DNA of 64,000 bases, from contig NZ_CP116034.1 in the NCBI RefSeq assembly GCF_027945075.1, forward strand, positions 744,001-808,000, in the 5' to 3' direction. The notes beneath the pieces were generated by a model, which was not told where the DNA came from, searched no databases, and was given only the letters and a program-made list of their open reading frames with translations. Below, in pieces: positions 1-64,000 of this stretch. The first letter of the stretch is position 1. Each line of letters starts with the position of its first letter. The position numbers and the translations under genes were made by a program. The stretch comes from Chryseobacterium sp. CY350. GTDB taxonomy: Bacteria; Bacteroidota; Bacteroidia; Flavobacteriales; Weeksellaceae.

Positions 1-1617
1 TCTGAAATCCCGACCGGCGTAGATTCTTATGAGTATACAACAGCTAATATTATAGGTGGCGCGTCGGCAGAAGGACAAGGATGGAACAGAGAGCATATGA
101 TGCCACAAAGTACATTTTACAGTAATTATCCTATGTATTCCGATTTGTTTTTTGTGGTTCCTACCGATGCAAGAATTAATCAGCTGAGGAGTAATTACCC
201 TTACGGAATTGCCGGAACTGCCACTTTTTACACTTTTACAAATACATCAAAAATAGGAAACAGCAATATTCCCGGATCGTCTTATACAGGTCGCGTTTAT
301 GAACCTATTAATGAATTTAAAGGTGATGTTGCGAGAAGTCTTTTGTATTTTGCAGTAAGATATGAGGGCAAACTGGGAACTTTTAATTTTAACAATAATA
401 CAAATCCTGCTTCTGACACCAATCCTTTAGATGGAACCGAAGAAAGATCTTTTGATCCGGCTTATCTTACGATGTTGCTTCAATGGCACAATCAGGATCC
501 TGTTTCGCAGAAAGAAATTGACAGAAATAATGCAGTCTACAATTTACAGAAAAATAGAAATCCTTTTATAGATAATCCATCATGGGTCAATGCAATCTGG
601 GGACAAACTTCTGATAATATTGCACCTCAGACTGCGATGAACTTAACGGTAACTCAGAACAGTGCATATTTCGCCACTTTAAGTTGGTCGCCAAGTTCAA
701 GTATTGATGTTATTGGATATAAAATCTATCGAAACGGTACTTTAATTTCATCTACCAAGCAAACATCAATTACTATAGATCATTTAACGCCATCTACAGC
801 TTACCAATTTACTGTAAAAGCTTATGATAACGGATATTTACTTTCTTCAGACAGTAATATTGCGTCCACAACGACCTTGTCTACAGATATTTATGCTAAA
901 GATTTAATTATTTCAAAATATCTTGAAGGAACGGCAAACAATAAAGCTTTGGAAATTATCAATAAGACCGGACATGCTGTAAATTTAAGTGATTATAGAC
1001 TTTCAATTCAGTTTTACAGCGGAACAAATTACTATTTTGTAGATCCTTATGAACTGGAAGGAACCGTTCAGAATAATGAGGCATTCGTTATTTTAAATCC
1101 GAATGCCAATTTTTTGTGTTACACAATTGATCAGGCAAAATTGGTAACGGCGGCTCCACAGATGACTTTTACGGGAAGCAATTATTTAGAATTGAGATAT
1201 AAAAATTCTAGCGTAGATGCGATAGGAGTGAGTTCACAATCAAACAGTTCAATATTATCAAATGTTTCACTGTATAGAAAAACCATTATCAATCAACCTG
1301 TTACAACTTTTAATATTTCAGAATGGGATTCTTACACAGCCGATTACTGTCAGAATCTTGGGACATTATCGATTTCAGATCATATTTTAGCTGATAAAGA
1401 ACTGAAAATTTATCCAAATCCTGCCAACGAGGAAATCTTTGTGAAAGGAGATGTAAAAAATATTGAAACAGCTTCAATTATTGATTTATCTGGTAAATTG
1501 ATCTATTCCGAGAAAAATCCATTTAAAAATAAAAACAATATCCCTGTTCAGCAACTAATAAAAGGAAATTATCTTTTAAAATTAGACAACAAAATTTACC
1601 AATTTATCAAGAATTAA
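1..1617 (+). CDS. Secreted endonuclease I family protein with FnIII, lamin-tail and T9SS sorting domains (5' end missing)
   Basis: The reading frame is open from base 1, so the N-terminus and signal peptide lie outside the window; 538 residues are visible. Visible residues 28-37 carry the endonuclease I (beta-beta-alpha metal) signature WNREHMMPQS, whose His32 is the expected general base. The nuclease domain ends near residue 205. It is followed by a fibronectin type III domain (about 208-292), a lamin-tail-like domain (about 298-440) and a C-terminal type IX secretion type A sorting domain (about 465-538, beginning LKIYPNPANEE). The family cleaves DNA or RNA outside the cell. Inference: export through the Sec and type IX pathways with surface attachment or release, probably for nutrient scavenging. 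No gene partner is visible. Confidence 0.9.
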   Translation, partial: SEIPTGVDSYEYTTANIIGGASAEGQGWNREHMMPQSTFYSNYPMYSDLFFVVPTDARINQLRSNYPYGIAGTATFYTFTNTSKIGNSNIPGSSYTGRVYEPINEFKGDVARSLLYFAVRYEGKLGTFNFNNNTNPASDTNPLDGTEERSFDPAYLTMLLQWHNQDPVSQKEIDRNNAVYNLQKNRNPFIDNPSWVNAIWGQTSDNIAPQTAMNLTVTQNSAYFATLSWSPSSSIDVIGYKIYRNGTLISSTKQTSITIDHLTPSTAYQFTVKAYDNGYLLSSDSNIASTTTLSTDIYAKDLIISKYLEGTANNKALEIINKTGHAVNLSDYRLSIQFYSGTNYYFVDPYELEGTVQNNEAFVILNPNANFLCYTIDQAKLVTAAPQMTFTGSNYLELRYKNSSVDAIGVSSQSNSSILSNVSLYRKTIINQPVTTFNISEWDSYTADYCQNLGTLSISDHILADKELKIYPNPANEEIFVKGDVKNIETASIIDLSGKLIYSEKNPFKNKNNIPVQQLIKGNYLLKLDNKIYQFIKN

Positions 1618-1637
1618 TACAATTTATTGTAAAAATT

Positions 1638-1690
1638 GATATAAGCAGATTCACTAATATGTAATTTCTATAAGTGTATCTGCTTATATC
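1638..1690. repeat. 13-bp perfect inverted repeat in front of the SatD gene
   Basis: GATATAAGCAGAT (1638-1650) and ATCTGCTTATATC (1678-1690) are perfect reverse complements separated by 27 bp. The right arm is followed by TTTTATAT, so it could end transcription of the nuclease gene. Further ATAAG/CTTAT half-sites lie at 1699-1703 and 1712-1716, overlapping the promoter of the next gene, which favours an operator role. Confidence 0.6.
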
Positions 1691-1713
1691 TTTTATATAT
1701 AAGTATTTATGCT

Positions 1714-1721
1714 TATATTTG
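1714..1721 (+). promoter_or_regulatory. -7 promoter box TATATTTG of the SatD-DUF3307 operon
   Basis: It matches the Bacteroidota -7 consensus TAnnTTTG exactly. It ends only 4 bp before the ATG at 1726, which implies a leaderless or nearly leaderless transcript. Confidence 0.65.
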
Positions 1722-1725
1722 CAAA

Positions 1726-2331
1726 ATGATAGCGGTAATCACCGGTGATATTATAAATTCGCAACAGACAGACACAGAAGTTTGGATTACCAGACTCAAA
1801 AATCTTCTTGAAAGCTGGGGAAGCACACCACAGACATGGGAAATTTACAGAGGTGACGAATTCCAGTTAAAGTGCAATATAGATGAGGTTTTCTTGCGTT
1901 TCTTAGCCATAAAATCTCTTATAAAAAGTCAGGAAAATTTAGATGTCAGAATTGCCATAGGCATTGGTGAAGAAAATTTTCTATCTGAAAAAATCACAGA
2001 ATCCAACGGAACCGCATATGTAAACTCCGGAAGATTACTAGATGATATTAAGAATGACGGTCATACGGTAGCTATCAAAACATCTAACGATTCTCTGGAC
2101 AGAGATCTGAATATTCTCCTGAAATGGTCTTCCAAAGACTTTGATAACTGGACGATGGCGACTTCCGAGATTATTCACGAAATGATTCTCAATAAAGATA
2201 TTACGCAGGAAGATTTAGCTAAAAGATTTGCTATTTCACAATCATCTGTAAGTCAGCGGCTAAAACGCGCAAACTATGATCTTATCGTAGAAACAAATCT
2301 ATACTTCAGAAAAAAAATATCAGAATTGTAG
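1726..2331 (+). CDS. SatD family protein with C-terminal helix-turn-helix
   Basis: This 201-residue protein starts MIAVITGDIINSQQ and has the SatD-family pattern (YRGDEFQL, AIGIGEEN, NSGRLLDD). It ends with a helix-turn-helix around residues 163-186 (EDLAKRFAISQSSVSQRLKR). SatD proteins are named from a streptococcal acid-tolerance locus and have no established biochemical activity. In Bacteroidota they typically sit directly before a DUF3307 membrane protein, as here, where the gap is 1 bp. Inference: the HTH tail and the ATAAGC-type inverted repeats over its promoter suggest that it represses its own operon. The start is the first ATG after the -7 box. Confidence 0.82.
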   Translation: MIAVITGDIINSQQTDTEVWITRLKNLLESWGSTPQTWEIYRGDEFQLKCNIDEVFLRFLAIKSLIKSQENLDVRIAIGIGEENFLSEKITESNGTAYVNSGRLLDDIKNDGHTVAIKTSNDSLDRDLNILLKWSSKDFDNWTMATSEIIHEMILNKDITQEDLAKRFAISQSSVSQRLKRANYDLIVETNLYFRKKISEL

Positions 2332-2332
2332 C

Positions 2333-3028
2333 ATGATCTTTATACAACTCATATTGGCACATTTACTCGGAGATTTTATTCTTCAGCCAAACTCTTGGGT
2401 TTCAGATAAAGAAAATAAAAAACTGAAGAGCAAATATCTGTATCTTCATGTTTTGATTCATACTGTTTTAAGTTTTACATTTCTTTGGAATTTGGAACTT
2501 TGGTGGGTTGCTGTTTTGGTTGGGATTACTCATTTAATTATTGATGCTTCCAAACTCAGTTTTCAGAATATCAAAACAAAAAAAAGATGGTTTTTCTTTG
2601 ATCAGGCACTTCATATAGCAGTCATTGCCGGAGTTTCACTGTATTTCAATGAATATAATTTTGAGTTTTTAAAGAATCAGAATTTACTGAAAATAGCAAT
2701 GGGAGCTTTGTTTTTAACTTCGCCCGCATCAATTTTCATTAAATTGCTATTATCATCGTGGACGCCCGTTCCGCAAACACAAGCAGAATTACAAACCGAT
2801 TCTCTCACGAGTGCCGGGAAATATATAGGAATTTTAGAACGTTTACTGGTTTTCACCTTTATCTTGGTGAATCATTGGGAAGGCGTAGGTTTTATGGTTG
2901 CTGCAAAATCTGTTTTCAGATTCAGCGATCTGGCACAGGCAAAACAAAGAAAACTGACGGAGTATGTGTTGATTGGTACACTTCTCAGTTTTGGAATGGC
3001 TGTTTTAACAGGAATTTTAATAAAATAA
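2333..3028 (+). CDS. DUF3307 membrane protein
   Basis: A 231-residue, strongly hydrophobic protein with the DUF3307 opening (LAHLLGDFILQP) and a conserved THLIIDASK segment near residue 65. About six membrane segments are apparent. Acidic and histidine residues inside the helices (H10, D14, H38) are typical of the family. No activity is established. It begins one base after the SatD stop codon, so the two are almost certainly co-transcribed and translationally coupled. Confidence 0.82.
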   Translation: MIFIQLILAHLLGDFILQPNSWVSDKENKKLKSKYLYLHVLIHTVLSFTFLWNLELWWVAVLVGITHLIIDASKLSFQNIKTKKRWFFFDQALHIAVIAGVSLYFNEYNFEFLKNQNLLKIAMGALFLTSPASIFIKLLLSSWTPVPQTQAELQTDSLTSAGKYIGILERLLVFTFILVNHWEGVGFMVAAKSVFRFSDLAQAKQRKLTEYVLIGTLLSFGMAVLTGILIK

Positions 3029-3057
3029 TAAATCTAACTAAAAAGAAATTTTAGAAA

Positions 3058-3777
3058 ATGGAAAAGAAAGAAATGTTGTACGAAGGTAAGGCAAAACAAG
3101 TATTTGCGACCGATAATCCTGATCAGGTTGTAGTACGTTTCAAAGACGATGCTACAGCATTTAATGCTCAAAAAAGAGGATCTGTCGATTTGAAAGGTGA
3201 AATGAACAATGCCATCACAACTCTTATTTTTGAATATTTAAATGAAAAAGGAATCAAGACTCATTTCATCAAACAATTAGACGAGAGAGAGCAATTGGTA
3301 ACGAAAGTATCCATCATCCCTTTAGAAATGGTGGTGAGAAACTACTCTGCAGGAAGTATGGCTCAAAGATTAGGAGTTGAGGAAGGTATAAAATCTCCGG
3401 TTACAATCTTCGATATCTGCTACAAGAAAGACGAATTGGGAGATCCGCTTATCAACGATCACCACGCAGTTTTTTTAGGAGCTGCAACGTATGAAGAACT
3501 TAACGAAATGTACGCGTTGACAGGAAAAATCAACGAAATTCTGATTGATCTTTTTGATAAAATGAATATTATTTTAGTTGATTTCAAAATCGAATTAGGA
3601 AAAACTTCAGCTGGTGAAATCATCTTAGCAGACGAAATTTCTCCTGATACCTGCAGACTTTGGGACAAGGATACTATGAAAAAACTGGATAAAGACAGAT
3701 TCAGAAGAGACTTAGGAGAAGTTACTGAAGCTTATGTTGAAATCTATAATAGATTGAAAGTAGCTTTAGGCAAATAA
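3058..3777 (+). CDS. purC: Phosphoribosylaminoimidazole-succinocarboxamide synthase (SAICAR synthetase)
   Basis: At 239 residues it has the normal length for the family. It catalyses ATP-dependent ligation of aspartate to CAIR in purine biosynthesis, in the cytoplasm. The sequence shows [10 protein letters not shown] at the N-terminus, FKDDATAFN, the RNYSAGS segment and [13 protein letters not shown] near residue 190. The last is the diagnostic PurC signature. purF follows about 100 bp downstream on the same strand, so the two may share a transcript. Confidence 0.97.
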
Positions 3778-3789
3778 GATTTAGATAAA

Positions 3790-3838
3790 ATTAGATGTTA
3801 AGTTTTTATTTAACATAATATTTAATTTTTCATCTAAT
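3790..3838 (+). repeat. Nested inverted repeats between purC and purF
   Basis: An outer 8-bp pair, ATTAGATG (3790-3797) and CATCTAAT (3831-3838), encloses an inner pair, GTTAA (3797-3801) and TTAAC (3810-3814). A T-rich stretch at 3824-3830 lies inside the outer stem. It may act as a weak attenuator between purC and purF. It is AT-rich, so chance is possible. Confidence 0.35.
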
Positions 3839-3879
3839 TGAATATCTATCAAAATAAATCTAGATTAGAAAAAATAGAA

Positions 3880-5379
3880 ATGAAAAGTTTAGACATTCAT
3901 AAAAGTGAATATTTAAAACAATTTGAAACTCAAACCTACGGAAGAAATCTCTTCAGAACGCAGGAAGAAGAAAGGCTTGATGCTCCAAATGAGGAGTGCG
4001 GTATCTTCGGAATGTATTCTGATAATGATCTTGATACGTTTTCACTTTCACAGTTCGGTCTTTTTGCATTACAGCACAGAGGCCAGGAAGCTTGCGGTAT
4101 TTCTGTTCTTAAAGACGGAAAAATTACCAACATGAAAGATGAGGGTTTGGTTTTGGATGTTTATAAAGAGATTCAGGATCCTGAGACTTTTATGGGAAAT
4201 TCTGCAATCGGGCACACCCGCTATACGACTGCAGGAGATAAAAAGAAATATAATTTTCAGCCATTTTTCGCCAAAAACGAATACGACCAGATTATACTTT
4301 CTATTGCGCACAATGGTAATCTTACCAACGCAAAAGAATTAAAAGCAGAACTGGAAGCTGAAGGCGTAGTTTTCAGAGCTACTTCGGATTCTGAGGTTAT
4401 TTTAAGATTGATTCAAAAAAATCTTGATCTAGGATTACGTGGAGCCATTAAAGCCACCATGGAGAAGATTGAAGGCGCATATTCTGTTGTCGGAATGACG
4501 AGAAACAAATTCTTTGCATTCAGAGATTTCAACGGAATCAGACCTTTGGTATTGGGAGCAGTTGATGAGAAAACATATGTAGTAGCCTCAGAATCTGTGG
4601 CTTTAGATGCTGTGGGAGCTCAATATGTAAGAGATATTTTACCTGGAGAAATCATTTACACCAATGAAAATGAACCCGGGAAACTAAATTCTTACATGGT
4701 GAATGAGGAAAAAGGCAAGCAAAGAATCTGTTCGTTTGAATATATTTATTTTGCAAGACCAGATTCAACTTTAGAAAATATCAACGTTTATGAAATCAGG
4801 GAAAAATCGGGAGAAAAAATCTGGGAACAGGCTCCTGTTGAAGCTGATATTGTAATTGGAGTGCCGGATTCCGGAGTTCCTGCGGCGATTGGTTTTTCTA
4901 AAGCGTCGGGAATACCTTTCCGTCCGGTTTTGATTAAAAACAGATACATCGGAAGAAGTTTCATTGTACCGACTCAGGAAATGAGAGAGAGGGTAGTCAA
5001 TTTAAAATTGAATCCAATTATTTCAGAAATTAAAGGCAAAAGAGTGGTTATTATCGACGATTCTATCGTTCGTGGTACGACTTCAAAAAGATTGGTAAAA
5101 ATTTTAAAAGAAGCAGGAGTAAAAGAAATTCATTTCCGAAGTGTGTCTCCGCCAATTATTGCACCTTGCTATTTAGGAATTGATACGCCATCTAAAGACG
5201 ATTTAATTTCTGCCAATATGTCAACTGAGCAGTTGCGAGATTATTTGGGAGTAGATTCTCTTGAGTTTTTAAGTACAGAAAATCTAAAAGTAATTTTAGG
5301 TTCTGCCAACCATTGCTTCGGATGTTTTACTGAAGAATATCCTGTTGCAAAAGGAGAAGAAATAGAATTATTCAGTTAA
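3880..5379 (+). CDS. purF: Amidophosphoribosyltransferase
   Basis: It catalyses the first committed step of purine synthesis (PRPP + glutamine to phosphoribosylamine). The ATG at 3880 gives 499 residues; a TTG at 3838 is in frame but sits inside an intergenic inverted repeat and is unlikely. Cys40 in EECGIFG is the glutaminase nucleophile exposed after propeptide removal. The phosphoribosyltransferase motif VVIIDDSIVRGTTSKR is intact. Cysteines in KQRICSFEY, IIAPCYLG and HCFGCF match the four ligands of the iron-sulfur cluster of the Bacillus-type enzyme. A strong hairpin terminator follows. Confidence 0.96.
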   Translation: MKSLDIHKSEYLKQFETQTYGRNLFRTQEEERLDAPNEECGIFGMYSDNDLDTFSLSQFGLFALQHRGQEACGISVLKDGKITNMKDEGLVLDVYKEIQDPETFMGNSAIGHTRYTTAGDKKKYNFQPFFAKNEYDQIILSIAHNGNLTNAKELKAELEAEGVVFRATSDSEVILRLIQKNLDLGLRGAIKATMEKIEGAYSVVGMTRNKFFAFRDFNGIRPLVLGAVDEKTYVVASESVALDAVGAQYVRDILPGEIIYTNENEPGKLNSYMVNEEKGKQRICSFEYIYFARPDSTLENINVYEIREKSGEKIWEQAPVEADIVIGVPDSGVPAAIGFSKASGIPFRPVLIKNRYIGRSFIVPTQEMRERVVNLKLNPIISEIKGKRVVIIDDSIVRGTTSKRLVKILKEAGVKEIHFRSVSPPIIAPCYLGIDTPSKDDLISANMSTEQLRDYLGVDSLEFLSTENLKVILGSANHCFGCFTEEYPVAKGEEIELFS

Positions 5380-5402
5380 ATAGATCTCGAATAATTAATA
5401 AT

Positions 5403-5442
5403 AAAAATGTCAGACTTAGAAATTAAGTCTGACATTTTTTAT
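5403..5442 (+). terminator. Rho-independent terminator after purF
   Basis: The stem AAAAATGTCAGACTTA (5403-5418) pairs with the matching arm at 5424-5439. It has a short loop and a T-rich tail and lies between convergent purF and the beta-barrel gene, so it may serve both. Confidence 0.88.
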
Positions 5443-5465
5443 TGAAATAAAATTTGTTTAAATTC

Positions 5466-6116
5466 TTAGAATTTATAAGCTAAACCAACTTGGAATACGT
5501 TATTTCTAACTGCATCTCTACCAGCTGGTCTGTCTTTAGCAATATCAGTTACACCAGCAACATATCTTGCAGTTAAACCAATATTATCTGTAAAATAATA
5601 ACCTGCACCAAGACCAATACCTACGTTAAAAGTATTGAAGTTGTCTTTATAATTTCCAGATTCAGCGATTACGTCGTTATTAGTTTCGTTTTTAGCTTTG
5701 TTTTTAGCACTTACCATGAAACCAAATTCCGGACCTGCTTCAACATATAAATTCGGAATGAAGTTATATTGGAACATAACTGGTACTGCAATATAATCAA
5801 AGTGATTAGCGTAAGAATATCTGTTACCTAATACAACCTCGTCATATTTGTCACCATATTGTGTGTACAATACTTCCGGTTGAATACTGAATGATTCAGC
5901 AATTGGAATATTTGCAAATAAACCTGCATTAAAACCAATTTTTGATCCTTGATCTGCTAACGAACCATCATCTGATAATGAAGAAACGTTCATCCCTGCT
6001 TTAATACCAAATCTTACATCTGAAGACATTGATCTTGTAGTAGTGGTTGTAGTTGTAGTCTGAGCGAATGCTAATGAACCTGCTGTAATTGCTAGTCCTA
6101 AAATTAACTTTTTCAT
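5466..6116 (-). CDS. Outer-membrane beta-barrel protein (PorT/OmpW-like fold)
   Basis: A 216-residue protein with a clear signal peptide (MKKLILGLAITAGSLAFAQ), then a Thr-rich linker (TTTTTTTTR, residues 20-28). After this come alternating amphipathic strands such as VRFGIKAGMNVSSLS and SIQPEVLYTQYG, ending in the C-terminal aromatic strand VFQVGLAYKF. This matches the small eight-stranded outer-membrane barrel families common in Bacteroidota. The substrate or role is unknown. Both flanks point away from it or converge with it, so it is probably monocistronic. Confidence 0.85.
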   Translation of the reverse strand: MKKLILGLAITAGSLAFAQTTTTTTTTRSMSSDVRFGIKAGMNVSSLSDDGSLADQGSKIGFNAGLFANIPIAESFSIQPEVLYTQYGDKYDEVVLGNRYSYANHFDYIAVPVMFQYNFIPNLYVEAGPEFGFMVSAKNKAKNETNNDVIAESGNYKDNFNTFNVGIGLGAGYYFTDNIGLTARYVAGVTDIAKDRPAGRDAVRNNVFQVGLAYKF

Positions 6117-6344
6117 AACTTTAAATTTTTAATATTTACTATTTCCTAATTTTAAATTTTACTGTCAATTTTCATTTTGACGAGTGGTATCTTTCAAATT
6201 GTTTGCCAAAATCAATTTTTAGGCCATCACAAGGATATGATAGATATCATTAATTCAACAATTAAATTTTAAACACCTGATAAACAGTATAATAAAAATC
6301 GCTTGAAAATAATATGCTACAAATAGTAAATGACATAATTTATA

Positions 6345-7391
6345 TTAAAAACCACTTAATGTCTTGTAAAAATTGAGAGATTTGAGAATATTTTCTGTGG
6401 AACATTCATAATCGAATGTACAAAAGCCGATGTCAGTCAGCAGTGAAAAATTGATTTTGCTCTGAACATTCTTTTTGTCATTCAACAAAAGATTAAAAAT
6501 ATCTTCTTCTTTAAAATCACTCAGATCGATAAAAGAATAATATTTGTGAATATTTTCTATAATTACATCAGCATCTTCTTTAGAAATTAAACCTTCCAGC
6601 TGAGAAAGATTTGTTTCGCAGATCATTCCTAAAGCTACAGCTTCACCATGCAAAATCGGGCTTTCTTTTTCTAAACAAAGGCTTTCAATGGCATGACCGA
6701 TGGTATGGCCAAAATTTAATGTTTTTCTGATGTTTTTTTCGTGAAAATCTTTTTCCACCACGTCTTGCTTGATATTCATCGAGGTTTCAATAAGCGGAAT
6801 AATTCCCGGCACATCTAATTTTTGAATCTGAATTAAATTATCCCAATGTGTTTTATCAGCAATTAATCCATGTTTCAGCATTTCTGCAAAACCACTCACT
6901 AATTCTTTATAAGGGAGAGTTTCCAGAAACTGAGGGAAAACAAAAATCTGCTCCGGAAAACTGAATGTTCCCACCATATTTTTGTAATGCAGCAAATCAA
7001 TCCCTGTTTTGCCCCCAATTGATGCATCACACATCGATAATAGAGTAGTAGGAACGTTGATAAATTGAATTCCTCTTTTATAGGTAGACGCTACAAAGCC
7101 GCCCATATCTGTGATAACGCCGCCTCCAAGATTGATTATCAGCGCTTTCCTATCTGCCTTCATCTCTGTAAGAATTTCCCAAAGCTGGTTGACGGTCTGT
7201 ATATTTTTCATGTCTTCTCCAGGCTCTATTTCCAGGATCTCGAAGCTCACATCAGTTTCCAAATTTCCAAGAAGAACCGGAAGACAATATTCGTGAGTGT
7301 TCTCATCCACAAGAATAAAAATTTTACTAAAGCTGTTTTCAGTCAGAAAATCGTTGAGTTGAGAAAAATTGCGGTCTAATATAGTGATCAT
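6345..7391 (-). CDS. aroB: 3-dehydroquinate synthase
   Basis: At 348 residues it has the typical length for the family. It converts DAHP to 3-dehydroquinate in the shikimate pathway, using NAD and a divalent metal. Visible signatures are the NAD-binding LGGGVITDMGGFVASTYKRG, PTTLLSMCDASIGGKTGID and the metal-ligand segment LNFGHTIGHAIE with HGEAVALGM. A minus-strand -7 box (7429-7436) lies about 40 bp upstream and is divergent from the pseudouridine synthase promoter. Confidence 0.96.
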   Translation of the reverse strand: MITILDRNFSQLNDFLTENSFSKIFILVDENTHEYCLPVLLGNLETDVSFEILEIEPGEDMKNIQTVNQLWEILTEMKADRKALIINLGGGVITDMGGFVASTYKRGIQFINVPTTLLSMCDASIGGKTGIDLLHYKNMVGTFSFPEQIFVFPQFLETLPYKELVSGFAEMLKHGLIADKTHWDNLIQIQKLDVPGIIPLIETSMNIKQDVVEKDFHEKNIRKTLNFGHTIGHAIESLCLEKESPILHGEAVALGMICETNLSQLEGLISKEDADVIIENIHKYYSFIDLSDFKEEDIFNLLLNDKKNVQSKINFSLLTDIGFCTFDYECSTENILKSLNFYKTLSGF

Positions 7392-7428
7392 TTTATATTT
7401 TTAATCTATTAAATAAGGAACAATTGCG

Positions 7429-7436
7429 CAAAGTTA
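7429..7436 (-). promoter_or_regulatory. -7 box of aroB
   Basis: On the minus strand this reads TAACTTTG, matching TAnnTTTG. It is back-to-back with the promoter at 7470-7477. Confidence 0.5.
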
Positions 7437-7469
7437 TGATTCTTAATTTCTAACTCGTAACTAAATTAC

Positions 7470-7477
7470 TATCTTTG
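7470..7477 (+). promoter_or_regulatory. -7 box of the pseudouridine synthase gene
   Basis: TATCTTTG matches the Bacteroidota -7 consensus and lies 14 bp before the ATG at 7492. Confidence 0.6.
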
Positions 7478-7491
7478 CAAAAATATTTAGA

Positions 7492-8727
7492 ATGAGCAGA
7501 GACAATAATAGTTCAGGAAGACCTAAGAAACCTAGATCTTCAACAAGAAATTCGGACGGTCCGCGCGCTCCTAAATCTGGAAATTCTTCAGAATCAAAAT
7601 CTTTTAAAAAACCATTTTCTAAAACTGGCGGAAAAAGTTTTGAACCCAAAGATAGAAATGAAAACGGCTCATCAAAATTTGAGAAAAAGCCTTTCAGCAG
7701 AAACGAGAGAGATGCAGACAGCTCAGCATCTTTTACAAAAAGTGATTCTAATAGATCTGATACAAGCTATCAGAGTCGAATGAATAAAAAATACTCAAAA
7801 TCTGAAACAGAACCATTTGTATCCAACAAAAGTGAAGAAAAAAAATCTTTCGGAGCTAAGAGAGGAGGCGTAAGAAGTTCTGACACAAGAGATAAATACG
7901 AAAGAGGCAGTCTGAAATACGGAAGAAGACCAGGAAGTGAAACAGACCGCGATGACGACAGAGCCAGATCTTTTGTACAGAAAAGAAGATTCAAAAAAGT
8001 AGAAAAAGATGTACATAAAGACACGATTCGTCTTAACAAATACATCGCCAACTCAGGAATCTGCAGCAGAAGAGAGGCAGATGATCTGATTGTTCAGGGA
8101 TTGGTAGAAGTGAACGGAAAAGTAGTCACAGAGATGGGCTATCAGGTTGAGAAAACTGATAAAGTTGTATTCGACGGACAAGGCATTACACCAGAAAAGC
8201 CTGTTTATGTTCTTTTAAATAAACCTAAAGGATACATTTCTACAACAAAAGATGACAAGGCAAGAAAAACAGTGATGGATCTGGTTGCGAATGCATCACC
8301 ATATCGTCTGTTCCCTGTGGGGAGATTAGACCGTTCTACAACGGGAGTTATTCTTTTAACAAATGACGGACATATGACCAAAAAGCTGACTCACCCGTCT
8401 TTTGATGCTAAAAAGATCTATCACGTAACTTTGGATAAAAAACTTACCAACGAAGATATGAAGCTGATCGTAGAAGGGATTCGTCTGGAAGAAGGTGTTG
8501 CGATGGTTGATCAGATTTCATTTATCGAAGGAAAACCGAGAAACGAGATCGGAATGGAAATTCATATCGGTTGGAATCGCGTAATCAGAAGAATTTTCCA
8601 GAGATTAGGATATGAAGTTGAAGCTCTAGACAGAGTAATGTTTGCAGGAATGACCAAGAAAAACATCAAGAGAGGACACTGGAGAATCTTGACAGATTTG
8701 GAAGTGAATAATTTGAAAATGCTTTAA
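7492..8727 (+). CDS. Pseudouridine synthase, RsuA/RluB family, with long disordered N-terminus
   Basis: A 411-residue protein. Residues 1 to about 178 are a low-complexity, Ser/Lys/Arg/Gly-rich extension, probably disordered and RNA-binding. Next come an S4 RNA-binding domain (RLNKYIANSGICSRREAD, about 182-240) and the catalytic domain. The catalytic Asp is in GRLDRSTTGVILLTNDG, and KPKGYISTTKD is also conserved. The family isomerises uridine in ribosomal RNA; the RluB branch (23S) is more likely than RsuA, but this cannot be decided from the sequence alone. Long basic extensions are common in Bacteroidota homologues. Confidence 0.9.
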   Translation: MSRDNNSSGRPKKPRSSTRNSDGPRAPKSGNSSESKSFKKPFSKTGGKSFEPKDRNENGSSKFEKKPFSRNERDADSSASFTKSDSNRSDTSYQSRMNKKYSKSETEPFVSNKSEEKKSFGAKRGGVRSSDTRDKYERGSLKYGRRPGSETDRDDDRARSFVQKRRFKKVEKDVHKDTIRLNKYIANSGICSRREADDLIVQGLVEVNGKVVTEMGYQVEKTDKVVFDGQGITPEKPVYVLLNKPKGYISTTKDDKARKTVMDLVANASPYRLFPVGRLDRSTTGVILLTNDGHMTKKLTHPSFDAKKIYHVTLDKKLTNEDMKLIVEGIRLEEGVAMVDQISFIEGKPRNEIGMEIHIGWNRVIRRIFQRLGYEVEALDRVMFAGMTKKNIKRGHWRILTDLEVNNLKML

Positions 8728-8777
8728 ATGTTATTAATTATGATTTATAAGTTCTAATTCATAATTTGAAATAAAGT

Positions 8778-8812
8778 AAAAAGACGCAGAAATAAATTCT
8801 GCGTCTTTTTTT
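8778..8812. terminator. Bidirectional terminator between convergent genes
   Basis: GACGCAGAA (8783-8791) pairs with TTCTGCGTC (8797-8805). The stem is flanked by an A-run on the left and a T-run on the right, so it can serve the pseudouridine synthase gene and the convergent TlpA-like gene. Confidence 0.88.
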
Positions 8813-8823
8813 GTTCTGATTAT

Positions 8824-9975
8824 TTACTTAAATTTTTCATTCAACAGATTTGACAGTTCCATTTCTGAAATATTTTTAGCTATAATGTTACCTTTTTCAT
8901 CTAGCAAATAATTTGTAGGAAAAGAGGTGATCGTCCATTCCGAAGATTGTTTCCCATTTTCATCCCAATAATTGTTCCAGGGAATTTTGAATTTCTCAAT
9001 TGTGCTTTCTAGATTTTTTTTAAACTTACTTTTATCTGTTGCAATGCCAACTATTTCAAAACCTTTCGGCTGGTATTTAGAGTAAATTTCAACATAATTA
9101 GGCATTTGATCTAGACATGGTTTGCAATGACTAAACCAGAAGTCAATCAAAATATATTTAGCTTTTGGAATCTTAAATTCATTTTTTAGACTATTTAAAT
9201 TTTTTATTTGGGGACTGGGAAATTTTTTGCCTATCTGAAATATACTAGCCTGCCTGATTGCTAATCTTAAAGTTTCAGCTGTTTGTTTTGATTTCATTTC
9301 TGATGACAGAAGATTAAATGTTTCGTCATAGATTTCCGAATATGCATTTCTGTCGAATTTTTCTACTAATTTCCATAGAGCTACAAATGAATTTGGATTA
9401 GTTTTTACAAAATTTAATAGAATTGAATCCTCTTTTACACTCAGCTTTTTTTCTGAGGTTTGATAATTATCCCAAAACTCCTGAGAAACTCCGCCATTTT
9501 TTTCCAGCCTTTCATATTCTTCTTGCGCTGCCTTTTGAAATTTTTCTTTTTCCAGATTAAAATTTTCAAAATATTTTTCAAATTTTAAAACTTCATTATT
9601 AGTTAAATTTTCATCTGTAAAAACGTCAAAATTTTGAGGCTGATTTTCTTTCCCTAAAATTATGTTTTTGGTTTTGGGATTGACGAAAAAAATACTACTC
9701 TGATAAAAAGACGATGTCGTAATTCTGTCTGAAAATCTGTAAGGATAAGGAATATCTGAATTGCGATTGGGAAATACAATCTCAAATCGATCATTTACTA
9801 CAGCTGCAGAATCAACGATCTGATTACCGTTATAATATTTTTCATCAAAGGCATTTGCTACTAAAACCTTATATTTAAATGGTCTGAAACTCTTTGCGGA
9901 AACCTTAATATTTTGCCCAAAGCAGCACAAATTGAAAAGAAATAAAACAGATAATAAAAACTTTTTCACAAACAT
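8824..9975 (-). CDS. TlpA-like thioredoxin-fold protein, exported
   Basis: A 383-residue protein with an N-terminal signal peptide (MFVKKFLLSVLFLFNLCCFGQ). An N-terminal region of about 230 residues resembles the DUF4369-type part of Bacteroidota TlpA proteins. A C-terminal thioredoxin domain follows (ILIDFWFSHCKPCLDQMP), with active-site Cys284-Lys-Pro-Cys287 and the cis-proline region near SFPTNYLLDEKGNI. Proteins of this layout are periplasmic or outer-membrane-facing thiol oxidoreductases. The partner substrate is unknown. Confidence 0.87.
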   Translation of the reverse strand: MFVKKFLLSVLFLFNLCCFGQNIKVSAKSFRPFKYKVLVANAFDEKYYNGNQIVDSAAVVNDRFEIVFPNRNSDIPYPYRFSDRITTSSFYQSSIFFVNPKTKNIILGKENQPQNFDVFTDENLTNNEVLKFEKYFENFNLEKEKFQKAAQEEYERLEKNGGVSQEFWDNYQTSEKKLSVKEDSILLNFVKTNPNSFVALWKLVEKFDRNAYSEIYDETFNLLSSEMKSKQTAETLRLAIRQASIFQIGKKFPSPQIKNLNSLKNEFKIPKAKYILIDFWFSHCKPCLDQMPNYVEIYSKYQPKGFEIVGIATDKSKFKKNLESTIEKFKIPWNNYWDENGKQSSEWTITSFPTNYLLDEKGNIIAKNISEMELSNLLNEKFK

Positions 9976-10047
9976 AAGATTTAATTATTCCAAATTTAAA
10001 AAGTTTATGTTTAAAAATTAAAATCATACGATAATTTTTTCACAAAA

Positions 10048-10079
10048 AAAGTTTTGAACCTAGTAAGATTCAAAACTTT
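10048..10079 (-). terminator. Terminator after the nicotinamidase gene
   Basis: AAAGTTTTGAA (10048-10058) pairs with TTCAAAACTTT (10069-10079). Read on the minus strand it is followed by a run of T, as expected downstream of the gene ending at 10104. Confidence 0.8.
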
Positions 10080-10103
10080 ATCATTGATCATTTCATAAAA
10101 GTC

Positions 10104-10709
10104 TCACCCCAAAACCGTTACGCCTTTCTGAATCATTTCAAAAATGGCATCTTTCGCATTGTCGGGTTTTACGTTTACAGCTTTTGTTCCGTTAAAGTGA
10201 AGACAAGTGATATATCCGTTGGCAACTGCGTCTGTTGCTGTAAATTTCACACAATAATCCATCGCCAAACCTACAATTTCTACCAGTTGAATGTCATGAT
10301 ACTTTAAAAAATCATCAAGACCTGTTTTCATAAAATGATTGTTATCCTGAAAGCCGCTATAGCTGTCGATCTCGGGATTTTTTCCTTTTTGAACAATATG
10401 CGTCACTTTTTCCCGGTTCAGATCCTGATGAAATTCTGCTCCGAAAGTGCCTTCGATACAATGATCTGGCCACATAAACTGCGGAACTCCATTCAGAATA
10501 ATACTTTCACCTACTTTTTTACCATTATTACTGGCAAAACTTTTATGATTTGCAGGATGCCAGTCTTGCGTAAGCACAATCTGGTCATATTCATTTTCTT
10601 CCATCAAAGAATTGATGTAAGGAATTATTTCGTTAGCTTCCGGAACAGCCAATGCGCCACCCTCACAAAAATCGTTTTGTACATCGACTATGATTAATGC
10701 TTTTTTCAT
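10104..10709 (-). CDS. pncA: Nicotinamidase
   Basis: A 201-residue isochorismatase-fold enzyme that hydrolyses nicotinamide to nicotinate in NAD salvage. The catalytic triad is visible: Asp9 (IIVDVQNDF), Lys108 (HIVQKGKNPE) and Cys153 (GLAMDYCVKF). The metal-binding pattern is in TQDWHPANHKSF, and DSYSGF is conserved. It is monocistronic, divergent from the DEAD-box helicase gene, and has its own terminator. Confidence 0.94.
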   Translation of the reverse strand: MKKALIIVDVQNDFCEGGALAVPEANEIIPYINSLMEENEYDQIVLTQDWHPANHKSFASNNGKKVGESIILNGVPQFMWPDHCIEGTFGAEFHQDLNREKVTHIVQKGKNPEIDSYSGFQDNNHFMKTGLDDFLKYHDIQLVEIVGLAMDYCVKFTATDAVANGYITCLHFNGTKAVNVKPDNAKDAIFEMIQKGVTVLG

Positions 10710-10873
10710 ATATAGTATGTTGATTTATTTTAAATTTATTTAAATCTAGAGCTCAAAAAATTGTCCAAATTTTAATATTCGGACAAAACGGCATTCGATA
10801 TTATTATTTCTCAGTTTATTGGATTACAAAATAAGTAAATTTTCGGTTGTAGAATAACCAAATTCCAATAGCT

Positions 10874-10881
10874 TATCTTTG
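10874..10881 (+). promoter_or_regulatory. -7 box of the DEAD-box helicase gene
   Basis: TATCTTTG matches TAnnTTTG. It covers the in-frame TTG at 10879, so that TTG cannot be the translation start; the ATG at 10900 is. Confidence 0.65.
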
Positions 10882-10899
10882 CGGCAAATAAGTATTTTT

Positions 10900-12042
10900 A
10901 TGTCATTTGAATCTTTAGGTTTATCAAGCAATATTATTCGGTCTGTCAAAAAATTAGGATATTTAAAACCATTTCCGATTCAGGAGCAGGCTATACCTGT
11001 CATTTTACAGGGAAAAGATCTGATGGGAATTGCGCAGACTGGTTCCGGAAAAACAGCGTGTTTCGTAATGCCGATTTTAGAGAAACTTCAAAATGCAGAA
11101 GTTAAAAAAGACCGTAATGTTCAGGTTTTAATATTGGTTCCTACCCGCGAACTGGCGATTCAGATTGATGAAGTTTTCAGAGCTTTTACAGAAAGTCTTA
11201 AGCGAGAAGTCCGTACGATGGCAGTTTACGGTGGTGTTTCTATTAATCCGCAAATGAAAGGAATGTTTGGCGTAGAAGTCCTTATTGCAACTCCCGGCAG
11301 ATTATTGGATCTCATTGATCATAATGCGCTGAGCATCTCAGGGATTCAACATTTGGTGATCGATGAAGCAGACAAGATGTTTCAGTTAGGTTTTGGTGAC
11401 GAGATGAATAAACTTTTTGGTATGATGCCTGTAATGAAACAAACAACAATGTTTTCTGCGACATTAGACGAGAAAGTTTCCGAAATGAAAAAACGCCTTT
11501 CAATGAATCCCACATTGATTGAAATTAAAAAAGAAGAAATTGAAGTTGACGATATTGAGCAGTTGGCGTATCACGTTTCGCCGGAAAACAAAGGTCCGTT
11601 TTTGCGTTATTTAATTAAAGAAAAGAAAGTTGAAAAAGCTTTAATTTTTGTTTCGTCCACAAAATCTGCAGATAATTTAGTCGAAAAACTTAAAAAAAAT
11701 AAAATAAAAGCCGTTGCAATTCACAGTCAGAAATCGCAGGGAGCTAGAAGGAATAATTTGGAAGAGTTTAAAGTAAACGGAGCACAGATTTTGATTGCTA
11801 CAGATTTGATCGGTCGCGGTATTCACATTGAATCCTTACCTTGTGTAATTAATTATGAATTGCCGAGATCGCCTTTAGATTACATCCACAGAATCGGCAG
11901 AACGGGTAGAGCAGGTGAAAAGGGAACAGCTATTAATATTCTGACCGATGATGAACTTCAACATTTCCGAGTGATTCAAAAGAAAATGGGGAAGAAAATC
12001 ACTCTACAAAGAACCGAAGGGATCGATCTTCATGGTTATTAA
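10900..12042 (+). CDS. DEAD-box ATP-dependent RNA helicase
   Basis: A 380-residue minimal helicase (RhlE-like size, no C-terminal extension) that unwinds RNA duplexes in ribosome assembly or mRNA turnover. Motifs in order: Q motif PFPIQEQAI, Walker A AQTGSGKT (45-52), PTRELA, TPGRLLD, DEAD in VIDEADKM, SAT, and motif VI HRIGRTGRAG. The start was moved from a TTG at 10879 to the ATG at 10900 because the -7 box overlaps the TTG. A hairpin terminator follows at 12056. Confidence 0.95.
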   Translation: MSFESLGLSSNIIRSVKKLGYLKPFPIQEQAIPVILQGKDLMGIAQTGSGKTACFVMPILEKLQNAEVKKDRNVQVLILVPTRELAIQIDEVFRAFTESLKREVRTMAVYGGVSINPQMKGMFGVEVLIATPGRLLDLIDHNALSISGIQHLVIDEADKMFQLGFGDEMNKLFGMMPVMKQTTMFSATLDEKVSEMKKRLSMNPTLIEIKKEEIEVDDIEQLAYHVSPENKGPFLRYLIKEKKVEKALIFVSSTKSADNLVEKLKKNKIKAVAIHSQKSQGARRNNLEEFKVNGAQILIATDLIGRGIHIESLPCVINYELPRSPLDYIHRIGRTGRAGEKGTAINILTDDELQHFRVIQKKMGKKITLQRTEGIDLHGY

Positions 12043-12055
12043 TAAAAAAAATCAC

Positions 12056-12086
12056 AAAGCTTCAAGTTAATTTTGAAGCTTTTTTA
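12056..12086 (+). terminator. Terminator after the DEAD-box helicase
   Basis: AAAGCTTCAA (12056-12065) pairs with TTGAAGCTTT (12073-12082), followed by more T. Confidence 0.87.
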
Positions 12087-12176
12087 ATGCTTGAATTTCT
12101 ATAAATTTTTGATAAATTTACGCGGCAAACATCTTATGCTTGCGATAAATGGCTAATATTAGTACGATTAAGTAAA

Positions 12177-12713
12177 ATGAATGATATTGATAATAAAAAA
12201 TTCCCGATTGGTGATTTTCAGGAAGGCAATACGGGCTGCGATATTGAATTGGAAAGTCATATCAAAATTATCCGGAACTTCCCCGAAAAGCTAAAAAAGC
12301 TGATAGAAGATTTATCCGATGAGCAGCTTGACACGCCATACAGAGACGGAGGCTGGACGGTGAGACAACTTGTCAATCATCTTGCAGACAGCCACGCCAA
12401 CAGTTTTATCCGATTTAAACTAGCCTTAACCGAAGATAATCCGACCATAAAGCCTTACGAAGAAGCAAAATGGGCAGAACTTCAGGATAGCATCAGTATT
12501 TCTATAAAACCTGCCATGCGAATGCTCAAGGGAATTCACCAAAGATGGTATTTCTTACTAAAAACACTCACCAACAGACAGTTTGAAAGAACATTCAGAC
12601 ATCCGGAAAAAGAGACTGACTATAATCTGAGATATTATCTGGCGCTTTATTCATGGCATTGCAATCATCATTTTGCGCATATCGAAAATCTCAAAAAAGA
12701 AAAAGGTTGGTAA
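12177..12713 (+). CDS. YfiT/BstA-like DinB-fold protein (putative bacillithiol S-transferase)
   Basis: A 178-residue four-helix DinB-superfamily protein. The YfiT-type metal-binding histidines are visible in LVNHLADSH (about residues 66-74) and WHCNHHFAHI (near 160). Families of this type in Bacillota transfer bacillithiol to electrophiles; older annotation calls them putative metal-dependent hydrolases. It opens an operon whose third gene encodes the bacillithiol-linked protein YtxJ, which supports a bacillithiol role. The next gene overlaps its 3' end. Confidence 0.85.
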   Translation: MNDIDNKKFPIGDFQEGNTGCDIELESHIKIIRNFPEKLKKLIEDLSDEQLDTPYRDGGWTVRQLVNHLADSHANSFIRFKLALTEDNPTIKPYEEAKWAELQDSISISIKPAMRMLKGIHQRWYFLLKTLTNRQFERTFRHPEKETDYNLRYYLALYSWHCNHHFAHIENLKKEKGW

Positions 12714-13168
12714 AGAAAAGTCTTCACAGTAGAGAAGATTTCGATGAAATAATTGAGAGAATTTCTCATCTTACGGTCAATGCTCAAGCTAATTGGGGAA
12801 AGATGAATGCTGCGCAAATGCTTTGTCACTGCGATTTGATTTTACAAATAGCTTTAAAAAAGATCGAACTTCCGAAAGTACCTTTGTTTTTTAAATTGAT
12901 TGGTATTTCAACTAAAATAGAAATTCAGATTTTCAATAACGGAATTCCGCACAATATGCCTACTTTTCAAAAAGTAATCGTTAATTTTGATTGCGATTTT
13001 AATGAAATGAAGTTTCGTTTGTTAAATACGCTGAACGAGTATTGGGAAGCGTTTAAGAAAGGAGATTTAGCGGAAAATCATGAGCTTTTCGGAGCAATGA
13101 AATTAAAAGATTGGGGTTTTTTAGAATATAAACATCTCCATCATCACCTAAAACAATTTAATGTATGA
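12707..13168 (+). CDS. DUF1569 (DinB-like) protein
   Basis: The sequence KKSLHSREDFDEIIERI followed by NWGKMNAAQMLCHC is the DUF1569 opening. The helices then run to HHHLKQF. The TTG at 12707 is preferred: it overlaps the upstream stop, has an A/G-rich stretch just before it and gives the usual 153-residue length. An ATG at 12653 would add 18 residues that look like frame-shifted YfiT sequence. Function is unknown; DinB-like folds often use thiol cofactors. It overlaps ytxJ by ATGA at 13165-13168, indicating translational coupling. Confidence 0.8.
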   Translation: MVKKSLHSREDFDEIIERISHLTVNAQANWGKMNAAQMLCHCDLILQIALKKIELPKVPLFFKLIGISTKIEIQIFNNGIPHNMPTFQKVIVNFDCDFNEMKFRLLNTLNEYWEAFKKGDLAENHELFGAMKLKDWGFLEYKHLHHHLKQFNV

Positions 13169-13548
13169 GTTTTTTTGATAAAATATTTGGCGGAAAACAA
13201 GAAGAAAGTCAGGAAAAATCTTTTTGGAACCCAATAGAATCTGAACAGGATCTATCGCAGGCAATAGAAAAATCTTACGAACAGAGAATTGCTATTTTTA
13301 AACATTCCACAAGTTGCTTTATCAGCAAAACTGTTTTAAGAAATTTCGAGAAAGAAATCGAAGCAGCGGAAGGCGATAAAGCAAAGTTTTATTACCTTGA
13401 TCTCTTGGCTCACAGAAATCTTTCGAACAAAATTGCTGAAGATTTTTCTATCAGACATGAAAGTCCACAACTTATCGTGATCGAAAATGGTAAGGCGATC
13501 AACAATGCTTCTCATCAGGATATTACGCTAAATCAGGTTTCGTTATGA
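13165..13548 (+). CDS. ytxJ: YtxJ, bacillithiol-system monothiol redox protein (bacilliredoxin-like)
   Basis: A 127-residue thioredoxin-fold protein with a single active-site cysteine in FKHSTSCFISK (about residues 45-55), the YtxJ pattern. It also has YYLDLLAHRNLSNKIAEDF and the SPQLIVIENGKAI strand. YtxJ/BrxC-type proteins remove bacillithiol from mixed disulfides on oxidised proteins. It is coupled by 4-bp overlaps to genes on both sides. Inference: the organism makes bacillithiol and this operon repairs thiols. Confidence 0.88.
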   Translation: MSFFDKIFGGKQEESQEKSFWNPIESEQDLSQAIEKSYEQRIAIFKHSTSCFISKTVLRNFEKEIEAAEGDKAKFYYLDLLAHRNLSNKIAEDFSIRHESPQLIVIENGKAINNASHQDITLNQVSL

Positions 13549-14138
13549 GCAATATGACATCATATTTGGCGAAAGTATTCGAAGTTCCCGCAGAGAGATT
13601 GAGCCTTTGCAGCATTCACTACGAAATAAAAAAGTTTGCGAAAGGAGAATTTCTTCTTCATCAAGGCGAGGTGTGCAGGAATACTTATTTTGTGGAAAAA
13701 GGGCTGTTGAGAATGTTTTCTATCGATAAAAACGGTAAAGAACACATCATACAGTTTGCTCCGGAAAACTGGCTGATTGGCGACCGAAGCAGTTTGTATT
13801 TTAATGAAAAATCAAATTATTTTATTGAAGCTGTAGAAGAATCTGAAGTTTCTGTACTTCCGCGTGATTTTTTTAATAAACTCTTAGGGGAATTTCCAAA
13901 CAGCATCGAAAAAAATGATCTGGTTCTTCAGAAACATGTAAAAAGCCTGCAAGACAGAATCAACTCTTTATTAGGTGAAACCGCAGAAGAAAGATACCTG
14001 AAGTTTATAAAAATGTATCCGGATTTATTACTTAGAGTTCCTCAATGGATGGTCGCATCCTATTTAGGAATTACACCGGAGAGCCTGAGTCGTGTAAGAA
14101 AAGAGTTGGCAAGGAAGAATTTTATTACCGATAAATAA
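13545..14138 (+). CDS. Crp/Fnr family transcriptional regulator
   Basis: A 197-residue protein with an N-terminal cyclic-nucleotide-binding-like beta roll (FLLHQGEVCRNTYFVEKGLLRMF) and a C-terminal winged helix. The recognition helix GITPESLSRVRKEL keeps the FNR-type Glu-x-x-Ser-Arg. There is no N-terminal cysteine cluster as in true FNR. It overlaps ytxJ by ATGA, so it is the last gene of the bacillithiol operon and may sense its output. The ligand is unknown. Confidence 0.9.
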   Translation: MSNMTSYLAKVFEVPAERLSLCSIHYEIKKFAKGEFLLHQGEVCRNTYFVEKGLLRMFSIDKNGKEHIIQFAPENWLIGDRSSLYFNEKSNYFIEAVEESEVSVLPRDFFNKLLGEFPNSIEKNDLVLQKHVKSLQDRINSLLGETAEERYLKFIKMYPDLLLRVPQWMVASYLGITPESLSRVRKELARKNFITDK

Positions 14139-14153
14139 TTCTTTTTAGATCAG

Positions 14154-14192
14154 AAAAAAACAACACCGAATATTAATCAATATTCAGTGTTG
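14154..14192 (-). terminator. Terminator overlapping the 3' end of a coding region
   Basis: The arms 14161-14174 and 14179-14192 pair with a single G-U position. On the minus strand the hairpin is followed by seven T. The stop codon of the minus-strand gene (14173-14175) sits at the loop, so the left half of the stem is coding. Confidence 0.8.
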
Positions 14193-14526
14193 TAATAAGT
14201 CTGTTTAGATATTCCTGCTCTTTCAAAACTTTTTGGTAAGATTGTTTCGCATACGCAGGCGTCAATTGGTAACCTTCAGAATGTAAATTACTGTGATCAT
14301 TTTCAACATAGCCTTCATAATGAGTGGTTGCGTACTCCTTAATAAATTTTTTAATCATTTTTCTCTTGATTTTACACAAGGTACTGCTTTTAATTCTATG
14401 TAATGAACTCAAAATAAATGATTTATCGCCATTGAAAGTGACAATATTTGTAAGAAGTTTTATGCTTTCGTGAGGCATACTGCTCGTCTCATGCACAATT
14501 GTATGCGGTTTATCTTCAAAAATCAT
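14173..14526 (-). CDS. Hypothetical protein, 117 residues
   Basis: I do not recognise a family. The protein begins MIFEDKPHTIVHETSSMPHE, has a basic middle (CKIKRKMIKKFIKEYATTHYEGY) and a helical C-terminus (AKQSYQKVLKEQEYLNRLI). It has no signal peptide or membrane segment. It lies 26 bp downstream of the flavin-type stress protein gene on the same strand, so the two are probably co-transcribed and share the terminator in which this gene ends. Codon use looks like that of its neighbours. Confidence 0.7.
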   Translation of the reverse strand: MIFEDKPHTIVHETSSMPHESIKLLTNIVTFNGDKSFILSSLHRIKSSTLCKIKRKMIKKFIKEYATTHYEGYVENDHSNLHSEGYQLTPAYAKQSYQKVLKEQEYLNRLITTLNID

Positions 14527-14552
14527 GATTAATCAGGTTTTTCAGGTTTTTG

Positions 14553-15059
14553 CTATACTGTTGCGTTGCCCTCGACTCCGTCTGAATTATCAGTTTTGCT
14601 TCCGGTAACCGCTGCTGCAACAAAACTAAGCATGCTAACGAGTTTTCCAGCCTTCGTATCCCAATAGTAGCTTTGCTTAGGCTCTACTCGAATAATAGAA
14701 ACGTTCGGATCGTCTTTCCCATCAAACCAAGCATTGGCCATAGCAGACCATTTTTCTTCTATAGTAGATTTGTCTTTATAAATTGTCGCATCACCATATA
14801 CAGATAAATATTCTGAATCGCTGTTGTTCATGAAAAATAACTGAACTCTTTTATCTTCTTTAATTTCAAAATTTTTATTACTGGCATCGCTGCTTATAAA
14901 CCAAAGATTCCCTGATTCATCGGTCTCCTGAAGACCCATTGGTCTTGATGTGATGGGAAGAGTTTCAAGATCTGTAGCAAACATACAGAATTTTGCTTTT
15001 TCTGAAAGTTCTTTGATTTTTTTAATTGCTTCTGCGCTTGTAAGATTTTCTGTTGACAT
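14553..15059 (-). CDS. Pyridoxamine 5'-phosphate oxidase-like (general stress) flavin-binding protein
   Basis: 168 residues from the ATG at 15059 (MSTENLTSAEAIKKI). An upstream in-frame start at 15203 would add a 48-residue tail of AT-rich non-coding character. The split-barrel fold is shown by FCMFATDLETLPITSRPMG, GNLWFISSDASNKNFEI and VQLFFMNNSDSEYLSVYGDA. Related general-stress proteins bind FMN or FAD; no enzyme activity can be assigned. It ends in a Gly/Asn-rich tail. A TGAT-N4-ATCA palindrome lies upstream at 15265-15282, between this gene and a Crp/Fnr gene. Confidence 0.88.
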   Translation of the reverse strand: MSTENLTSAEAIKKIKELSEKAKFCMFATDLETLPITSRPMGLQETDESGNLWFISSDASNKNFEIKEDKRVQLFFMNNSDSEYLSVYGDATIYKDKSTIEEKWSAMANAWFDGKDDPNVSIIRVEPKQSYYWDTKAGKLVSMLSFVAAAVTGSKTDNSDGVEGNATV

Positions 15060-15264
15060 AATATTAATATTTAAGTGTGATTGAATAAAAAAAGAGAAGC
15101 TGTAATTTCTCTTGTAATAAGAACCATGAAGATTCTTAATTTTCAACTTCAAAAATCTAACCAAAAATGATAAATTTTCGAAATTTATGTAAAAATATTT
15201 CATTATTGACTTTTTATTTATAAATTCTTAAACACAATATGCAATTATCTAGTAAACAAAGGGA

Positions 15265-15282
15265 TTATGATTGTAATCATAA
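15265..15282. promoter_or_regulatory. Palindrome TTATGATTGTAATCATAA, Crp/Fnr-type box
   Basis: Perfect 8-bp arms around a GT centre; the core TGAT-N4-ATCA (15268-15279) is the FNR-family pattern. It lies in the 351-bp divergent region 15060-15410, between the flavin stress protein and a Crp/Fnr gene. The same TGATTNNNATCATAA string occurs at 17617-17631 next to the paralogous regulator. Nothing else gene-like is visible in this gap. Confidence 0.55.
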
Positions 15283-15410
15283 GCAAAAATATGATTAAAT
15301 TAGTAATATTATTTTTTGAGCATCAAGTAAATTGAATATGCAACAGTTGATGGCAATACTCTTGCTATACTGTAAATTTATGTGTGGTAAACTAAAAACC
15401 AATAAAACTA

Positions 15411-16028
15411 ATGATGAAAACTATTAGCTGTACCAAGTTAGATGAAAATTTACTTAAATCTTTCGGTGGAGAGATCAAGACCCACAAAGAAGGGGAGAGA
15501 ATATTTGAACAGGGTGACGTACCGGTATTTTACTATCAGATTGTTGAGGGAAAAGTGAAGGAAAACAACCACGATAAAGAAGGTCGGGAATTTATTCACA
15601 ATATTTTGGGCGAAGGTCAGAGTTTTGGCGACTCAATGCTTTTTATTGATAAAAGGTATCCTATCAACGCAGAAGCAATTACCGACTGCAGAATTTTGAG
15701 ACTTTCTAAGCCAAACTTTTTAAATCTTCTGGAAAAACATCCTGAAGTCTCTGTACAAATCAACTCCTGTATGTCGCAGCGTATGCATTATCAGTTCATT
15801 ATGATGCAGAGCCTTGCATCTAATGACCCGATGATAAGACTTACCGGACTTCTAGACTATTTGAAAAGTTTTCATAGCGATGATAATCCCCAATCATTTC
15901 AGGTACAACTTACGAGACAACAGATTGCGAATCTTACCGGTTTGCGTGTAGAAACAGTAATAAGGACGGTAAAAAAAATGGAGAAAGAGAATACAGTGAA
16001 AATTGATAACAGAAAAATATTTTATTAA
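15411..16028 (+). CDS. Crp/Fnr family transcriptional regulator (paralogue 1)
   Basis: 205 residues. It has a cyclic-nucleotide-like sensor domain (ERIFEQGDVPVFYYQIVEGK, GQSFGDSMLFIDKRYP) and a C-terminal winged helix, LTRQQIANLTGLRVETVIR. It is closely related to the regulator at 16847-17440: both share FYYQI.(E/D)GKVK, the phrase M(Y/H)Y(K/Q)(H/F)IMMQ(T/S)L, the helix GL.VETVIR and the C-terminus NRKIFY. The Ser of the FNR recognition motif is Ile here. Two ATGs (15411 and 15414) are possible starts. It precedes an SDR gene by 42 bp, so a bicistronic unit is likely. Confidence 0.92.
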   Translation: MMKTISCTKLDENLLKSFGGEIKTHKEGERIFEQGDVPVFYYQIVEGKVKENNHDKEGREFIHNILGEGQSFGDSMLFIDKRYPINAEAITDCRILRLSKPNFLNLLEKHPEVSVQINSCMSQRMHYQFIMMQSLASNDPMIRLTGLLDYLKSFHSDDNPQSFQVQLTRQQIANLTGLRVETVIRTVKKMEKENTVKIDNRKIFY

Positions 16029-16070
16029 AGTAAATAAACCAAATCAATATATTAATTAAAACTAGAAACG

Positions 16071-16814
16071 ATGCAGTTAGAAAAAAAATCAGTGCTCATC
16101 ACAGGAGCAGACAGCGGAATTGGAAAAAGCGTAGCATTGCTTTTTGCGAAAGAAGGAGCCGATGTAGCAATTGTTTATCACAGTGATGAAGAAGGTGCTG
16201 CAAAAGTGATGAACGAGATAATCTCTATGGGGAGAAAATCAATTATTTTACAGGGAGACGTTAACGATGCAGAATTTTGTAAAGAATCTGTAGAAAAAAC
16301 AGTCGCTGAATTTGGAAAGCTTGATGTTTTGATCAATAATGCAGGAACACAATTTCCGGCGAAAAGTATTGAAGAGCTTGAGGAAAAAAACATCAGAAAA
16401 ACATTCGATTCAAATATCATCGGTATGATTTTACTTACCAAAGCTGCTTTTCCACATCTAAAACAAGGGAGTTCAGTAATCAATACTACTTCAGCAACCG
16501 CATATCAGGGACACGAAGAACTTTTAGATTATTCTGCAACAAAGGGAGCGATCGTATCTTTCACACGGTCACTTGCACTGCAGGCAAAACCTAAAGGTAT
16601 ACGTGTAAATGCTGTTGCGCCGGGACCTGTAGCGACGCCTCTTACCGAGGAAACTTTTGGAGAAGATAAAGAAGATACTTCAAGACCACCATTTGAGCGC
16701 AATGCAACACCGGAAGAAGTGGCGACGAGTTATCTCTTTTTGGCTTCAGACCAGGCTGCGCAAATTACAGGTCAGGTTCTACATCCAAACGGCGGAATTG
16801 TTGTAAACGGATAA
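16071..16814 (+). CDS. Short-chain dehydrogenase/reductase (general-stress or glucose dehydrogenase-like)
   Basis: A 247-residue classical SDR. The cofactor motif is TGADSGIGKSVALLF, the NNAG motif is VLINNAGTQ, and the catalytic Ser and YxxxK are in TTSATAYQ and DYSATKGA, followed by RVNAVAPGPVATPL. The organisation resembles stress-induced SDRs (YdaD/YhdF type). The substrate is unknown. It is probably co-transcribed with the Crp/Fnr gene 42 bp upstream and ends at a hairpin terminator. Confidence 0.92.
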   Translation: MQLEKKSVLITGADSGIGKSVALLFAKEGADVAIVYHSDEEGAAKVMNEIISMGRKSIILQGDVNDAEFCKESVEKTVAEFGKLDVLINNAGTQFPAKSIEELEEKNIRKTFDSNIIGMILLTKAAFPHLKQGSSVINTTSATAYQGHEELLDYSATKGAIVSFTRSLALQAKPKGIRVNAVAPGPVATPLTEETFGEDKEDTSRPPFERNATPEEVATSYLFLASDQAAQITGQVLHPNGGIVVNG

Positions 16815-16832
16815 TATAAAAGTATATACAGA

Positions 16833-16876
16833 AGGAAGATATTTTATTAATAGAATATCTTCCTGTTTTTTATTTT
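16833..16876 (+). terminator. Terminator after the SDR gene, overlapping the convergent gene
   Basis: AGGAAGATATT (16833-16843) pairs with AATATCTTCCT (16854-16864), followed by GTTTTTTATTTT. The right arm is also the last coding bases of the convergent Crp/Fnr gene, whose stop codon lies in the loop. Confidence 0.86.
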
Positions 16877-17440
16877 AAGATCATCATTTTTTTCCATAAG
16901 TTTTGTCACCCGAATTACTGTTTCTACACTTAATCCTGTGAGTGATGCCAATTGCTGTCTGGTATATGGTACCTGAAAAGAAAATGGTGATTGCTCTTCC
17001 TGCTTTTCTTTAAGATAATTCATAAGCGTTTTTAATCTGTTTTCAGGTTTCTGAAAAGACAATGTCTGCATCATAATATGTTTATAATACATGCTTTCTG
17101 AAATATATTTTAAAAACTTAGTGTAAAATTCAGGTCTCCGACTTAGAAGATTGAAAAAATTCTGTTTCGGCAATCGTATCACTTTACAATCTTCTATGAC
17201 GACCGCATTCATCGGATATGGCCTGTCTATAAAAAGAGCAGTAACGACTATTATTTCACCTACAGATAAAATTCTCTGAATAAACTCTTTCCCCTGATCG
17301 TTGTAATTGTTAATCTTTACTTTTCCATCTAAAATCTGATAGTAAAAGGAAGGATTTTCACCTTCAGCAAATATTATATCATTAGTTCTGTATTTTTTGT
17401 AATCTGCACCATAAGATATTAGTAGGTCTTCAAAAATCAT
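16847..17440 (-). CDS. Crp/Fnr family transcriptional regulator (paralogue 2)
   Basis: 197 residues; sensor domain NDIIFAEGENPSFYYQILDG and winged helix YTRQQLASLTGLSVETVIRV. It is a paralogue of the regulator at 15411-16028, with an identical VETVIR recognition motif, so the two may bind the same sites and cross-regulate. It converges with the SDR gene. The upstream gap holds the palindrome TGTGGTACCACA and a TGAT-N4-ATCA box. Confidence 0.92.
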   Translation of the reverse strand: MIFEDLLISYGADYKKYRTNDIIFAEGENPSFYYQILDGKVKINNYNDQGKEFIQRILSVGEIIVVTALFIDRPYPMNAVVIEDCKVIRLPKQNFFNLLSRRPEFYTKFLKYISESMYYKHIMMQTLSFQKPENRLKTLMNYLKEKQEEQSPFSFQVPYTRQQLASLTGLSVETVIRVTKLMEKNDDLKIKNRKIFY

Positions 17441-17556
17441 AGAGTCAATTGAGTAAAAATATTAATAAAGGTGTTATAACCAAGCATATCAACCTATATG
17501 AGTTTTATTTTAATGAGAATGTAAAGAAAATAGAATTTTTATTAAAAATTAATCAA

Positions 17557-17628
17557 TGTGGTACCACATATATACCACAAGATTTCAGAAATGTCAACAA
17601 CAAAAACATTCCATCGTGATTTCGATCA
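17557..17628. promoter_or_regulatory. Regulatory cluster upstream of Crp/Fnr paralogue 2
   Basis: The 344-bp gap 17441-17784 contains a perfect 12-bp palindrome TGTGGTACCACA (17557-17568), a further ACCACA half at 17574-17579 and the box TGATTTCGATCA (17617-17628). The last shares TGATTNNNATCATAA with 15268-15282. A TGTGGTA half-site also occurs at 15383-15389, just before paralogue 1. No clear -7 box is visible here. Confidence 0.5.
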
Positions 17629-17784
17629 TAAAAAGTCTGGTACAAAATCTAATATATTTGAATAATCATTTCGATTCTTACCTGTAAATAAGATCTTAAA
17701 AATTTAGAAAGCATAGGCAATTCTTGCATTTTGATCAGTTGGTTTCAGAATTTAAATGAAAATAAATTTAGTAGAGAATATTTT

Positions 17785-18087
17785 ATGAAAAATTTAGCAG
17801 AAGATGAAATTTTAAGATTGGCGAAGGATAATTCACCCCGTCTTTTGAGTAAATTTAAAAGTTTGTATCCTGATTTTTTTGAGAAACTTGAGGCCATTCA
17901 GCCAAATCTACAAAACTCTGAACTTATTTTCTGTATCTATCTTAAACTAAATTTAAGTACAAAAGAAATCGCCACCTACACGTATGTTACTCCGAAAGCA
18001 GTGCAAAACAGGAAGAACAGAATCAGAAAAAAGCTTAATATTGCATCATCGGTAGATATTTATAAATGGTTTGATGAAAATTTTTAA
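17785..18087 (+). CDS. Stand-alone LuxR-type helix-turn-helix protein (possible remnant of a larger regulator)
   Basis: The ATG at 17785 gives 100 residues; a TTG at 17731 is also in frame. Residues 45-90 (QNSELIFCIYLKLNLSTKEI and TPKAVQNRKNRIRKKLNI) look like the C-terminal HTH of Bacteroidota TPR-containing regulators, which are normally several hundred residues long. No TPR or sensor domain is encoded upstream. It may be a genuine small DNA-binding protein or the surviving C-terminus of a deleted regulator. Confidence 0.65.
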   Translation: MKNLAEDEILRLAKDNSPRLLSKFKSLYPDFFEKLEAIQPNLQNSELIFCIYLKLNLSTKEIATYTYVTPKAVQNRKNRIRKKLNIASSVDIYKWFDENF

Positions 18088-18090
18088 AGC

Positions 18091-18735
18091 TCAAATCTCA
18101 TAAATTTCAGAATCCGTAAACACGAAATATGTTCCTTTCTTAGGAATATTTTTTGTGTCTAAACCTGTAAACTCACTAAAAGCCGGCAATAATAATTGCT
18201 TTGAAGTCTGAGCAAAACAAGGCAATTTTATTTTTTTCACGAGAGAATTGATCACAAAACCGGGATGAATATGCCCGGTAATCTGAAACTTCGGATTCGA
18301 ACGGTCAAAGTCGTGAACAAATGAAATATCATCAATTTCTAATGATTTTTCCCGAAAGTCTAAACACAATTTTCTTTCCAGAGTTTTTGAAATACGATCG
18401 TGATTGCCTTCTACCAGACAGAATTTGATGTCTGAATATTGCTTTTTCCACTCACAAAATTCGTCGACTTCAGAATTATTTCCTGCGTGAAGAAGATCAC
18501 CGACGATGATAAATTTTTCAGGTTTAAAATATTCAATTAATATAGAAAGACGCTCCAGATCATTTTTCATAATATGATTGGCCAAAGCAATTCCGTTTTT
18601 ACGGAAATGAGCGGTTTTACCAATGTGCAAATCTGAAAAAATTAATGCTTTTTCTTTTCCCCAGTACAAAGCTCTTTGATTTATTAAAGTAAAAATTTGG
18701 TTTTGAATTGTTATATCTTTTATGGCTATGTTCAT
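18091..18735 (-). CDS. pdeM: Ligase-associated DNA damage response endonuclease PdeM
   Basis: A 214-residue calcineurin-like metallophosphoesterase with all expected metal motifs: SDLHIGK, VGDLLHAG, EGNHDR and TGHIHPG. It is the last gene of the four-gene ligase-associated DNA damage response cluster. The ATG at 18735 (MNIAIKDITIQNQ) is preferred; a start at 18825 would overlap the helicase gene. It begins 22 bp after the helicase stop, indicating one operon. The enzyme is expected to act on DNA ends before ligation. Confidence 0.92.
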   Translation of the reverse strand: MNIAIKDITIQNQIFTLINQRALYWGKEKALIFSDLHIGKTAHFRKNGIALANHIMKNDLERLSILIEYFKPEKFIIVGDLLHAGNNSEVDEFCEWKKQYSDIKFCLVEGNHDRISKTLERKLCLDFREKSLEIDDISFVHDFDRSNPKFQITGHIHPGFVINSLVKKIKLPCFAQTSKQLLLPAFSEFTGLDTKNIPKKGTYFVFTDSEIYEI

Positions 18736-18757
18736 ACTGCATTTTGAAGACGAAAAT

Positions 18758-21214
18758 TTAATCGTCTTTAATATTTCTTCCGGATTGTTTAATGAGTTTC
18801 TGAATTCTCGCATCAAGATTCTCACTCGTCAACGTTTGTCTTAAGCTGTCAACTTTAATCGGGAAACTTAATGGTGTAAATTTATTAGAATATTTTAAAA
18901 TAAACTTCGATTTTTCAATTCTTTTAAAAGCTTCAACCAAACGCTGTTCCTGCAGCTGCATATTAAAAACTTCTGTATAAGCCTGTCTTACGAGAAAATG
19001 ATTTGGGTCGTAATCTTCCAGAACTTTAAAAATCAATCCTGCCGAACTTTGCAAAGCCTTATTCGAACGCTGCTGTCCGGGAAAATTCTGCACAACCATT
19101 CCGGAAATCACTGCAATATCTCTGAATTTTCTTCTTGCCATTTCTGCCGAATTAATACTCGAAATAACATCCACCATCAGATTATCTCTCGTCAGAATTT
19201 TAGCTAAATTATCCTCATTCAGCGGGATTTCTTTGTCGCTGAATAATTCAAAACCATAATCATTCATTGCCATTGAAAATGAAATCGGAGCCAGTTTTGA
19301 AATCCGGTAAGCAATCAAAGCCGCCATCACTTCGTGCACCAAACGCCCTTCAAAAGGGTACATAAATAAATGATAGCCTTCGCGGTTTTTAATCAATTCA
19401 ACCAAAAATTCATCTTCTCTCGGAATATGCGAACGCTTTTCCTGATTCGCCAAAAGTGGATGCAGAAATTTCAATTCCTTTTCAGAAGCTTTCGGATTTA
19501 ATGCTCCAGATAATTTTTCTCTTAAAAAATGACCCAGATTAGAACTTAACGGCAATCGTCCGCCCAAATAACTTGGAGCCTGCGCTTTCCCTTTTGAAGC
19601 CCGGACGAAAACGGTCATATCTTTTATCGTCGCCACTTCCAGAACCCTCCCCGCCAGAATAAATTTCTCTTCTTTCTTCAATCTTGAAATAAAATATTCC
19701 TCAACCATTCCAATATAACCGCCGGAAATAAATTTCACTTTTAGCATTGCATCACTCACAATTGCGCCCATATTCATTCGGTGTAGCATTGCAATTTTTC
19801 TGGAAGTCACTTTATGCAGACCGTCTTCCATCACGACAACTTTGTGATATTCTTCATAGCTTTTCAAGGCACTTCCGCCAATCGTGAGAAAATCAATCAT
19901 CGACTTCCATTCCTCATCTCTTATTTCCTGAAACGTATAGACTTTTTTTATTCTCTCATAAACTTCGTTAGGTGAAAATCCATCACCAACCGCCAAAGTC
20001 ATCAGAAACTGAACCAAAACATCGAAACACAAAACCACCGGTTCGCGTGGCTCGATGATTTTTTGTTTCACGGCTTCTTTTAAAGCGGCAACTTCAATGA
20101 GTTCCAGAGAATGCGTAGGAACACAGAAAATTTTTGAGGTCTCAAAAGGGGAGTGGCCGCTTCGTCCTGCACGTTGCAAAAATCTCGCGACACCTTTTGC
20201 AGAACCAATTTGAATAACGGTATCAACAGGTTTAAAGTCAATTCCCAAATCTAAAGATGATGTGGAAACAACGGCTTTCAGTTTTCCTGAACTTAAATTT
20301 TCTTCAATCCAGATTCGCAGATGCGCATCAATCGAACTGTGATGAATGGCGATTTGTCCGGCAAAATCAGGATATGCATTCAGCAAAAGCTGATACCACA
20401 TTTCGCTCTGACTTCGGGTATTTGTAAAAACAATCGTTGATTTTGATTCCAAAATAATCGGAACCACTTTATCAGCCAGTTTTTGTCCGAGATGTCCTGC
20501 CCAAGGCAAAAGTTCAACTTCATCCGGAAAAACAGAAATAATATCAATTTTCTTGAGTTCTTTAGCAGTAATCTTTGTTTTCTTGATGTCATACGGAATC
20601 AGAACATCCTGCGCTTCATCGAGGTTTCCGATTGTTGCCGTAATTCCCCAGATTTTAAGTTTCGGAACATAATGAAAGAGCTGCGAAATTCCCAATTCAA
20701 CCATCACGCCACGTTTCGAACCCAGCAATTCGTGCCATTCATCCACCGCAACGCAATGCATATCGCTAAAAAATCGCTGATGATTTTTCTGAGCTAAAAG
20801 TAAGTGGAGACTTTCGGGAGTAACCACCAGAATTTCAGGCATATTTTTTACCTGCTGTTGCCGGACTTTCGGGTCCGTGTCACCATTTCTTACGCCAACA
20901 GACCAATCTAACCCAATCTCGTCGATCGCTTCCTGCATTGCTTTGGCGATATCTTTTGAAAGGGAACGAAGTGGCGTTATCCAAATCATTTTCAGCCCTT
21001 TCTTATATTTATCGGGATTCGTCAGAAAATCTGAAACCAAAGCTAAAAATACCGAAAAAGTTTTCCCAAAACCCGTCGGCGCCACAACCATTCCGCTGTA
21101 GCCACTGCCAAATTTCTTCCAGGTGTCGACCTGAAATTTAAATGGAGAATTGCCTTTTTCCATCATCCAGTTTTGAATGATTTTAAAGCCTTCGGTATTT
21201 TCGTAGTTGCTCAA
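18758..21214 (-). CDS. Ligase-associated DNA damage response DEXH-box helicase (Lhr-like)
   Basis: An 818-residue superfamily 2 helicase. Walker A is VVAPTGFGKTFS (near residue 37), DEXH is VAVDEWHELLGSKRG and the C-terminal helicase motif is FLQRAGRSGHSPFE. A long Lhr-like C-terminal region follows (WH and core extension with LHRMNMGAIVSDAM and FEGRLVHEVMAALIA). It probably unwinds or remodels damaged DNA for the ligase and nucleases of the same operon. The ligase gene lies 188 bp upstream. Confidence 0.93.
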   Translation of the reverse strand: MSNYENTEGFKIIQNWMMEKGNSPFKFQVDTWKKFGSGYSGMVVAPTGFGKTFSVFLALVSDFLTNPDKYKKGLKMIWITPLRSLSKDIAKAMQEAIDEIGLDWSVGVRNGDTDPKVRQQQVKNMPEILVVTPESLHLLLAQKNHQRFFSDMHCVAVDEWHELLGSKRGVMVELGISQLFHYVPKLKIWGITATIGNLDEAQDVLIPYDIKKTKITAKELKKIDIISVFPDEVELLPWAGHLGQKLADKVVPIILESKSTIVFTNTRSQSEMWYQLLLNAYPDFAGQIAIHHSSIDAHLRIWIEENLSSGKLKAVVSTSSLDLGIDFKPVDTVIQIGSAKGVARFLQRAGRSGHSPFETSKIFCVPTHSLELIEVAALKEAVKQKIIEPREPVVLCFDVLVQFLMTLAVGDGFSPNEVYERIKKVYTFQEIRDEEWKSMIDFLTIGGSALKSYEEYHKVVVMEDGLHKVTSRKIAMLHRMNMGAIVSDAMLKVKFISGGYIGMVEEYFISRLKKEEKFILAGRVLEVATIKDMTVFVRASKGKAQAPSYLGGRLPLSSNLGHFLREKLSGALNPKASEKELKFLHPLLANQEKRSHIPREDEFLVELIKNREGYHLFMYPFEGRLVHEVMAALIAYRISKLAPISFSMAMNDYGFELFSDKEIPLNEDNLAKILTRDNLMVDVISSINSAEMARRKFRDIAVISGMVVQNFPGQQRSNKALQSSAGLIFKVLEDYDPNHFLVRQAYTEVFNMQLQEQRLVEAFKRIEKSKFILKYSNKFTPLSFPIKVDSLRQTLTSENLDARIQKLIKQSGRNIKDD

Positions 21215-21402
21215 ATTCTTTTAATTATATATTTAAACGCAAAGAGCGCAAAGATTTTTTGACTTTATCGTGCATATTTTCGTTCGTAAAGGCGTTTCAC
21301 TTAGCCAAGAAATGCTACTGTCATTTTCTGAATGAAGTACCCTTGTGAACGAAAACGTTTAAAAATGTAACAAAAAGTCTTTCGAACAATGCGTTTAGAA
21401 AT

Positions 21403-22983
21403 TTACTGTATCAGTTTTTTAATCTCTTCAATATTATCAATATCGTTCACGGTTTTATCTTTCCGCCATCTTAAAATCCTTGGAAAGCGCAGTGCAACAC
21501 CGCTTTTGTGACGGTTGCTGAATCCAATTCCTTCAAATGCAATCTCGAAAACCAATTCAGCTTTCACAGTTCGGACTGGACCGAATTTTTCAATCGCATT
21601 TTTATTCACAAATTTGCTGACTTCCATTATTTCTTTATCGGTCAATCCGGAGTAGGCTTTGGCAATGGTGACCAATTTATCGCCGCTTTTTACGGCAAAA
21701 CTGTAGTCGGTGTAGTAGGCGCTTCGTCGTCCGCTTCCTTTTTGGGCGTAAATTAAAACTGCATCAATCGTTAACGGACTGATTTTCCATTTCCACCAGT
21801 CGCCTTTTTTTCGTCCAGAATGGTAGTGAGAATTTTTCTGTTTCAGCATCAAACCTTCACTGTTGATTTCCCTTGAATTTTCTCTGATTAAATTTAATTT
21901 GCTCCAATCGTTAAATTCAATGGACTGAGAAATTTTTATGTTTTCTGGAGTTTCATTTAACAATAATTCCTGCAGCATTGCTCTTCGGGCTGAGATCGGT
22001 TTTTCCCTTAAATCAGTTCCTTCCAGTTCAAGAATGTCATACGCAAAAACTTCAATCGGAATTTCAGCGAGCATCTTTTTAGTTAAAGTTTTACGGTTTA
22101 ACCGTTTTTGTAATTCGTTAAAATTTAAAACGTTACCATCCTTTACCGCAAGTATTTCTCCATCTATCACAAAGTTGCCTTTCATCGCTTTTACGGTCTC
22201 GTCAATTTCGGGAAACTGTTCGGTTACCAGTTCTTCGCCGCGCGACCAGATAAAAACTTCGTCATTCCTTCTGATGATTTGTCCACGGATTCCGTCCCAT
22301 TTGTATTCGATGAGCCATTCTTCAGGTTTCCCCAAATCTTCCAGCTCTTTTTCAAGCGGATAAGCCAAACAAAAAGGGTAGGGTTTTGAGTTATCGGGAT
22401 TGATATTTTCAGCAGAAATCAGTTCCTGAAACGAAACTTCATCAGGTTGCCATTTCCCCATCAAACTGTGCATCAATGTACTTGCTTCCTGTCCGGAAAA
22501 TTTTGTAAGGGAATTAATCAAAGTTTTCGATGAAACCCCAATTCTGAAACTTCCACCAAGTAATTTGTTGAAAATCAACCGTTCAGTATAATCCAGACCG
22601 TTCCATGAGTTGAGAACAAATTCTTTTTTCTCGGCTTCAGTTTTTGTTTTTAAACCAATAATTTCTGTCATCCATTCAGACAGTGTTTTTTCTATTTTTT
22701 CTGTTGGCGGAGGAAGAATCAACGATATGGTTTCACCCAAATCACCGACCGAAGAATAGCTTTCCTGAAACAGCCAAAAAGGCAGCTGAATAATCTCCAA
22801 CGCCCATTCTTTCATATAGTTGGTGTTCACATTTCGCTTGGGTCTTTTCCCCGTAAACAGGGCGATAAACCACAATTTATCATCATCCGGCGCACGCTCA
22901 AGATAATCGATGATGGCATCGATTTTAGCATTGGTTTTATTGGTGCTCTCGAGGGCGTTGATAAGTTCTGCGAAATTTTTCAT
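21403..22983 (-). CDS. ATP-dependent DNA ligase of the ligase-associated damage response cluster
   Basis: A 526-residue enzyme with an N-terminal DNA-binding domain. The adenylation domain has nucleophile Lys228 in EYKWDGIRGQI, then FVIDGEILA and EGLMLKQ. The OB-fold domain includes WWKWKISPLTIDAVLIYAQ. It seals nicks using ATP, unlike the NAD-dependent LigA used for replication. It is flanked by the MBL exonuclease and the Lhr-like helicase, the typical order for this cluster. Confidence 0.94.
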   Translation of the reverse strand: MKNFAELINALESTNKTNAKIDAIIDYLERAPDDDKLWFIALFTGKRPKRNVNTNYMKEWALEIIQLPFWLFQESYSSVGDLGETISLILPPPTEKIEKTLSEWMTEIIGLKTKTEAEKKEFVLNSWNGLDYTERLIFNKLLGGSFRIGVSSKTLINSLTKFSGQEASTLMHSLMGKWQPDEVSFQELISAENINPDNSKPYPFCLAYPLEKELEDLGKPEEWLIEYKWDGIRGQIIRRNDEVFIWSRGEELVTEQFPEIDETVKAMKGNFVIDGEILAVKDGNVLNFNELQKRLNRKTLTKKMLAEIPIEVFAYDILELEGTDLREKPISARRAMLQELLLNETPENIKISQSIEFNDWSKLNLIRENSREINSEGLMLKQKNSHYHSGRKKGDWWKWKISPLTIDAVLIYAQKGSGRRSAYYTDYSFAVKSGDKLVTIAKAYSGLTDKEIMEVSKFVNKNAIEKFGPVRTVKAELVFEIAFEGIGFSNRHKSGVALRFPRILRWRKDKTVNDIDNIEEIKKLIQ

Positions 22984-23076
22984 TCTAATCTTTTGTATTA
23001 CTTGGGCAACTTTGAACTTCGTTCGTAAATTTTGATTAAGCTTGGCTTCATCTCACTTATGCCTTCCGTTCCCAAT

Positions 23077-23160
23077 CTTTTTTTGCAGGATGTTTCAGAT
23101 ATAATCAATGTGAGTTTATGCAAAAAAAGGATTTCCACTTAAGTCGGGCCGGGGGCGATA
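23077..23160. repeat. Hairpin element with GC-rich flank between exonuclease and ligase genes
   Basis: CTTTTTTTGCA (23077-23087) and TGCAAAAAAAG (23119-23129) are perfect reverse complements with a 31-bp loop. They are followed at 23144-23158 by a G/C block (TCGGGCCGGGGGCGA) that is unlike the surrounding AT-rich DNA. It could be a dispersed REP-like element inserted inside the operon. Whether other copies exist cannot be seen here. Confidence 0.45.
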
Positions 23161-23209
23161 TGCGTGTTAAAATAAACAGGTTGCTAATTACTTGATGATT
23201 TATTTTTAA

Positions 23210-24238
23210 TTAATTGTCTTTTTCATCTGATACAGCTTCCTTTTCTACGACCTCTTCATCATCATCACCATACAAAGTTTCCACCACATCAGATTTAATT
23301 CCAATTTCATTTAAATATTTCGAAAAAACTTCGGTTTGTCCGTGTGTAACGTGAACGATCTCCGCTTCTGTAGCTTTGATGGCTTGTAACAAACCTTTCC
23401 AGTCGGCGTGATCGCTCATTGGAAAACCTGCGTCCATACTTCGCCATCTTCTAGCACCACGGACCTGCATCCAACCGGAACAAATCGCTGTGGCGGCATC
23501 CGGAATTTTCTTAATCACATTGCTATCCAATAAAGCCGGCGGAACGATCACAATATCGCCCGCAACTTGTTTAATACTTTCTCTGAAATCCGGAACTTCA
23601 TAATCCGGAAGGATGATTCCAACCTCTTCAAAAGCCTGATTCAGTTTTCCGATAGAGTAGTGAACGTGGATTTTTCCCATTCCTTCCACGGCTTTCATTA
23701 TGCGCTGTGCCTTGCCCAAAGAATATCCGATGAAAACTGAAGTCTTCTGGTTTTCCTGATTCCGTAAAACCCAGCTCTGCATTTTTTTATTCAGATCATC
23801 CACTTCCAACCAGTTGTAAATAGGAAGCCCGAAAGTACTTTCAGTCACAAATTCATTACATTTTACCACCTCAAAAGGCGTGCTCAGCCCATCATCCTGA
23901 ACTTTATAATCACCTGAAATCACACTCACATATCCTTTATATTCGAGCCGAATCTGAGCCGAACCAATAATATGACCAGCAGGATGCATGGAAAGTTTTA
24001 CCCCATTTATGTCTAAAACTTCACCATACTGCAAAGTCTGACACTCTATATCCTCGGCAATTCTTTTCTTTAAAATAGGTTTGGTGAAGTGATGGCAAAG
24101 GTATTTTTTCATTCCCCAACGTGCGTGATCAGCGTGCCCGTGAGTGATGACCGCATAATCTACAGGTCGCCAAGGGTCAATGTAAAATTTGCCTTGCGGA
24201 CAGTAAATACCTTTATTTGTGAATGTAATGAGTTTCAA
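23210..24238 (-). CDS. Ligase-associated DNA damage response exonuclease (metallo-beta-lactamase fold)
   Basis: A 342-residue MBL-fold nuclease related to the beta-CASP/SNM1 class. Metal-binding motifs are VITHGHADHARWG (near residue 35), MHPAGHIIGSAQ, SGDYK and PMSDHADWKG, with a late VTHGQ. It is the first gene of the damage response operon and is expected to process DNA ends before the ATP-dependent ligase acts. The tail is acidic (DDDEEVVEKE). Confidence 0.92.
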   Translation of the reverse strand: MKLITFTNKGIYCPQGKFYIDPWRPVDYAVITHGHADHARWGMKKYLCHHFTKPILKKRIAEDIECQTLQYGEVLDINGVKLSMHPAGHIIGSAQIRLEYKGYVSVISGDYKVQDDGLSTPFEVVKCNEFVTESTFGLPIYNWLEVDDLNKKMQSWVLRNQENQKTSVFIGYSLGKAQRIMKAVEGMGKIHVHYSIGKLNQAFEEVGIILPDYEVPDFRESIKQVAGDIVIVPPALLDSNVIKKIPDAATAICSGWMQVRGARRWRSMDAGFPMSDHADWKGLLQAIKATEAEIVHVTHGQTEVFSKYLNEIGIKSDVVETLYGDDDEEVVEKEAVSDEKDN

Positions 24239-24415
24239 TAGTGTAATGATTAGTGTGTTTCTGAATATTCAAAAACCTAACCAAATTACTATTTTTAAAT
24301 ATGTTTCTGCAAATTCATTCCAACTTCATTTATTTTGGAATTTCCCTTAAAATGTGATAATGAATATTCTGCTAACAAAAAAAGAGCTGTTTAAAAACAA
24401 CCCTTACGCAAATTT

Positions 24416-25492
24416 TTAAGGAATAATATTTTCCTGTTTCAATTTTTTAAATAATTCAAAGAAAGAATCTTCGGTATTTTGGAATTCTTTAAATCCCGCT
24501 TTTCTGCTGTTAGTCATATCCGTCATCACTTCCAGCGGCCTTCCCAAATCCAGATCTGTATGCCAAGGGGAAGATAATCTTTCAATATTTTCCTCTTTTA
24601 AATGATATTTCTGTACAATTTCACTCCAGATTTATTGGTCATTACGCATTTCTTTTTCTAGAGGTCTGATTTCATTTTCAAAACCAACTACTTCTACACC
24701 AAAATACTCTGCCAATCTGTACCATAACCACTTCCATCGGAAAATATCTCCGTTTGTAATATTGAAAGCTGTATTTTTTGCTTCTTCAGTGGTTGCTGCC
24801 CAAACCAGTTGTTTAGCCAAAATTCTTGCATCTGTCACATCAGAAATTCCGTTCCATTGTGCGGATGAGCCGGGCCATATAAATTTTCGTCCTTCCTCTT
24901 TACAGATGCTTGCGTATACTGCCAAGGTCGTTCCCAAATTCATTGCATTTCCCACGGCATAACCAATGACTGTATGTGGTCTGTGAATACTCCAACTAAA
25001 ACCATCTTTTTCAGAAGCAGCATACACCTCATCTTCCTGAGCATAGTAAAAATTGGGTAAAGGAAGTCTAGGTTGCTCTTCTCTAAGAGGAGTTTCGGGA
25101 AGTTTTCCTTCTTTTGCATAAGCTTCAAATGGTCCGAGATAATGTTTCAATCCGGTAACCAAAGCAACATGCTTCACCGATTTTTTTGGAGATAAAACAT
25201 TTAAAAGATTTCGCACCAAAGCACTGTTGACACGGATGTTTTCTTCTTCGGTGTCGTTTCGCATCCATGTTGTAAAAAAAATATGAGTGGGAGCGATATT
25301 TTCTAAAGCAATTTCTAAACTTTTGATATCCAAAAGATCCGCTTTAATGGAAATTAATCCTTTGATATTGTTGTTGATATTTCTGGAAAGTCCGTACGTT
25401 GTCCAGTCTTGAGATAGAAGTTCGTTGGCAAGATTATTTCCCGTAATTCCGGTGGCCCCGACGACTAATGCAATATTTTTATTGTTTTTCAT
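24416..25492 (-). pseudogene. NAD(P)-dependent epimerase/reductase (PRISE-like SDR) interrupted by an in-frame TAA
   Basis: The reading frame 25492 to 24632 encodes 286 residues of an extended SDR: cofactor motif VVGATGITGNNLANEL, then SFSWSIHRPHTVIG-like text and FNITNGDIFRWKWLW. It then stops at a TAA (24632-24634). The same frame continues without a shift for 71 codons, beginning IWSEIVQKYHLKEENI, to a TAA at 24416-24418. This looks like the normal C-terminus, and the restored length, about 358, suits the family. A single base change (for example CAA, AAA or GAA to TAA) explains it. A truncated product of 286 residues may still be made. The gene has its own promoter and a Crp/Fnr-type box upstream. 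Confidence 0.82.
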
Positions 25493-25510
25493 TTTGTAAA
25501 ATTTCTTCTA

Positions 25511-25563
25511 CAAAGCTATGGCTGTTCCTATCGAAAACACTTGATCTGGATCATGAGTTTTGG
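25511..25563 (-). promoter_or_regulatory. Promoter and Crp/Fnr-type box of the epimerase gene
   Basis: The minus-strand -7 box TAGCTTTG is at 25511-25518. The box TGATCTGGATCA (25552-25563), an inverted repeat of FNR type, is centred about 50 bp upstream of the inferred start of transcription. The neighbouring gene encodes a Crp/Fnr regulator with a canonical Glu-x-x-Ser-Arg recognition helix. Confidence 0.6.
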
Positions 25564-25588
25564 TTAATAGTCTATAGTTAAGTTTAAA

Positions 25589-26176
25589 TTAAATAGAGTC
25601 TTTTGATAGATTTTTTTTACGAATTCTGCTGACAGTTTCCGGAGCTAAACCTAAAAATGAAGCAATCAAATTGTGTGGAATTCTTCTGATCACTTCGGGA
25701 TTTTTCTTAGAAAATTCAAGATATTTCTCTTCAGCGGTATAGCTGTTTGAAGCGATTAAACGATAATCTTTCGTTACCAAACTGTTCTGATACAGAATCC
25801 TGAAGTAACGATCCATCATCGGAATTTTCAGCATTAATTTATCGTAGTCATCAAGACTGATTGTCAGCAATTCTGTTTCTTCAACGGCACTAATATTCAG
25901 CAATGCTTTGTCCTGACTGATAAAACTTTTAAAATCTGAAATCCACCAGCCTTCAAAGGCAAACATATTGATGTTTTCACCACCTTTTTCATCAACAAAA
26001 TAAGATTTCAACAATCCTTTGCTTACGAAAGAAAGATGTGTACATATATTTCCTTCCTGTAGCAAAAACTGTTTTCTTTTTAATTTTTTAACCGAAAAAA
26101 AAGTTTGTAGCTCACTTTTTTCTTGTTCGGTCAAATGAACTTTATTCTGAATATGTGAAATGAGAACGTCAAACAT
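25589..26176 (-). CDS. Crp/Fnr family transcriptional regulator
   Basis: 195 residues; beta-roll sensor (KQFLLQEGNICTHLSFVSKG) and winged helix with GLAPETVSRIRKK, which retains the FNR-type Glu-x-x-Ser-Arg. It lies directly upstream of the epimerase gene on the same strand (97-bp gap), with a TGAT-N4-ATCA box in that gap. Inference: it controls the epimerase and perhaps itself. No cysteine cluster for an iron-sulfur sensor is seen. Confidence 0.9.
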   Translation of the reverse strand: MFDVLISHIQNKVHLTEQEKSELQTFFSVKKLKRKQFLLQEGNICTHLSFVSKGLLKSYFVDEKGGENINMFAFEGWWISDFKSFISQDKALLNISAVEETELLTISLDDYDKLMLKIPMMDRYFRILYQNSLVTKDYRLIASNSYTAEEKYLEFSKKNPEVIRRIPHNLIASFLGLAPETVSRIRKKNLSKDSI

Positions 26177-26245
26177 TTTTTAGATAATATAATGTAAATT
26201 AATATTTCAAATCATATACGCTGATCTCCTATGTTGATTTCTTCC

Positions 26246-26641
26246 TTAAACCAATGGTTGATTTTCTTCACGACTATTTTTTACGTAAAACCATAACAGC
26301 ACAAAAAGGTATAAGCAGTGGAGTAGTTGTGCTTCAATGGCGGTCCAGTTTTCGACCGAACTGCTTCCGAAAATCAAAATTGTCATCAGAGAAATCGCTG
26401 CATAAATTGTTAATTTAGGTTTAAAACCAATCAACAGAGCAATTCCTACAATAGCTTCCAAAAAAGGTAAAATATATCCAAACGGAGTAATCAAAACTTC
26501 AGGAATTGCTGACTTTTCCATAGATTTCACCATTCCTTCGGTGAAAGTCTGGAGTTTCGGAATTCTTACCAATCCGTGTCCGACCAGCGAAATAGAGATC
26601 GGCAGTCTTAGGAAAAAGAATAAGGTTTTGAATTCTTTCAT
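26246..26641 (-). CDS. DoxX family membrane protein
   Basis: 131 residues with four hydrophobic segments. It has the DoxX-type opening (FLRLPISISLVGHGLVRIPK), then FGYILPFLEAIVGIALLIGF and a final LHCLYLFVLLWFYV helix. The role of small DoxX proteins is not firmly established; some relate to thiosulfate or redox metabolism. It lies 58 bp downstream of an NAD-dependent dehydrogenase gene and is probably co-transcribed with it. Confidence 0.85.
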   Translation of the reverse strand: MKEFKTLFFFLRLPISISLVGHGLVRIPKLQTFTEGMVKSMEKSAIPEVLITPFGYILPFLEAIVGIALLIGFKPKLTIYAAISLMTILIFGSSSVENWTAIEAQLLHCLYLFVLLWFYVKNSREENQPLV

Positions 26642-26699
26642 AGAGTTATTTTTGGTATTGGTTAATTTTAATGAAAGTTTTTTTCTTGAGTTTAAATAT

Positions 26700-27575
26700 T
26701 TAATTCTGACCTCGGTTCTTCTTTAAGTAATTAATGATCCCAATTACGTCATCTTTACCGAAACCATCGTTTTGAGCAGATTGATAGGTTTCTAATAAAG
26801 TATGAGACAAAGGAAAATCTGCACCAGCGTTTTTCGCCAAAAGAATATCTTTTAGCATTAAATCTAAAGAAAATGCAGGTTTGTAATCATCTTCTATCAA
26901 CAGTGGAGTTTTAACTTTGGTCGCACCGCTTCCGCTGGCACTTTCGTTGATAATTTCAAGCATGTCTTTTCTATTGATTCCCAACTTGTCGGAGAGTAAT
27001 ATTGTCTCTGCTAAACCTTGATATAGTGCCGAAATAAAATAGTTGACCGATAGTTTTGCGGCCAGACCTTTTCCGTTTTTGCCTAAATGTTTGATCTCCT
27101 TTCCGAGCTTTTCTAAATAAGGAGCTGCTTTTTCTACATCTTTATCTTCGCCACCAACCATAAATATTAACGTTCCTTCTTCGGCAGGTTTTGTGCTTCC
27201 CGCAACCGGAGCGTCAAGGAATGAGGCTTCTTTAATTTTAACGGCATCAGCAATTTTTGTGCTTTCTTCGGGTGAAATTGTACTCATGTCGATAAAAAGT
27301 TTATCTGCGATATTTAATTCTAAGATCTGCATAAAGACATCTTTTACTGCTTCGTCATTGGTCAACATCGTAAAAATAATATCACTTTCTTTAACCAGCT
27401 CTTTCACATTAGAAGCTACTTTCGATTTTATTTTGAAATCTTCTGTTTTTGATGAATTCCTGTTGTAAACGATTAACGGGAATCCTGCTTTTTCAAGATT
27501 TTTTGCCATCGGATGTCCCATGTTTCCCAAACCGATAAAACCTACTTTTTCTGTATTCATTTTTATTTCCATCAA
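26700..27575 (-). CDS. NAD(P)-dependent beta-hydroxyacid dehydrogenase family protein
   Basis: 291 residues; a start at Met6 (MNTEKVGFIG) is equally possible. The Rossmann motif is GFIGLGNMGHPMAKNLEKAG. The substrate loop DAPVAGSTKPAEEGTL and catalytic Lys in GLAAKLSVNYF follow the 3-hydroxyisobutyrate/glyoxylate reductase pattern. It may be a succinic semialdehyde or glyoxylate reductase; the exact substrate cannot be told. It leads the probable operon with DoxX. Confidence 0.9.
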   Translation of the reverse strand: MMEIKMNTEKVGFIGLGNMGHPMAKNLEKAGFPLIVYNRNSSKTEDFKIKSKVASNVKELVKESDIIFTMLTNDEAVKDVFMQILELNIADKLFIDMSTISPEESTKIADAVKIKEASFLDAPVAGSTKPAEEGTLIFMVGGEDKDVEKAAPYLEKLGKEIKHLGKNGKGLAAKLSVNYFISALYQGLAETILLSDKLGINRKDMLEIINESASGSGATKVKTPLLIEDDYKPAFSLDLMLKDILLAKNAGADFPLSHTLLETYQSAQNDGFGKDDVIGIINYLKKNRGQN

Positions 27576-27774
27576 CTTAATAATTTAAGATTTTGTTGCT
27601 ATTTTAGTACTGTTCACTTTTCTTTTTTAAACGACTCTCCAGTCTAAAGGCTTAAACTCATCAAAAAAGCTACCAAGAAATGTTTGAAATATTAAATTAT
27701 CTTTTTAAATCAAAAAAAATATGCTCTGAAAGTTTTATAACTAATAATTTGACTCTGGTAAGAACTAAAGGCAT

Positions 27775-27802
27775 AAAAAAAGCAGTTTCGATTTGAAACT
27801 GC
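27775..27802 (-). terminator. Terminator after the old yellow enzyme gene
   Basis: GCAGTTTC (27782-27789) pairs with GAAACTGC (27795-27802). On the minus strand it is followed by a T-run (the A-run at 27775-27781). Confidence 0.85.
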
Positions 27803-27823
27803 TTCTCTCTTTTTGTAAATCAC

Positions 27824-28885
27824 TTAGTAAAGTACTGCCAGACTTTCTGCAGAAAAATCTGCAATTTCTTCATTTCTGCCTTCCTTTATTTTTTGTACCC
27901 ACTCAGGATCAGTCAGCAAAGCCCTACCTACTGCAACGAGATCAAAATCCTGACGATCAAGACGTCGAGTCAATTCGGAAAGATCACTTTTTTCACTTCC
28001 TTCACCTGCAAACGCGCTCATGAAATCACCTTTTAAACCTACAGATCCTACCGTGATAGTTGGCTGGCCGGTTATTTTCTTTGCCCAACCTGCGAAATTA
28101 AGATCTGAATCTTCAAATTCCGGTTCCCAAAAGCGACGTTGTGAACAATGGAAAATATCAACTCCGGCTTCTTTCATTGGCAAAAGCCATTCTTCCATTT
28201 CCATTGGAGTCGTAGCCAATCTTGCTTTATAATCCTGCTGTTTCCATTGAGAAAGTCGTATAATAATTGTAAAATCTTCGCCAACCGCAGCTCTCATTGC
28301 TTTAATGACATCAATGGCAAATTTGCTTCTTTCTTTCAACGTTTTACCTCCGTATTCATCTGTTCTGGTATTGGTAACTTCCCAGAAAAACTGATCAATC
28401 AGATAACCGTGTGCGCCATGAATTTCCAATACATCAAATCCTAAATCTTTAGCAGATTTTGCCGAAGCCGCAAATTGTGCAATCGTATCCTGAATATCTT
28501 CCAAAGTCATCGTTGAAGCTTTCTCCATCTCACCAATTGGATAGTCTGCAGAACTTCTTGTATCACCAACATGCCAAATTTGCGGACCCATTTTACCTCC
28601 GTTTTTGTGTACGGCATCGATTACATTTTTCCAGCCGTTCAAAGCCTCCGTACCGTAAAAATCAGGTATGTTTTGCATGTTTTTCGATGCAGGTCTTTTT
28701 ATTACCGTTCCTTCAGATAAAATTAATCCTACGTTTGCGGCAGCACGTCTTGCATAATATTCTTCAATTTGTTTCGTAGGTACACCATTGTCAGACTGAG
28801 CTCTGGTCATTGGCGCCATCACAAGGCGGTTTTTTAATGTAAGATTTTTATACGTAAATTGCGTAAATAATTTTTCTATACTCAT
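27824..28885 (-). CDS. Alkene reductase, old yellow enzyme family (NADH:flavin oxidoreductase)
   Basis: A 353-residue FMN-dependent TIM barrel. Visible motifs: NRLVMAPMTRAQS (FMN binding), PQIWHVGDTRS, FDVLEIHGAHGYLIDQFF, then VGRALLTDPEWV at the C-terminus. The family reduces activated C=C bonds, for example quinones and reactive carbonyls. It is divergent from an HxlR regulator gene, with shared GTAAC repeats between them. This is a common quinone/electrophile-sensing arrangement. Confidence 0.94.
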   Translation of the reverse strand: MSIEKLFTQFTYKNLTLKNRLVMAPMTRAQSDNGVPTKQIEEYYARRAAANVGLILSEGTVIKRPASKNMQNIPDFYGTEALNGWKNVIDAVHKNGGKMGPQIWHVGDTRSSADYPIGEMEKASTMTLEDIQDTIAQFAASAKSAKDLGFDVLEIHGAHGYLIDQFFWEVTNTRTDEYGGKTLKERSKFAIDVIKAMRAAVGEDFTIIIRLSQWKQQDYKARLATTPMEMEEWLLPMKEAGVDIFHCSQRRFWEPEFEDSDLNFAGWAKKITGQPTITVGSVGLKGDFMSAFAGEGSEKSDLSELTRRLDRQDFDLVAVGRALLTDPEWVQKIKEGRNEEIADFSAESLAVLY

Positions 28886-28926
28886 TTAAAAATATTTAAT
28901 TTTAAGATTTATTAATTGTTACACAA

Positions 28927-29015
28927 AGTAACTAATAATAGTTCACTTTTGTATCTTTAAATTAAAAAAAACAGGTAACTTTGTGGTAACTCACAATAGT
29001 AACAAAATAGTAACC
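28927..29015. promoter_or_regulatory. Divergent promoter with five GTAAC repeats (HxlR operator)
   Basis: GTAAC starts at 28928, 28975, 28986, 28999 and 29010. The last four form two pairs, each with 11-bp spacing. The hxlR -7 box TAACTTTG (28976-28983) is embedded in the first pair. Near 28926-28949 an imperfect inverted repeat (AAGTAACTA / TAGTTCACTT) covers the likely promoter of the old yellow enzyme gene. Confidence 0.65.
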
Positions 29016-29019
29016 AACC

Positions 29020-29367
29020 ATGAGACAGGAAAAAATTAAACATTGCAGCTGCCCTCTCGGTAAAGCAATGTCGGCTTTAGGCAGTAAATGGAAACCTATT
29101 ATTGTATTGGTCATTAAAGACCGTACATTGAGGTTTGGAGAAATTGCGGCACGAATTTCAGTGATTTCCAGAAAGGTTCTTACCGATCAGCTGAGAGAGA
29201 TGGAGGAAGATCATCTCGTAATACGTCAGGAATTTAAAGAGCTTCCGCCAAGAGTAGAATATCATCTCACAGAAAAAGGTATTGCACTGTTACCGATTCT
29301 AAATTTACTTGAAGAGTGGGAACGTGAATTTGAAAAAACGGATAAAAGATCAGAAGTTCAGGTTTAA
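29020..29367 (+). CDS. HxlR family transcriptional regulator
   Basis: A 115-residue winged-helix protein (GSKWKPIIVLVIKD, RFGEIAARI, SRKVLTDQLREMEED, YHLTEKG). Cysteines 9 and 11 in KHCSCPLG sit at the N-terminus, where HxlR/QorR/YodB-type regulators carry their redox-sensing cysteine. Inference: it represses the divergent old yellow enzyme gene and its own promoter through the GTAAC repeats and is released by electrophiles or quinones. Confidence 0.92.
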   Translation: MRQEKIKHCSCPLGKAMSALGSKWKPIIVLVIKDRTLRFGEIAARISVISRKVLTDQLREMEEDHLVIRQEFKELPPRVEYHLTEKGIALLPILNLLEEWEREFEKTDKRSEVQV

Positions 29368-29415
29368 ATCAATTATAAAAATTTAAGGATTAATTCTCCA
29401 TATTATCAGTATTTA

Positions 29416-30042
29416 ATGAAAGTAATCGATATCGAAAACTGGAAGCGAAAAGAACATTTCGAATTTTTCTCAAAAATGGCTAGTCCATATTTTGGTCTTA
29501 CCACAGAAGTAGATTGTACGCTGGCTTATGAAAAAGCAAAGAACAATAATTATTCTTTTTTTGCTTCTTACATGTACAAATCGATGGTTGCAATAAATAC
29601 CGTTGATGAACTTAAAATGCGAATAGTAGATGATGAAGTAATTCTTTTTGACGAGGTGCACGTGGGAAGTACGATAGGTAGAGATGATGGCACTTTCGGA
29701 TTCTCGTTTTTCCATTATTCAGCAGACTTTGACGTATTTAATGAAAGATTGCAGAACCAGATCAAAACCGTACAAAATTCTGTCGGTTTAGGGATCAGCA
29801 ACGATGTTTTACCGATCAATCATATAAGACACACCACCATTCCTTGGAATTCTTTCAGTGCATTATTGCATCCGACAAACTTTGATCCCAAAGAATGCAT
29901 TCCCAAGATAGCCTTTGGTAAATTTAATGTGAAAGACGGTAAAAAATATCTTCCGATTTCTGTTGAAGCACATCATGGTTTAGCAGACGGACTTCATCTT
30001 TCAAAGTATCTTGAGGAATTTCAAAAACAGCTCGATCGTTAA
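29416..30042 (+). CDS. Chloramphenicol-acetyltransferase-fold acyltransferase
   Basis: 208 residues, close to classical CAT length. The C-terminal catalytic segment VEAHHGLADGLHLSKYLEEF holds His186-His187 and Asp191-Gly192 in the HHxxxDG motif. FFASYMYKSMVAIN and MRIVDDEVILFDEVHVG match the CAT trimer-interface and acceptor region. The chemistry is acetyl-CoA-dependent O-acylation. Whether the acceptor is chloramphenicol is unknown; many flavobacterial chromosomal homologues are untested. It follows the hxlR gene by 48 bp and may share its control. Confidence 0.85.
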   Translation: MKVIDIENWKRKEHFEFFSKMASPYFGLTTEVDCTLAYEKAKNNNYSFFASYMYKSMVAINTVDELKMRIVDDEVILFDEVHVGSTIGRDDGTFGFSFFHYSADFDVFNERLQNQIKTVQNSVGLGISNDVLPINHIRHTTIPWNSFSALLHPTNFDPKECIPKIAFGKFNVKDGKKYLPISVEAHHGLADGLHLSKYLEEFQKQLDR

Positions 30043-30054
30043 AAAAAAAATTAG

Positions 30055-30804
30055 TTACCAGTTATTCAGACCGTTTTCCAGAGCTTTTTTATAATTTATT
30101 TCATTAAAAGTATAAAGATCAGGAGATTTGTGAGCACCGCCGCGACGTTGCTCATCAAGCTTCGTAAGAATTTCCAAATTCTTAATTTTTCTGTAAAAAT
30201 TTCCTCTATTGAGTTCTTTTCCTAATATTGTTTCATATAATTTCTGAAGTTCAGAAAGCGTAAATTTTTCCGGCAAAAGATTGTATCCTATTGGTTTATA
30301 AGAAATTCTTTCCCTTAAAGTCAATAATGCTTTATCGATGATCTCACGATGATCCATTGCGAGGTCAATCTCCGAAAGTTGACTAAGATAAATCCATTCA
30401 CATTTTTCACTGAACTCATCAACAATCAGCTTTGCATTGTCGGGATTATAGAGCGCGTAATATCCGATAGAAACAAAACGCTGTTTGTGCCATAATGTGT
30501 CATCAAAGTCTTCGAAGTATCTTTCGCTGCGTTTATTTTTACCAAAAACTGCAAATTCCTCCAAATAAACATCAGAAATTCCGGCTCTTTCTTTTAAGAC
30601 TCTTTTGGCAGCATCATCCATATCTTCATCTTTTTTTACATAACCTCCGGGTAGTAGCCACTGTTTGCGATAAGTCATCTGAAGAAGAAGAACTTTAAGC
30701 TCGTTTTTATCAAAACCAAAAACTACGGGATCAGTTGATAAATGTGGAAGAAATAAATCTTTAGCCTCCTCAGATTTTTGTAAAAATTGTTGTTGTGGAT
30801 CCAT
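30055..30804 (-). CDS. Nudix-domain transcriptional regulator (NrtR/AraR type)
   Basis: 249 residues from the ATG at 30804 (MDPQQQFLQKSEEAKD). The -7 box at 30828-30835 rules out the in-frame start at 30888. A Nudix fold covers residues 20-165, with a degenerate box (GGYVKKDEDMDDAAKRVLKE, where the usual REUxEE is RVLKER). This indicates ligand sensing rather than hydrolysis. The C-terminal winged helix includes FTLSELQKLYETILGKELNR. Regulators of this class in Bacteroidota sense NAD-related or sugar ligands. It is divergent from a sugar transporter gene, so sugar control is likely. Confidence 0.88.
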   Translation of the reverse strand: MDPQQQFLQKSEEAKDLFLPHLSTDPVVFGFDKNELKVLLLQMTYRKQWLLPGGYVKKDEDMDDAAKRVLKERAGISDVYLEEFAVFGKNKRSERYFEDFDDTLWHKQRFVSIGYYALYNPDNAKLIVDEFSEKCEWIYLSQLSEIDLAMDHREIIDKALLTLRERISYKPIGYNLLPEKFTLSELQKLYETILGKELNRGNFYRKIKNLEILTKLDEQRRGGAHKSPDLYTFNEINYKKALENGLNNW

Positions 30805-30827
30805 AAATATTCGAATGTCTGATGATA

Positions 30828-30835
30828 CAAATTTA
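30828..30835 (-). promoter_or_regulatory. -7 box of the Nudix regulator gene
   Basis: The minus strand reads TAAATTTG, matching TAnnTTTG, 24 bp before the ATG at 30804. Confidence 0.55.
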
Positions 30836-31054
30836 ACCCTAAATATATTAAGATTTTTATAAACAAAAAAAATCGCTAAATAGTTCAAAATGAAGCAATA
30901 ATAAATTTCCAGTTGTTTTTTCGGGCTGCAATTCTAGGAATCGAGATATAATGTAACACCCAGAAGTATATAAAACTAAGAAAATTTAATGTCTCAAATG
31001 GAGATTTTATCGCCAAAAGCATTTATCTTTATCGTTTCTTTAAATTTAATGTTT

Positions 31055-32479
31055 ATGATCAATAATGAAGTAAAATCTGTCAACAGGAATTATACTGTTC
31101 CTTTGATAACCATTACACTTTTATTTTTTATGTGGGGATTCATCACCTGTATGAATGATATTCTTATTCCTTATCTGAAACAGCTTTTCAATCTCACTTT
31201 TTTCGAATCGATGCTTGTTCAGTTTTGTTTCTTTGGAGCTTACTTTATCGGCTCGCTTATTTACTTTCTGGTCTCCATGACCGGTGGCGATCCCATTAAT
31301 AAAGTAGGATACAAGAAAGGAATTCTTTTCGGAATTTTCCTTGCAGCTTTTGGCTGTGTGCTTTTCTATCCGGCAGCCACACTGTCTTCTTACGGATTGT
31401 TTTTAGGAGCATTATTTGTTCTCGGATTAGGATTTACAGTTTTACAGATCACTGCCAACGCTTATGTTTCGCTTTTGGGTTCGGAAGAATCTGCATCCAG
31501 CCGGCTCAATATGACCCAGGCTTTTAATGCATTCGGAACTACTATTGCACCGGTTTTGGGAGGACATTTAATTTTTGAATTTTTCTCTGCCGATGACGGC
31601 TCTTTTTCTGCAGTAGCAACGAGAATTCCATATCTGATTTTTGCAGGAATATTGCTTTTGGTAGCATTATTAATTTCAAGAGTTCAATTGCCATCATTTC
31701 AGACAGACGAGCAGGAAACCGTTACTGGTTTAGGTGCACTTCAGTATTCGCATCTCTTATTTGGTGTCTTTGCCATGTTCTGTTATGTAGGTGGCGAAGT
31801 TGCAGTAGGAAGTTTTATCATCAGCTTTCTAGAGCAGCCACAGGTGATGAATCTCAATGAAGTAGTAAGCAAAAACTACCTTTCGCTTTATTGGGGCGGT
31901 GCAATGATCGGGCGTTTTCTGGGAGCAATCTCACTAAATCAATCGATCAGTCAGGGTAAAAAAGTATTGTATATGATTGGCGCTGCAACTGCTGTTTTTC
32001 TTGTAATTTTCAGCATCGTAGATCTTACATTTTCGCAGATCAGTTTCTTTTTAGTATTTATCGTACTGAATTTTATTGCATTCTTTATAGGAAAATCTGC
32101 TCCGGCAAGAACGCTATCTATCTTTGCAGGAATCAATGTACTGCTATTAATTTCTGCCATGCTGAATCACGGCGAACTGGCAATGTACAGCATTTTGGGC
32201 ATCGGAATTTTCAACTCTATTATGTTCTCAAATATTTATACTTTAGCCATTTCAGGTTTAGGGAAATACACGAGCCAAGGTTCTTCATTGGTGGTAATGG
32301 CCATCCTTGGTGGAGCAATTGTTCCAATTTTTCAGGGATATTTGGCAGATATTTTCGGAGTACAGCATTCCTTTATCATTCCGGTATTCTGTTATCTTGT
32401 GATCCTGATTTTCGGCGCTTATTGCACAAAATATTTAGGTCATGTAAAACAGGATGTTGATGCTAAATCAGGACATTGA
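31055..32479 (+). CDS. Sugar MFS transporter (FucP/glucose-galactose type)
   Basis: 474 residues from the ATG at 31055 (MINNEVKSVNRNYTVPL), the length usual for the family. An in-frame ATG at 30989 would add 22 residues. About twelve membrane helices are apparent. Signatures are FFMWGFITCMNDILIPYLKQ, FFGAYFIGS and SSRLNMTQAFNAFGTTIAP, typical of the FucP/GluP proton-sugar symporters. It is divergent from the Nudix regulator and ends at a strong terminator. The sugar cannot be told from the sequence. Confidence 0.91.
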   Translation: MINNEVKSVNRNYTVPLITITLLFFMWGFITCMNDILIPYLKQLFNLTFFESMLVQFCFFGAYFIGSLIYFLVSMTGGDPINKVGYKKGILFGIFLAAFGCVLFYPAATLSSYGLFLGALFVLGLGFTVLQITANAYVSLLGSEESASSRLNMTQAFNAFGTTIAPVLGGHLIFEFFSADDGSFSAVATRIPYLIFAGILLLVALLISRVQLPSFQTDEQETVTGLGALQYSHLLFGVFAMFCYVGGEVAVGSFIISFLEQPQVMNLNEVVSKNYLSLYWGGAMIGRFLGAISLNQSISQGKKVLYMIGAATAVFLVIFSIVDLTFSQISFFLVFIVLNFIAFFIGKSAPARTLSIFAGINVLLLISAMLNHGELAMYSILGIGIFNSIMFSNIYTLAISGLGKYTSQGSSLVVMAILGGAIVPIFQGYLADIFGVQHSFIIPVFCYLVILIFGAYCTKYLGHVKQDVDAKSGH

Positions 32480-32501
32480 TATTTCTGAATTTTAAAATAT
32501 G

Positions 32502-32530
32502 AAACCTGCTTTTGAGCAGGTTTTTTTTGA
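32502..32530 (+). terminator. Terminator after the sugar transporter gene
   Basis: AACCTGCT (32503-32510) pairs with AGCAGGTT (32515-32522), followed by eight T. Confidence 0.92.
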
Positions 32531-32543
32531 TTTATAATTAAAA

Positions 32544-34205
32544 TTAAGCTTCTTCAATTATTTCATCAAATATTACAGGATCAGCGACTTCCTGAAAACG
32601 CTCCCAATCAGCTTCAATTGCTCTATTTGTTTTCATTTGTTCTTCAAGCTTTAATGTCTCTCGATACTGCTTCGCTTCTGCCAGAAGTGTCCATTTACAA
32701 TTTATACCAAGTCTTTCAATATGATTTTTTAAATCAGTAAGTTCTAGTTTAAAAAATTCTTTTCGTGGATTAATTTTATTAAGTTGATTTTTTAGAAATT
32801 TTCTGTGAAGTTGTCTCTCCAAAGCCGGTGCATCATCACAATAAATCATTGCATGAACATCAAATTCAAATGGAACACTTGCATCACCAAGCTCACGAAC
32901 CCTATCTAAAGGTTCCAGACGTCTTGTCATACCAATTTTATAAATATCATCACCAAAAGAACCAACATTTGAAATAATGTAAACATTACCAGTTTTAGTT
33001 TGTTGTGCCATAGAAATTGCTCTACGATTTTTGTCTTCTGCTGTTGTTAGTTTTTCTTGAAGTTCCTCTAATTTCTGTTGGAGAATCGCTTTCTGTTCTT
33101 CATTTGCTCTGGAAACTTGAGCTTCGGCCTTTTCAATTAATCTTTTTAAAGTCTGCTCCTCTTTTTCAGCATCTTTCATTGCTTTTTCAAATTCTTTTCG
33201 TGCCTTTTCTTCCTCGCGTATCTGTTCTCTGATTTCTCTTTGCTCTTCAAGCTCCAATGACCTTAATTCTTGTGCAACAACTGCCCACTTCAGTTCTTCC
33301 AATCTCGCCTGATGATAAATTTCAGATATTCTTGCATTTCTAAAAGCTTTCCCATTAAAATTTACGATTTGAAAAGCATCGTCAATTTTTTGTTTTAAAA
33401 TTCCGTAATTATCTTTTCTTACCGTTGAAAGAATAGAATCAACTTTACCGTTATAAGCATCAATAACAAAATCTATTGCAGTCTTTTTTCTTTCAACATC
33501 CATATACTCGCAAATTCCAGCTTGTCTGTTAACAATCATCATCTTATTATTCACACGAAGTTTTTTTAAATTCTCCCCAGCATCTTTATGGCTGAAATCT
33601 TCTGCAAGCTGATCTAAAAGTGTGTAATTAGGAATCAGGTATTCATTTCCGTAGCCTTTAATCACGTTTTTCATTGCCTGAATTCTATCTGCAATTTCAT
33701 TTGCTTCACGCAAACTCTTATAAGCGTCACCACCGATTGCTTCAGCTTTGTTTTCTGCGCTTTCAATAATCCGATTGGATTCTCTTACCGCATTTTCATA
33801 CAATAATTCTATTTCTCGATGTTTTTTTTCCGTAAGTTCTTTAATATTCTTTCTTGACTCTTTAGCATTTTCTTGCGCTTCCATCAATACTTGATTTCCC
33901 TGTTCCCTCAGTTTTTCATAATCTTTCTGAGCTTTTTTAAGAAGATATTCGCATTCAACTTTTACATTTATTATATTTTCATATTGACTTAATTCTACAA
34001 TTTTATCTTTCATTTGAAGATTAGTCGCCTGAAGATTTAGATTTGCGACATTAAGAGTTTGAATTTCACTTTTAAGCAAATTGTTTTGTACTTCTAATTC
34101 ATTAAATTTCACATCCTTTGTTGTAGCTTCTTTTTTTAATTTCTTAAACTTAATGTAGAGGTAAATTAGAAGAATGGATAATAGTAAAATTAAAATAGTT
34201 CCCAT
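32544..34205 (-). CDS. Membrane-anchored DUF4041 / GIY-YIG (T5orf172-like) nuclease-domain protein
   Basis: 553 residues from the ATG at 34205. Residues 1-18 form one membrane segment (MGTILILLLSILLIYLYI). A long coiled coil (about 20-160) follows, then a DUF4041 region (about 170-300), a second highly charged coiled coil (about 300-400) and a C-terminal GIY-YIG/Mug113 domain from about residue 405 (GNVYIISNV, DIYKIGMTRR, with conserved RVRELGDAS and ALERQLHRKF). GIY-YIG domains cut DNA; DUF4041 proteins occur in phages and scattered bacterial loci and have no proven function. A start at 34280 would add a non-conserved tail. The gene is isolated, with a palindrome array upstream. Confidence 0.87.
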   Translation of the reverse strand: MGTILILLLSILLIYLYIKFKKLKKEATTKDVKFNELEVQNNLLKSEIQTLNVANLNLQATNLQMKDKIVELSQYENIINVKVECEYLLKKAQKDYEKLREQGNQVLMEAQENAKESRKNIKELTEKKHREIELLYENAVRESNRIIESAENKAEAIGGDAYKSLREANEIADRIQAMKNVIKGYGNEYLIPNYTLLDQLAEDFSHKDAGENLKKLRVNNKMMIVNRQAGICEYMDVERKKTAIDFVIDAYNGKVDSILSTVRKDNYGILKQKIDDAFQIVNFNGKAFRNARISEIYHQARLEELKWAVVAQELRSLELEEQREIREQIREEEKARKEFEKAMKDAEKEEQTLKRLIEKAEAQVSRANEEQKAILQQKLEELQEKLTTAEDKNRRAISMAQQTKTGNVYIISNVGSFGDDIYKIGMTRRLEPLDRVRELGDASVPFEFDVHAMIYCDDAPALERQLHRKFLKNQLNKINPRKEFFKLELTDLKNHIERLGINCKWTLLAEAKQYRETLKLEEQMKTNRAIEADWERFQEVADPVIFDEIIEEA

Positions 34206-34335
34206 GATGATTAGTTTATTTGTTTCTGATAAATATATACACAAATTTTTCGGACTCACTAAGGTTTTCCGTAATTTCAAAAATAAACTTTAGTAATGTC
34301 AAAATCAACCGTATTTCCACTGAATATAAACTTCC

Positions 34336-34497
34336 AAAACACCCGTTTTCAAACCTCACAACTTTGCCGGAAGTCACAAAACAAGTGTTTTGTAACCAAA
34401 CAACTTTTACTTTTGTTTCAAAACAACTGTTTTATAACAAAACACAATTGGCGAAAGTTTCCCACAGTTAGTGTGAGACCAAAAACAAAGTTGTTTT
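34336..34497. repeat. Array of four helically phased AAAAC/GTTTT palindromes
   Basis: The 383-bp divergent gap 34206-34588 holds four palindromes: AAAACACCCGTTTT (34336-34349), ACAAAACAAGTGTTTTGT (34376-34393), AAAACAACTGTTTT (34420-34433) and AAAACAAAGTTGTTTT (34482-34497). Their centres are at 34342.5, 34384.5, 34426.5 and 34489.5, so the steps are 42, 42 and 63 bp. Sequence between them is partly alike at a 42-bp period, so the array can also be read as degenerate tandem repeats. No -7 box was found for either flanking gene. Confidence 0.75.
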
Positions 34498-34588
34498 GTT
34501 TCCCATAAAAAATTTGGAACTAATCAATAATTTATTTACATTTAAAATCTATAATTAATGAATTAAAAACAATTAAAACACACTTTGC

Positions 34589-35302
34589 ATGAAAATTACA
34601 TTATCAAAATTGAGTACCAAAGATTTGGCTACGCTTTGTCAGAGAAGTATCAATACTTCGGAATCAGGAAATTTCGCTGTCATCAGCAATCATCCTTTGC
34701 TTACAGAATTGCAGACCATGTATTCAGAATATGATGAGGTTTATACTAAACAGATCTACAGCGGTAAAGGCGTTAATGTTGCAGAAGCAGACAGACAGAG
34801 AGACAACGCCTTTAGAGTGCTGAAAAATTTCCTAAACGGTTATCGAAAAATGACCACCGTAAATCATTATCAGTTTGCAGAAGATGTATATCAGATTTTC
34901 AAACTTTATGGGATAGATATGGATAAAGAGAGCTATTCAACTCAGACCGCTCAAATGAAAAAACTTATCGAAGATTTAGAAAAACAAGAGAATATTCAAA
35001 AACTAAACGCACTTTCATCATTTTCTGCTTTTAGTGAAATGAAATCTAAGCATGAAACTTTTGAACAAATATTTGCCGAACAGGCTCATGCAAATTCAAC
35101 TCTTCGACAGATGAAAAGTGCATCCGCAATCCGCAGAGATTTAGAAAAATCTTTAAAGTCTTTCCTCAACCTCATCACTGCAATGAAAGACATCCCAGAG
35201 TGGAAACTTTTGTATGCGGATATCAATGAGTTGGTAAAGGCAGCAAAAAATTCTTCAGTTAAATTATCTGAGAAGAAAGTCGACAGTAATCATGTTGATT
35301 AA
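34589..35302 (+). CDS. DUF6261 family protein
   Basis: A 237-residue, mostly helical protein (MKITLSKLSTKDLATLCQRS, then DRQRDNAFRVLKNFLNGYRK) of a family I associate with Bacteroidota, often in multiple copies per genome. There is no signal peptide, membrane segment or catalytic motif. Function is unknown. It is divergent from the GIY-YIG gene across the phased palindrome array, so it is a candidate target of whatever binds there. Confidence 0.75.
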   Translation: MKITLSKLSTKDLATLCQRSINTSESGNFAVISNHPLLTELQTMYSEYDEVYTKQIYSGKGVNVAEADRQRDNAFRVLKNFLNGYRKMTTVNHYQFAEDVYQIFKLYGIDMDKESYSTQTAQMKKLIEDLEKQENIQKLNALSSFSAFSEMKSKHETFEQIFAEQAHANSTLRQMKSASAIRRDLEKSLKSFLNLITAMKDIPEWKLLYADINELVKAAKNSSVKLSEKKVDSNHVD

Positions 35303-35338
35303 TAATTAAGCATCAATCATAATAATTGTCTAAAAAAT

Positions 35339-35366
35339 AAACCCCGACTTTTGATCGGGGTTTATT
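35339..35366 (+). terminator. Hairpin after the DUF6261 gene
   Basis: AAACCCCGA (35339-35347) pairs with TCGGGGTTT (35355-35363). The T-tail is short (TTTATT), so it is a stem-strong but tail-weak terminator between convergent genes. Confidence 0.75.
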
Positions 35367-35409
35367 GTATGATTTAAAAATTAAATGTGCTTAATCTTAT
35401 TGATCTTTG

Positions 35410-36405
35410 TTATTTTTTAGAACTTCTGGAAGTGAAAAACATATACGCTAATCCTAACGTAACTCCGGCTACCACTGCCATTTTAGTTTTCTTACTTGGA
35501 ACTGGTAGAGAGGTTTCTCCGTAGATCTGATGAGGTTCAGATGATGCCTGAAGAACGTTACCAGATGTGGGTTCTCCATTTTTAAGCTTCATCATCATTC
35601 GCATTCCTGCGGAAGCTGTGTTGATGATCATTTTAGGGAACATGCCGTAAATATTGACTAATGCTCTTGATGTAAAATCGGGAAAAAGATCTTTTTGAGG
35701 CTGCTTCGCCAGCTGTACAATTTTAGAAGCTGTGTCTCGTGGATCAGACGCAAATGGTGGAACTTTAAAATCTAACCCGGAATATTTTGCGGAATGCGAA
35801 TTTCCCGTGGAACGCTGTATTTGAGGATATAAATTAGCAATATGAATGTCTGCAAAATCTGAAATTTCACCCTGAAGACATTCCATCATTCCACGGATTC
35901 CGAATTTCGTAGAAGAATACACCGCACTGTAAGGCGCAGGCATGAAACCGCCGATAGATACGTTATTGATCAGTATTCCTTCATTCTGTTCTTTGAAAAC
36001 AGGAAGCACGCTGTACGCTCCGTGCATATAACCGAAAAGGTTGGTTTTGATGACCTGCTCGTGAAGCGACATAGGAATTTCTTCAAATTTACCGCTTGCC
36101 ATTACTCCCGCGTTATTTACCCAAATATCTATTCGTCCAAATTCTAAGATTGCTCTTTTAACCAGATTATCCACTTCTTCAGCTTTAGAAACATCCGTAG
36201 GTACGGCAATGGCTTTTACTTCTAGTTCGTTGCAGAGATTTAATGTTTCATCCAGTGCTTCCTGTCCGCGCGCCGCAATTACGATATTGCAACCTTCCAG
36301 TGCAAAAGCTTCCACAGTAGCTCTTCCGACTCCGCTGCTTCCGCCCGTAACGACTACAGTTTTACCTCGAAGACTTCTTTTTTCTAAATTATTTTCTGAT
36401 TTCAT
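35410..36405 (-). CDS. SDR oxidoreductase with C-terminal membrane anchor
   Basis: 331 residues. The classical SDR core has VVTGGSSGVGRATVEAF, VNNAGVMAS, and Ser plus YxxxK in NVSIGGF and YSSTKFG. A longer than usual C-terminus follows, ending in a hydrophobic stretch (MAVVAGVTLGLAYMFF) and TSRSSKK. That tail suggests anchoring to the inner membrane. The substrate is unknown. It is probably monocistronic. Confidence 0.88.
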   Translation of the reverse strand: MKSENNLEKRSLRGKTVVVTGGSSGVGRATVEAFALEGCNIVIAARGQEALDETLNLCNELEVKAIAVPTDVSKAEEVDNLVKRAILEFGRIDIWVNNAGVMASGKFEEIPMSLHEQVIKTNLFGYMHGAYSVLPVFKEQNEGILINNVSIGGFMPAPYSAVYSSTKFGIRGMMECLQGEISDFADIHIANLYPQIQRSTGNSHSAKYSGLDFKVPPFASDPRDTASKIVQLAKQPQKDLFPDFTSRALVNIYGMFPKMIINTASAGMRMMMKLKNGEPTSGNVLQASSEPHQIYGETSLPVPSKKTKMAVVAGVTLGLAYMFFTSRSSKK

Positions 36406-36502
36406 ATTTTGATGATTTTATATCAATAGATTTGATACTTACAAGCTATCTATTTTTACACCAAAGAGATATGAATCAGGATTTATTTTAAATTTAAATT
36501 TT

Positions 36503-36895
36503 TCATTTATTGATTTTAAATCCTAAAGGAGCCATTGTTTGTGCTTTGTCATACATATTGAGATAAACTGTGACAGTGTCGTTTTTTCCCTCATAGGTTA
36601 CTGCATATTTATCCAGCAATCCCATCCCAAACGGACTGTTATGAGATTTAAACTCGCAACAGCTTCCACGTCTTTCATAAGAAACTTTTTCACCGTTGGG
36701 TCCGGTAAGTGAGTTTAGATAATTTCTTTCATTATGAGGACCGCTACCAATGCCTCCGACTTTTATGGGATTCTTTTCTGTAAAGCCATAGGTAGAATCT
36801 TTAGAGGATTCTAGAATTTTATTTGATGAAGTATTTGCAGTTCCGCATGATGACAATGCGAATAACAGCAGTGGAATAAAAAGCAGTTTTTTCAT
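36503..36895 (-). CDS. Small lipoprotein of unknown function
   Basis: 130 residues with a lipoprotein signal peptide (MKKLLFIPLLLFALSSCG, lipidated Cys17). The mature part has a conserved-looking block YGFTEKNPIKVGGIG and YERRGSCCEFK. I recall flavobacterial proteins of this pattern carrying an inherited label of 2-dehydro-3-deoxyphosphooctonate aldolase. The sequence has no TIM-barrel KDO-8-P synthase features, so that label should not be transferred. The two adjacent cysteines may form a disulfide. Function is unknown. Confidence 0.75.
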   Translation of the reverse strand: MKKLLFIPLLLFALSSCGTANTSSNKILESSKDSTYGFTEKNPIKVGGIGSGPHNERNYLNSLTGPNGEKVSYERRGSCCEFKSHNSPFGMGLLDKYAVTYEGKNDTVTVYLNMYDKAQTMAPLGFKINK

Positions 36896-36918
36896 GGTGT
36901 GTAAATTAGTTTTAAGGT

Positions 36919-37628
36919 TTATGATATGGTTTTTTCATTGATCCATTCGTGTTCTACGTTTCGCATCAGCAGCGCATTGTCAAATTTAACAGAACCTTTC
37001 GGAAATATAGTTTCGTCTTCAAAAAAGCTTGACTTCACTACAGAAACGTTTAGTGGTTGTACTTTCCACTCATATGCATTCAATCTCAGTCCGTCGAAAT
37101 TATTTCTGTTTGGCGAATATCCCAAATCTCCTTTTTCAAAAAACCCAGAAGCATTTTCAAGGTTTTCAAAGATTGAATTGTCATTGAAATTATCCGTTTC
37201 CGTTGCATCAATAGAAATTTGTGTACGGTCTGAACTAAAAAAATCTACGTGATAATTTCCAGCACCTTCTTTAACATTAAATTTTGCTAGATGATGTTTC
37301 CCCGGAAAAATTCTTCCGCCAACAAAAGTATTTAGCAGTAAAGATGTATCTCTTCTTGGAATATAAACACCAGACTTCACTTCGTCATTTTCATCCCATT
37401 CAACAGCAATTCTGTGAGCGCCATTCTCAGAATTTACTCCCAAAAAGTCTGCGAAGCCTTTGGTTTTATATCTTTCAATCTGATAAGACAAATTCCTACA
37501 ATTGCTTTGTTTCTGTAAATTTTTGGACGAAAAGGAAATGGTAAAATCTTCTCAACATCTCTAGGATCTGCGGTATAATTAATGAGTATCCGGCGATCTA
37601 TATACCCGTGAATGGTTGGGATTTTCAT
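36919..37628 (-). pseudogene. DUF2071 family protein with a -1 frameshift
   Basis: Two overlapping frames make one DUF2071-type protein. The N-terminal frame from 37628 (MKIPTIHGYIDRRILINYTA to DIKPK) continues in another frame as GFADFLGVNSENGAHRIAV, ending at 36919. The break is at 37459-37461, where the minus strand reads CCAAAGGC. CCAAAAGGC would restore K-P-K-G-F-A-D and a 236-residue protein, the usual size. So one A is missing from an A4 run. It is a real frameshift mutation or a sequencing error. The product would be an acetoacetate-decarboxylase-like fold of unknown role. Confidence 0.82.
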
Positions 37629-37702
37629 AAACTGGAGCGTTTATGATACAGGCGTTTGATCTTCAGATTTACTTTAATATAAAAGTTTAAACCTTCAAAT
37701 AT

Positions 37703-38059
37703 TTAATACGTCAGGCTGTTCTCCTTATAATTATAAGCGATGTAATTTCGTTTATTATTGTCAGGCTTTATCAACTTATTTAGACTGATGATTTTAAGAT
37801 TTTTACAATTATAGATCATCAATGTACCAGAATTTTCGTCTACGATCACTTTATCGGCTTTGTCAAAAATTATAAAATCTGATTTAAAAGAAACATCGCC
37901 TTCATAAACAATAGTTTTTTCTGTAACATTTCTTTTACTTTTTAATCCTTTAATATCTAAAGTTTTTTCTTGCTTAGAATTATTTTTCTCCTGAGAAAAT
38001 GCTTGCTGAGAAATAAATAGCAAAAATACAGCTGTCGAAATTTTTAATAATTTATTCAT
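37703..38059 (-). CDS. Small exported protein of unknown function
   Basis: 118 residues with a signal peptide (MNKLLKISTAVFLLFISQQAFSQ). The mature part is a short run of beta-strand repeats (TIVYEGDVSFKSDFIIFDKA, KVIVDENSGTLMIYNCKN) loosely like an OstA/LptA-type beta-jellyroll strand pattern. It is too short to assign. It lies upstream of the DUF2071 gene on the same strand (74-bp gap). Confidence 0.65.
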   Translation of the reverse strand: MNKLLKISTAVFLLFISQQAFSQEKNNSKQEKTLDIKGLKSKRNVTEKTIVYEGDVSFKSDFIIFDKADKVIVDENSGTLMIYNCKNLKIISLNKLIKPDNNKRNYIAYNYKENSLTY

Positions 38060-38179
38060 TTTTGTTTTTTTTGTATTGTAAAAATTTAATGATTAAAAGT
38101 ATAAATACTATTCACTTTTAATGGATAAAAAATTGTTAATTTTTTTATAAATTTTTTATCCATATTTTCCGATGGTAAT

Positions 38180-39016
38180 CTATTTTTTCACGCTCATATT
38201 TTCTCTTAAATCTTCTCCTTTTATGTTTTTCTCGAACACAAATGGAACTGAAACGAGTGACTTTCCTTTTTTTGGAACAAGCACATTAAAATGGAGGTGC
38301 GCCGCGGTTGTATATCCTGTAATTCCGCTTAATCCTATCGGCTGATCTCTTTTAACTGCATCACCTACTTTTACAAAACTTCCATTCTGTTTCAAATGAA
38401 CATATTGAGTGAATAAACCACTTTCTGGATGATAAATGGTGATAAAATTGGCATAAGGAATCCATTTTCTGTCATTTCCTCCAAATTCATAATCTTTTAT
38501 GACACCAACTACATAACCATCATCAGCTGCTACTACAGTTTCTCCGACAGGCATACTGAAGTCAATCGCGTATCTTGAATAGTTATCATTATGACTGAGA
38601 TTTCCTTTCTGTCCCTGCATAATCAGATAACGTTTACCTTTCACAAAAGGAAGTGCCAAATTAGTACTCATTATCTTACTGCTTTCGTCTCCCAATAAAC
38701 CGTCGAATCGAAAATTCACCTTATTAACATCGATATCTTTTGCGAAAATTTTGAATTCTGCAAATGATTTATCTCCTATAGTCACTTTTAGAGTATCATC
38801 AATAATATTTTCATCTTTAAGATAACTTGAGAAAACTCTAAATCTCAATGGGCAAAACAGGGGATTTTCTATTCGTAAAAAAAGCGTATCGTTCTTATAG
38901 TTTTGTTCAATCTTTTCTAAAGTAAATTGCTCAAGGCGTTGTGTGGGAATTATCTGGCTTTCACACGAAGCAAATGAGAATATAGTGATAAATGATAGAA
39001 TTAACCTTTGAAGCAT
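38180..39016 (-). CDS. M23 family metallopeptidase (lipoprotein)
   Basis: 278 residues from the ATG at 39016 (MLQRLILSFITIFSFASCES) with a lipobox ending at Cys18. The -7 box at 39051-39058 excludes the in-frame start at 39049. The C-terminal LytM/M23 domain has LSHNDNYSRYAIDF and the metal-binding AAHLHF, with VHLKQNGSFVKVGDAVKRDQ and GLSG between. The family cleaves peptidoglycan cross-links or acts as a catalytically weak adaptor. The first His/Asp motif is spaced atypically, so activity is uncertain. Confidence 0.87.
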   Translation of the reverse strand: MLQRLILSFITIFSFASCESQIIPTQRLEQFTLEKIEQNYKNDTLFLRIENPLFCPLRFRVFSSYLKDENIIDDTLKVTIGDKSFAEFKIFAKDIDVNKVNFRFDGLLGDESSKIMSTNLALPFVKGKRYLIMQGQKGNLSHNDNYSRYAIDFSMPVGETVVAADDGYVVGVIKDYEFGGNDRKWIPYANFITIYHPESGLFTQYVHLKQNGSFVKVGDAVKRDQPIGLSGITGYTTAAHLHFNVLVPKKGKSLVSVPFVFEKNIKGEDLRENMSVKK

Positions 39017-39050
39017 GATAAAATAATCTTTTTCATATTGAAATAACACT

Positions 39051-39058
39051 CAAAAATA
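39051..39058 (-). promoter_or_regulatory. -7 box of the M23 peptidase gene
   Basis: The minus strand reads TATTTTTG, matching TAnnTTTG, 34 bp before the ATG at 39016. Confidence 0.5.
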
Positions 39059-39102
39059 AACATTTTGTTACACAGTTTTATAAATTATAAATATCATCAT
39101 CA

Positions 39103-39165
39103 GTGATTTGGCTACAACAATCTGTGATTTGGTCACGATTTCAAATTCTACATTTTCCAACTTTG
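39103..39165 (+). promoter_or_regulatory. AraC-type operator and promoter of SDR module 1
   Basis: A direct repeat GTGATTTGG starts at 39103 and 39124 (21-bp step), with the first copy reading on as CTACAA. A -7-like box CAACTTTG ends at 39165, 33 bp after the last G of the second repeat. The same geometry is found at 41005-41065. Confidence 0.6.
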
Positions 39166-39199
39166 TATTGTAATAATTAATCAATTAAAAACAATCAAA

Positions 39200-40039
39200 A
39201 TGGACACAAAAAAAGTATGGCTAGTGACAGGAGCTTCGAAAGGTTTAGGTTTAACCTTGGTAAAAAAATTATTGGCGGAAGGTCATTCAGTAGCGGCAAC
39301 TTCGAGAAACATTACTGAACTTCAAAAAGCGATAAGTGAGGAAAACGCAACATTTCTACCGTTAGAAGTTGATCTCATCAATGGAAATTCTATTGAAAAT
39401 GCAGTTTCAAAATCAATAGAAAAATTTGGAAAACTGGATGTCGTGGTGAATAACGCCGGATACGGACAATTGGGAACCTTGGAAGAACTGACAGATTTGG
39501 AAAGCCGTCAAAATTTTGACACCAATGTTTTCGGATCTTTAAATATCATCAGAAAAACGATTCCTTATTTAAGAGAACAGAAAAGCGGCTTCATTATCAA
39601 TATTGCTTCTATTGGCGGACTGACGGGAGAATTTGCAGGTTGGGGAATCTATTGCGCTACAAAGTTTGCCGTTGTAGGATTTACAGAAGCTTTGGCAGCG
39701 GAAGTGAAAGAATTCGGCGTGAATGCTACTGTAGTTTATCCAGGATATTTCAGAACTGATTTTCTAACTGGCGGTTCGCTAAGAACTCCTAAATCTGAAA
39801 TTAATGAATATACAGTCGCAAGAGAATTGCAGATTGCTCATGAAAAAGACATCAACGGTAATCAGCCGGGAGATCCTGAAAAAGCAGCTGTAGCGCTGAT
39901 AAAATTGGTCGCAATGGAAAATCCGCCTGTACATTTGGTTTTAGGTTCTGATGCATTCAGCATTGCCGGAAACAAATTAAATGCGCTTCAAAACGAAATT
40001 TCTGAGTTTAAAACGCTAAGTACATCTACAGATTATTAA
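39200..40039 (+). CDS. SDR oxidoreductase (module 1)
   Basis: A 279-residue classical SDR: LVTGASKGLGLTLVKKL, VVNNAGYGQLG, Ser in NIASIGG and YxxxK in YCATKFAV, followed by VNATVVYPGYFRTDF. The substrate is unknown. It is followed by a terminator and then an AraC regulator gene, and preceded by a 21-bp direct repeat that looks like an AraC operator. The same layout is repeated with another NAD-dependent protein at 41099. Confidence 0.9.
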   Translation: MDTKKVWLVTGASKGLGLTLVKKLLAEGHSVAATSRNITELQKAISEENATFLPLEVDLINGNSIENAVSKSIEKFGKLDVVVNNAGYGQLGTLEELTDLESRQNFDTNVFGSLNIIRKTIPYLREQKSGFIINIASIGGLTGEFAGWGIYCATKFAVVGFTEALAAEVKEFGVNATVVYPGYFRTDFLTGGSLRTPKSEINEYTVARELQIAHEKDINGNQPGDPEKAAVALIKLVAMENPPVHLVLGSDAFSIAGNKLNALQNEISEFKTLSTSTDY

Positions 40040-40045
40040 ATTTGT

Positions 40046-40080
40046 AAAGGCAACAGTTTCTTGCTGTTGCCTTTTAATTT
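40046..40080 (+). terminator. Terminator after SDR module 1
   Basis: AAAGGCAACAG (40046-40056) pairs with CTGTTGCCTTT (40064-40074), followed by TAATTTT. Confidence 0.85.
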
Positions 40081-40087
40081 TAAGGTT

Positions 40088-41002
40088 ATGACTAACAGAA
40101 AATTATATACCATCGATACGATCTCGGAATTTCACAGAATTTCCGGCTTGCCAAAACCTCAACATCCGCTCATAAGCCTTGTAGATTACAGTTTGGTGGA
40201 ATATCAGATTGAAGAATCGGAAATCAGCTGGGTTCAGGATTTGTATTTTATGGGTTTTAAAAGAGATCTTCAGGGGAAACTGCATTATGGGCAGAGTCAG
40301 TACGATTTTGATGAAGGTTTGATGTGTTTTATTGCGCCGAGGCAAGTCGTGAAAATGGTAATCAGCAAATATGAAACAAAACCTTCAGGCTATCTTTTGG
40401 CATTTCATCCCGATTTTATCTGGAATACACCTTTGGCAAAGACCATTCATAATTATAAATTCTTTGGATATGATGTGAACGAAGCTTTGTTTCTTTCCGA
40501 AAAAGAGGAAGAAACGTTAATCGGACTTTTCAAAGGCATTGAAAAAGAATATCAGTCGGGAATTGATCAGTTTACTCAGAATATTATCATCTCTCAGATC
40601 GAGGTGATCTTAAATTATTGCGAAAGATTTTATCAAAGACAATTCATTACCAGAAAAAAAACCAATCATCAGGTTTTGGAAAAATTAGAAATAATTCTTG
40701 AAGATTTTTTTAATGAAAATATGATTGACAAAGGTTTGCCAACTGCCAATTATATCGCAGAACAATTGAATATTTCAACCAATTATTTAGGCAGTTTATT
40801 AAAACAATTAACTGGACAAACCACGCAACAGCACATCCACGAAAAACTGATTGAAAAAGCGAAGGAAAAACTTTCTACAACCAATCTTTCCGTAAGTGAA
40901 ATTGCCTATGAATTGGGATTTGAACATTCACAATCTTTCAGTAAACTGTTTAAAGCTAAAACTGATATTTCGCCTTTGGAATTCAGGAAATCGTTTAATT
41001 AA
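40088..41002 (+). CDS. AraC family transcriptional regulator (paralogue 1)
   Basis: 304 residues from the ATG at 40088; a TTG at 40061 lies inside the preceding terminator and is rejected. The N-terminal sensor domain starts ISEFHRISGLPKPQHPLISL. The C-terminal double HTH runs from about residue 210 (YIAEQLNISTNYLGSLLKQL) to the AraC signature ISEIAYELGFEHSQSFSKLF-like end and FRKSFN. It is a close paralogue of the gene at 42038, nearly identical over the last 60 residues. It probably acts on the 21-bp repeats upstream of the SDR genes. Confidence 0.92.
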   Translation: MTNRKLYTIDTISEFHRISGLPKPQHPLISLVDYSLVEYQIEESEISWVQDLYFMGFKRDLQGKLHYGQSQYDFDEGLMCFIAPRQVVKMVISKYETKPSGYLLAFHPDFIWNTPLAKTIHNYKFFGYDVNEALFLSEKEEETLIGLFKGIEKEYQSGIDQFTQNIIISQIEVILNYCERFYQRQFITRKKTNHQVLEKLEIILEDFFNENMIDKGLPTANYIAEQLNISTNYLGSLLKQLTGQTTQQHIHEKLIEKAKEKLSTTNLSVSEIAYELGFEHSQSFSKLFKAKTDISPLEFRKSFN

Positions 41003-41004
41003 AT

Positions 41005-41065
41005 TTTTCGGCTACAACATTATACTTTTCGGCTACAAGGCTATAAAACCGAAATCTGAACTTTG
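41005..41065 (+). promoter_or_regulatory. AraC-type operator and promoter of module 2
   Basis: A direct repeat TTTTCGGCTACAA starts at 41005 and 41026 (21-bp step). A -7-like box GAACTTTG ends at 41065, 33 bp after the second GG of the second repeat, as in module 1. Confidence 0.65.
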
Positions 41066-41098
41066 CTTCATTAAATTATATCAAAAAAATATATTAAA

Positions 41099-41995
41099 AT
41101 GAAAGTATTTGTAACAGGCGCAACAGGTTTTGTAGGAACCGCCGTAGTGCAGGAATTATTAGCGAATGGTCATCAGGTTTTGGGATTGGCACGTTCGGAA
41201 GAATCAGTAAATAAATTGATTGCAGCCGGCGCAGAAGCACACCGAGGAGATTTAAATGATTTTGAAAGTTTAAAATCGGGAGCCGGAAATTGCGATGCAG
41301 TGATTCATCTAGGTTTCGTTCACGATTTTACCAGGTTTGAAGAAATGTGCAAACTTGACGGACAAGTGATTGAGGCAATCGGTGAAGCCCTAATCGGAAC
41401 AGAAAAGCCATTTCTCATCACCTCAGGAACGGCACTATTTTCAAAAGACGGAGTTACAATTGAAACTGACCGTTCGGTAAATCCGCATCCGAGAATTGCA
41501 ACAGAAAATGCAGCAGATGCGGTTGCGGCAAAAGGTGTGAAAGTTGCGGTTGTCAGATTATCACCATCCGTTCACGGCAAAGGTGACATCATCGGTTTTG
41601 TCCCGACTTTGATAAGAATTGCAAAAGAAACAGGAAAATCTGCAGTCATCAATCACGGTGACAATGTCTGGCCGGCCGTTCACAGATTAGACGCTGCGAA
41701 ACTCTACAGATTGGCTCTGGAAAAACCTTTTGAAAGCGGCACAAGATATCACGCTGTCGGAGAAGAGGGAATTCCATTAAAAGAAATCGCAAGTTTGATT
41801 TCAGAAAGATTAGATGTTCCGGTTGTTTCTCTCACCAGCGACGAAAGTTCGGAACATTTCGGTTGGTTTACGCATTTTGCAAAGCTTAATAATAGGACAT
41901 CCAGCGAAGTAACAAAATCCTCATTAGGTTGGAATCCCGAACATCCAACATTATTAGTTGATATGGAAAATATTTATTTAGCTGAAAATAAGTAA
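41099..41995 (+). CDS. NAD-dependent epimerase/dehydratase-like SDR (module 2)
   Basis: A 298-residue extended (atypical) SDR: FVTGATGFVGTAVVQELLANG at the N-terminus, DAVIHLGFVHDF, and VVRLSPSVHGKGD in place of the usual YxxxK region. The closing part is SSEVTKSSLGWNPEHPTLL. Homologues are annotated as NAD-dependent epimerases or flavonol-reductase-like proteins; the substrate is unknown. It lies under the repeat-bearing promoter at 41005 and is followed 42 bp later by an AraC gene. Confidence 0.9.
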   Translation: MKVFVTGATGFVGTAVVQELLANGHQVLGLARSEESVNKLIAAGAEAHRGDLNDFESLKSGAGNCDAVIHLGFVHDFTRFEEMCKLDGQVIEAIGEALIGTEKPFLITSGTALFSKDGVTIETDRSVNPHPRIATENAADAVAAKGVKVAVVRLSPSVHGKGDIIGFVPTLIRIAKETGKSAVINHGDNVWPAVHRLDAAKLYRLALEKPFESGTRYHAVGEEGIPLKEIASLISERLDVPVVSLTSDESSEHFGWFTHFAKLNNRTSSEVTKSSLGWNPEHPTLLVDMENIYLAENK

Positions 41996-42037
41996 TCTGA
42001 TCTTTATAATTTTTAAATTTAATTAAATATTTAAACA

Positions 42038-42952
42038 ATGTCTGACGCACCGATAAGAATTAAAACCATCTCGCAGTTTCATACTTTGAGAGGATTGCCA
42101 AAGCCGAAACATCCGCTTATTAGTGTGATCAATTTTGAAGATATGAAAGCTGCATCGGAAAGCGGAAAACAGAGTTTAATATTCGATTTTTATATGATCT
42201 CCGTCAAGCGGAATATGGACCACAAATACAAATACGGGCAGCAGGATTACGATTTTGATGAAGGACTGATGTTCTGTATGGCTCCGAACCAGGTTTTGAC
42301 AATTATAAGAGAAGAAAACGGAAAAAATCCTTCCGGATGGTCTTTATTGATTCATCCGGATTTCCTTTGGAATACGGCAATGGTAAGCGCAATCAAGAAA
42401 TATGAATTCTTCGATTATTCAGTAAATGAAGCTTTATTCTTATCTGGAGATGAGGAAATTAAAATTCAGCAAATCATTGAAAATATCAAGCAGGAATATC
42501 AGACGAATATTGATAAATTCAGTCAGAATATCATTATTTCTCAGTTGGAAACGCTGCTGAATTATTCTGAACGTTTTTATCAGCGACAATTTATTACACG
42601 TCAAAAAGCGCATCATCAATTCTTAGAGAAATTAGAAATTCTGTTGAATAATTATTTTGAACGAGATGATTTTAAATCAAAAGGATTACCGAGTGTTCAA
42701 TATCTTTCTGATGAATTCAATATGTCGCCGCAGTATATGAGAAGTCTTTTGAAAAATTTGACCGGACAAACAACGCAACAGCACATCCACGAAAAAGTAA
42801 TCGAAATCGCCAAAGAAAAACTCTCAACAACCGAACTTTCCATAAGTGAAATCGCCTACGAATTGGGATTTGAGCATTCACAATCATTCAGTAAATTGTT
42901 TAAAGCTAAAACTGATATTTCGCCGTTGGAGTTTAGAAAATCATTCAATTAG
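42038..42952 (+). CDS. AraC family transcriptional regulator (paralogue 2)
   Basis: 304 residues. The N-terminal sensor domain is diverged from paralogue 1 but alignable (ISQFHTLRGLPKPKHPLISV; QDYDFDEGLMF). The C-terminal DNA-binding part is almost the same (TGQTTQQHIHEK, SEIAYELGFEHSQSFSKLF, FRKSFN). This indicates a tandem duplication with sensor divergence. Its 3' end overlaps the convergent serine hydrolase gene by 12 bp. Confidence 0.92.
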   Translation: MSDAPIRIKTISQFHTLRGLPKPKHPLISVINFEDMKAASESGKQSLIFDFYMISVKRNMDHKYKYGQQDYDFDEGLMFCMAPNQVLTIIREENGKNPSGWSLLIHPDFLWNTAMVSAIKKYEFFDYSVNEALFLSGDEEIKIQQIIENIKQEYQTNIDKFSQNIIISQLETLLNYSERFYQRQFITRQKAHHQFLEKLEILLNNYFERDDFKSKGLPSVQYLSDEFNMSPQYMRSLLKNLTGQTTQQHIHEKVIEIAKEKLSTTELSISEIAYELGFEHSQSFSKLFKAKTDISPLEFRKSFN

Positions 42953-43971
42953 AAGTTTTACAAGACTACTTCTAAGAATAATATCTTTGATGCGTGATTC
43001 AAAAAAATAAAACAATTCGCTGTTTTCATTCATTTGATTTTCCAGAATAATCAGGCTTACATCATATTCAGGAAAATACAGATTTAGTGAAGAAAAACCA
43101 TCCCCCAATCCTGTATGGCCCAAATATTTTATACCGGCATTTTCTGCAATTCTGATATTGTAACCATAACCCATTTTTTCTTTCCCAAACACGTCATGCT
43201 GCGATTTTGCAGATTCTGTGATCATCTTTTTGTACATTTTCCGACTCAAAATTTTACCCTTATGCAGATGACTGTTCCAGATTACAAGATCTTCTGCTGT
43301 CGTAATTATTCCGTCGGCAGGCAAATTTTCTTCATCAATAAATGAACTGTCAACTATTTTAAAAGCACTTTGTTTAATCTGGTGACCACTTACCAGATTT
43401 CTTTTATTATCTTTTGAAAAGCAAAATGTATTGTTCATTTTAAGATCCTTGAATAATTCGGAAGTAGCTTTTTTATATGTTTTACCTGAACTTTTTTCAA
43501 TGATTTTTCCTAAAAGGATATTAGACAGATTTCCATATTTAAAATCGCTTCCGGGTTTAAATAAAAGTGGTTTTTCAAGCTCTGAAATTCCGTGCGTGTG
43601 ATTTAAAAGATGATGAACTTTTACAGAATTTGCCCAAGATTGCTTCAGGAAAGGTAAATATTTTTTGATAGGTGCATCTAAATCAACTTTTCCCTTCTCA
43701 ACTTCTTTTAAAAGCAAAACTGAGGTAATCTGCTTGGAGTTTGACATGATTTCAAACTGATCATTTATTTTGTCTCAAGATTTCTCACTCCAAAAGCCTT
43801 TGAATATTGTGCTTTTCCATCTTTGGTTATCAGAATTACTCCATTAAAAGTTGTAGGATCCTTTATTTGAATTAAACTGTCAATGCTTGCCGCCCAGTTT
43901 TCTCTGGTCTGAGAAAATATATTGATTGACAAAAATAGAAAACCGAAGATTATATTTTTCCTGAAAATCAT
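42941..43971 (-). pseudogene. Serine hydrolase (class C beta-lactamase-like) with a -1 frameshift
   Basis: The frame from 43971 encodes a signal peptide (MIFRKNIIFGFLFLSINIFSQ) and the first strand region up to FGVRNLETK, then stops. The rest continues in another frame from NDQFEIMSNSKQITS to 42941. The minus strand reads ACAAAATAAATG at the junction (plus 43768-43771). One more A (ACAAAAATAAAT) would join them as LETKINDQFEI and give 343 residues. The SxxK motif is SNSK and the YxN motif is YGN (in FKYGNLSN), so the catalytic part is intact. It may be a periplasmic beta-lactamase/D-Ala-D-Ala peptidase-fold esterase that is inactivated, or a sequencing error. Confidence 0.85.
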
Positions 43972-44070
43972 TTGTTGTTAAATTAAAATAATATTCAAAT
44001 TTAGGATTAAAATATTCAAATTTCGGGACAGATTTGTAAGGATTTGTTTATCGATGTTTCCGCTCACTTG

Positions 44071-44087
44071 CTTGCATATCATGCAAG
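44071..44087. promoter_or_regulatory. Palindrome CTTGCATATCATGCAAG
   Basis: Perfect 7-bp arms around ATC, in the divergent region between the serine hydrolase and the DsbA-family gene. It is a possible operator; no matching regulator is nearby. Confidence 0.35.
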
Positions 44088-44154
44088 AATTAATTCATAA
44101 AATGATCAAATTTTCATTAAGAAATAAATACCTTTAAGTTTTAAAATCAAAATA

Positions 44155-44853
44155 ATGAAAATAGAAATCTGGTCAGATGTAATGTGCCCGTTTTGCTACA
44201 TAGGAAAGAAGAATTTTGAACAGGCGCTGGATAAACTACCATTTAAAAATGAAGTAGAAGTAGAATGGAAGAGTTTTCAGCTTGATCCTACTTTGAATTC
44301 TGGGGAAACAAAAACTACCTCAGAATATTTCAGGGAGAAAAAAGGTTTCCCGGAAGAGCAGGCAAAGCAGATGACTGCGCAGGTGGTACAAATGGGAAAA
44401 GCTGCTGGAATTGAATTTAATTTAGAAAAAGCTTTGATCACCAATACTTTTTCTGCCCATAAAATTCTTCATTTGGCTAAAAAACACAACATATCTATCG
44501 AAATGGAAGAAGAACTGTTCAGGTCGCATTTTCTGAATGGGGAAAATATTGGAAGTGTAGAGGTGTTATCTACTTTAGCACAAAAATTAGGAATCAATAA
44601 AGAAGAAGTTTTGGAGACTTTAAGTTCTGATCAATTCGACAATGATGTTCATCAGGATATTTCAGAAGCTCGCAACAATGGCGTTTCCGGCGTTCCTTTT
44701 TTTATTTTAAACGGAAAATATTCCATTTCTGGTGCACAGCCCGCTGAGCTTTTTGAGGAAGCTTTAACGAAGACTTATCATGAAACCGTTCAGCATTCAA
44801 AAGATTCAAAAGACAACAATTTATCCTGTGACACAGACGGATGCAGCATTTAA
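44155..44853 (+). CDS. DsbA family oxidoreductase (FrnE-like)
   Basis: A 232-residue thioredoxin-fold protein. The CxxC is Cys11-Pro-Phe-Cys14 in IWSDVMCPFCYIGKKNF, and the cis-proline region is NGVSGVPFFILNGKY. There is no signal peptide, so it acts in the cytoplasm, as FrnE-type proteins do. The tail carries two more cysteines (SCDTDGCSI) that could bind metal or form a second redox pair. The nucleosidase gene starts 22 bp downstream, so the two are probably co-transcribed. Confidence 0.9.
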   Translation: MKIEIWSDVMCPFCYIGKKNFEQALDKLPFKNEVEVEWKSFQLDPTLNSGETKTTSEYFREKKGFPEEQAKQMTAQVVQMGKAAGIEFNLEKALITNTFSAHKILHLAKKHNISIEMEEELFRSHFLNGENIGSVEVLSTLAQKLGINKEEVLETLSSDQFDNDVHQDISEARNNGVSGVPFFILNGKYSISGAQPAELFEEALTKTYHETVQHSKDSKDNNLSCDTDGCSI

Positions 44854-44875
44854 TGAATATATTTTTAATTGATCA

Positions 44876-45466
44876 ATGATAATAATAAACAACGAAACAG
44901 CATTCACAGTCGAAGACACTTTATTTGTTTTCGCTCTTGATTCCGAAGCCGGAAAAGTGTTTGATCACACCTACAAAATAACAACAGGAATCGGTAAAGT
45001 AAATGCTGCAATAGAACTTACAAAAGCAATTCTGAAAAATAAACCGAAACTGATCGTCAATCTGGGTTCAGCAGGTGGAATCGGTTTTCATAAAGGTGGA
45101 ATAATCTGCTGTACACAATTTATTCAGCGTGATATGGATGCACGCGGTTTAGGTTTTAAAAAATTTGAAACACCATTATCCAATATCCCGATTATTCTCG
45201 AAAACGGATTGAAAATGGACAACCTTCCGGAAGGAATCTGTGGCAGCGGAGACAGTTTTGAGATGAATCATATCAACACAGAATACAACGTGATCGACAT
45301 GGAGGCTTATCCGCTTGCATTAATTGCGAGACGAGAAAATATTCCTTTTCTGTGTCTGAAGTATATTTCAGATGATGCCGGAAGTAATGCTGCAGACGAC
45401 TGGTCTGTGCAGGTACATCTGGCTTCTGAGGCTTTTAAGAAAATTCTATTTAAAGACTTCATCTAA
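44876..45466 (+). CDS. MTA/SAH nucleosidase-like phosphorylase-superfamily protein
   Basis: 196 residues. The sequence VNLGSAGGIGFHKGG is the purine-nucleoside phosphorylase superfamily glycine-rich motif. VIDMEAYPLALIARRENIPF holds the substrate-binding Met-Glu, and LKYISDDAG holds the catalytic Asp, as in 5'-methylthioadenosine/S-adenosylhomocysteine nucleosidase. It is shorter than canonical MtnN (about 230), so the exact substrate is uncertain. It is probably in one operon with the DsbA-family gene. Confidence 0.87.
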   Translation: MIIINNETAFTVEDTLFVFALDSEAGKVFDHTYKITTGIGKVNAAIELTKAILKNKPKLIVNLGSAGGIGFHKGGIICCTQFIQRDMDARGLGFKKFETPLSNIPIILENGLKMDNLPEGICGSGDSFEMNHINTEYNVIDMEAYPLALIARRENIPFLCLKYISDDAGSNAADDWSVQVHLASEAFKKILFKDFI

Positions 45467-45626
45467 ATAAAGATTTAAAAAATAAGGCTTTCCGATTCCT
45501 TTAAAACCTTTCTCTTTTTCTTTATTAAACTGAATTCAAATGATTTACAAATGAAATTTATCAAACATATGTTTGAATTCCAACGTTCTTGTGGCGGATA
45601 AAATGGGATAAACAGACAATTTTACT

Positions 45627-45634
45627 TATATTTG
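45627..45634 (+). promoter_or_regulatory. -7 box, probable promoter of the ClC gene
   Basis: TATATTTG matches the -7 consensus and lies 152 bp before the GTG at 45787. It is the only promoter-like element noted in the 320-bp gap 45467-45786; no gene is visible there. Confidence 0.45.
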
Positions 45635-45786
45635 AAAATTCTTAGTTTATTTTAATAATGGAAGAGTTTTCGATTGATCGAATTTCAATTAATATACCAT
45701 TATTAAATTTTATTAATCCAGCAAAGGTTCTGTTGAATGATAATATTTACCTTTTTTCATTAGAACATCTTTAAATATGTAAACCG

Positions 45787-47628
45787 GTGAAGATTCACAA
45801 TAAAAAAAAATACCTTAATTTTCTGAAGTTTAAGAGAGATTTTCAGCAATTTGGTATTAAAAAAGTCCGTAGTTACGAGATCATTTTACATTGGCTCAAC
45901 AGCCGACTGAGCAGAAGTCAGTTTTTGATTCTTTCCGGTATTTTGGTTGGTTGTACGGCAGGTCTCGCGGGTGTTCTACTAAAAACACTAGTTCACCATA
46001 TACATTATTTGATCAGCAAAGTTCATTTTGAATATCAGATTCTATTTTATATCATTTTTCCGTTTTTAGGAATTGTTCTTACTACAAGTATTGTTCTCAC
46101 TTTGTTTCGCGGACAAGACAGAAAAGGGATTGGTGCCATTCTCTACGAAATCGCCCAAAACTCAAGCATCGTTTCTTCCGTAAAAATGTATTCTCAGATT
46201 GTTCAAAGTGCGATCACAGTAGGACTCGGAGGATCTGCAGGGCTTGAAAGCCCGATCGCTGTGACCGGAGCCGCAATAGGCTCCAATTATGCGCAGACCT
46301 ACAGATTGGGATATAAAGAACGTACACTTTTGCTTGCAGCAGGAGCCACAGCAGGTGTTGCTTCAGCTTTCAATGCACCGATCGCAGGAGTGATGTTTGC
46401 CTTTGAAATTCTTCTTACGGGAGTAGTATTTTCAGATTTTATTCCTTTGGTTGTTGCTGCAGTATGCGGAAGTCTTTTATCTCGAATTTTGCTTCAGGAA
46501 GATATTCTTTTTAGATTTCATGCTAGAGAATCATTTAATTATTTTAACATCCCTTACTATTTGATTCTTGGGGTTGCGACCGGTTTATATGCAAGATATT
46601 TTGTTGTGGTTTCCCAAAAAGTAGAGCATTTTATTCATAAAATGAAAGTGTCGCGCTTGCGGAGGGCGGTTATCGGTGGTGCGGCTTTGTCTTTATTATG
46701 TGTACTTTTTCCACCTCTTTTTGGGGAAGGATATGAGACCGTAAAAGCATTTACCAATGGCAACGCCAACTATATTATCCAAAACAGCCTTTTCAGATAT
46801 TTTGAAATCGGTAACTGGACTGTCATTTTATTTTTGCTATTAATTTGTCTTTTAAAAGTATTTGCAACCTCCATTACCATTTTCAGTGGTGGAAACGGTG
46901 GTAATTTTGCTCCTTCACTTTTTGCGGGAGGGACGCTGGGTTTTCTCTTTGCAATGATCTGTCAGCAGATTGGTTTTGATAATGTTCCTGTGACCAATCT
47001 TGTCCTGGTAGGAATGGCGGGAGCAATGAGCGGAGTTCTGTATGCGCCTCTCACAGCAATATTTCTGATTGCTGAATCAAGTTTCGGGTATGATCTTTTT
47101 ATTCCGTTGATGATCGTATCAGTAATCTCTTATCTGATGGCTAGATGGTTTTCGGGTATTTCGCCAGAGTTGAAATCTTTGGCAGATCAGGGAAAAATTT
47201 TCACGCATGAGCACGACAAAAATCTACTTTCTTCGCTTCGTACCAATGATTTGATCGACAAAGATGCTCAGGTTATCAAATTTGATGCACCCATTACCGA
47301 TCTTTACGAGCTAATTGTGAACGGGAAGAAAAATACTTTCGCGGTAATTGATGATCAAAATATTTTAAAAGGAATTTTAACAATGGATGATCTTCGGCCT
47401 CTTTTGCTTAATAAAGACAGAGAAGAACTCAGTATTTTTAAACTGATGAAAGCTCCGCCGGCTGTTATTTATCCTAATAATGATCCTTTAAAAATTATTC
47501 AGGCGTTCGACGACACGGGAGTCTGGAATCTACCCGTAGTTTCTGAAAACAACGAATTCATCGGGTTTATCTCAAAATCAACAATTTTGATGAGTTACAG
47601 ACAGCTTTTAAAAGAGTATTCGAATTAA
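45787..47628 (+). CDS. ClC-type chloride (or fluoride) transporter with C-terminal CBS domains
   Basis: 613 residues starting at a GTG; no ATG fits the N-terminus. ClC motifs: GLGGSAGLESPIAVTGAAIG with Glu154 in the position of the gating glutamate, FNAPIAGVMFAFEI, and SGGNGGNFAPSLFAGG. Two CBS domains follow from about residue 480 (FAVIDDQNILKGILTMDDL; DDTGVWNLPVVSENNEFIG). The glutamate favours proton/anion exchange over a passive channel. The role may be acid or halide homeostasis. Confidence 0.92.
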   Translation: MKIHNKKKYLNFLKFKRDFQQFGIKKVRSYEIILHWLNSRLSRSQFLILSGILVGCTAGLAGVLLKTLVHHIHYLISKVHFEYQILFYIIFPFLGIVLTTSIVLTLFRGQDRKGIGAILYEIAQNSSIVSSVKMYSQIVQSAITVGLGGSAGLESPIAVTGAAIGSNYAQTYRLGYKERTLLLAAGATAGVASAFNAPIAGVMFAFEILLTGVVFSDFIPLVVAAVCGSLLSRILLQEDILFRFHARESFNYFNIPYYLILGVATGLYARYFVVVSQKVEHFIHKMKVSRLRRAVIGGAALSLLCVLFPPLFGEGYETVKAFTNGNANYIIQNSLFRYFEIGNWTVILFLLLICLLKVFATSITIFSGGNGGNFAPSLFAGGTLGFLFAMICQQIGFDNVPVTNLVLVGMAGAMSGVLYAPLTAIFLIAESSFGYDLFIPLMIVSVISYLMARWFSGISPELKSLADQGKIFTHEHDKNLLSSLRTNDLIDKDAQVIKFDAPITDLYELIVNGKKNTFAVIDDQNILKGILTMDDLRPLLLNKDREELSIFKLMKAPPAVIYPNNDPLKIIQAFDDTGVWNLPVVSENNEFIGFISKSTILMSYRQLLKEYSN

Positions 47629-48021
47629 TTTTTAAAAAGCTGATGGTTAAAAAAAGATCTTACAGCTTTCAATAAGGTTTGAAAAATTTCAGAATAATTA
47701 GATTTTTTGCGCAGATACTAATATTTAATTATCTCGTTGTTGAGTTTTATTATAATTAAAATCTCATTAGAAATAAACTAAAATAAGATTAATATGTTAT
47801 TATTTTCAAAAGAAAACCTCACAAAATAGTGGAAGGTTCTCTGAAAACACTTTAATGATGAAAATTAATCATAATTCAAATGTATAAAATATTATTATAA
47901 TTTTTAGAATTTGTGAGAAAAAATCAATAAATAAGTGTAGTAATCATAGATTTATTCAGCTTAAATCAAATCCCATTCTGTAATTTTTCGAATGGGATTT
48001 CAATTTTTAAATTCGTTAAAT
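47629..48021. other. 393-bp gap with one hairpin
   Basis: AT-rich and without a coding frame. The only structure seen is AAATCCCATTC (47968-47978) pairing with GAATGGGATTT (47990-48000). This is a terminator-like hairpin just downstream of the minus-strand SDR gene, with a weak T-tail. Confidence 0.6.
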
Positions 48022-48780
48022 TTAGATTCTAAATCCGCCGGAAACTTCTATTCTCTGCGCATTGATCCATTTTGAATCGTCTGAACAAAGAAACGCAACT
48101 ACGCTCCCGATGTCGTCAGGCAAACCAACTCGTCCTAATGACGTCTGAGAAGAAATCATATTGTTGTAATCTGCGCTGTCACGAACTGCTCCCCCGCCAA
48201 AATCCGTTTCAATCGCACCTGGCGCAATAGAATTTACTCTTATTTTTCTTGCACCAAGTTCTACTGCCTGATATCTTGATAATGAATCAACCGCTGCCTT
48301 CATCGCACCATAAGCGGAATATCCAGCGAATGAAAATCTTGCCAAGCCAGAAGAAGTGTTTACGATACTGCTTCCGTCATTGAGTAACGGTAATAATTTT
48401 TGAGTCAGGAAATACGGTCCTTTAAAATGAATATTCGTCATCGCATCCAACGTTTCTTCTGTGGTAGTTTCGAAGCTTTCGTTGATTCCGATTCCTGCGT
48501 TATTGACTAATGCGTCGAGTTTTGCAGAGCCAAATTCAGTATTCAAAAGATCTTTCACTTCATTTACAAACTGATCAAAACCTGATGTTGTTGAAATATC
48601 TAAAGGTAGTGCAAATGCTTTCTGACCAAGAGTTTCAATCTCTTTTACCACTTCATCCGCAGCTTCTTTTTTGGTTTGATAAGTCAATATAATATCAAAT
48701 CCTTTTTTTGCAAGGGCGATTACAGAATCTTTACCCAATCCGCGGCTTGCGCCTGTTACTAATGCTATTTTACCTGCCAT
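48022..48780 (-). CDS. Short-chain dehydrogenase/reductase (FabG-like)
   Basis: A 252-residue classical SDR: ALVTGASRGLGKDSVIAL, ALVNNAGIG, Ser in NTSSGLA and YxxxK in YSAYGAMKAAV, then RVNSIAPGAIETDFG and the C-terminal VSGGFRI. The substrate is unknown. An AraC regulator gene lies 83 bp upstream on the same strand, so it is probably its target. Confidence 0.9.
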   Translation of the reverse strand: MAGKIALVTGASRGLGKDSVIALAKKGFDIILTYQTKKEAADEVVKEIETLGQKAFALPLDISTTSGFDQFVNEVKDLLNTEFGSAKLDALVNNAGIGINESFETTTEETLDAMTNIHFKGPYFLTQKLLPLLNDGSSIVNTSSGLARFSFAGYSAYGAMKAAVDSLSRYQAVELGARKIRVNSIAPGAIETDFGGGAVRDSADYNNMISSQTSLGRVGLPDDIGSVVAFLCSDDSKWINAQRIEVSGGFRI

Positions 48781-48863
48781 TTTATTTGTTTTAATTAATG
48801 ATACAAAGTTGAAAAATTATAGCATTTGCTTATTTGCATAAATCAAATTAAAATTTGTGAAAA

Positions 48864-49805
48864 TCAAACAATCAGTAATTCTCTATAATTCTGAGGCGAT
48901 TGCTTGCTGTACTTTTTAAAGAAGTTAGAAAAATGAGCTACCTCTTCGAAACCCAAAGTGAAAGCTATTTCCGAAATGTTCCATTGTGTTTGCGTCAAAA
49001 GTATTTTCGCTTCCTGAAAAATTCTGCTTCCGATGATCTCACCGGTCGTTTTTCCCGTGGTTTCTTTCAAAACTCTGTTGAGATGATTGACGTGGACTCC
49101 CAAAATTCCGGCAAAATCTGCGGGAGTTTTCAACTGTAAAAGCTGGCTGATGTTTTCGATAGGGAACTGTCTTTCTAACAGTTCTATAAATAATGTTGTC
49201 GTTCTGGAAGCAGCAGTTTTGGTATTCACAACTGGCTGAATAGGTTTTAATTTCTGACCAAAGTGAATGAGTTCCATTACATAATTTCTCAGCAAATCAT
49301 ATTTGTAAACGTAATCTGAACTAATTTCTTCGTGCATTTTCAGAAAAACAGCTTCAAATTGATTAAACTGTTCCGTTGAGATCTGAAATATAAAATCACT
49401 CTGCGCCGAGAAAACAGGAAGATGGTCTAGTTCTAAACCAATCTTGGAAGTTGGCAAAAAGTCTTTGGTGAAAACGCAGAAATGACCCGATTGCTCAGTA
49501 CATTGATGGGTGTAATTATAGGGAATTTTCGGCGACGCAAAAAGAACAGCGCAATCTTCGATCTCGATGGTTTTGTCTGCATATTCCACTTTATTTTTAC
49601 CGTTGATTAAACTTATTTTGTAGTAAGTTCTTCTGTTGTAAGGCATTTCGGTCTTCGAGGTGCAGTTTCTATAAATTTCAGAAATATCAAAAACATTGAA
49701 ATGACCAATATCTTTATGAATATTTTCAGTTAGAAATTGATTAATATCGGGACATGTACCTCCCAAAATATCCTGATAAAATTCTTTAATGGTAATTGAA
49801 CTCAT
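48864..49805 (-). CDS. AraC family transcriptional regulator
   Basis: 313 residues; a cupin-like N-terminal half (KVEYADKTIEIEDCAVLFAS) and a C-terminal double HTH (LQLKTPADFAGILGVHVNHL; WNISEIAFTLGFEEVAHFSN; FFKKYSKQSPQNYRE). It belongs to a different subgroup from the two AraC genes near 41 kb. It is followed by the SDR gene it probably regulates. A minus-strand -7 box lies at 49820-49827. Confidence 0.91.
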   Translation of the reverse strand: MSSITIKEFYQDILGGTCPDINQFLTENIHKDIGHFNVFDISEIYRNCTSKTEMPYNRRTYYKISLINGKNKVEYADKTIEIEDCAVLFASPKIPYNYTHQCTEQSGHFCVFTKDFLPTSKIGLELDHLPVFSAQSDFIFQISTEQFNQFEAVFLKMHEEISSDYVYKYDLLRNYVMELIHFGQKLKPIQPVVNTKTAASRTTTLFIELLERQFPIENISQLLQLKTPADFAGILGVHVNHLNRVLKETTGKTTGEIIGSRIFQEAKILLTQTQWNISEIAFTLGFEEVAHFSNFFKKYSKQSPQNYRELLIV

Positions 49806-49819
49806 TTTGTTGTAAAAAT

Positions 49820-49827
49820 CAAAGATA
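49820..49827 (-). promoter_or_regulatory. -7 box of the AraC gene
   Basis: The minus strand reads TATCTTTG, 15 bp before the ATG at 49805. Confidence 0.58.
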
Positions 49828-49976
49828 CAGATTAACTTTAAATAAATTTTTTAATAACAAGCGGAGTTTAATTTAATTGAAAATATTTGGATTCATAGCT
49901 TTTCTAAAATAAAAAAATTCAGACTACACTTGATTTTATTGATTCTAATGATTACTTTTAAGAAAAAAACACAAGA

Positions 49977-51707
49977 ATGAAGTGGACTCAGGAGCAGCAA
50001 AAAATTATAAATTCCACTGGAAACATCAAGATAAATGCAGTTGCAGGCTCGGGAAAAACAACAACCGTTATCGAATATGCAAGATCAAGATCTGCGGAAA
50101 GCAAAATTTTATATCTGGCGTTCAACAAATCTGTAAAATTGGAAGCTGCAAAAAAATTTCAGAAAGCCGGTCTACAAAATGTTCAGGTAGAAACTGCGCA
50201 TTCTCTGGCGTACAAATACATCATTTATAACAGCAATTACAGAATTAGAGCGCAAGGATACAAAACGAGTGAAATTGCAGAACTTCTTCATCTACAGGGA
50301 AATGGTGAAAAACATAATGAATATATCATTGCCAACCACATCAATAAATTTATAACTTATTTCTGCAATAGCGACAAACTCAAAGTTCAGGATCTGAATT
50401 ATTTAGATACAATTTCTGATACCAATGCGAAAAAATTTGTGACTACTTTTTATCAGTATATCCTCTCAAAAACAAGGTTACTGCTCAGCAAAATGGATAA
50501 AGGCGAAATTGAAATCACTCATGATTTCTATCTTAAAAAGTTTCAGATTTTGAATCCCAAACTACCTTTTGATTTTATCTTATTTGATGAAGGTCAAGAT
50601 GCCTCGCCGGCAATGCTCGATGTTTTTCTGAAGCAAAATGCTACAAAAGTAATCGTGGGAGATACTAATCAGCAGATCTACGGATGGCGTTTTGCAGTCA
50701 ATTCGTTAGAAAAAGCAAATTTTGAGACGCATTATTTATCGGCGAGTTTTCGTTTTAGTCAGGATATTGCTGATCTTGCGAAACAAATATTTAAATATAA
50801 AAATTACATCAACAATGAGGAGGCGATTTTGATCACCGGAAAAGGAGAAGTTGGTGAGATTAAGAGCAAGGCCATTATCGCAAGAACAAATCTCGGCTTG
50901 CTGCTGAAAGCGATAGAATACGTTACCGAAAATAAAAAAGTAAAGTATATTTATTTTGAAGGAAATATTAATTCTTATACTTACGCTGACGAAGGAGCTT
51001 CTTTATATGATGTTTTAAATTTACAAAACGAAAACCGTCATCTCATAAAAGATAAGCTCATTAAAGCGATGAAAAATCTCAAGGAACTTGAAGATTATAT
51101 TGGTAAGACAGAAGATATGCAACTGGGAATGATGGTGGAAATTGTGAAAGAATACGGCAATAAGATTCCGAATATCATTAAAACGATTAAGAATAAACAC
51201 GTAGAAGGTGACGAAAAAGAGAAAGCGGAAATGATTTTTTCTACCGTACATCGTTGTAAGGGAATGGAGTATGACAGTGTGCGACTTGTAGAAGATTTTA
51301 TTTCTGAGGAAAAATTAGAAAAGATAAAGAAAGACAAAAAGCCCGAGGAAATTAATCTCACGAAACTTAATGAAGAGATCAATTTATTGTATGTTGCCGT
51401 TACTCGTGCAAAAAGCAAACTCTATATTCCCGAATCTCTGATGCCGCTCAATTTTCCGGAATCTTCTCAAATACATGTTATTAAAGATATTCCGAAAGAG
51501 GATAAAAAGGCTGAAAAGACTTATAACGTTGATCTCATACGCGAAAAACACAAAGGCGCATACCAACCGTGGACGCCAGATCTTGACCAAGAATTGTCTG
51601 AAATGTTTTCTGAAGGAATCAGCGGCAGTGATCTCGCCAGACATTTTGGCCGTACAAAAAGTGCAATTTCATCGAGACTTAAAAAATTAGATATGAATAA
51701 TTTTTAG
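49977..51707 (+). CDS. UvrD-like superfamily 1 DNA helicase with C-terminal HTH
   Basis: A 576-residue helicase, shorter than UvrD or PcrA (over 700). Walker A is NAVAGSGKTTTV (Lys27), DExQ is LFDEGQDASPAML, then VGDTNQQIYGWRFA, STVHRCKGMEYDSV and VAVTRAKSKLY. The last 55 residues form a small HTH or Myb-like domain (WTPDLDQELSEMF, GRTKSAISSRLKKL) that could bind DNA. The size and tail resemble Fbh1/AddA-like accessory helicases. A MutS-like ATPase gene starts 64 bp downstream. Confidence 0.9.
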   Translation: MKWTQEQQKIINSTGNIKINAVAGSGKTTTVIEYARSRSAESKILYLAFNKSVKLEAAKKFQKAGLQNVQVETAHSLAYKYIIYNSNYRIRAQGYKTSEIAELLHLQGNGEKHNEYIIANHINKFITYFCNSDKLKVQDLNYLDTISDTNAKKFVTTFYQYILSKTRLLLSKMDKGEIEITHDFYLKKFQILNPKLPFDFILFDEGQDASPAMLDVFLKQNATKVIVGDTNQQIYGWRFAVNSLEKANFETHYLSASFRFSQDIADLAKQIFKYKNYINNEEAILITGKGEVGEIKSKAIIARTNLGLLLKAIEYVTENKKVKYIYFEGNINSYTYADEGASLYDVLNLQNENRHLIKDKLIKAMKNLKELEDYIGKTEDMQLGMMVEIVKEYGNKIPNIIKTIKNKHVEGDEKEKAEMIFSTVHRCKGMEYDSVRLVEDFISEEKLEKIKKDKKPEEINLTKLNEEINLLYVAVTRAKSKLYIPESLMPLNFPESSQIHVIKDIPKEDKKAEKTYNVDLIREKHKGAYQPWTPDLDQELSEMFSEGISGSDLARHFGRTKSAISSRLKKLDMNNF

Positions 51708-51771
51708 AATTTATAAGATCAAAAATCTAAAGTCCAAAAATCCTTCTTTAAAAATATAAACACAATGAACA

Positions 51772-53013
51772 ATGGAAAATATTTCGGAAATTGTATCCCA
51801 TTTTAATTTTACGCAGACCAGAAAATCCAGACAATATTTAAATCTTTTTTTCAGTCAGAAATCTTTTAATAAAAACCAGACATTATATACGCAGCAAAAG
51901 CTAAAAATGTTTTTAGAAAATCTTCATATTATAAAAGATTACAGGATCAGCGAAAATGCGGTTTCTGTGACTCATAAACTTTTGGGTGAGGCAGATTCTT
52001 ACAACTACACATTTATTAGAAATTTGACTTACAGAAATTTTTTTAAAGAAATAAATAATAACCTGTCAATTTTTATTGAATTTTTTCATGGTTTTCACGC
52101 CGTACTGGAAAACTTTAAACAATCTGAATTTTGTAAAGATTATTGTGCTGAAATAAATGAAACCCTAAAATTTATTGAATCTTTGACTGTAATTGATTAT
52201 CATCAAAAAGAATTGAATTTCAAACTTAGAAAGACATTATTACTTATAATTAAATCAGAAATTGGAAAGAAAAGCTTTGAGTCTTTTTGGGATTTCTTTT
52301 ATATGTTTGATGTGCACTCAAGTATTGCAAAAGGTATTGCTCTCAATGATCTTGTTTTTCCGGAATTTTCTGATAATCAAAAATTTATAATAAGAGAATT
52401 TTACCATCTTGATCTTACAACGTCGGTGAAAAATACGCTTACTGAAAGAGAAAAAAACATAATGGTCTTTACAGGAGCGAATATGTCTGGAAAGTCAACG
52501 GCTATGAAATCTGTGAGCATTATTGTTTTACTCGCACATTTGGGAATTGCTGTACCTGCAGAATCGTGCAAAATACCATTCTATGACCGAATTTTTCTAC
52601 ATTTCTCTGTTACTGATAATCTTAAAGAAGGTCACAGCCATTTTATGCAGGAGATTATCAATATTAAAAATGTACTCGTCGAATTAAAAACAAAAAACTG
52701 CTTTGCGGTTTTTGATGAAATATTTAGTGGAACAAATATTAATGATTCGGCAAAAATTACCGGTGATACGATACTTGGAATTTCGAGATATACCAACTCA
52801 ATGTTTATCTTTTCAACCCATCTCAATATGATAGAAAATCTTTTAAAGGATGAAAAGAATATTACATTGCTCAACTTGGAATGTCTTTTTGAAAACAACG
52901 ATTTGTTATTTACTTACAGGTTGCAGAAAGGCTGGTCTAAACTTGAAGTAGGAAAAATAATTTTTGATCAGTATGGTTTGAACGATCTTTTAAAAGATGA
53001 TCATCAATGTTAA
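51772..53013 (+). CDS. Short MutS-like ATPase (MutS core/ATPase only)
   Basis: 413 residues. About 220 N-terminal helical residues resemble a MutS core/lever region. The ABC-type ATPase domain has Walker A TGANMSGKST (234-243), SHFMQEI, Walker B with VFDEIFSGTN and the STHL switch. There is no mismatch-recognition domain I (no Phe-x-Glu), no connector and no Smr domain, so it is neither MutS1 nor MutS2. Such short MutS relatives are common in Bacteroidota and have no defined role. It is close behind the helicase gene and may be co-transcribed with it. Confidence 0.86.
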   Translation: MENISEIVSHFNFTQTRKSRQYLNLFFSQKSFNKNQTLYTQQKLKMFLENLHIIKDYRISENAVSVTHKLLGEADSYNYTFIRNLTYRNFFKEINNNLSIFIEFFHGFHAVLENFKQSEFCKDYCAEINETLKFIESLTVIDYHQKELNFKLRKTLLLIIKSEIGKKSFESFWDFFYMFDVHSSIAKGIALNDLVFPEFSDNQKFIIREFYHLDLTTSVKNTLTEREKNIMVFTGANMSGKSTAMKSVSIIVLLAHLGIAVPAESCKIPFYDRIFLHFSVTDNLKEGHSHFMQEIINIKNVLVELKTKNCFAVFDEIFSGTNINDSAKITGDTILGISRYTNSMFIFSTHLNMIENLLKDEKNITLLNLECLFENNDLLFTYRLQKGWSKLEVGKIIFDQYGLNDLLKDDHQC

Positions 53014-53024
53014 GAAGTTTTTGT

Positions 53025-53063
53025 AAATTCAAAATTTCTACAGAATTGAATCTTTAAATTTGC
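53025..53063 (+). promoter_or_regulatory. Promoter with element shared with the LTA-synthase-like gene
   Basis: The -7 box TAAATTTG is at 53055-53062. The preceding 31 bp (53025-53055) match 55108-55138 at 26 positions, including AATTCAAAATTTCT and AATTGA. It is a candidate binding site of the response regulator encoded immediately downstream. Confidence 0.6.
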
Positions 53064-53109
53064 AGTTAAACAATTGACGGATTAGTCAGTAAATAAAAAA
53101 TTATCACAG

Positions 53110-53787
53110 ATGAAAATTCTGATTATTGAGGACGAATCTGAACTTGCAAAAAGCATTGCAGAATATTTATCAGAAGAGAATTATCTGTGCGAATTTGCTG
53201 CAACATATCGTGAAGCGATGAACAAAATCGCCGTGTTTCAGTATGACTGTATTTTGCTGGATATTACTTTACCGGATGGAAACGGACTGAAAATTCTTGA
53301 AGAATTGAAAAAAGAACAGAAACAGGATGGTGTGATTATTATTTCGGCTAAAAATGCTTTAGATGATAAAATAAGAGGTTTGCAGATTGGCGCAGATGAT
53401 TATTTGACCAAGCCATTTCATCTATCTGAATTGACGGCCAGAATTTATTCCGTCATTCGGAGGAAACAGTTCAGCAGTACAAATGTGGTGAAGCAAAATG
53501 AACTTCAGATTGATCTTCTTTCTAAAACCGTTGCTGTAAACAACAAAATCATCGTTTTGACAAAAAAAGAATTTGATTTATTAATCTATTTTATCGGAAA
53601 TAAAAACAGAGTAATCTCTAAAAGTACATTGGCAGAACATCTTTCGGGAGACTTTGCCGATATGCTGGAAAACCACGATTTTGTATACGCTCACGTAAAA
53701 AATCTGAAGAAAAAACTCTACGACGCCGGCTGCGACCATTATCTGAAAACAGTATATGGAACCGGATACAAATGGGAGAGTACATAA
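53110..53787 (+). CDS. OmpR/PhoB family response regulator
   Basis: 225 residues. The receiver domain has acidic residues in IIEDESE, phospho-acceptor Asp51 in CILLDITLPDG and Lys in YLTKPFHLSEL. The C-terminal winged helix includes LTKKEFDLLIYFI and the wing ending TVYGTGYKWES. It forms a two-component pair with the kinase 9 bp downstream and probably controls its own promoter and the LTA-synthase-like gene. Confidence 0.95.
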   Translation: MKILIIEDESELAKSIAEYLSEENYLCEFAATYREAMNKIAVFQYDCILLDITLPDGNGLKILEELKKEQKQDGVIIISAKNALDDKIRGLQIGADDYLTKPFHLSELTARIYSVIRRKQFSSTNVVKQNELQIDLLSKTVAVNNKIIVLTKKEFDLLIYFIGNKNRVISKSTLAEHLSGDFADMLENHDFVYAHVKNLKKKLYDAGCDHYLKTVYGTGYKWEST

Positions 53788-53796
53788 ATTGATAAA

Positions 53797-55083
53797 ATGA
53801 AGCCGTTATTAAGTAAAACAACCAAACCGTTTTTGATCTTTGTGCTGATTATTCTGACAATCAGTATACCTGTCTATTATTTTATGGTTGATGCGATCTG
53901 GCAAAATGAACTTGACGAGCACAATGAAATTGTTGCAGAAAAAACTTCATTTGAATTTAACCGAATGAAGATTTCCAATAAAGATATTCAGCGGAATATC
54001 AATTTATGGAATCAGATTCAACCCGGCACCAGTATTCAGAAACTTCCTTTTAACAGTTATAAGAAAGACCAGATCTTTACCACCGAAAAGTATAAACCAT
54101 TTTCTTCTGATAAAACAATCGAGCGTTACAGAACTCTCAAAAAAGTGATTTATATTAAAAATGAACCGTATCTGTTTACCATAGAAACCAATATTGAGGA
54201 AACCGAAAGTACAGTAATGATTATCGGAATGATTACTCTTTTCTTTTTTATTATGATCGTAACGGGACTTTTTATTCTGAACAGAAGATTATCAAAGACA
54301 ATCTGGAAACCGTTCAGAAACACATTAGATAAATTAAAGAATTTTAATCTTAACACACAGACAATCATTGAGTTTGAAAATACTGACACTACAGAATTCG
54401 ATGAGCTGAATATTTCTTTAAAAAAGCTTATTGCTCAGAATGTTTCTGTTTATAAAGCCCAGAAAGAATTTACCGAAAATGCATCTCACGAGTTGCAAAC
54501 ACCGTTGGCTATTTTGAAGAACAAGCTTGATCTTCTATTGCAGGATGCAGATCTTACTGAAAAACAGTACAATATCGCTGAAGATATGCACAAAGCACTG
54601 TCGCGAAGTGCAAGAATCAATCAAAATCTTCTGCTGCTGGCAAAAATTGAGAACAGCCAGTTTCTTCATTCAGAAATCATCAATTTTGATGAATTACTGA
54701 CTCAAAGTATTGAAAATCTTCAGGAACATCTTGATCAGAAAAACATAACTTTAAAGCTCGGTGTCATTCAAAAAACGTCCATAAAAGGAAATACAAGTCT
54801 TACAGAAATACTTATTAACAATCTGTTTCTGAACGCAATTCGGCATACTGCAGCAGATGGTATTATTTTCGTCAGCTTGCAAGCTTCAGTTTTTTCTGTC
54901 GCCAATACCGGAGCCGAGAAATTAAATGAAGATCTTTTGTTTAAAAGATTTGCAAGGCTATCTGCAAACAACAGCGGGAGCGGTTTAGGGCTTGCTATTA
55001 TTAAAGAAATTTTAAAATCTCAAAATTGGGAAGTGAAATACAGCTTTACAGATCAAAAACACCTTTTTTCTGTTACATTCTAA
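53797..55083 (+). CDS. Sensor histidine kinase
   Basis: 428 residues; two membrane segments (about 9-31 and 146-166) flank a periplasmic sensor loop of about 110 residues. The dimerisation domain has phospho-acceptor His231 in ENASHELQTPLAILKNK. The ATP-binding domain has N-box LINNLFLNAIRHT and G-box SGSGLGLAI. There is no HAMP consensus of normal strength between the membrane and the H-box. The stimulus is unknown; the downstream enzyme suggests an envelope signal. Confidence 0.94.
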   Translation: MKPLLSKTTKPFLIFVLIILTISIPVYYFMVDAIWQNELDEHNEIVAEKTSFEFNRMKISNKDIQRNINLWNQIQPGTSIQKLPFNSYKKDQIFTTEKYKPFSSDKTIERYRTLKKVIYIKNEPYLFTIETNIEETESTVMIIGMITLFFFIMIVTGLFILNRRLSKTIWKPFRNTLDKLKNFNLNTQTIIEFENTDTTEFDELNISLKKLIAQNVSVYKAQKEFTENASHELQTPLAILKNKLDLLLQDADLTEKQYNIAEDMHKALSRSARINQNLLLLAKIENSQFLHSEIINFDELLTQSIENLQEHLDQKNITLKLGVIQKTSIKGNTSLTEILINNLFLNAIRHTAADGIIFVSLQASVFSVANTGAEKLNEDLLFKRFARLSANNSGSGLGLAIIKEILKSQNWEVKYSFTDQKHLFSVTF

Positions 55084-55107
55084 ATTGAGAAGCTCTCTTT
55101 ATTTACT

Positions 55108-55145
55108 GAATTCAAAATTTCTTCGAAATTGAGTCTTTGCTTTGC
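55108..55145 (+). promoter_or_regulatory. Promoter element of the LTA-synthase-like gene
   Basis: AATTTC (55117-55122) and GAAATT (55125-55130) form an inverted repeat around TC, inside the block matching 53025-55 region of the response-regulator promoter. A weak -7 box TTGCTTTG ends at 55144. Confidence 0.5.
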
Positions 55146-55174
55146 TTTTTAATAGCAAACAGTGACTTCAAAAA

Positions 55175-57151
55175 ATGAATACAAAATTATCCCAAAAGTT
55201 ATTTAAGAGCAGATTTTCTGTATTATTCAGCATTTTATCTTTATACATTTCTCTGTCTTTTTTTATAAGGATTACAATGATGATCTGGTCTGTAAAAGAT
55301 CTAGACCTTAACCCGATTTATATTTTCAGAGCATTTGCAACAGGTTTTTTATTCGATCTTATAATGGGATTATCAATTCTGGTTCCTTACACAATCTATT
55401 TATTAATTTTTCCGAGAAAATGGATGGGTTCATTATTTGACAGATGTTTTACTTATTTTTATCTCACAATCATTTTAATTGTCATTTATTTCAGTCTTCT
55501 TGCGGAAATTCCTTTTTGGGATGAGTTCGGAGTAAGGTTTAATTTCATTGCGGTAGATTATCTCATTTATACTTATGAAGTTTTTGCCAATATCAACCAA
55601 TCTTATCCATTACCTTTAGTTGGCGTTGTTTTGGTGGGATTGATCATGCTTACATTCATTGTATTTAAAAAATTTAGTACTTTTAAACACACCTTTTCTC
55701 GTAAAACGCCGATCCGTAATCGTCTATTTCATACGGTTCCTGTTTTTGGAATTGCTGTTATTTTAGGATTAGCTTTGAGAAATAAACAGGCAGACTTCAG
55801 CAATAATCTAGTAATTAATGAATTAGGTAAAAACGGAGCTTATTCTTTTGTAAGTGCTTTTAGATCTAATGAACTTGATTATGAAACGTTCTATCCCAAA
55901 CTGTCTGAAAAAGAAGCCTACGCAATCGTCAGAAAAAATCTTTTACAGGAAAACCAAAAAAACAGTACAACACGATATGATGATATTTCAAGAATAACAG
56001 CCGGCGATCAGGAAAAAAAACCAAATATCATTCTTATTGCTATCGAAAGTTTCAGTGCAGATTTTCTTTCGGAATTTGGAAATACTAATCATCTTACGCC
56101 CAATTACGATAGATTATCCAGCGAAAGTATTTTCTTTACAAATCTTTATGCAACTGGTACCAGAACGGTTCGCGGCATGGAGGCTCTGACGTTATCTGTC
56201 CCACCAACTCCGGGAAATAGTATTGTAAGAAGACCAGACAACAAAAATTTATTTTCAGTTTCTACCATTGTAAAATCAAAAAACTATCAGCCTTATTTTA
56301 TTTACGGTGGCGACGGTTATTTTGATAATATGAATACTTTTTTTGGAGGTCAGGGATTTGATATTGTAGACCGAGATCGTGGAAATCCGCTTTCTGATGA
56401 AATTACAACAAATAGATTTGCAATTCCTGACCAAGAAGTTACCTTTGAAAATGCCTGGGGAATTTGCGATGAAGATCTTTATAATCAATCCGTAAAATAT
56501 GCTGATAAAAATTTTAAATCCGATAAGCCATTTTTTCAGTTTGTAATGACCACTTCAAATCACAAACCGTATTCTTTTCCCGCCGGAAGGATAGATCTTG
56601 CACCGGGCGACAGAAACGCTGCTGTGAAATATACAGATTATGCTTTGGGAAAATTTATTGAAAAAGCCAAAACGAAACCCTGGTTTAAAAATACTGTATT
56701 TGTTATCGTAGCAGATCATTGTGCAAGCAGTGCAGGGAAATGGGAAATTAATATCGACAGACATCATATACCTGCCATAATTTATAATCTACCGAAGCAG
56801 ATGCCAACAAAAATTGCTCGTTTAACATCACAGATCGATCTAATGCCGACTTTATTCGGTTATCTCGGCTGGAATTACACAACAAATCTCTATGGGAAAG
56901 ATATTAATAAAACTCCGATAGGAGATGAGAGAGCCTTTATCGGTAACTATAGAACTTTAGGAATGTTGAAAGGTAATATTTTTACTCAAATAGACGACAG
57001 AAAATGTGTTAAACAATTCGTTGTTTCTGGTAATGAAAAGCAGATCTTAACAGTATCGAAAACAAAAAATAAGGATTTGGCTTCACAAACTATTTCTTAT
57101 TATCAGACGGCAAGTATGAGATTTAAAAATGGTAAGATGAGAAATAAATAA
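55175..57151 (+). CDS. LTA synthase family sulfatase/phosphotransferase
   Basis: 658 residues. There are five N-terminal membrane helices (about 14-210), then an extracytoplasmic alkaline-phosphatase-fold domain from about residue 285. Metal and catalytic residues: Glu291 in NIILIAIESFSADF, Thr331 in the ATGTRTVRGMEA loop, and VIVADHCASS. In Gram-positive bacteria the family polymerises glycerol phosphate. In Gram-negative bacteria relatives add phosphoglycerol or phosphoethanolamine to periplasmic or envelope glycans. Inference: the enzyme modifies envelope lipid or glycan under control of the two-component system just upstream, with which it shares a promoter element. Confidence 0.9.
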   Translation: MNTKLSQKLFKSRFSVLFSILSLYISLSFFIRITMMIWSVKDLDLNPIYIFRAFATGFLFDLIMGLSILVPYTIYLLIFPRKWMGSLFDRCFTYFYLTIILIVIYFSLLAEIPFWDEFGVRFNFIAVDYLIYTYEVFANINQSYPLPLVGVVLVGLIMLTFIVFKKFSTFKHTFSRKTPIRNRLFHTVPVFGIAVILGLALRNKQADFSNNLVINELGKNGAYSFVSAFRSNELDYETFYPKLSEKEAYAIVRKNLLQENQKNSTTRYDDISRITAGDQEKKPNIILIAIESFSADFLSEFGNTNHLTPNYDRLSSESIFFTNLYATGTRTVRGMEALTLSVPPTPGNSIVRRPDNKNLFSVSTIVKSKNYQPYFIYGGDGYFDNMNTFFGGQGFDIVDRDRGNPLSDEITTNRFAIPDQEVTFENAWGICDEDLYNQSVKYADKNFKSDKPFFQFVMTTSNHKPYSFPAGRIDLAPGDRNAAVKYTDYALGKFIEKAKTKPWFKNTVFVIVADHCASSAGKWEINIDRHHIPAIIYNLPKQMPTKIARLTSQIDLMPTLFGYLGWNYTTNLYGKDINKTPIGDERAFIGNYRTLGMLKGNIFTQIDDRKCVKQFVVSGNEKQILTVSKTKNKDLASQTISYYQTASMRFKNGKMRNK

Positions 57152-57773
57152 AATTCAAGCTTATCATGAGTTAGTATTTATTTTTTAGAAACTAAAATAT
57201 TAAATTCAAAAAAATTGAACATTGTAATATTGTAAAAACTTGAATAATTATAAGTTTTAAAAATCCTAATATTAATTTATAACATACTGATTTCAAGAAC
57301 CATAGAACATTAAAATTAAATCGACAACAACACTCTATTTAACATAATATAAATTATAGGACTTTTTAAATGTTGACTGTGGAGTAGTTTACATCTTTAA
57401 AAAGTACCAAAATTCATGTATTAATTACATATTTCTCTACTCATTATTTGACTCACGTTTGATTGTAAATCAATTTAAATTCATTATTTAAATATTTTAA
57501 TAACTTAATTATAATTCTTATCGCTATCTATGGTTTTCAAATTTTTTGAAATCCTGAGTATGATTTAAATAAAAGATTTTTATCCGATTCTCAGCGATTA
57601 GAATTTCGAATTTAATTTTAATTTTTTCTGTCTAATATAATTTAAGAATTATTTCAATCATTGTCGTCATAATTTAAATATGTTAAATATAATTTTATTA
57701 TAAATTTACCTACCATTCAGATTACAATGATTATTTTAGCAATACAAATCAATTTAATATAATATAAAAAGTC
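57152..57773. other. 622-bp AT-rich gap without a gene
   Basis: No plausible coding frame, tRNA or strong hairpin was seen. The stretch is extremely AT-rich, with homopolymer and TTAAT runs. It lies before a lipoprotein gene and could hold its promoter or a small RNA, but nothing can be supported. Confidence 0.6.
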
Positions 57774-58280
57774 ATGAAAAAGTACATTTTATTAGGTTCG
57801 TTATCATTATTTCTGATCAACTGTAACAAAAAAGTTGAAACTACGGCTCCTGCGGCTAATGCAGATTCGCTTACAGACACCACTGCTACTGTGGTTGATA
57901 CCTTGGGGGCAAAATCATACTGCTTTATGGGTGCAACAGGAAAAGACAGCGTTTTTGTTAGTATTGATGATAATCTGGGTACCGTTACGGGAAAAATGGC
58001 CTATAAAAATAGCGAAAAAGATAGTTCTAAAGGTGAACTTACCGGCTTCAGATCTGGAGATACCTTGAAACTGACGTACGAATTTGCATCTGAAGGAACT
58101 ACCAGTAAAAGAGATATTTTCTTTCTACAAAAAGACGGAAATTTAATGGAAGGTATTGGAAATCAAAAAGATGAAAATGGTCAGATGAAATACGCTGATG
58201 AAACAAAAGTTGCCTATAAAGATGGTCAGAAACTGGAAACTGCTGATTGCATTATGGTCGCAAAAGCTTTGAAAAAATAA
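57774..58280 (+). CDS. Small lipoprotein of unknown function
   Basis: 168 residues with a lipoprotein signal peptide (MKKYILLGSLSLFLINC, lipidated Cys17). A low-complexity Ala/Thr/Asp linker (about 22-48) is followed by a beta-rich domain beginning YCFMGATGKDSVFVSI. The rest is rich in Lys, Asp and Gly (GELTGFRSGDTLKLTYEF). No catalytic motif is recognised. It ends just before a strong bidirectional terminator. Confidence 0.8.
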   Translation: MKKYILLGSLSLFLINCNKKVETTAPAANADSLTDTTATVVDTLGAKSYCFMGATGKDSVFVSIDDNLGTVTGKMAYKNSEKDSSKGELTGFRSGDTLKLTYEFASEGTTSKRDIFFLQKDGNLMEGIGNQKDENGQMKYADETKVAYKDGQKLETADCIMVAKALKK

Positions 58281-58295
58281 TTTATCTTTGGAAAA

Positions 58296-58338
58296 AATAC
58301 AAAAAATGCAACTTTCTGAGAGTTGCATTTTTTGTATT
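58296..58338. terminator. 18-bp perfect-stem bidirectional terminator
   Basis: AATACAAAAAATGCAACT (58296-58313) and its exact reverse complement (58321-58338) enclose a 7-base loop. A/T runs inside the stem serve both strands. The right arm touches the stop codon of the convergent aldolase gene. Confidence 0.92.
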
Positions 58339-59375
58339 TATATATTATTATTATTATTAATGATTTCTATAAAATCTTCAACCGCTTCATCTTTTGTATT
58401 CCATGATGTGATCAGCCGAATTGCTGAAGAATTTTCATTGATGTTTTTCCAGATGTAAAATTCAAACTTATCAGATAATTTGTCAATAATTTCATGACTC
58501 AAAATCGGGAAAATCTGGTTTGTAAAAGTATCTGAAAGAAATGAAATCCCTTTTTCACATAAAGCATTTTTGATTTTCATTGCCTGTTGATTTGCATGTT
58601 TTGCCAGATCGAAATACAGATCATCTTTTAGCAGTTCTAAAAACTGAATTCCCAACAATCTGCCTTTTGCAAGCAAAGCACCTTTTTGCTTTATGTTGAA
58701 AGCAAAATCTTCCTGTAAAGATTGATTATTGATCACGATCGCCTCTCCTATTAAAGCTCCGTTTTTCGTGCCTCCCAGATAGAAAATATCCGTCAGTTTA
58801 GCAACATCTTTTAAAGATAAATCACTTATTTCGGAAGTAATTGCATGTCCCAATCTTGCGCCGTCCATGAATAAATAAAGATTATTTTCACGACAAAATT
58901 TAGAAAGACTTTCAAGTTCTGTTTTTTGATAAATCGTTCCAAGTTCTGTAGAATTTGAAATATAAACCAATTTCGGCATCACCTGATGAGGAATATTTTT
59001 ATGACCATCTAAAATTGGCTGAATATCTGAAGGTTTTAGTTTTCCGTCTTCAGTTTCTATACTCAAAACTTTGTGTCCGGTCGCCTCGATGGCACCTGTT
59101 TCATTATTCAAAATATGCCCCGTGGATGCAGAAATCACACATTGATATGGTTTTAGAACTGAAGAAATAACAAGCAGATTGGCCTGAGTTCCGCCCGAAA
59201 CGAAATAGATATCAGCAGCCTGATTGTCTGTTTTTTCTTTAATTAAATTTTTAGCTTGTAAAGAATATTCATCTTCCCCATAACCCGCCTGCTGATCAGT
59301 ATTGAAGCGTAAAAGCGAGTCTAAAATTCTGGGATGACAACCTTCTGAATAGTCGTTTTTAAAGGAAAATTTCAT
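58338..59375 (-). CDS. Low-specificity L-threonine aldolase (PLP-dependent)
   Basis: 345 residues. It cleaves threonine or allo-threonine to glycine and acetaldehyde. Visible features are NDYSEGCHPRILDSL at the N-terminus, VSGGTQANLLVIS, LFMDGARLGHA and the PLP lysine Lys204 in LGGTKNGALIGE. The C-terminus is a poly-Asn tail (INNNNNI) encoded by five ATT units on the plus strand at 58344-58358. The -7 box at 59380-59387 lies 4 bp before the ATG, implying a leaderless transcript. Confidence 0.92.
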   Translation of the reverse strand: MKFSFKNDYSEGCHPRILDSLLRFNTDQQAGYGEDEYSLQAKNLIKEKTDNQAADIYFVSGGTQANLLVISSVLKPYQCVISASTGHILNNETGAIEATGHKVLSIETEDGKLKPSDIQPILDGHKNIPHQVMPKLVYISNSTELGTIYQKTELESLSKFCRENNLYLFMDGARLGHAITSEISDLSLKDVAKLTDIFYLGGTKNGALIGEAIVINNQSLQEDFAFNIKQKGALLAKGRLLGIQFLELLKDDLYFDLAKHANQQAMKIKNALCEKGISFLSDTFTNQIFPILSHEIIDKLSDKFEFYIWKNINENSSAIRLITSWNTKDEAVEDFIEIINNNNNI

Positions 59376-59379
59376 TCAG

Positions 59380-59387
59380 CAAAATTA
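59380..59387 (-). promoter_or_regulatory. -7 box of the threonine aldolase gene (leaderless)
   Basis: The minus strand reads TAATTTTG, 4 bp before the ATG at 59375. Confidence 0.5.
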
Positions 59388-59428
59388 AAAAAACTTAAAA
59401 TAACAAGACTTATTTTTAAATAATATTT

Positions 59429-59458
59429 TGTTAGATTTGTAACGAAAATCATCTAACA
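59429..59458 (+). promoter_or_regulatory. Promoter and inverted-repeat operator of the DtxR/MntR-type gene
   Basis: TGTTAGAT (59429-59436) and ATCTAACA (59451-59458) are perfect reverse complements. The left arm overlaps the -7 box TAGATTTG (59432-59439). The position suits metal-dependent autorepression by the product of the next gene. Confidence 0.55.
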
Positions 59459-59460
59459 TT

Positions 59461-60114
59461 TTGAGAACAACATTAACAGAGGAAAATTATCTGAAGGCTT
59501 TGTTTCATTTAGTTGACCATGAAGGAAAAGTAACGATCAACGAACTCAGCAAATTTTTGAATGTAAAAATGCCGAGCGTCAATAACATGATGAAAAAATT
59601 TGCTGAAAAAAAATGGGTAGTTTATGAAACTTATAAACCGCTGAAAGTTACAGAAAAAGGCAGACGCGAAGCAGCTCTGGTCGTAAGAAAACATAGATTA
59701 ACGGAGATGTTTCTCGTCAAAAAAATGAATTTTGGATGGGAAAATGTTCACGAAATCGCCGAACAGCTGGAACATGTACATTCCAAAATATTTTTTGATA
59801 AAATGGACGAGATTTTAGATTACCCCAAATTCGATCCTCATGGAGAACCAATTCCTGATAAAGATGGCAACATCATTTCGCAGGATTTGCAGAAATTAAG
59901 TGATTGTAAAGTAGGAGAAAATATTGTATTCGCTTCTGTAACGCTTTCTGATGATGCTTTTCTTAATTATCTTACAGAAAGAAAACTTCTTTTAAATACT
60001 AAAATAAAAATTATTAAAATTGAAGATTTCGACAGGTCTGTAACCGTGGAAGTTGAAGGAAAACAGGAAGTTTTAAGCAAAAAAGCGACTGAGAAAATTT
60101 TAGTAAAAAAATAA
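59461..60114 (+). CDS. DtxR/MntR family metal-dependent transcriptional regulator
   Basis: 217 residues starting at a TTG, directly behind the operator; no ATG precedes the conserved N-terminus RTTLTEENYLKALFHLV. The winged helix (INELSKFLNVKMPSVNNMMK) is followed by the metal-binding dimerisation domain (HRLTEMFLVKKMNFGWENVH, EIAEQLEHVHS). A C-terminal SH3/FeoA-like domain (about 150-217) completes it. The family represses manganese or iron uptake genes when metal is bound. Which metal is used cannot be told. Confidence 0.91.
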   Translation: MRTTLTEENYLKALFHLVDHEGKVTINELSKFLNVKMPSVNNMMKKFAEKKWVVYETYKPLKVTEKGRREAALVVRKHRLTEMFLVKKMNFGWENVHEIAEQLEHVHSKIFFDKMDEILDYPKFDPHGEPIPDKDGNIISQDLQKLSDCKVGENIVFASVTLSDDAFLNYLTERKLLLNTKIKIIKIEDFDRSVTVEVEGKQEVLSKKATEKILVKK

Positions 60115-60128
60115 ATATTTATACACCT

Positions 60129-60160
60129 AAAAATCCCGAACATCAATATTCGGGATTTAT
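60129..60160. terminator. Terminator between the DtxR-type gene and tssK
   Basis: AAATCCCGAA (60131-60140) pairs with TTCGGGATTT (60149-60158), with A and T runs on either side; it sits between convergent genes. Confidence 0.88.
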
Positions 60161-60183
60161 TTATTGTATGAAATTTAATTAAA

Positions 60184-61329
60184 TTAATCTAAAACACTCC
60201 AACCTCTTTTCGGGTTAGTGTTTGAAGAAACTTCCTGCTCGTTGACGATAATATTTTCTTTTCGCTGTCCGATGTAATCCAGTTCGCTTAATTTGGAGAA
60301 AATAGTTTCTAAACTTCTCAGCATCTGATGAATATATAAAAGTGGTTCGCCGCAATTATGATGATCATAATTAGTCTCTGCAACCGTTGATAATTGATTT
60401 AGCAAAGTATGAGGTGCAATTTCGCTCCATTCTAAGCTATAATTCAACATTTCTTCCAACTCTGCAGGAACCAAAACCTGTGTAGCATTATAAAGTCTCA
60501 AAGCTAACTTAGCAAAAGTTTCGATTAAAAATACAGGTGCCTGATAAGGAATCACATTTCTAAACTGAAAATACATATCTCCAAAAGTATTCACCAAAAC
60601 AGTACACAGCGATTTTACATTTAATGCTAAAGCGGTATTTTGATTTTTGTGAGAAGCTTTCTGGATAATTTTAAATGCGTATTGCTGAAGATTTCCGATT
60701 GATTTTGCGTATCCGTTATAGTAATCGATCAGCGCCGGATGGCTCTGCACCGATGTACATGGCGGTATAAATGTAGAATTAACCTGTGCGATATTGCCTT
60801 TAAAATCTACTTTTCCCACAACCAGATAATTCCCTCCAGAATAGCTGCTGTTCAAAGATGAAACTGCTAACAGTTCAATATGGTAGTAGGCATGAGCATT
60901 CGGATGTCTTGGCGGAATTTCCTCAGGATCGATATCGCCAAATGGTACTTTATCAAAAGGATTAACAGAAATTAAAATATAATACTCTCCATCGATCTGA
61001 TTTTCATCCAGATTCATCGATTTGGCAAGTGCTTTTACGCTTACTCTTCTGTCTTTTAGCTCAATTCTGTAACCTGCTAATGTGACGGCACTGCAATGTT
61101 TGATAACGAGCTGCACATCATTGGTTGCGGTATTATGAACATCAAAAATCGTTTTGTCGGTAAATTCGTTCGGAATCGGCAACAGACCATAATTATAAGT
61201 TGTGATTGCTAACGAATTGGCATCTCTTATGGTGTCAATTAAAAAATTATCCTGGTCATTGAGATGTCTTTGAGAAACTTTCATCCCGTCGACCCAGTTG
61301 ATTGCAAAATGTTTGATTGGCTGTATCAT
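60184..61329 (-). CDS. tssK: Type VI secretion baseplate subunit TssK (Bacteroidota T6SSiii type)
   Basis: 381 residues. The N-terminal HFAINWVDGMKVSQRHLNDQ is the TssK opening, and IELLAVSSLNSSYSGGNYL and FIPPCTSVQSHPALI match the shoulder region. TssK links the baseplate to the membrane complex. It is last in a tssG-tssN-tssK order, 11 bp after tssN, and ends at a terminator. The other T6SS genes are not in the window. Confidence 0.86.
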   Translation of the reverse strand: MIQPIKHFAINWVDGMKVSQRHLNDQDNFLIDTIRDANSLAITTYNYGLLPIPNEFTDKTIFDVHNTATNDVQLVIKHCSAVTLAGYRIELKDRRVSVKALAKSMNLDENQIDGEYYILISVNPFDKVPFGDIDPEEIPPRHPNAHAYYHIELLAVSSLNSSYSGGNYLVVGKVDFKGNIAQVNSTFIPPCTSVQSHPALIDYYNGYAKSIGNLQQYAFKIIQKASHKNQNTALALNVKSLCTVLVNTFGDMYFQFRNVIPYQAPVFLIETFAKLALRLYNATQVLVPAELEEMLNYSLEWSEIAPHTLLNQLSTVAETNYDHHNCGEPLLYIHQMLRSLETIFSKLSELDYIGQRKENIIVNEQEVSSNTNPKRGWSVLD

Positions 61330-61340
61330 AGTAATACTTT

Positions 61341-62249
61341 TTAAATTTGTGATGGTGATCTTCTTCCTTCCTCTTCATGCTGGATAACCCTTTTACAGAC
61401 TACCACTTCGTTTTCAGAGATATTATTGGTGCTGATATCCTGATCGAAATCAATATATTTTCTAAAGCTGAAGAATGATTTTTTTGTATAAAATATCCAG
61501 TAATATGATTCTCTGCTTTCGTCTGAAAGATGAATAATCGACTGTGGGTTTTTGTGATTATAATCGTCTACCACACGGAAAAACCAGTCTCCGAAAGTAA
61601 CACCAGTCGGCAAAGTTTTGGCTTTTATTCTGAATCTGTTGGCATCTTCAAGATTTTTACTCAATTCAACATTCAAAACCATTAATCTGTCGAAATCTGC
61701 TCCTTCAAAATTCGGTGGCTTCTGATCCGGAGAATATCGCCATGTTTTATAAATATCAACCGGAATACTGATAAACTGAATATAACAGTAATGAAAAACC
61801 ATTGGCACAAAAAAGATCAATGCACTCGTAGCAGACATTACCGGAAATCCCTGATCTTTGCTGATCCATCGGAAAATTAGTACAAAAAGATAAGCTCCCA
61901 GAAGCACGCAGGTCACAGAAAGTACAGACTCAAATAAGACACTGAGACTAAATGATTGTATATGTTTTCTGAAAAAACGATGCATCAAATTGACATGAAA
62001 AATCCCAAGGATTAAATATACAACCTGAGAAATCAAGTAATAATAAGGATTAAACAGATTTCCTGCAAAACCTAAAAACCCAGGAAGTGCCAAACATAAG
62101 CTGCAAAGCAGTACATAAATGATGATCACTTTGATCTTTATCGCCGGCTGATTTCTTCTGATCGCACCCAGAATACCCATCATAATTACCGCCAGCAACG
62201 GCACTAAAATATATCTTAGAAATACACCTTTTACTGAAGAAAATTCCAT
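61341..62249 (-). CDS. tssN: Type VI secretion protein TssN (Bacteroidota-specific membrane subunit)
   Basis: 302 residues. The N-terminal half has about six membrane helices (ILVPLLAVIMMGILGAI; VIIIYVLLCSLCLALPGFLG; SATSALIFFVPMVFHYCYIQ). The C-terminal half is a soluble domain beginning near RYSPDQKPPNFEGADFDRLM. TssN is restricted to T6SSiii and is thought to replace part of the TssJLM membrane complex. The position between tssG and tssK supports the call. Confidence 0.82.
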   Translation of the reverse strand: MEFSSVKGVFLRYILVPLLAVIMMGILGAIRRNQPAIKIKVIIIYVLLCSLCLALPGFLGFAGNLFNPYYYLISQVVYLILGIFHVNLMHRFFRKHIQSFSLSVLFESVLSVTCVLLGAYLFVLIFRWISKDQGFPVMSATSALIFFVPMVFHYCYIQFISIPVDIYKTWRYSPDQKPPNFEGADFDRLMVLNVELSKNLEDANRFRIKAKTLPTGVTFGDWFFRVVDDYNHKNPQSIIHLSDESRESYYWIFYTKKSFFSFRKYIDFDQDISTNNISENEVVVCKRVIQHEEEGRRSPSQI

Positions 62250-62302
62250 TTAATTAAATTAATAGTGATTGTGATTGATGATTGTAAATATAATAAAATA
62301 TT

Positions 62303-63244
62303 TTACAGAAAAGTAGAGAAACCAAGCCTGTTAGAATTTCTTTCGCCATCCTCCAGCATGAATGAATATTCTTTCTTTTCTGTTATAAAATTTTCTTCAA
62401 TATCTACACTTACAGGAAGACAATAATCATACAAAGCCTGCAGAACTTTTCTGAAAGGATTTCCGGGAATGTACTTTTTCATATCTTGATAAGGAATGGG
62501 CCCGATGTTTACAATCCAGTTTCTTTCGCCATCCATATGTCTACCGCTGGGAATGTAAGTAACCCCAAGTCTGGAGTTACCCAGAAGCATAGAATCATCT
62601 TCCCTTTCTATCCTGTCTATGATATTTGGAGTGAACGTAATTTCCACAGGAACCCGCAGAAAAGAGGTAAGACATCGCTCAAACCATTTTTTGTCGCCGC
62701 GAATCTGATGAAAAAACGGAATGATATGTATAAAAATGTAGGCACTTTTTTTGTCAAGCATTTTAACAACAGGCCAGAGTTCTGAAAAAACTTTTAGGAG
62801 AGAATCTGTTTCACTTGCAAGATCAAAATCGTATTCTTTGAGTAATGCACCGATTTCCGTAAAGAAAATTTCAAGCTCAAAAGGTCTGAAAAACTTTCTA
62901 GCGTCGTCTTCTACCCTCTTTTGCTTTCTAATTTCATTAACGACACTTTCTACATTTTTCCGTGATGTATTAAGCGATGGCGGGTGAAAAAGACCTTCCG
63001 GTAAATAGTCGTAAATACCTTCTCTATAGGTTTTTATACTTAAAACTTCTTCATCAAAACCAAGGTAATGACTGGAAATACTTTTGATATCTTTAAGATA
63101 AGCTCTGTCATTGATTCCGATCCTTTCAATAAAAATATTGCTGACTGCCCGATGGTATTTCAGGAGATTCACGGCAACTGCCTCAGCCTTAAAATCTGTC
63201 TGCAGTTTGTTGTAATGCATGTCTACAATGCTGGTGTCGTACAT
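62303..63244 (-). CDS. tssG: Type VI secretion baseplate subunit TssG (T6SSiii)
   Basis: 313 residues. The C-terminal third shows the TssG pattern: LGNSRLGVTYIPSGRH, VNIGPIPYQDMKKYIPGNPF and a final RLGFSTFL. With TssF and TssK it forms the baseplate wedge. It is first of the three T6SS genes, divergent from the S1/P1 nuclease gene. No canonical -7 box was found upstream. Confidence 0.8.
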   Translation of the reverse strand: MYDTSIVDMHYNKLQTDFKAEAVAVNLLKYHRAVSNIFIERIGINDRAYLKDIKSISSHYLGFDEEVLSIKTYREGIYDYLPEGLFHPPSLNTSRKNVESVVNEIRKQKRVEDDARKFFRPFELEIFFTEIGALLKEYDFDLASETDSLLKVFSELWPVVKMLDKKSAYIFIHIIPFFHQIRGDKKWFERCLTSFLRVPVEITFTPNIIDRIEREDDSMLLGNSRLGVTYIPSGRHMDGERNWIVNIGPIPYQDMKKYIPGNPFRKVLQALYDYCLPVSVDIEENFITEKKEYSFMLEDGERNSNRLGFSTFL

Positions 63245-63465
63245 ACTCTCGTTCTGTGATGTGGTTGTTAGTGTAAAATAATATTTGAAAAAAATTAGCC
63301 AAATATTTTATAAATCCAATTTAGTGATAAAATTTGTGATATTGTGAGTATAAAAATAAAATTTAGAAATTTGATTCAAAACTTTGAAAGATTAAATTTA
63401 TTTAACAATGCTAAAAAGTTATTATAAAATAGATTGCATATTATCTGAATTCGGAAAGTGTACCT

Positions 63466-63473
63466 TATCTTTG
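63466..63473 (+). promoter_or_regulatory. -7 box of the S1/P1 nuclease gene
   Basis: TATCTTTG, 23 bp before the ATG at 63497. Confidence 0.6.
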
Positions 63474-63496
63474 TCGATCTAAAATTATTACTAAAA

Positions 63497-64000
63497 ATGA
63501 AAAGTATTTATTTAAAAATGCTGTTTTTGATGTTGATCTCCAGTTCTTTATATTCTTATGCGTGGGGATTGACGGGACATCGTGTTATTGCCGAGATTGC
63601 AGAAAACCACCTTTCCGGAAAAGCGCGAAGAGAAATAAAAAAAATGATGGGACAAGAACGTCTTGCTTACTGGGCAAACTGGCCGGATTTTATTAAATCT
63701 GATACTACCGGAGTCTGGAAGCAGACATCAGTGTGGCACTATGTAAACATTGATCCACAGACAGATTTTTCATCTTTTGAAAAAAATCTTAAAGCTCAAG
63801 CCGGGCCGAGCCTTTACTCTCAGATCAAAACTTTATCTGCGCAAATAAAAGACGAAAAAACTTCTGAGAAAGACAGAAAAATAGCTTTGATTTTTCTGAT
63901 TCATATGATGGGAGATCTTTCTCAGCCAATGCACACAGGAAGGTCTGAAGATCTTGGAGGAAATAAAATTAATGTTACTTATTTTGGAGAAAAAACAAAT
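63497..64000 (+). CDS. S1/P1 family zinc-dependent nuclease, exported (3' end missing)
   Basis: 168 residues are visible and the frame is open at the window edge. A signal peptide (MKSIYLKMLFLMLISSSLYS) ends so that the mature protein would begin WGLTGHRVIAEIA. In S1/P1 nucleases the N-terminal Trp binds zinc. Further zinc histidines are seen in VWHYVNID and LIHMMGDLSQPMHTG. The family degrades single-stranded DNA and RNA. It is the second exported nuclease in the window after the one at its left end. Confidence 0.92.
   Translation, partial: MKSIYLKMLFLMLISSSLYSYAWGLTGHRVIAEIAENHLSGKARREIKKMMGQERLAYWANWPDFIKSDTTGVWKQTSVWHYVNIDPQTDFSSFEKNLKAQAGPSLYSQIKTLSAQIKDEKTSEKDRKIALIFLIHMMGDLSQPMHTGRSEDLGGNKINVTYFGEKTN

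Follow-up and report, generated by a model that had tools for sequence, protein, structure and literature searches.

A helix-phased tandem array precedes most sampled genes of the uncharacterised DUF6261 family in Bacteroidota

A repeating array in phase with the DNA helix stands before most sampled genes of the uncharacterised protein family DUF6261. Its unit of 41–42 bp is four helical turns and often holds two dyads spaced by about two turns. The starting point was the window, the whole stretch of 64,000 nucleotides analysed from contig NZ_CP116034.1 of Chryseobacterium sp. CY350. In the MKI branch of DUF6261 loci, the gene on the other side of the array is exchanged between species, and we interpret DUF6261 and the array there as a module that stays in place while genes, often defensive ones, are exchanged in the slot next to it. 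Binding of the array by a protein, a filament formed on it, and the control or capture of defence genes are what we infer.

Results

Four palindromes of the window belong to a 42-bp tandem array

A first-pass annotation had noted four AAAAC/GTTTT palindromes spaced 42, 42 and 63 bp centre to centre, and the sequence and a script confirm them (Table 1), with AAAAC..GTTTT running over 34336–34349, 34378–34391, 34420–34433 and 34482–34497. Perfect arms of 8 bp (ACAAAACA/TGTTTTGT) exist in palindrome 2 only. The pattern AAAAC-N0-8-GTTTT occurs at nine sites in the 64-kb window, four of them inside 34336–34497, and CAAAACANNTGTTTTG with up to two mismatches is weakly enriched in the window (four sites against 1.53 expected, with four or more in 6 of 100 shuffles). 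Periodicity is the stronger evidence, the best self-match of the stretch being at lag 42 with 57% identity against 28% expected. The four palindromes are the visible part of a larger feature, a degenerate 42-bp tandem array; the tandem repeat, previously offered as an alternative to the palindromes, and the palindromes themselves are both true descriptions of it.

A DNA search turned up similar sequences in close relatives and at other places in the host genome. Of eight stretches fetched, seven have, like the window, a period of 41 or 42 bp or double that; the eighth, L041 (889668), was set aside as a lone palindrome with no array around it. The further genomic copies for which a search had been proposed are present: with up to two mismatches, the palindrome 18-mer has 16 sites in the host genome compared with five for the reversed control, including a second pair exactly 42 bp apart (487686/487728). 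A profile made from 19 stretches of up to two units, which detects window-type arrays only, finds array loci in this genome at about 487.6, 778.4 (the window), 2584.7, 2593.1 and 3290.6 kb. A weak match at about 1155.1 kb is also an array, and another at 30763 (about 30.8 kb) was rejected as lying inside a gene.

Conservation in relatives, which the annotation had made its check, is partial. The orthologous array of G018 is 82% identical over 300 bp. In the BGARF1 orthologue (Chryseobacterium sp.) the spacing of the palindromes is free of indels and palindromes 1 and 2 keep their AAAAC/GTTTT cores, but palindromes 3 and 4 each have one broken arm pair. Most palindromes are degraded in the C. 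arachidis orthologue, where a 41-bp array persists. The stretch ACAAAGTTGTTTTGT of palindrome 4 is unchanged in both aligned orthologues, though one outer arm pair differs.

Table 1 Features of the window around the array
Feature	Position	Strand	Basis
MFS transporter gene, conserved far flank of slot	30989..32479	+	82% DNA identity to G018 over 30976-32534
Slot gene, SNIPE / PD-Lambda-1 homologue (DUF4041 + GIY-YIG; N-terminal hydrophobic stretch)	32544..34205	-	PADLOC, Pfam
Slot-side boundary: CCGTA (34269-34273), CCGTATTTCCAC (34309-34320)	34269..34320	.	breakpoint vs G018 ~34295
Phased palindrome array, degenerate 42-bp tandem repeat, four AAAAC/GTTTT dyads	34336..34497	.	sequence, lag-42 self-match
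Palindrome 1	34336..34349	.	centre 34342.5
Palindrome 2, ACAAAACA-AG-TGTTTTGT	34376..34393	.	centre 34384.5
Palindrome 3	34419..34434	.	centre 34426.5
Palindrome 4, containing stretch ACAAAGTTGTTTTGT	34482..34497	.	centre 34489.5
Putative DUF6261 promoter: TTTG (34513-34516), 20 bp, TACATTTA (34537-34544)	34513..34544	+	motif match
DUF6261 protein, 237 aa, all-helical model	34589..35302	+	Pfam PF19775 E 9.7e-22; AlphaFold2
Short-chain dehydrogenase gene, conserved flank on DUF6261 side	35410..36405	-	comparison with G018, Pfam

The array accompanies DUF6261

Loci of DUF6261 were drawn from samples of the genus, family, order, class and phylum, with 60 extra stretches and five named loci. From 158 loci, 156 with a DUF6261 ORF were obtained, and 145 distinct ones remained once ORFs below 150 aa, duplicates, short upstream regions and N-runs had been dropped. 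The 450 bp preceding each ORF were compared with themselves without gaps at lags 41 and 42, and an array was called when the best match scored at least 16. By this test an upstream array is present at 109 of the 145 distinct loci, all from Bacteroidota, and 36 fall below the threshold. In an earlier set of 122 distinct loci, 90 pass upstream compared with one downstream. Among neighbour genes, 1 of 142 passes; among 381 host genes taken from 20 sample stretches and the window, the two that pass both share the window gap, leaving 0 of the other 379. Each of the three DUF6261 genes in the host genome is directly preceded by a 41/42-bp signal (scores 72, 19 and 32), and the sequences differ.

Outside the family of the host, 14 of 19 readable DUF6261 loci have an array (lags 41, 42 and 82–84; score at least 16). 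These 19 span seven families besides that of the host, and five of the seven (f2, f26, f71, f83 and f97) include positives; L087, L110, L161, L166 and L167 are negative, and two more loci were unreadable because of N-runs. When branches are named, roughly, after the letters with which the ORF begins, the pass rate is 40/53 for MKI, 27/30 for MN and 42/62 for other loci. XRE-type genes with varied HTH parts and a conserved coiled-coil tail (EKLIEQYEERIKELK) precede the array of MN-type DUF6261 genes in L082, L157, L240, L241, L243–L246 and other loci.

Helical phasing, which had been claimed for the window, is on these counts a general property, since the 109 loci repeat at 41 or 42 bp and many of them have unrelated sequences. 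The array is not peculiar to the divergent promoter pair of the window; its companion is DUF6261 and not the GIY-YIG gene.

Period and symmetry are kept between unrelated arrays

Between loci the array sequences diverge completely, some being wholly unrelated (for example L042, L080, L109 and L111), while the 41–42 bp period and the enrichment of palindromes stay; the number of units differs among species. Unit consensuses were analysed for 139 of the 144 arrays scoring at least 20, some of which are orthologous and therefore not all independent. The best dyad matches in at least 8 of 10 pairs in 57 of them, against 9.2 for shuffled units, and in at least 9 of 10 pairs in 21, against 0.9. Units often have two dyads about 21 bp apart, and a second dyad half a period off occurs in 35 of the 139 arrays, compared with 11.8 for shuffled units. 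The distances between strong dyads cluster at 20.5–21, 41–42, 61.5–63 and 82–84 bp. That period and symmetry are kept while sequence is not suggests that dimers of a protein sit along one face of the DNA duplex; the helical phasing fits dimers placed side by side along that face. Two other signals were discarded, the lag-42 signal of L130/L313 being located in a gene and L125 being a 15-bp minisatellite.

The DUF6261 gene and its putative promoter

The window protein scores 78 bits against Pfam PF19775 (cut-off 27), and its nearest named relatives are from Chryseobacterium. Its AlphaFold2 model has a pLDDT of 86.3 and a pTM of 0.74. Fold searches with DUF6261 gave no clear relative, helical bundles scoring middling by chance, and neither fold nor domain searches recognised a DNA-binding fold; no WYL or HTH domain was found, and no Y1/HUH transposase model is matched. 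Nothing at E < 0.03 was obtained with PADLOC for six DUF6261 proteins and nothing convincing with NCBIfam for three, and the best PHROGs match for five (E 0.0062) is to a family of unknown function. The median pI is basic in the MKI type (8.5) and acidic in the MN type (5.05).

Upstream of the window gene lies a TTTG / TACATTTA motif, which we take to be a promoter of the Bacteroidetes −33/−7 type. The pattern TTTG-N17-22-TAnnTTT[GA] occurs in 38 of 53 MKI loci against 0.8 in shuffles, in 10 of 119 control genes and in 6 of 92 non-MKI DUF6261 loci. In 21 of the 38 MKI motif loci it starts 76–79 bp before the ATG. The array of MKI loci reaches to within a median of 78 bp of the start codon and so directly borders the putative promoter at its −33 box.

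An inverted repeat flanked by A and T runs (35337–35370), in the gap that separates DUF6261 from the dehydrogenase gene, probably serves as a terminator in both directions; the weak Rfam matches at this place are below threshold.

An exchangeable slot beside the module

The slot gene of the window matches PADLOC PD-Lambda-1 (E 1.8e-106) and Pfam DUF4041 and T5orf172/MUG113, and its translation reads as having a hydrophobic N-terminus. In the accessible part of its description, SNIPE is a nuclease bound to the membrane that cleaves phage DNA as it is being injected; its order of parts, N-terminal hydrophobic stretch, DUF4041 and GIY-YIG, is also that of the window product (PMC13190303). The likeness is confined to the slot gene, the same part of that source mentioning neither DUF6261 nor a repeat array (PMC13190303).

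Compared with G018, the flanks are common up to 32534 and from 34295, and 32535–34294 is replaced by an unrelated gene; the block of array and DUF6261 (34295–35248) is 81% identical. Relative to G018, CCGTA (34269) and CCGTATTTCCAC (34309) bracket the slot edge. The latter has one mismatch to a box of other loci, CCGTATTTnTAC, whose strict form is found in 10 of 53 MKI loci, 1 of 93 others and 0 reversed or shuffled controls. The array does not belong to the SNIPE gene, since its orthologues in G018 and C. arachidis adjoin an unrelated 601-aa gene (with a PDC-S71 match in C. arachidis).

The exchange recurs within the MKI branch. Where both neighbours have at least 100 aa, 19 pairs of MKI loci have a common downstream gene family and 0 of the 19 have a common upstream family; without the length limit there are 28 such pairs, again with 0. 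Three MKI pairs with a common upstream family are at different sites. Among non-MKI loci the upstream gene is common to 4 of 14 same-site pairs.

A set of 41 upstream neighbours was compared with PADLOC, many of them cut by the ends of the 1.5-kb flanks. It comprises 36 of 44 MKI/MRI loci whose upstream neighbour reaches 100 aa, three MRF/MKV loci, the window and L040, and leaves out L115, L177, L178, L187, L203, L204, L214 and L220. The upstream neighbour points away from DUF6261 in 36 of 39 loci of the set (window and L040 excluded). At E 1e-8 the 41 upstream neighbours match 169 PADLOC families, and the 41 downstream neighbours match four, with one or two members each. When 32 upstream neighbours were tested singly (L315, orthologous to L314, and eight below 190 aa omitted), 14 matched anti-phage models and 18 none. 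The difference from the downstream side gives a Fisher p of 0.0005 if 3 of 41 downstream genes match and 0.008 if 6 of 41 do. The matches are to SNIPE/PD-Lambda-1 (three), SpbK, KwaA, PtuA, Drt4, PDC-S71, PDC-S66/ThsB, PDC-M01A, three Old/HEC-type AAA-ATPases and one Old/AriA protein; several AAA-ATPases match weakly (best E 3.9e-10 for L091). A Pfam chloramphenicol acetyltransferase match occurs in one of the 41 upstream neighbours, probably L206:298-924, the member having been picked by eye.

Parts of the assembly also occur separately. L352 combines an array with a SNIPE gene (82% identical over 331 aa) and has no DUF6261 within its 1.5-kb flank. L269 has an array alone, without slot gene or DUF6261, flanked by homologues of one gene lying downstream of the C. 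arachidis module and of an MFS gene known from other DUF6261 loci. In 30 loci with the short-chain dehydrogenase gene of the window, DUF6261 lies within 1.5 kb in four, one (L352) has the array only, and 25 have neither.

Arrays away from DUF6261

In a genus sample of 118 genomes, DUF6261 is present in 56 and window-type arrays (E 1e-4) in 47. These arrays occur in 39 of the 56 DUF6261-positive genomes compared with 8 of the 62 negative ones (Fisher 1.8e-10, compared by hand), the genomes not being phylogenetically independent. The 150 matches listed make 72 array loci, of which, among the matches listed, 12 have DUF6261 within 1.5 kb and 60 do not. Such distant arrays are found in at least 34 of the 56 positive genomes compared with 8 of the 62 negative ones, any match being counted for the latter (Fisher 8.7e-8, uncorrected for kinship). 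Counted by hand from the matches listed, they occur in 4 of 7 genomes with only the long-match, mostly MN-type DUF6261 and in 30 of 49 with the MKI type, branches being separated here by the range of the Pfam match; they thus do not track the DUF6261 branch.

A position between divergent promoters, as described by the first-pass annotation, is true of the window gap, but many related arrays sit otherwise. Among the matches listed, the 60 distant arrays lie in 28 codirectional, 18 convergent and 12 divergent gaps, with one at a locus edge without a left gene and one in a probably spurious 129-aa ORF; host-genome gaps of at least 250 bp in the sample number 45 codirectional, 11 convergent and 21 divergent. 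Across related species the arrays recur in corresponding gaps, in groups of 11, 10, 10, 8, 5, 3, 3, 2 and 2 loci, with six singles. Given this recurrence and the convergent placement, the distant arrays look old and not tied to promoters.

One recurrent array lies beside what appears by eye to be an sbcD-like gene (L267, L280, L284, L295, L297, L301, L303, L304, L306, L308 and L312, probably also the host locus at about 3290.6 kb, L075), and it is itself palindromic. The sbcD product is part of a nuclease that cleaves palindromic DNA. At about 11.55–11.67 kb of the host genome (L119:11550-11665), a convergent gap without a neighbouring DUF6261 gene holds an array that resembles those of MN loci.

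Discussion

We give about an even chance to the reading that the DUF6261-associated phased array is a dimer-bound platform at the fixed edge of an exchangeable defence-gene slot, with DUF6261 or its complex as the binder. Dimers of one protein would occupy every dyad, side by side on one face of the DNA, and the occupied array would become a cooperative nucleoprotein platform. Most simply, the binder would be DUF6261 or a complex containing it; since the array follows DUF6261 and not XRE, and DUF6261 is without a recognised fold relative, this is the best, not a strong, claim for the binder. The platform would set the expression of DUF6261 and perhaps that of the defence gene pointing the other way; slot genes would be swapped up to a fixed edge marked by the array. 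Distant arrays would be further sites of the same protein, or remnants of such modules.

Several findings count against this explanation. Promoter control would be senseless for the 18 of 60 distant arrays (among the matches listed) in convergent gaps, and the promoter motif is scarce outside the MKI branch (6 of 92 loci). DUF6261 lacks a recognised DNA-binding fold, and the acidity of its MN branch is odd for a DNA binder. A quarter of the distinct DUF6261 loci (36 of 145) fall below the array threshold, and arrays occur in eight genomes without DUF6261, as well as next to SNIPE without DUF6261 in L352. The defence link covers the MKI branch, where 18 of 32 slot genes match no defence model.

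The array could instead be the operator of an HTH regulator, such as an XRE protein with a coiled-coil tail, DUF6261 being merely one target gene. XRE dimers typically bind palindromes, an XRE gene lies upstream of DUF6261 in the same direction in 15 loci and adjoins it in any arrangement in 20 of 156, and the array of MKI loci abuts the putative promoter. Most DUF6261 loci, however, have no adjoining XRE gene, and XRE matches are found in 115 of 118 genomes of the genus. Among 30 XRE loci, an array lies downstream of the XRE gene in nine of ten that are next to DUF6261 compared with two of 20 others, and both of these belong to DUF6261-positive genomes, so that we consider an XRE operator unlikely. 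A platform for gene exchange, in which the array or the CCGTA boxes on the slot side are sites of site-specific or homologous exchange and DUF6261 is an accessory DNA-architecture protein, would account for the swap breakpoint relative to G018, 41 bp outside palindrome 1, for the absence of a common slot gene in the same-site pairs, and for the CCGTATTTnTAC boxes, of which the window has a one-mismatch version; the slot gene without DUF6261 in L352 and the solitary array of L269 would also be accommodated. It appears quite unlikely: the strict box is missing from 43 of 53 MKI loci, no recombinase recurs beside the module except the RAYT-like gene of five loci, the swap junctions have been mapped in one genome pair, and plain homologous recombination in conserved flanks could produce the swaps.

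Spread as a selfish or neutral extragenic repeat, either REP-like or a minisatellite and driven by a RAYT transposase or by slippage, would leave DUF6261 without a role. Dispersed copies in intergenic gaps of all orientations, a unit number that varies between species, and a RAYT-like gene on the far side of the array in 5 of 156 loci (the L105 copy matches NF047646 at E 1.3e-26) speak for such a repeat. Set against them are the rarity of RAYT at DUF6261 loci, the position of arrays upstream and not downstream of DUF6261 in several families and with unrelated sequences, the period fixed at 41–42 bp, and the retention of arrays in the same gaps in groups of up to 11 loci, and we judge a selfish repeat very improbable. 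If the array were transcribed, its palindromes could form the hairpins of a small RNA or leader. Folding of 34330–34505 gave z-scores of −1.21 (RNA) and −1.88 (DNA), RNAalifold found no consensus pairs in the 19 stretches, Rfam on 3 kb returned only sub-threshold matches with none at gathering score, and RNA hairpins would not require a 41–42 bp period; we regard this possibility as very remote.

A domain of unknown function gains a testable partner, a DNA array whose free sequence and fixed helical period suggest a protein that recognises symmetry and spacing. New anti-phage genes of Bacteroidota can be sought with the fixed module and its slot of swapped, often defensive genes as a marker, which also offers a concrete site for studying how bacteria of this phylum acquire and regulate their defence genes. 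A relative of the SNIPE nuclease, the mechanism of which is given in the accessible part of its description (PMC13190303), is thereby placed in a defined genomic context. A bolder proposal, which we hold to be rather doubtful, is that DUF6261 and the 41–42 bp array form a general socket for anti-phage genes in Bacteroidota: an array coated with protein would serve single defence genes as both exchange place and expression control, with other arrays acting in trans as sinks or partner sites. We found no description of DUF6261 with an array in the open-licence literature; in the accessible part of one article the family is mentioned as a row of a mutation table (PMC10376253).

Similarities to three further known systems can be noted. 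The partition systems ParR/parC and TubR/tubC have iterated phased sites directly upstream of the promoter of the binder gene, as the array has with respect to the presumed binder. Unlike these, the DUF6261 module is chromosomal, is present as several arrays per genome and involves a protein with no recognised DNA-binding fold; no recurrent partition NTPase was seen among the largest clusters of flanking genes (about 1.5-kb flanks of DUF6261 loci). BrxR and CapW are regulators of defence operons, and the combination of a small gene and palindromic sites beside many types of anti-phage genes is similar. Here, however, no WYL or HTH domain was found, a long tandem array takes the place of one operator, and the module persists while the neighbour gene swaps. 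REP/RAYT elements also combine a gene adjoining palindromes with relatives dispersed over the genome, as extragenic repeats, and 60 of the 72 array loci (among the matches listed) have no DUF6261 within 1.5 kb. The resemblance does not extend to the protein, which matches no HUH transposase model, or to the phased 41–42 bp tandem units on the upstream side, where a RAYT-like neighbour is the exception.

The RAYT-like gene lies across the array from DUF6261 in L105, L182, L183, L192 and L318, L183 and L318, whose contigs are equally long, probably being one locus. In L105, REP-like hairpins are present near this gene.
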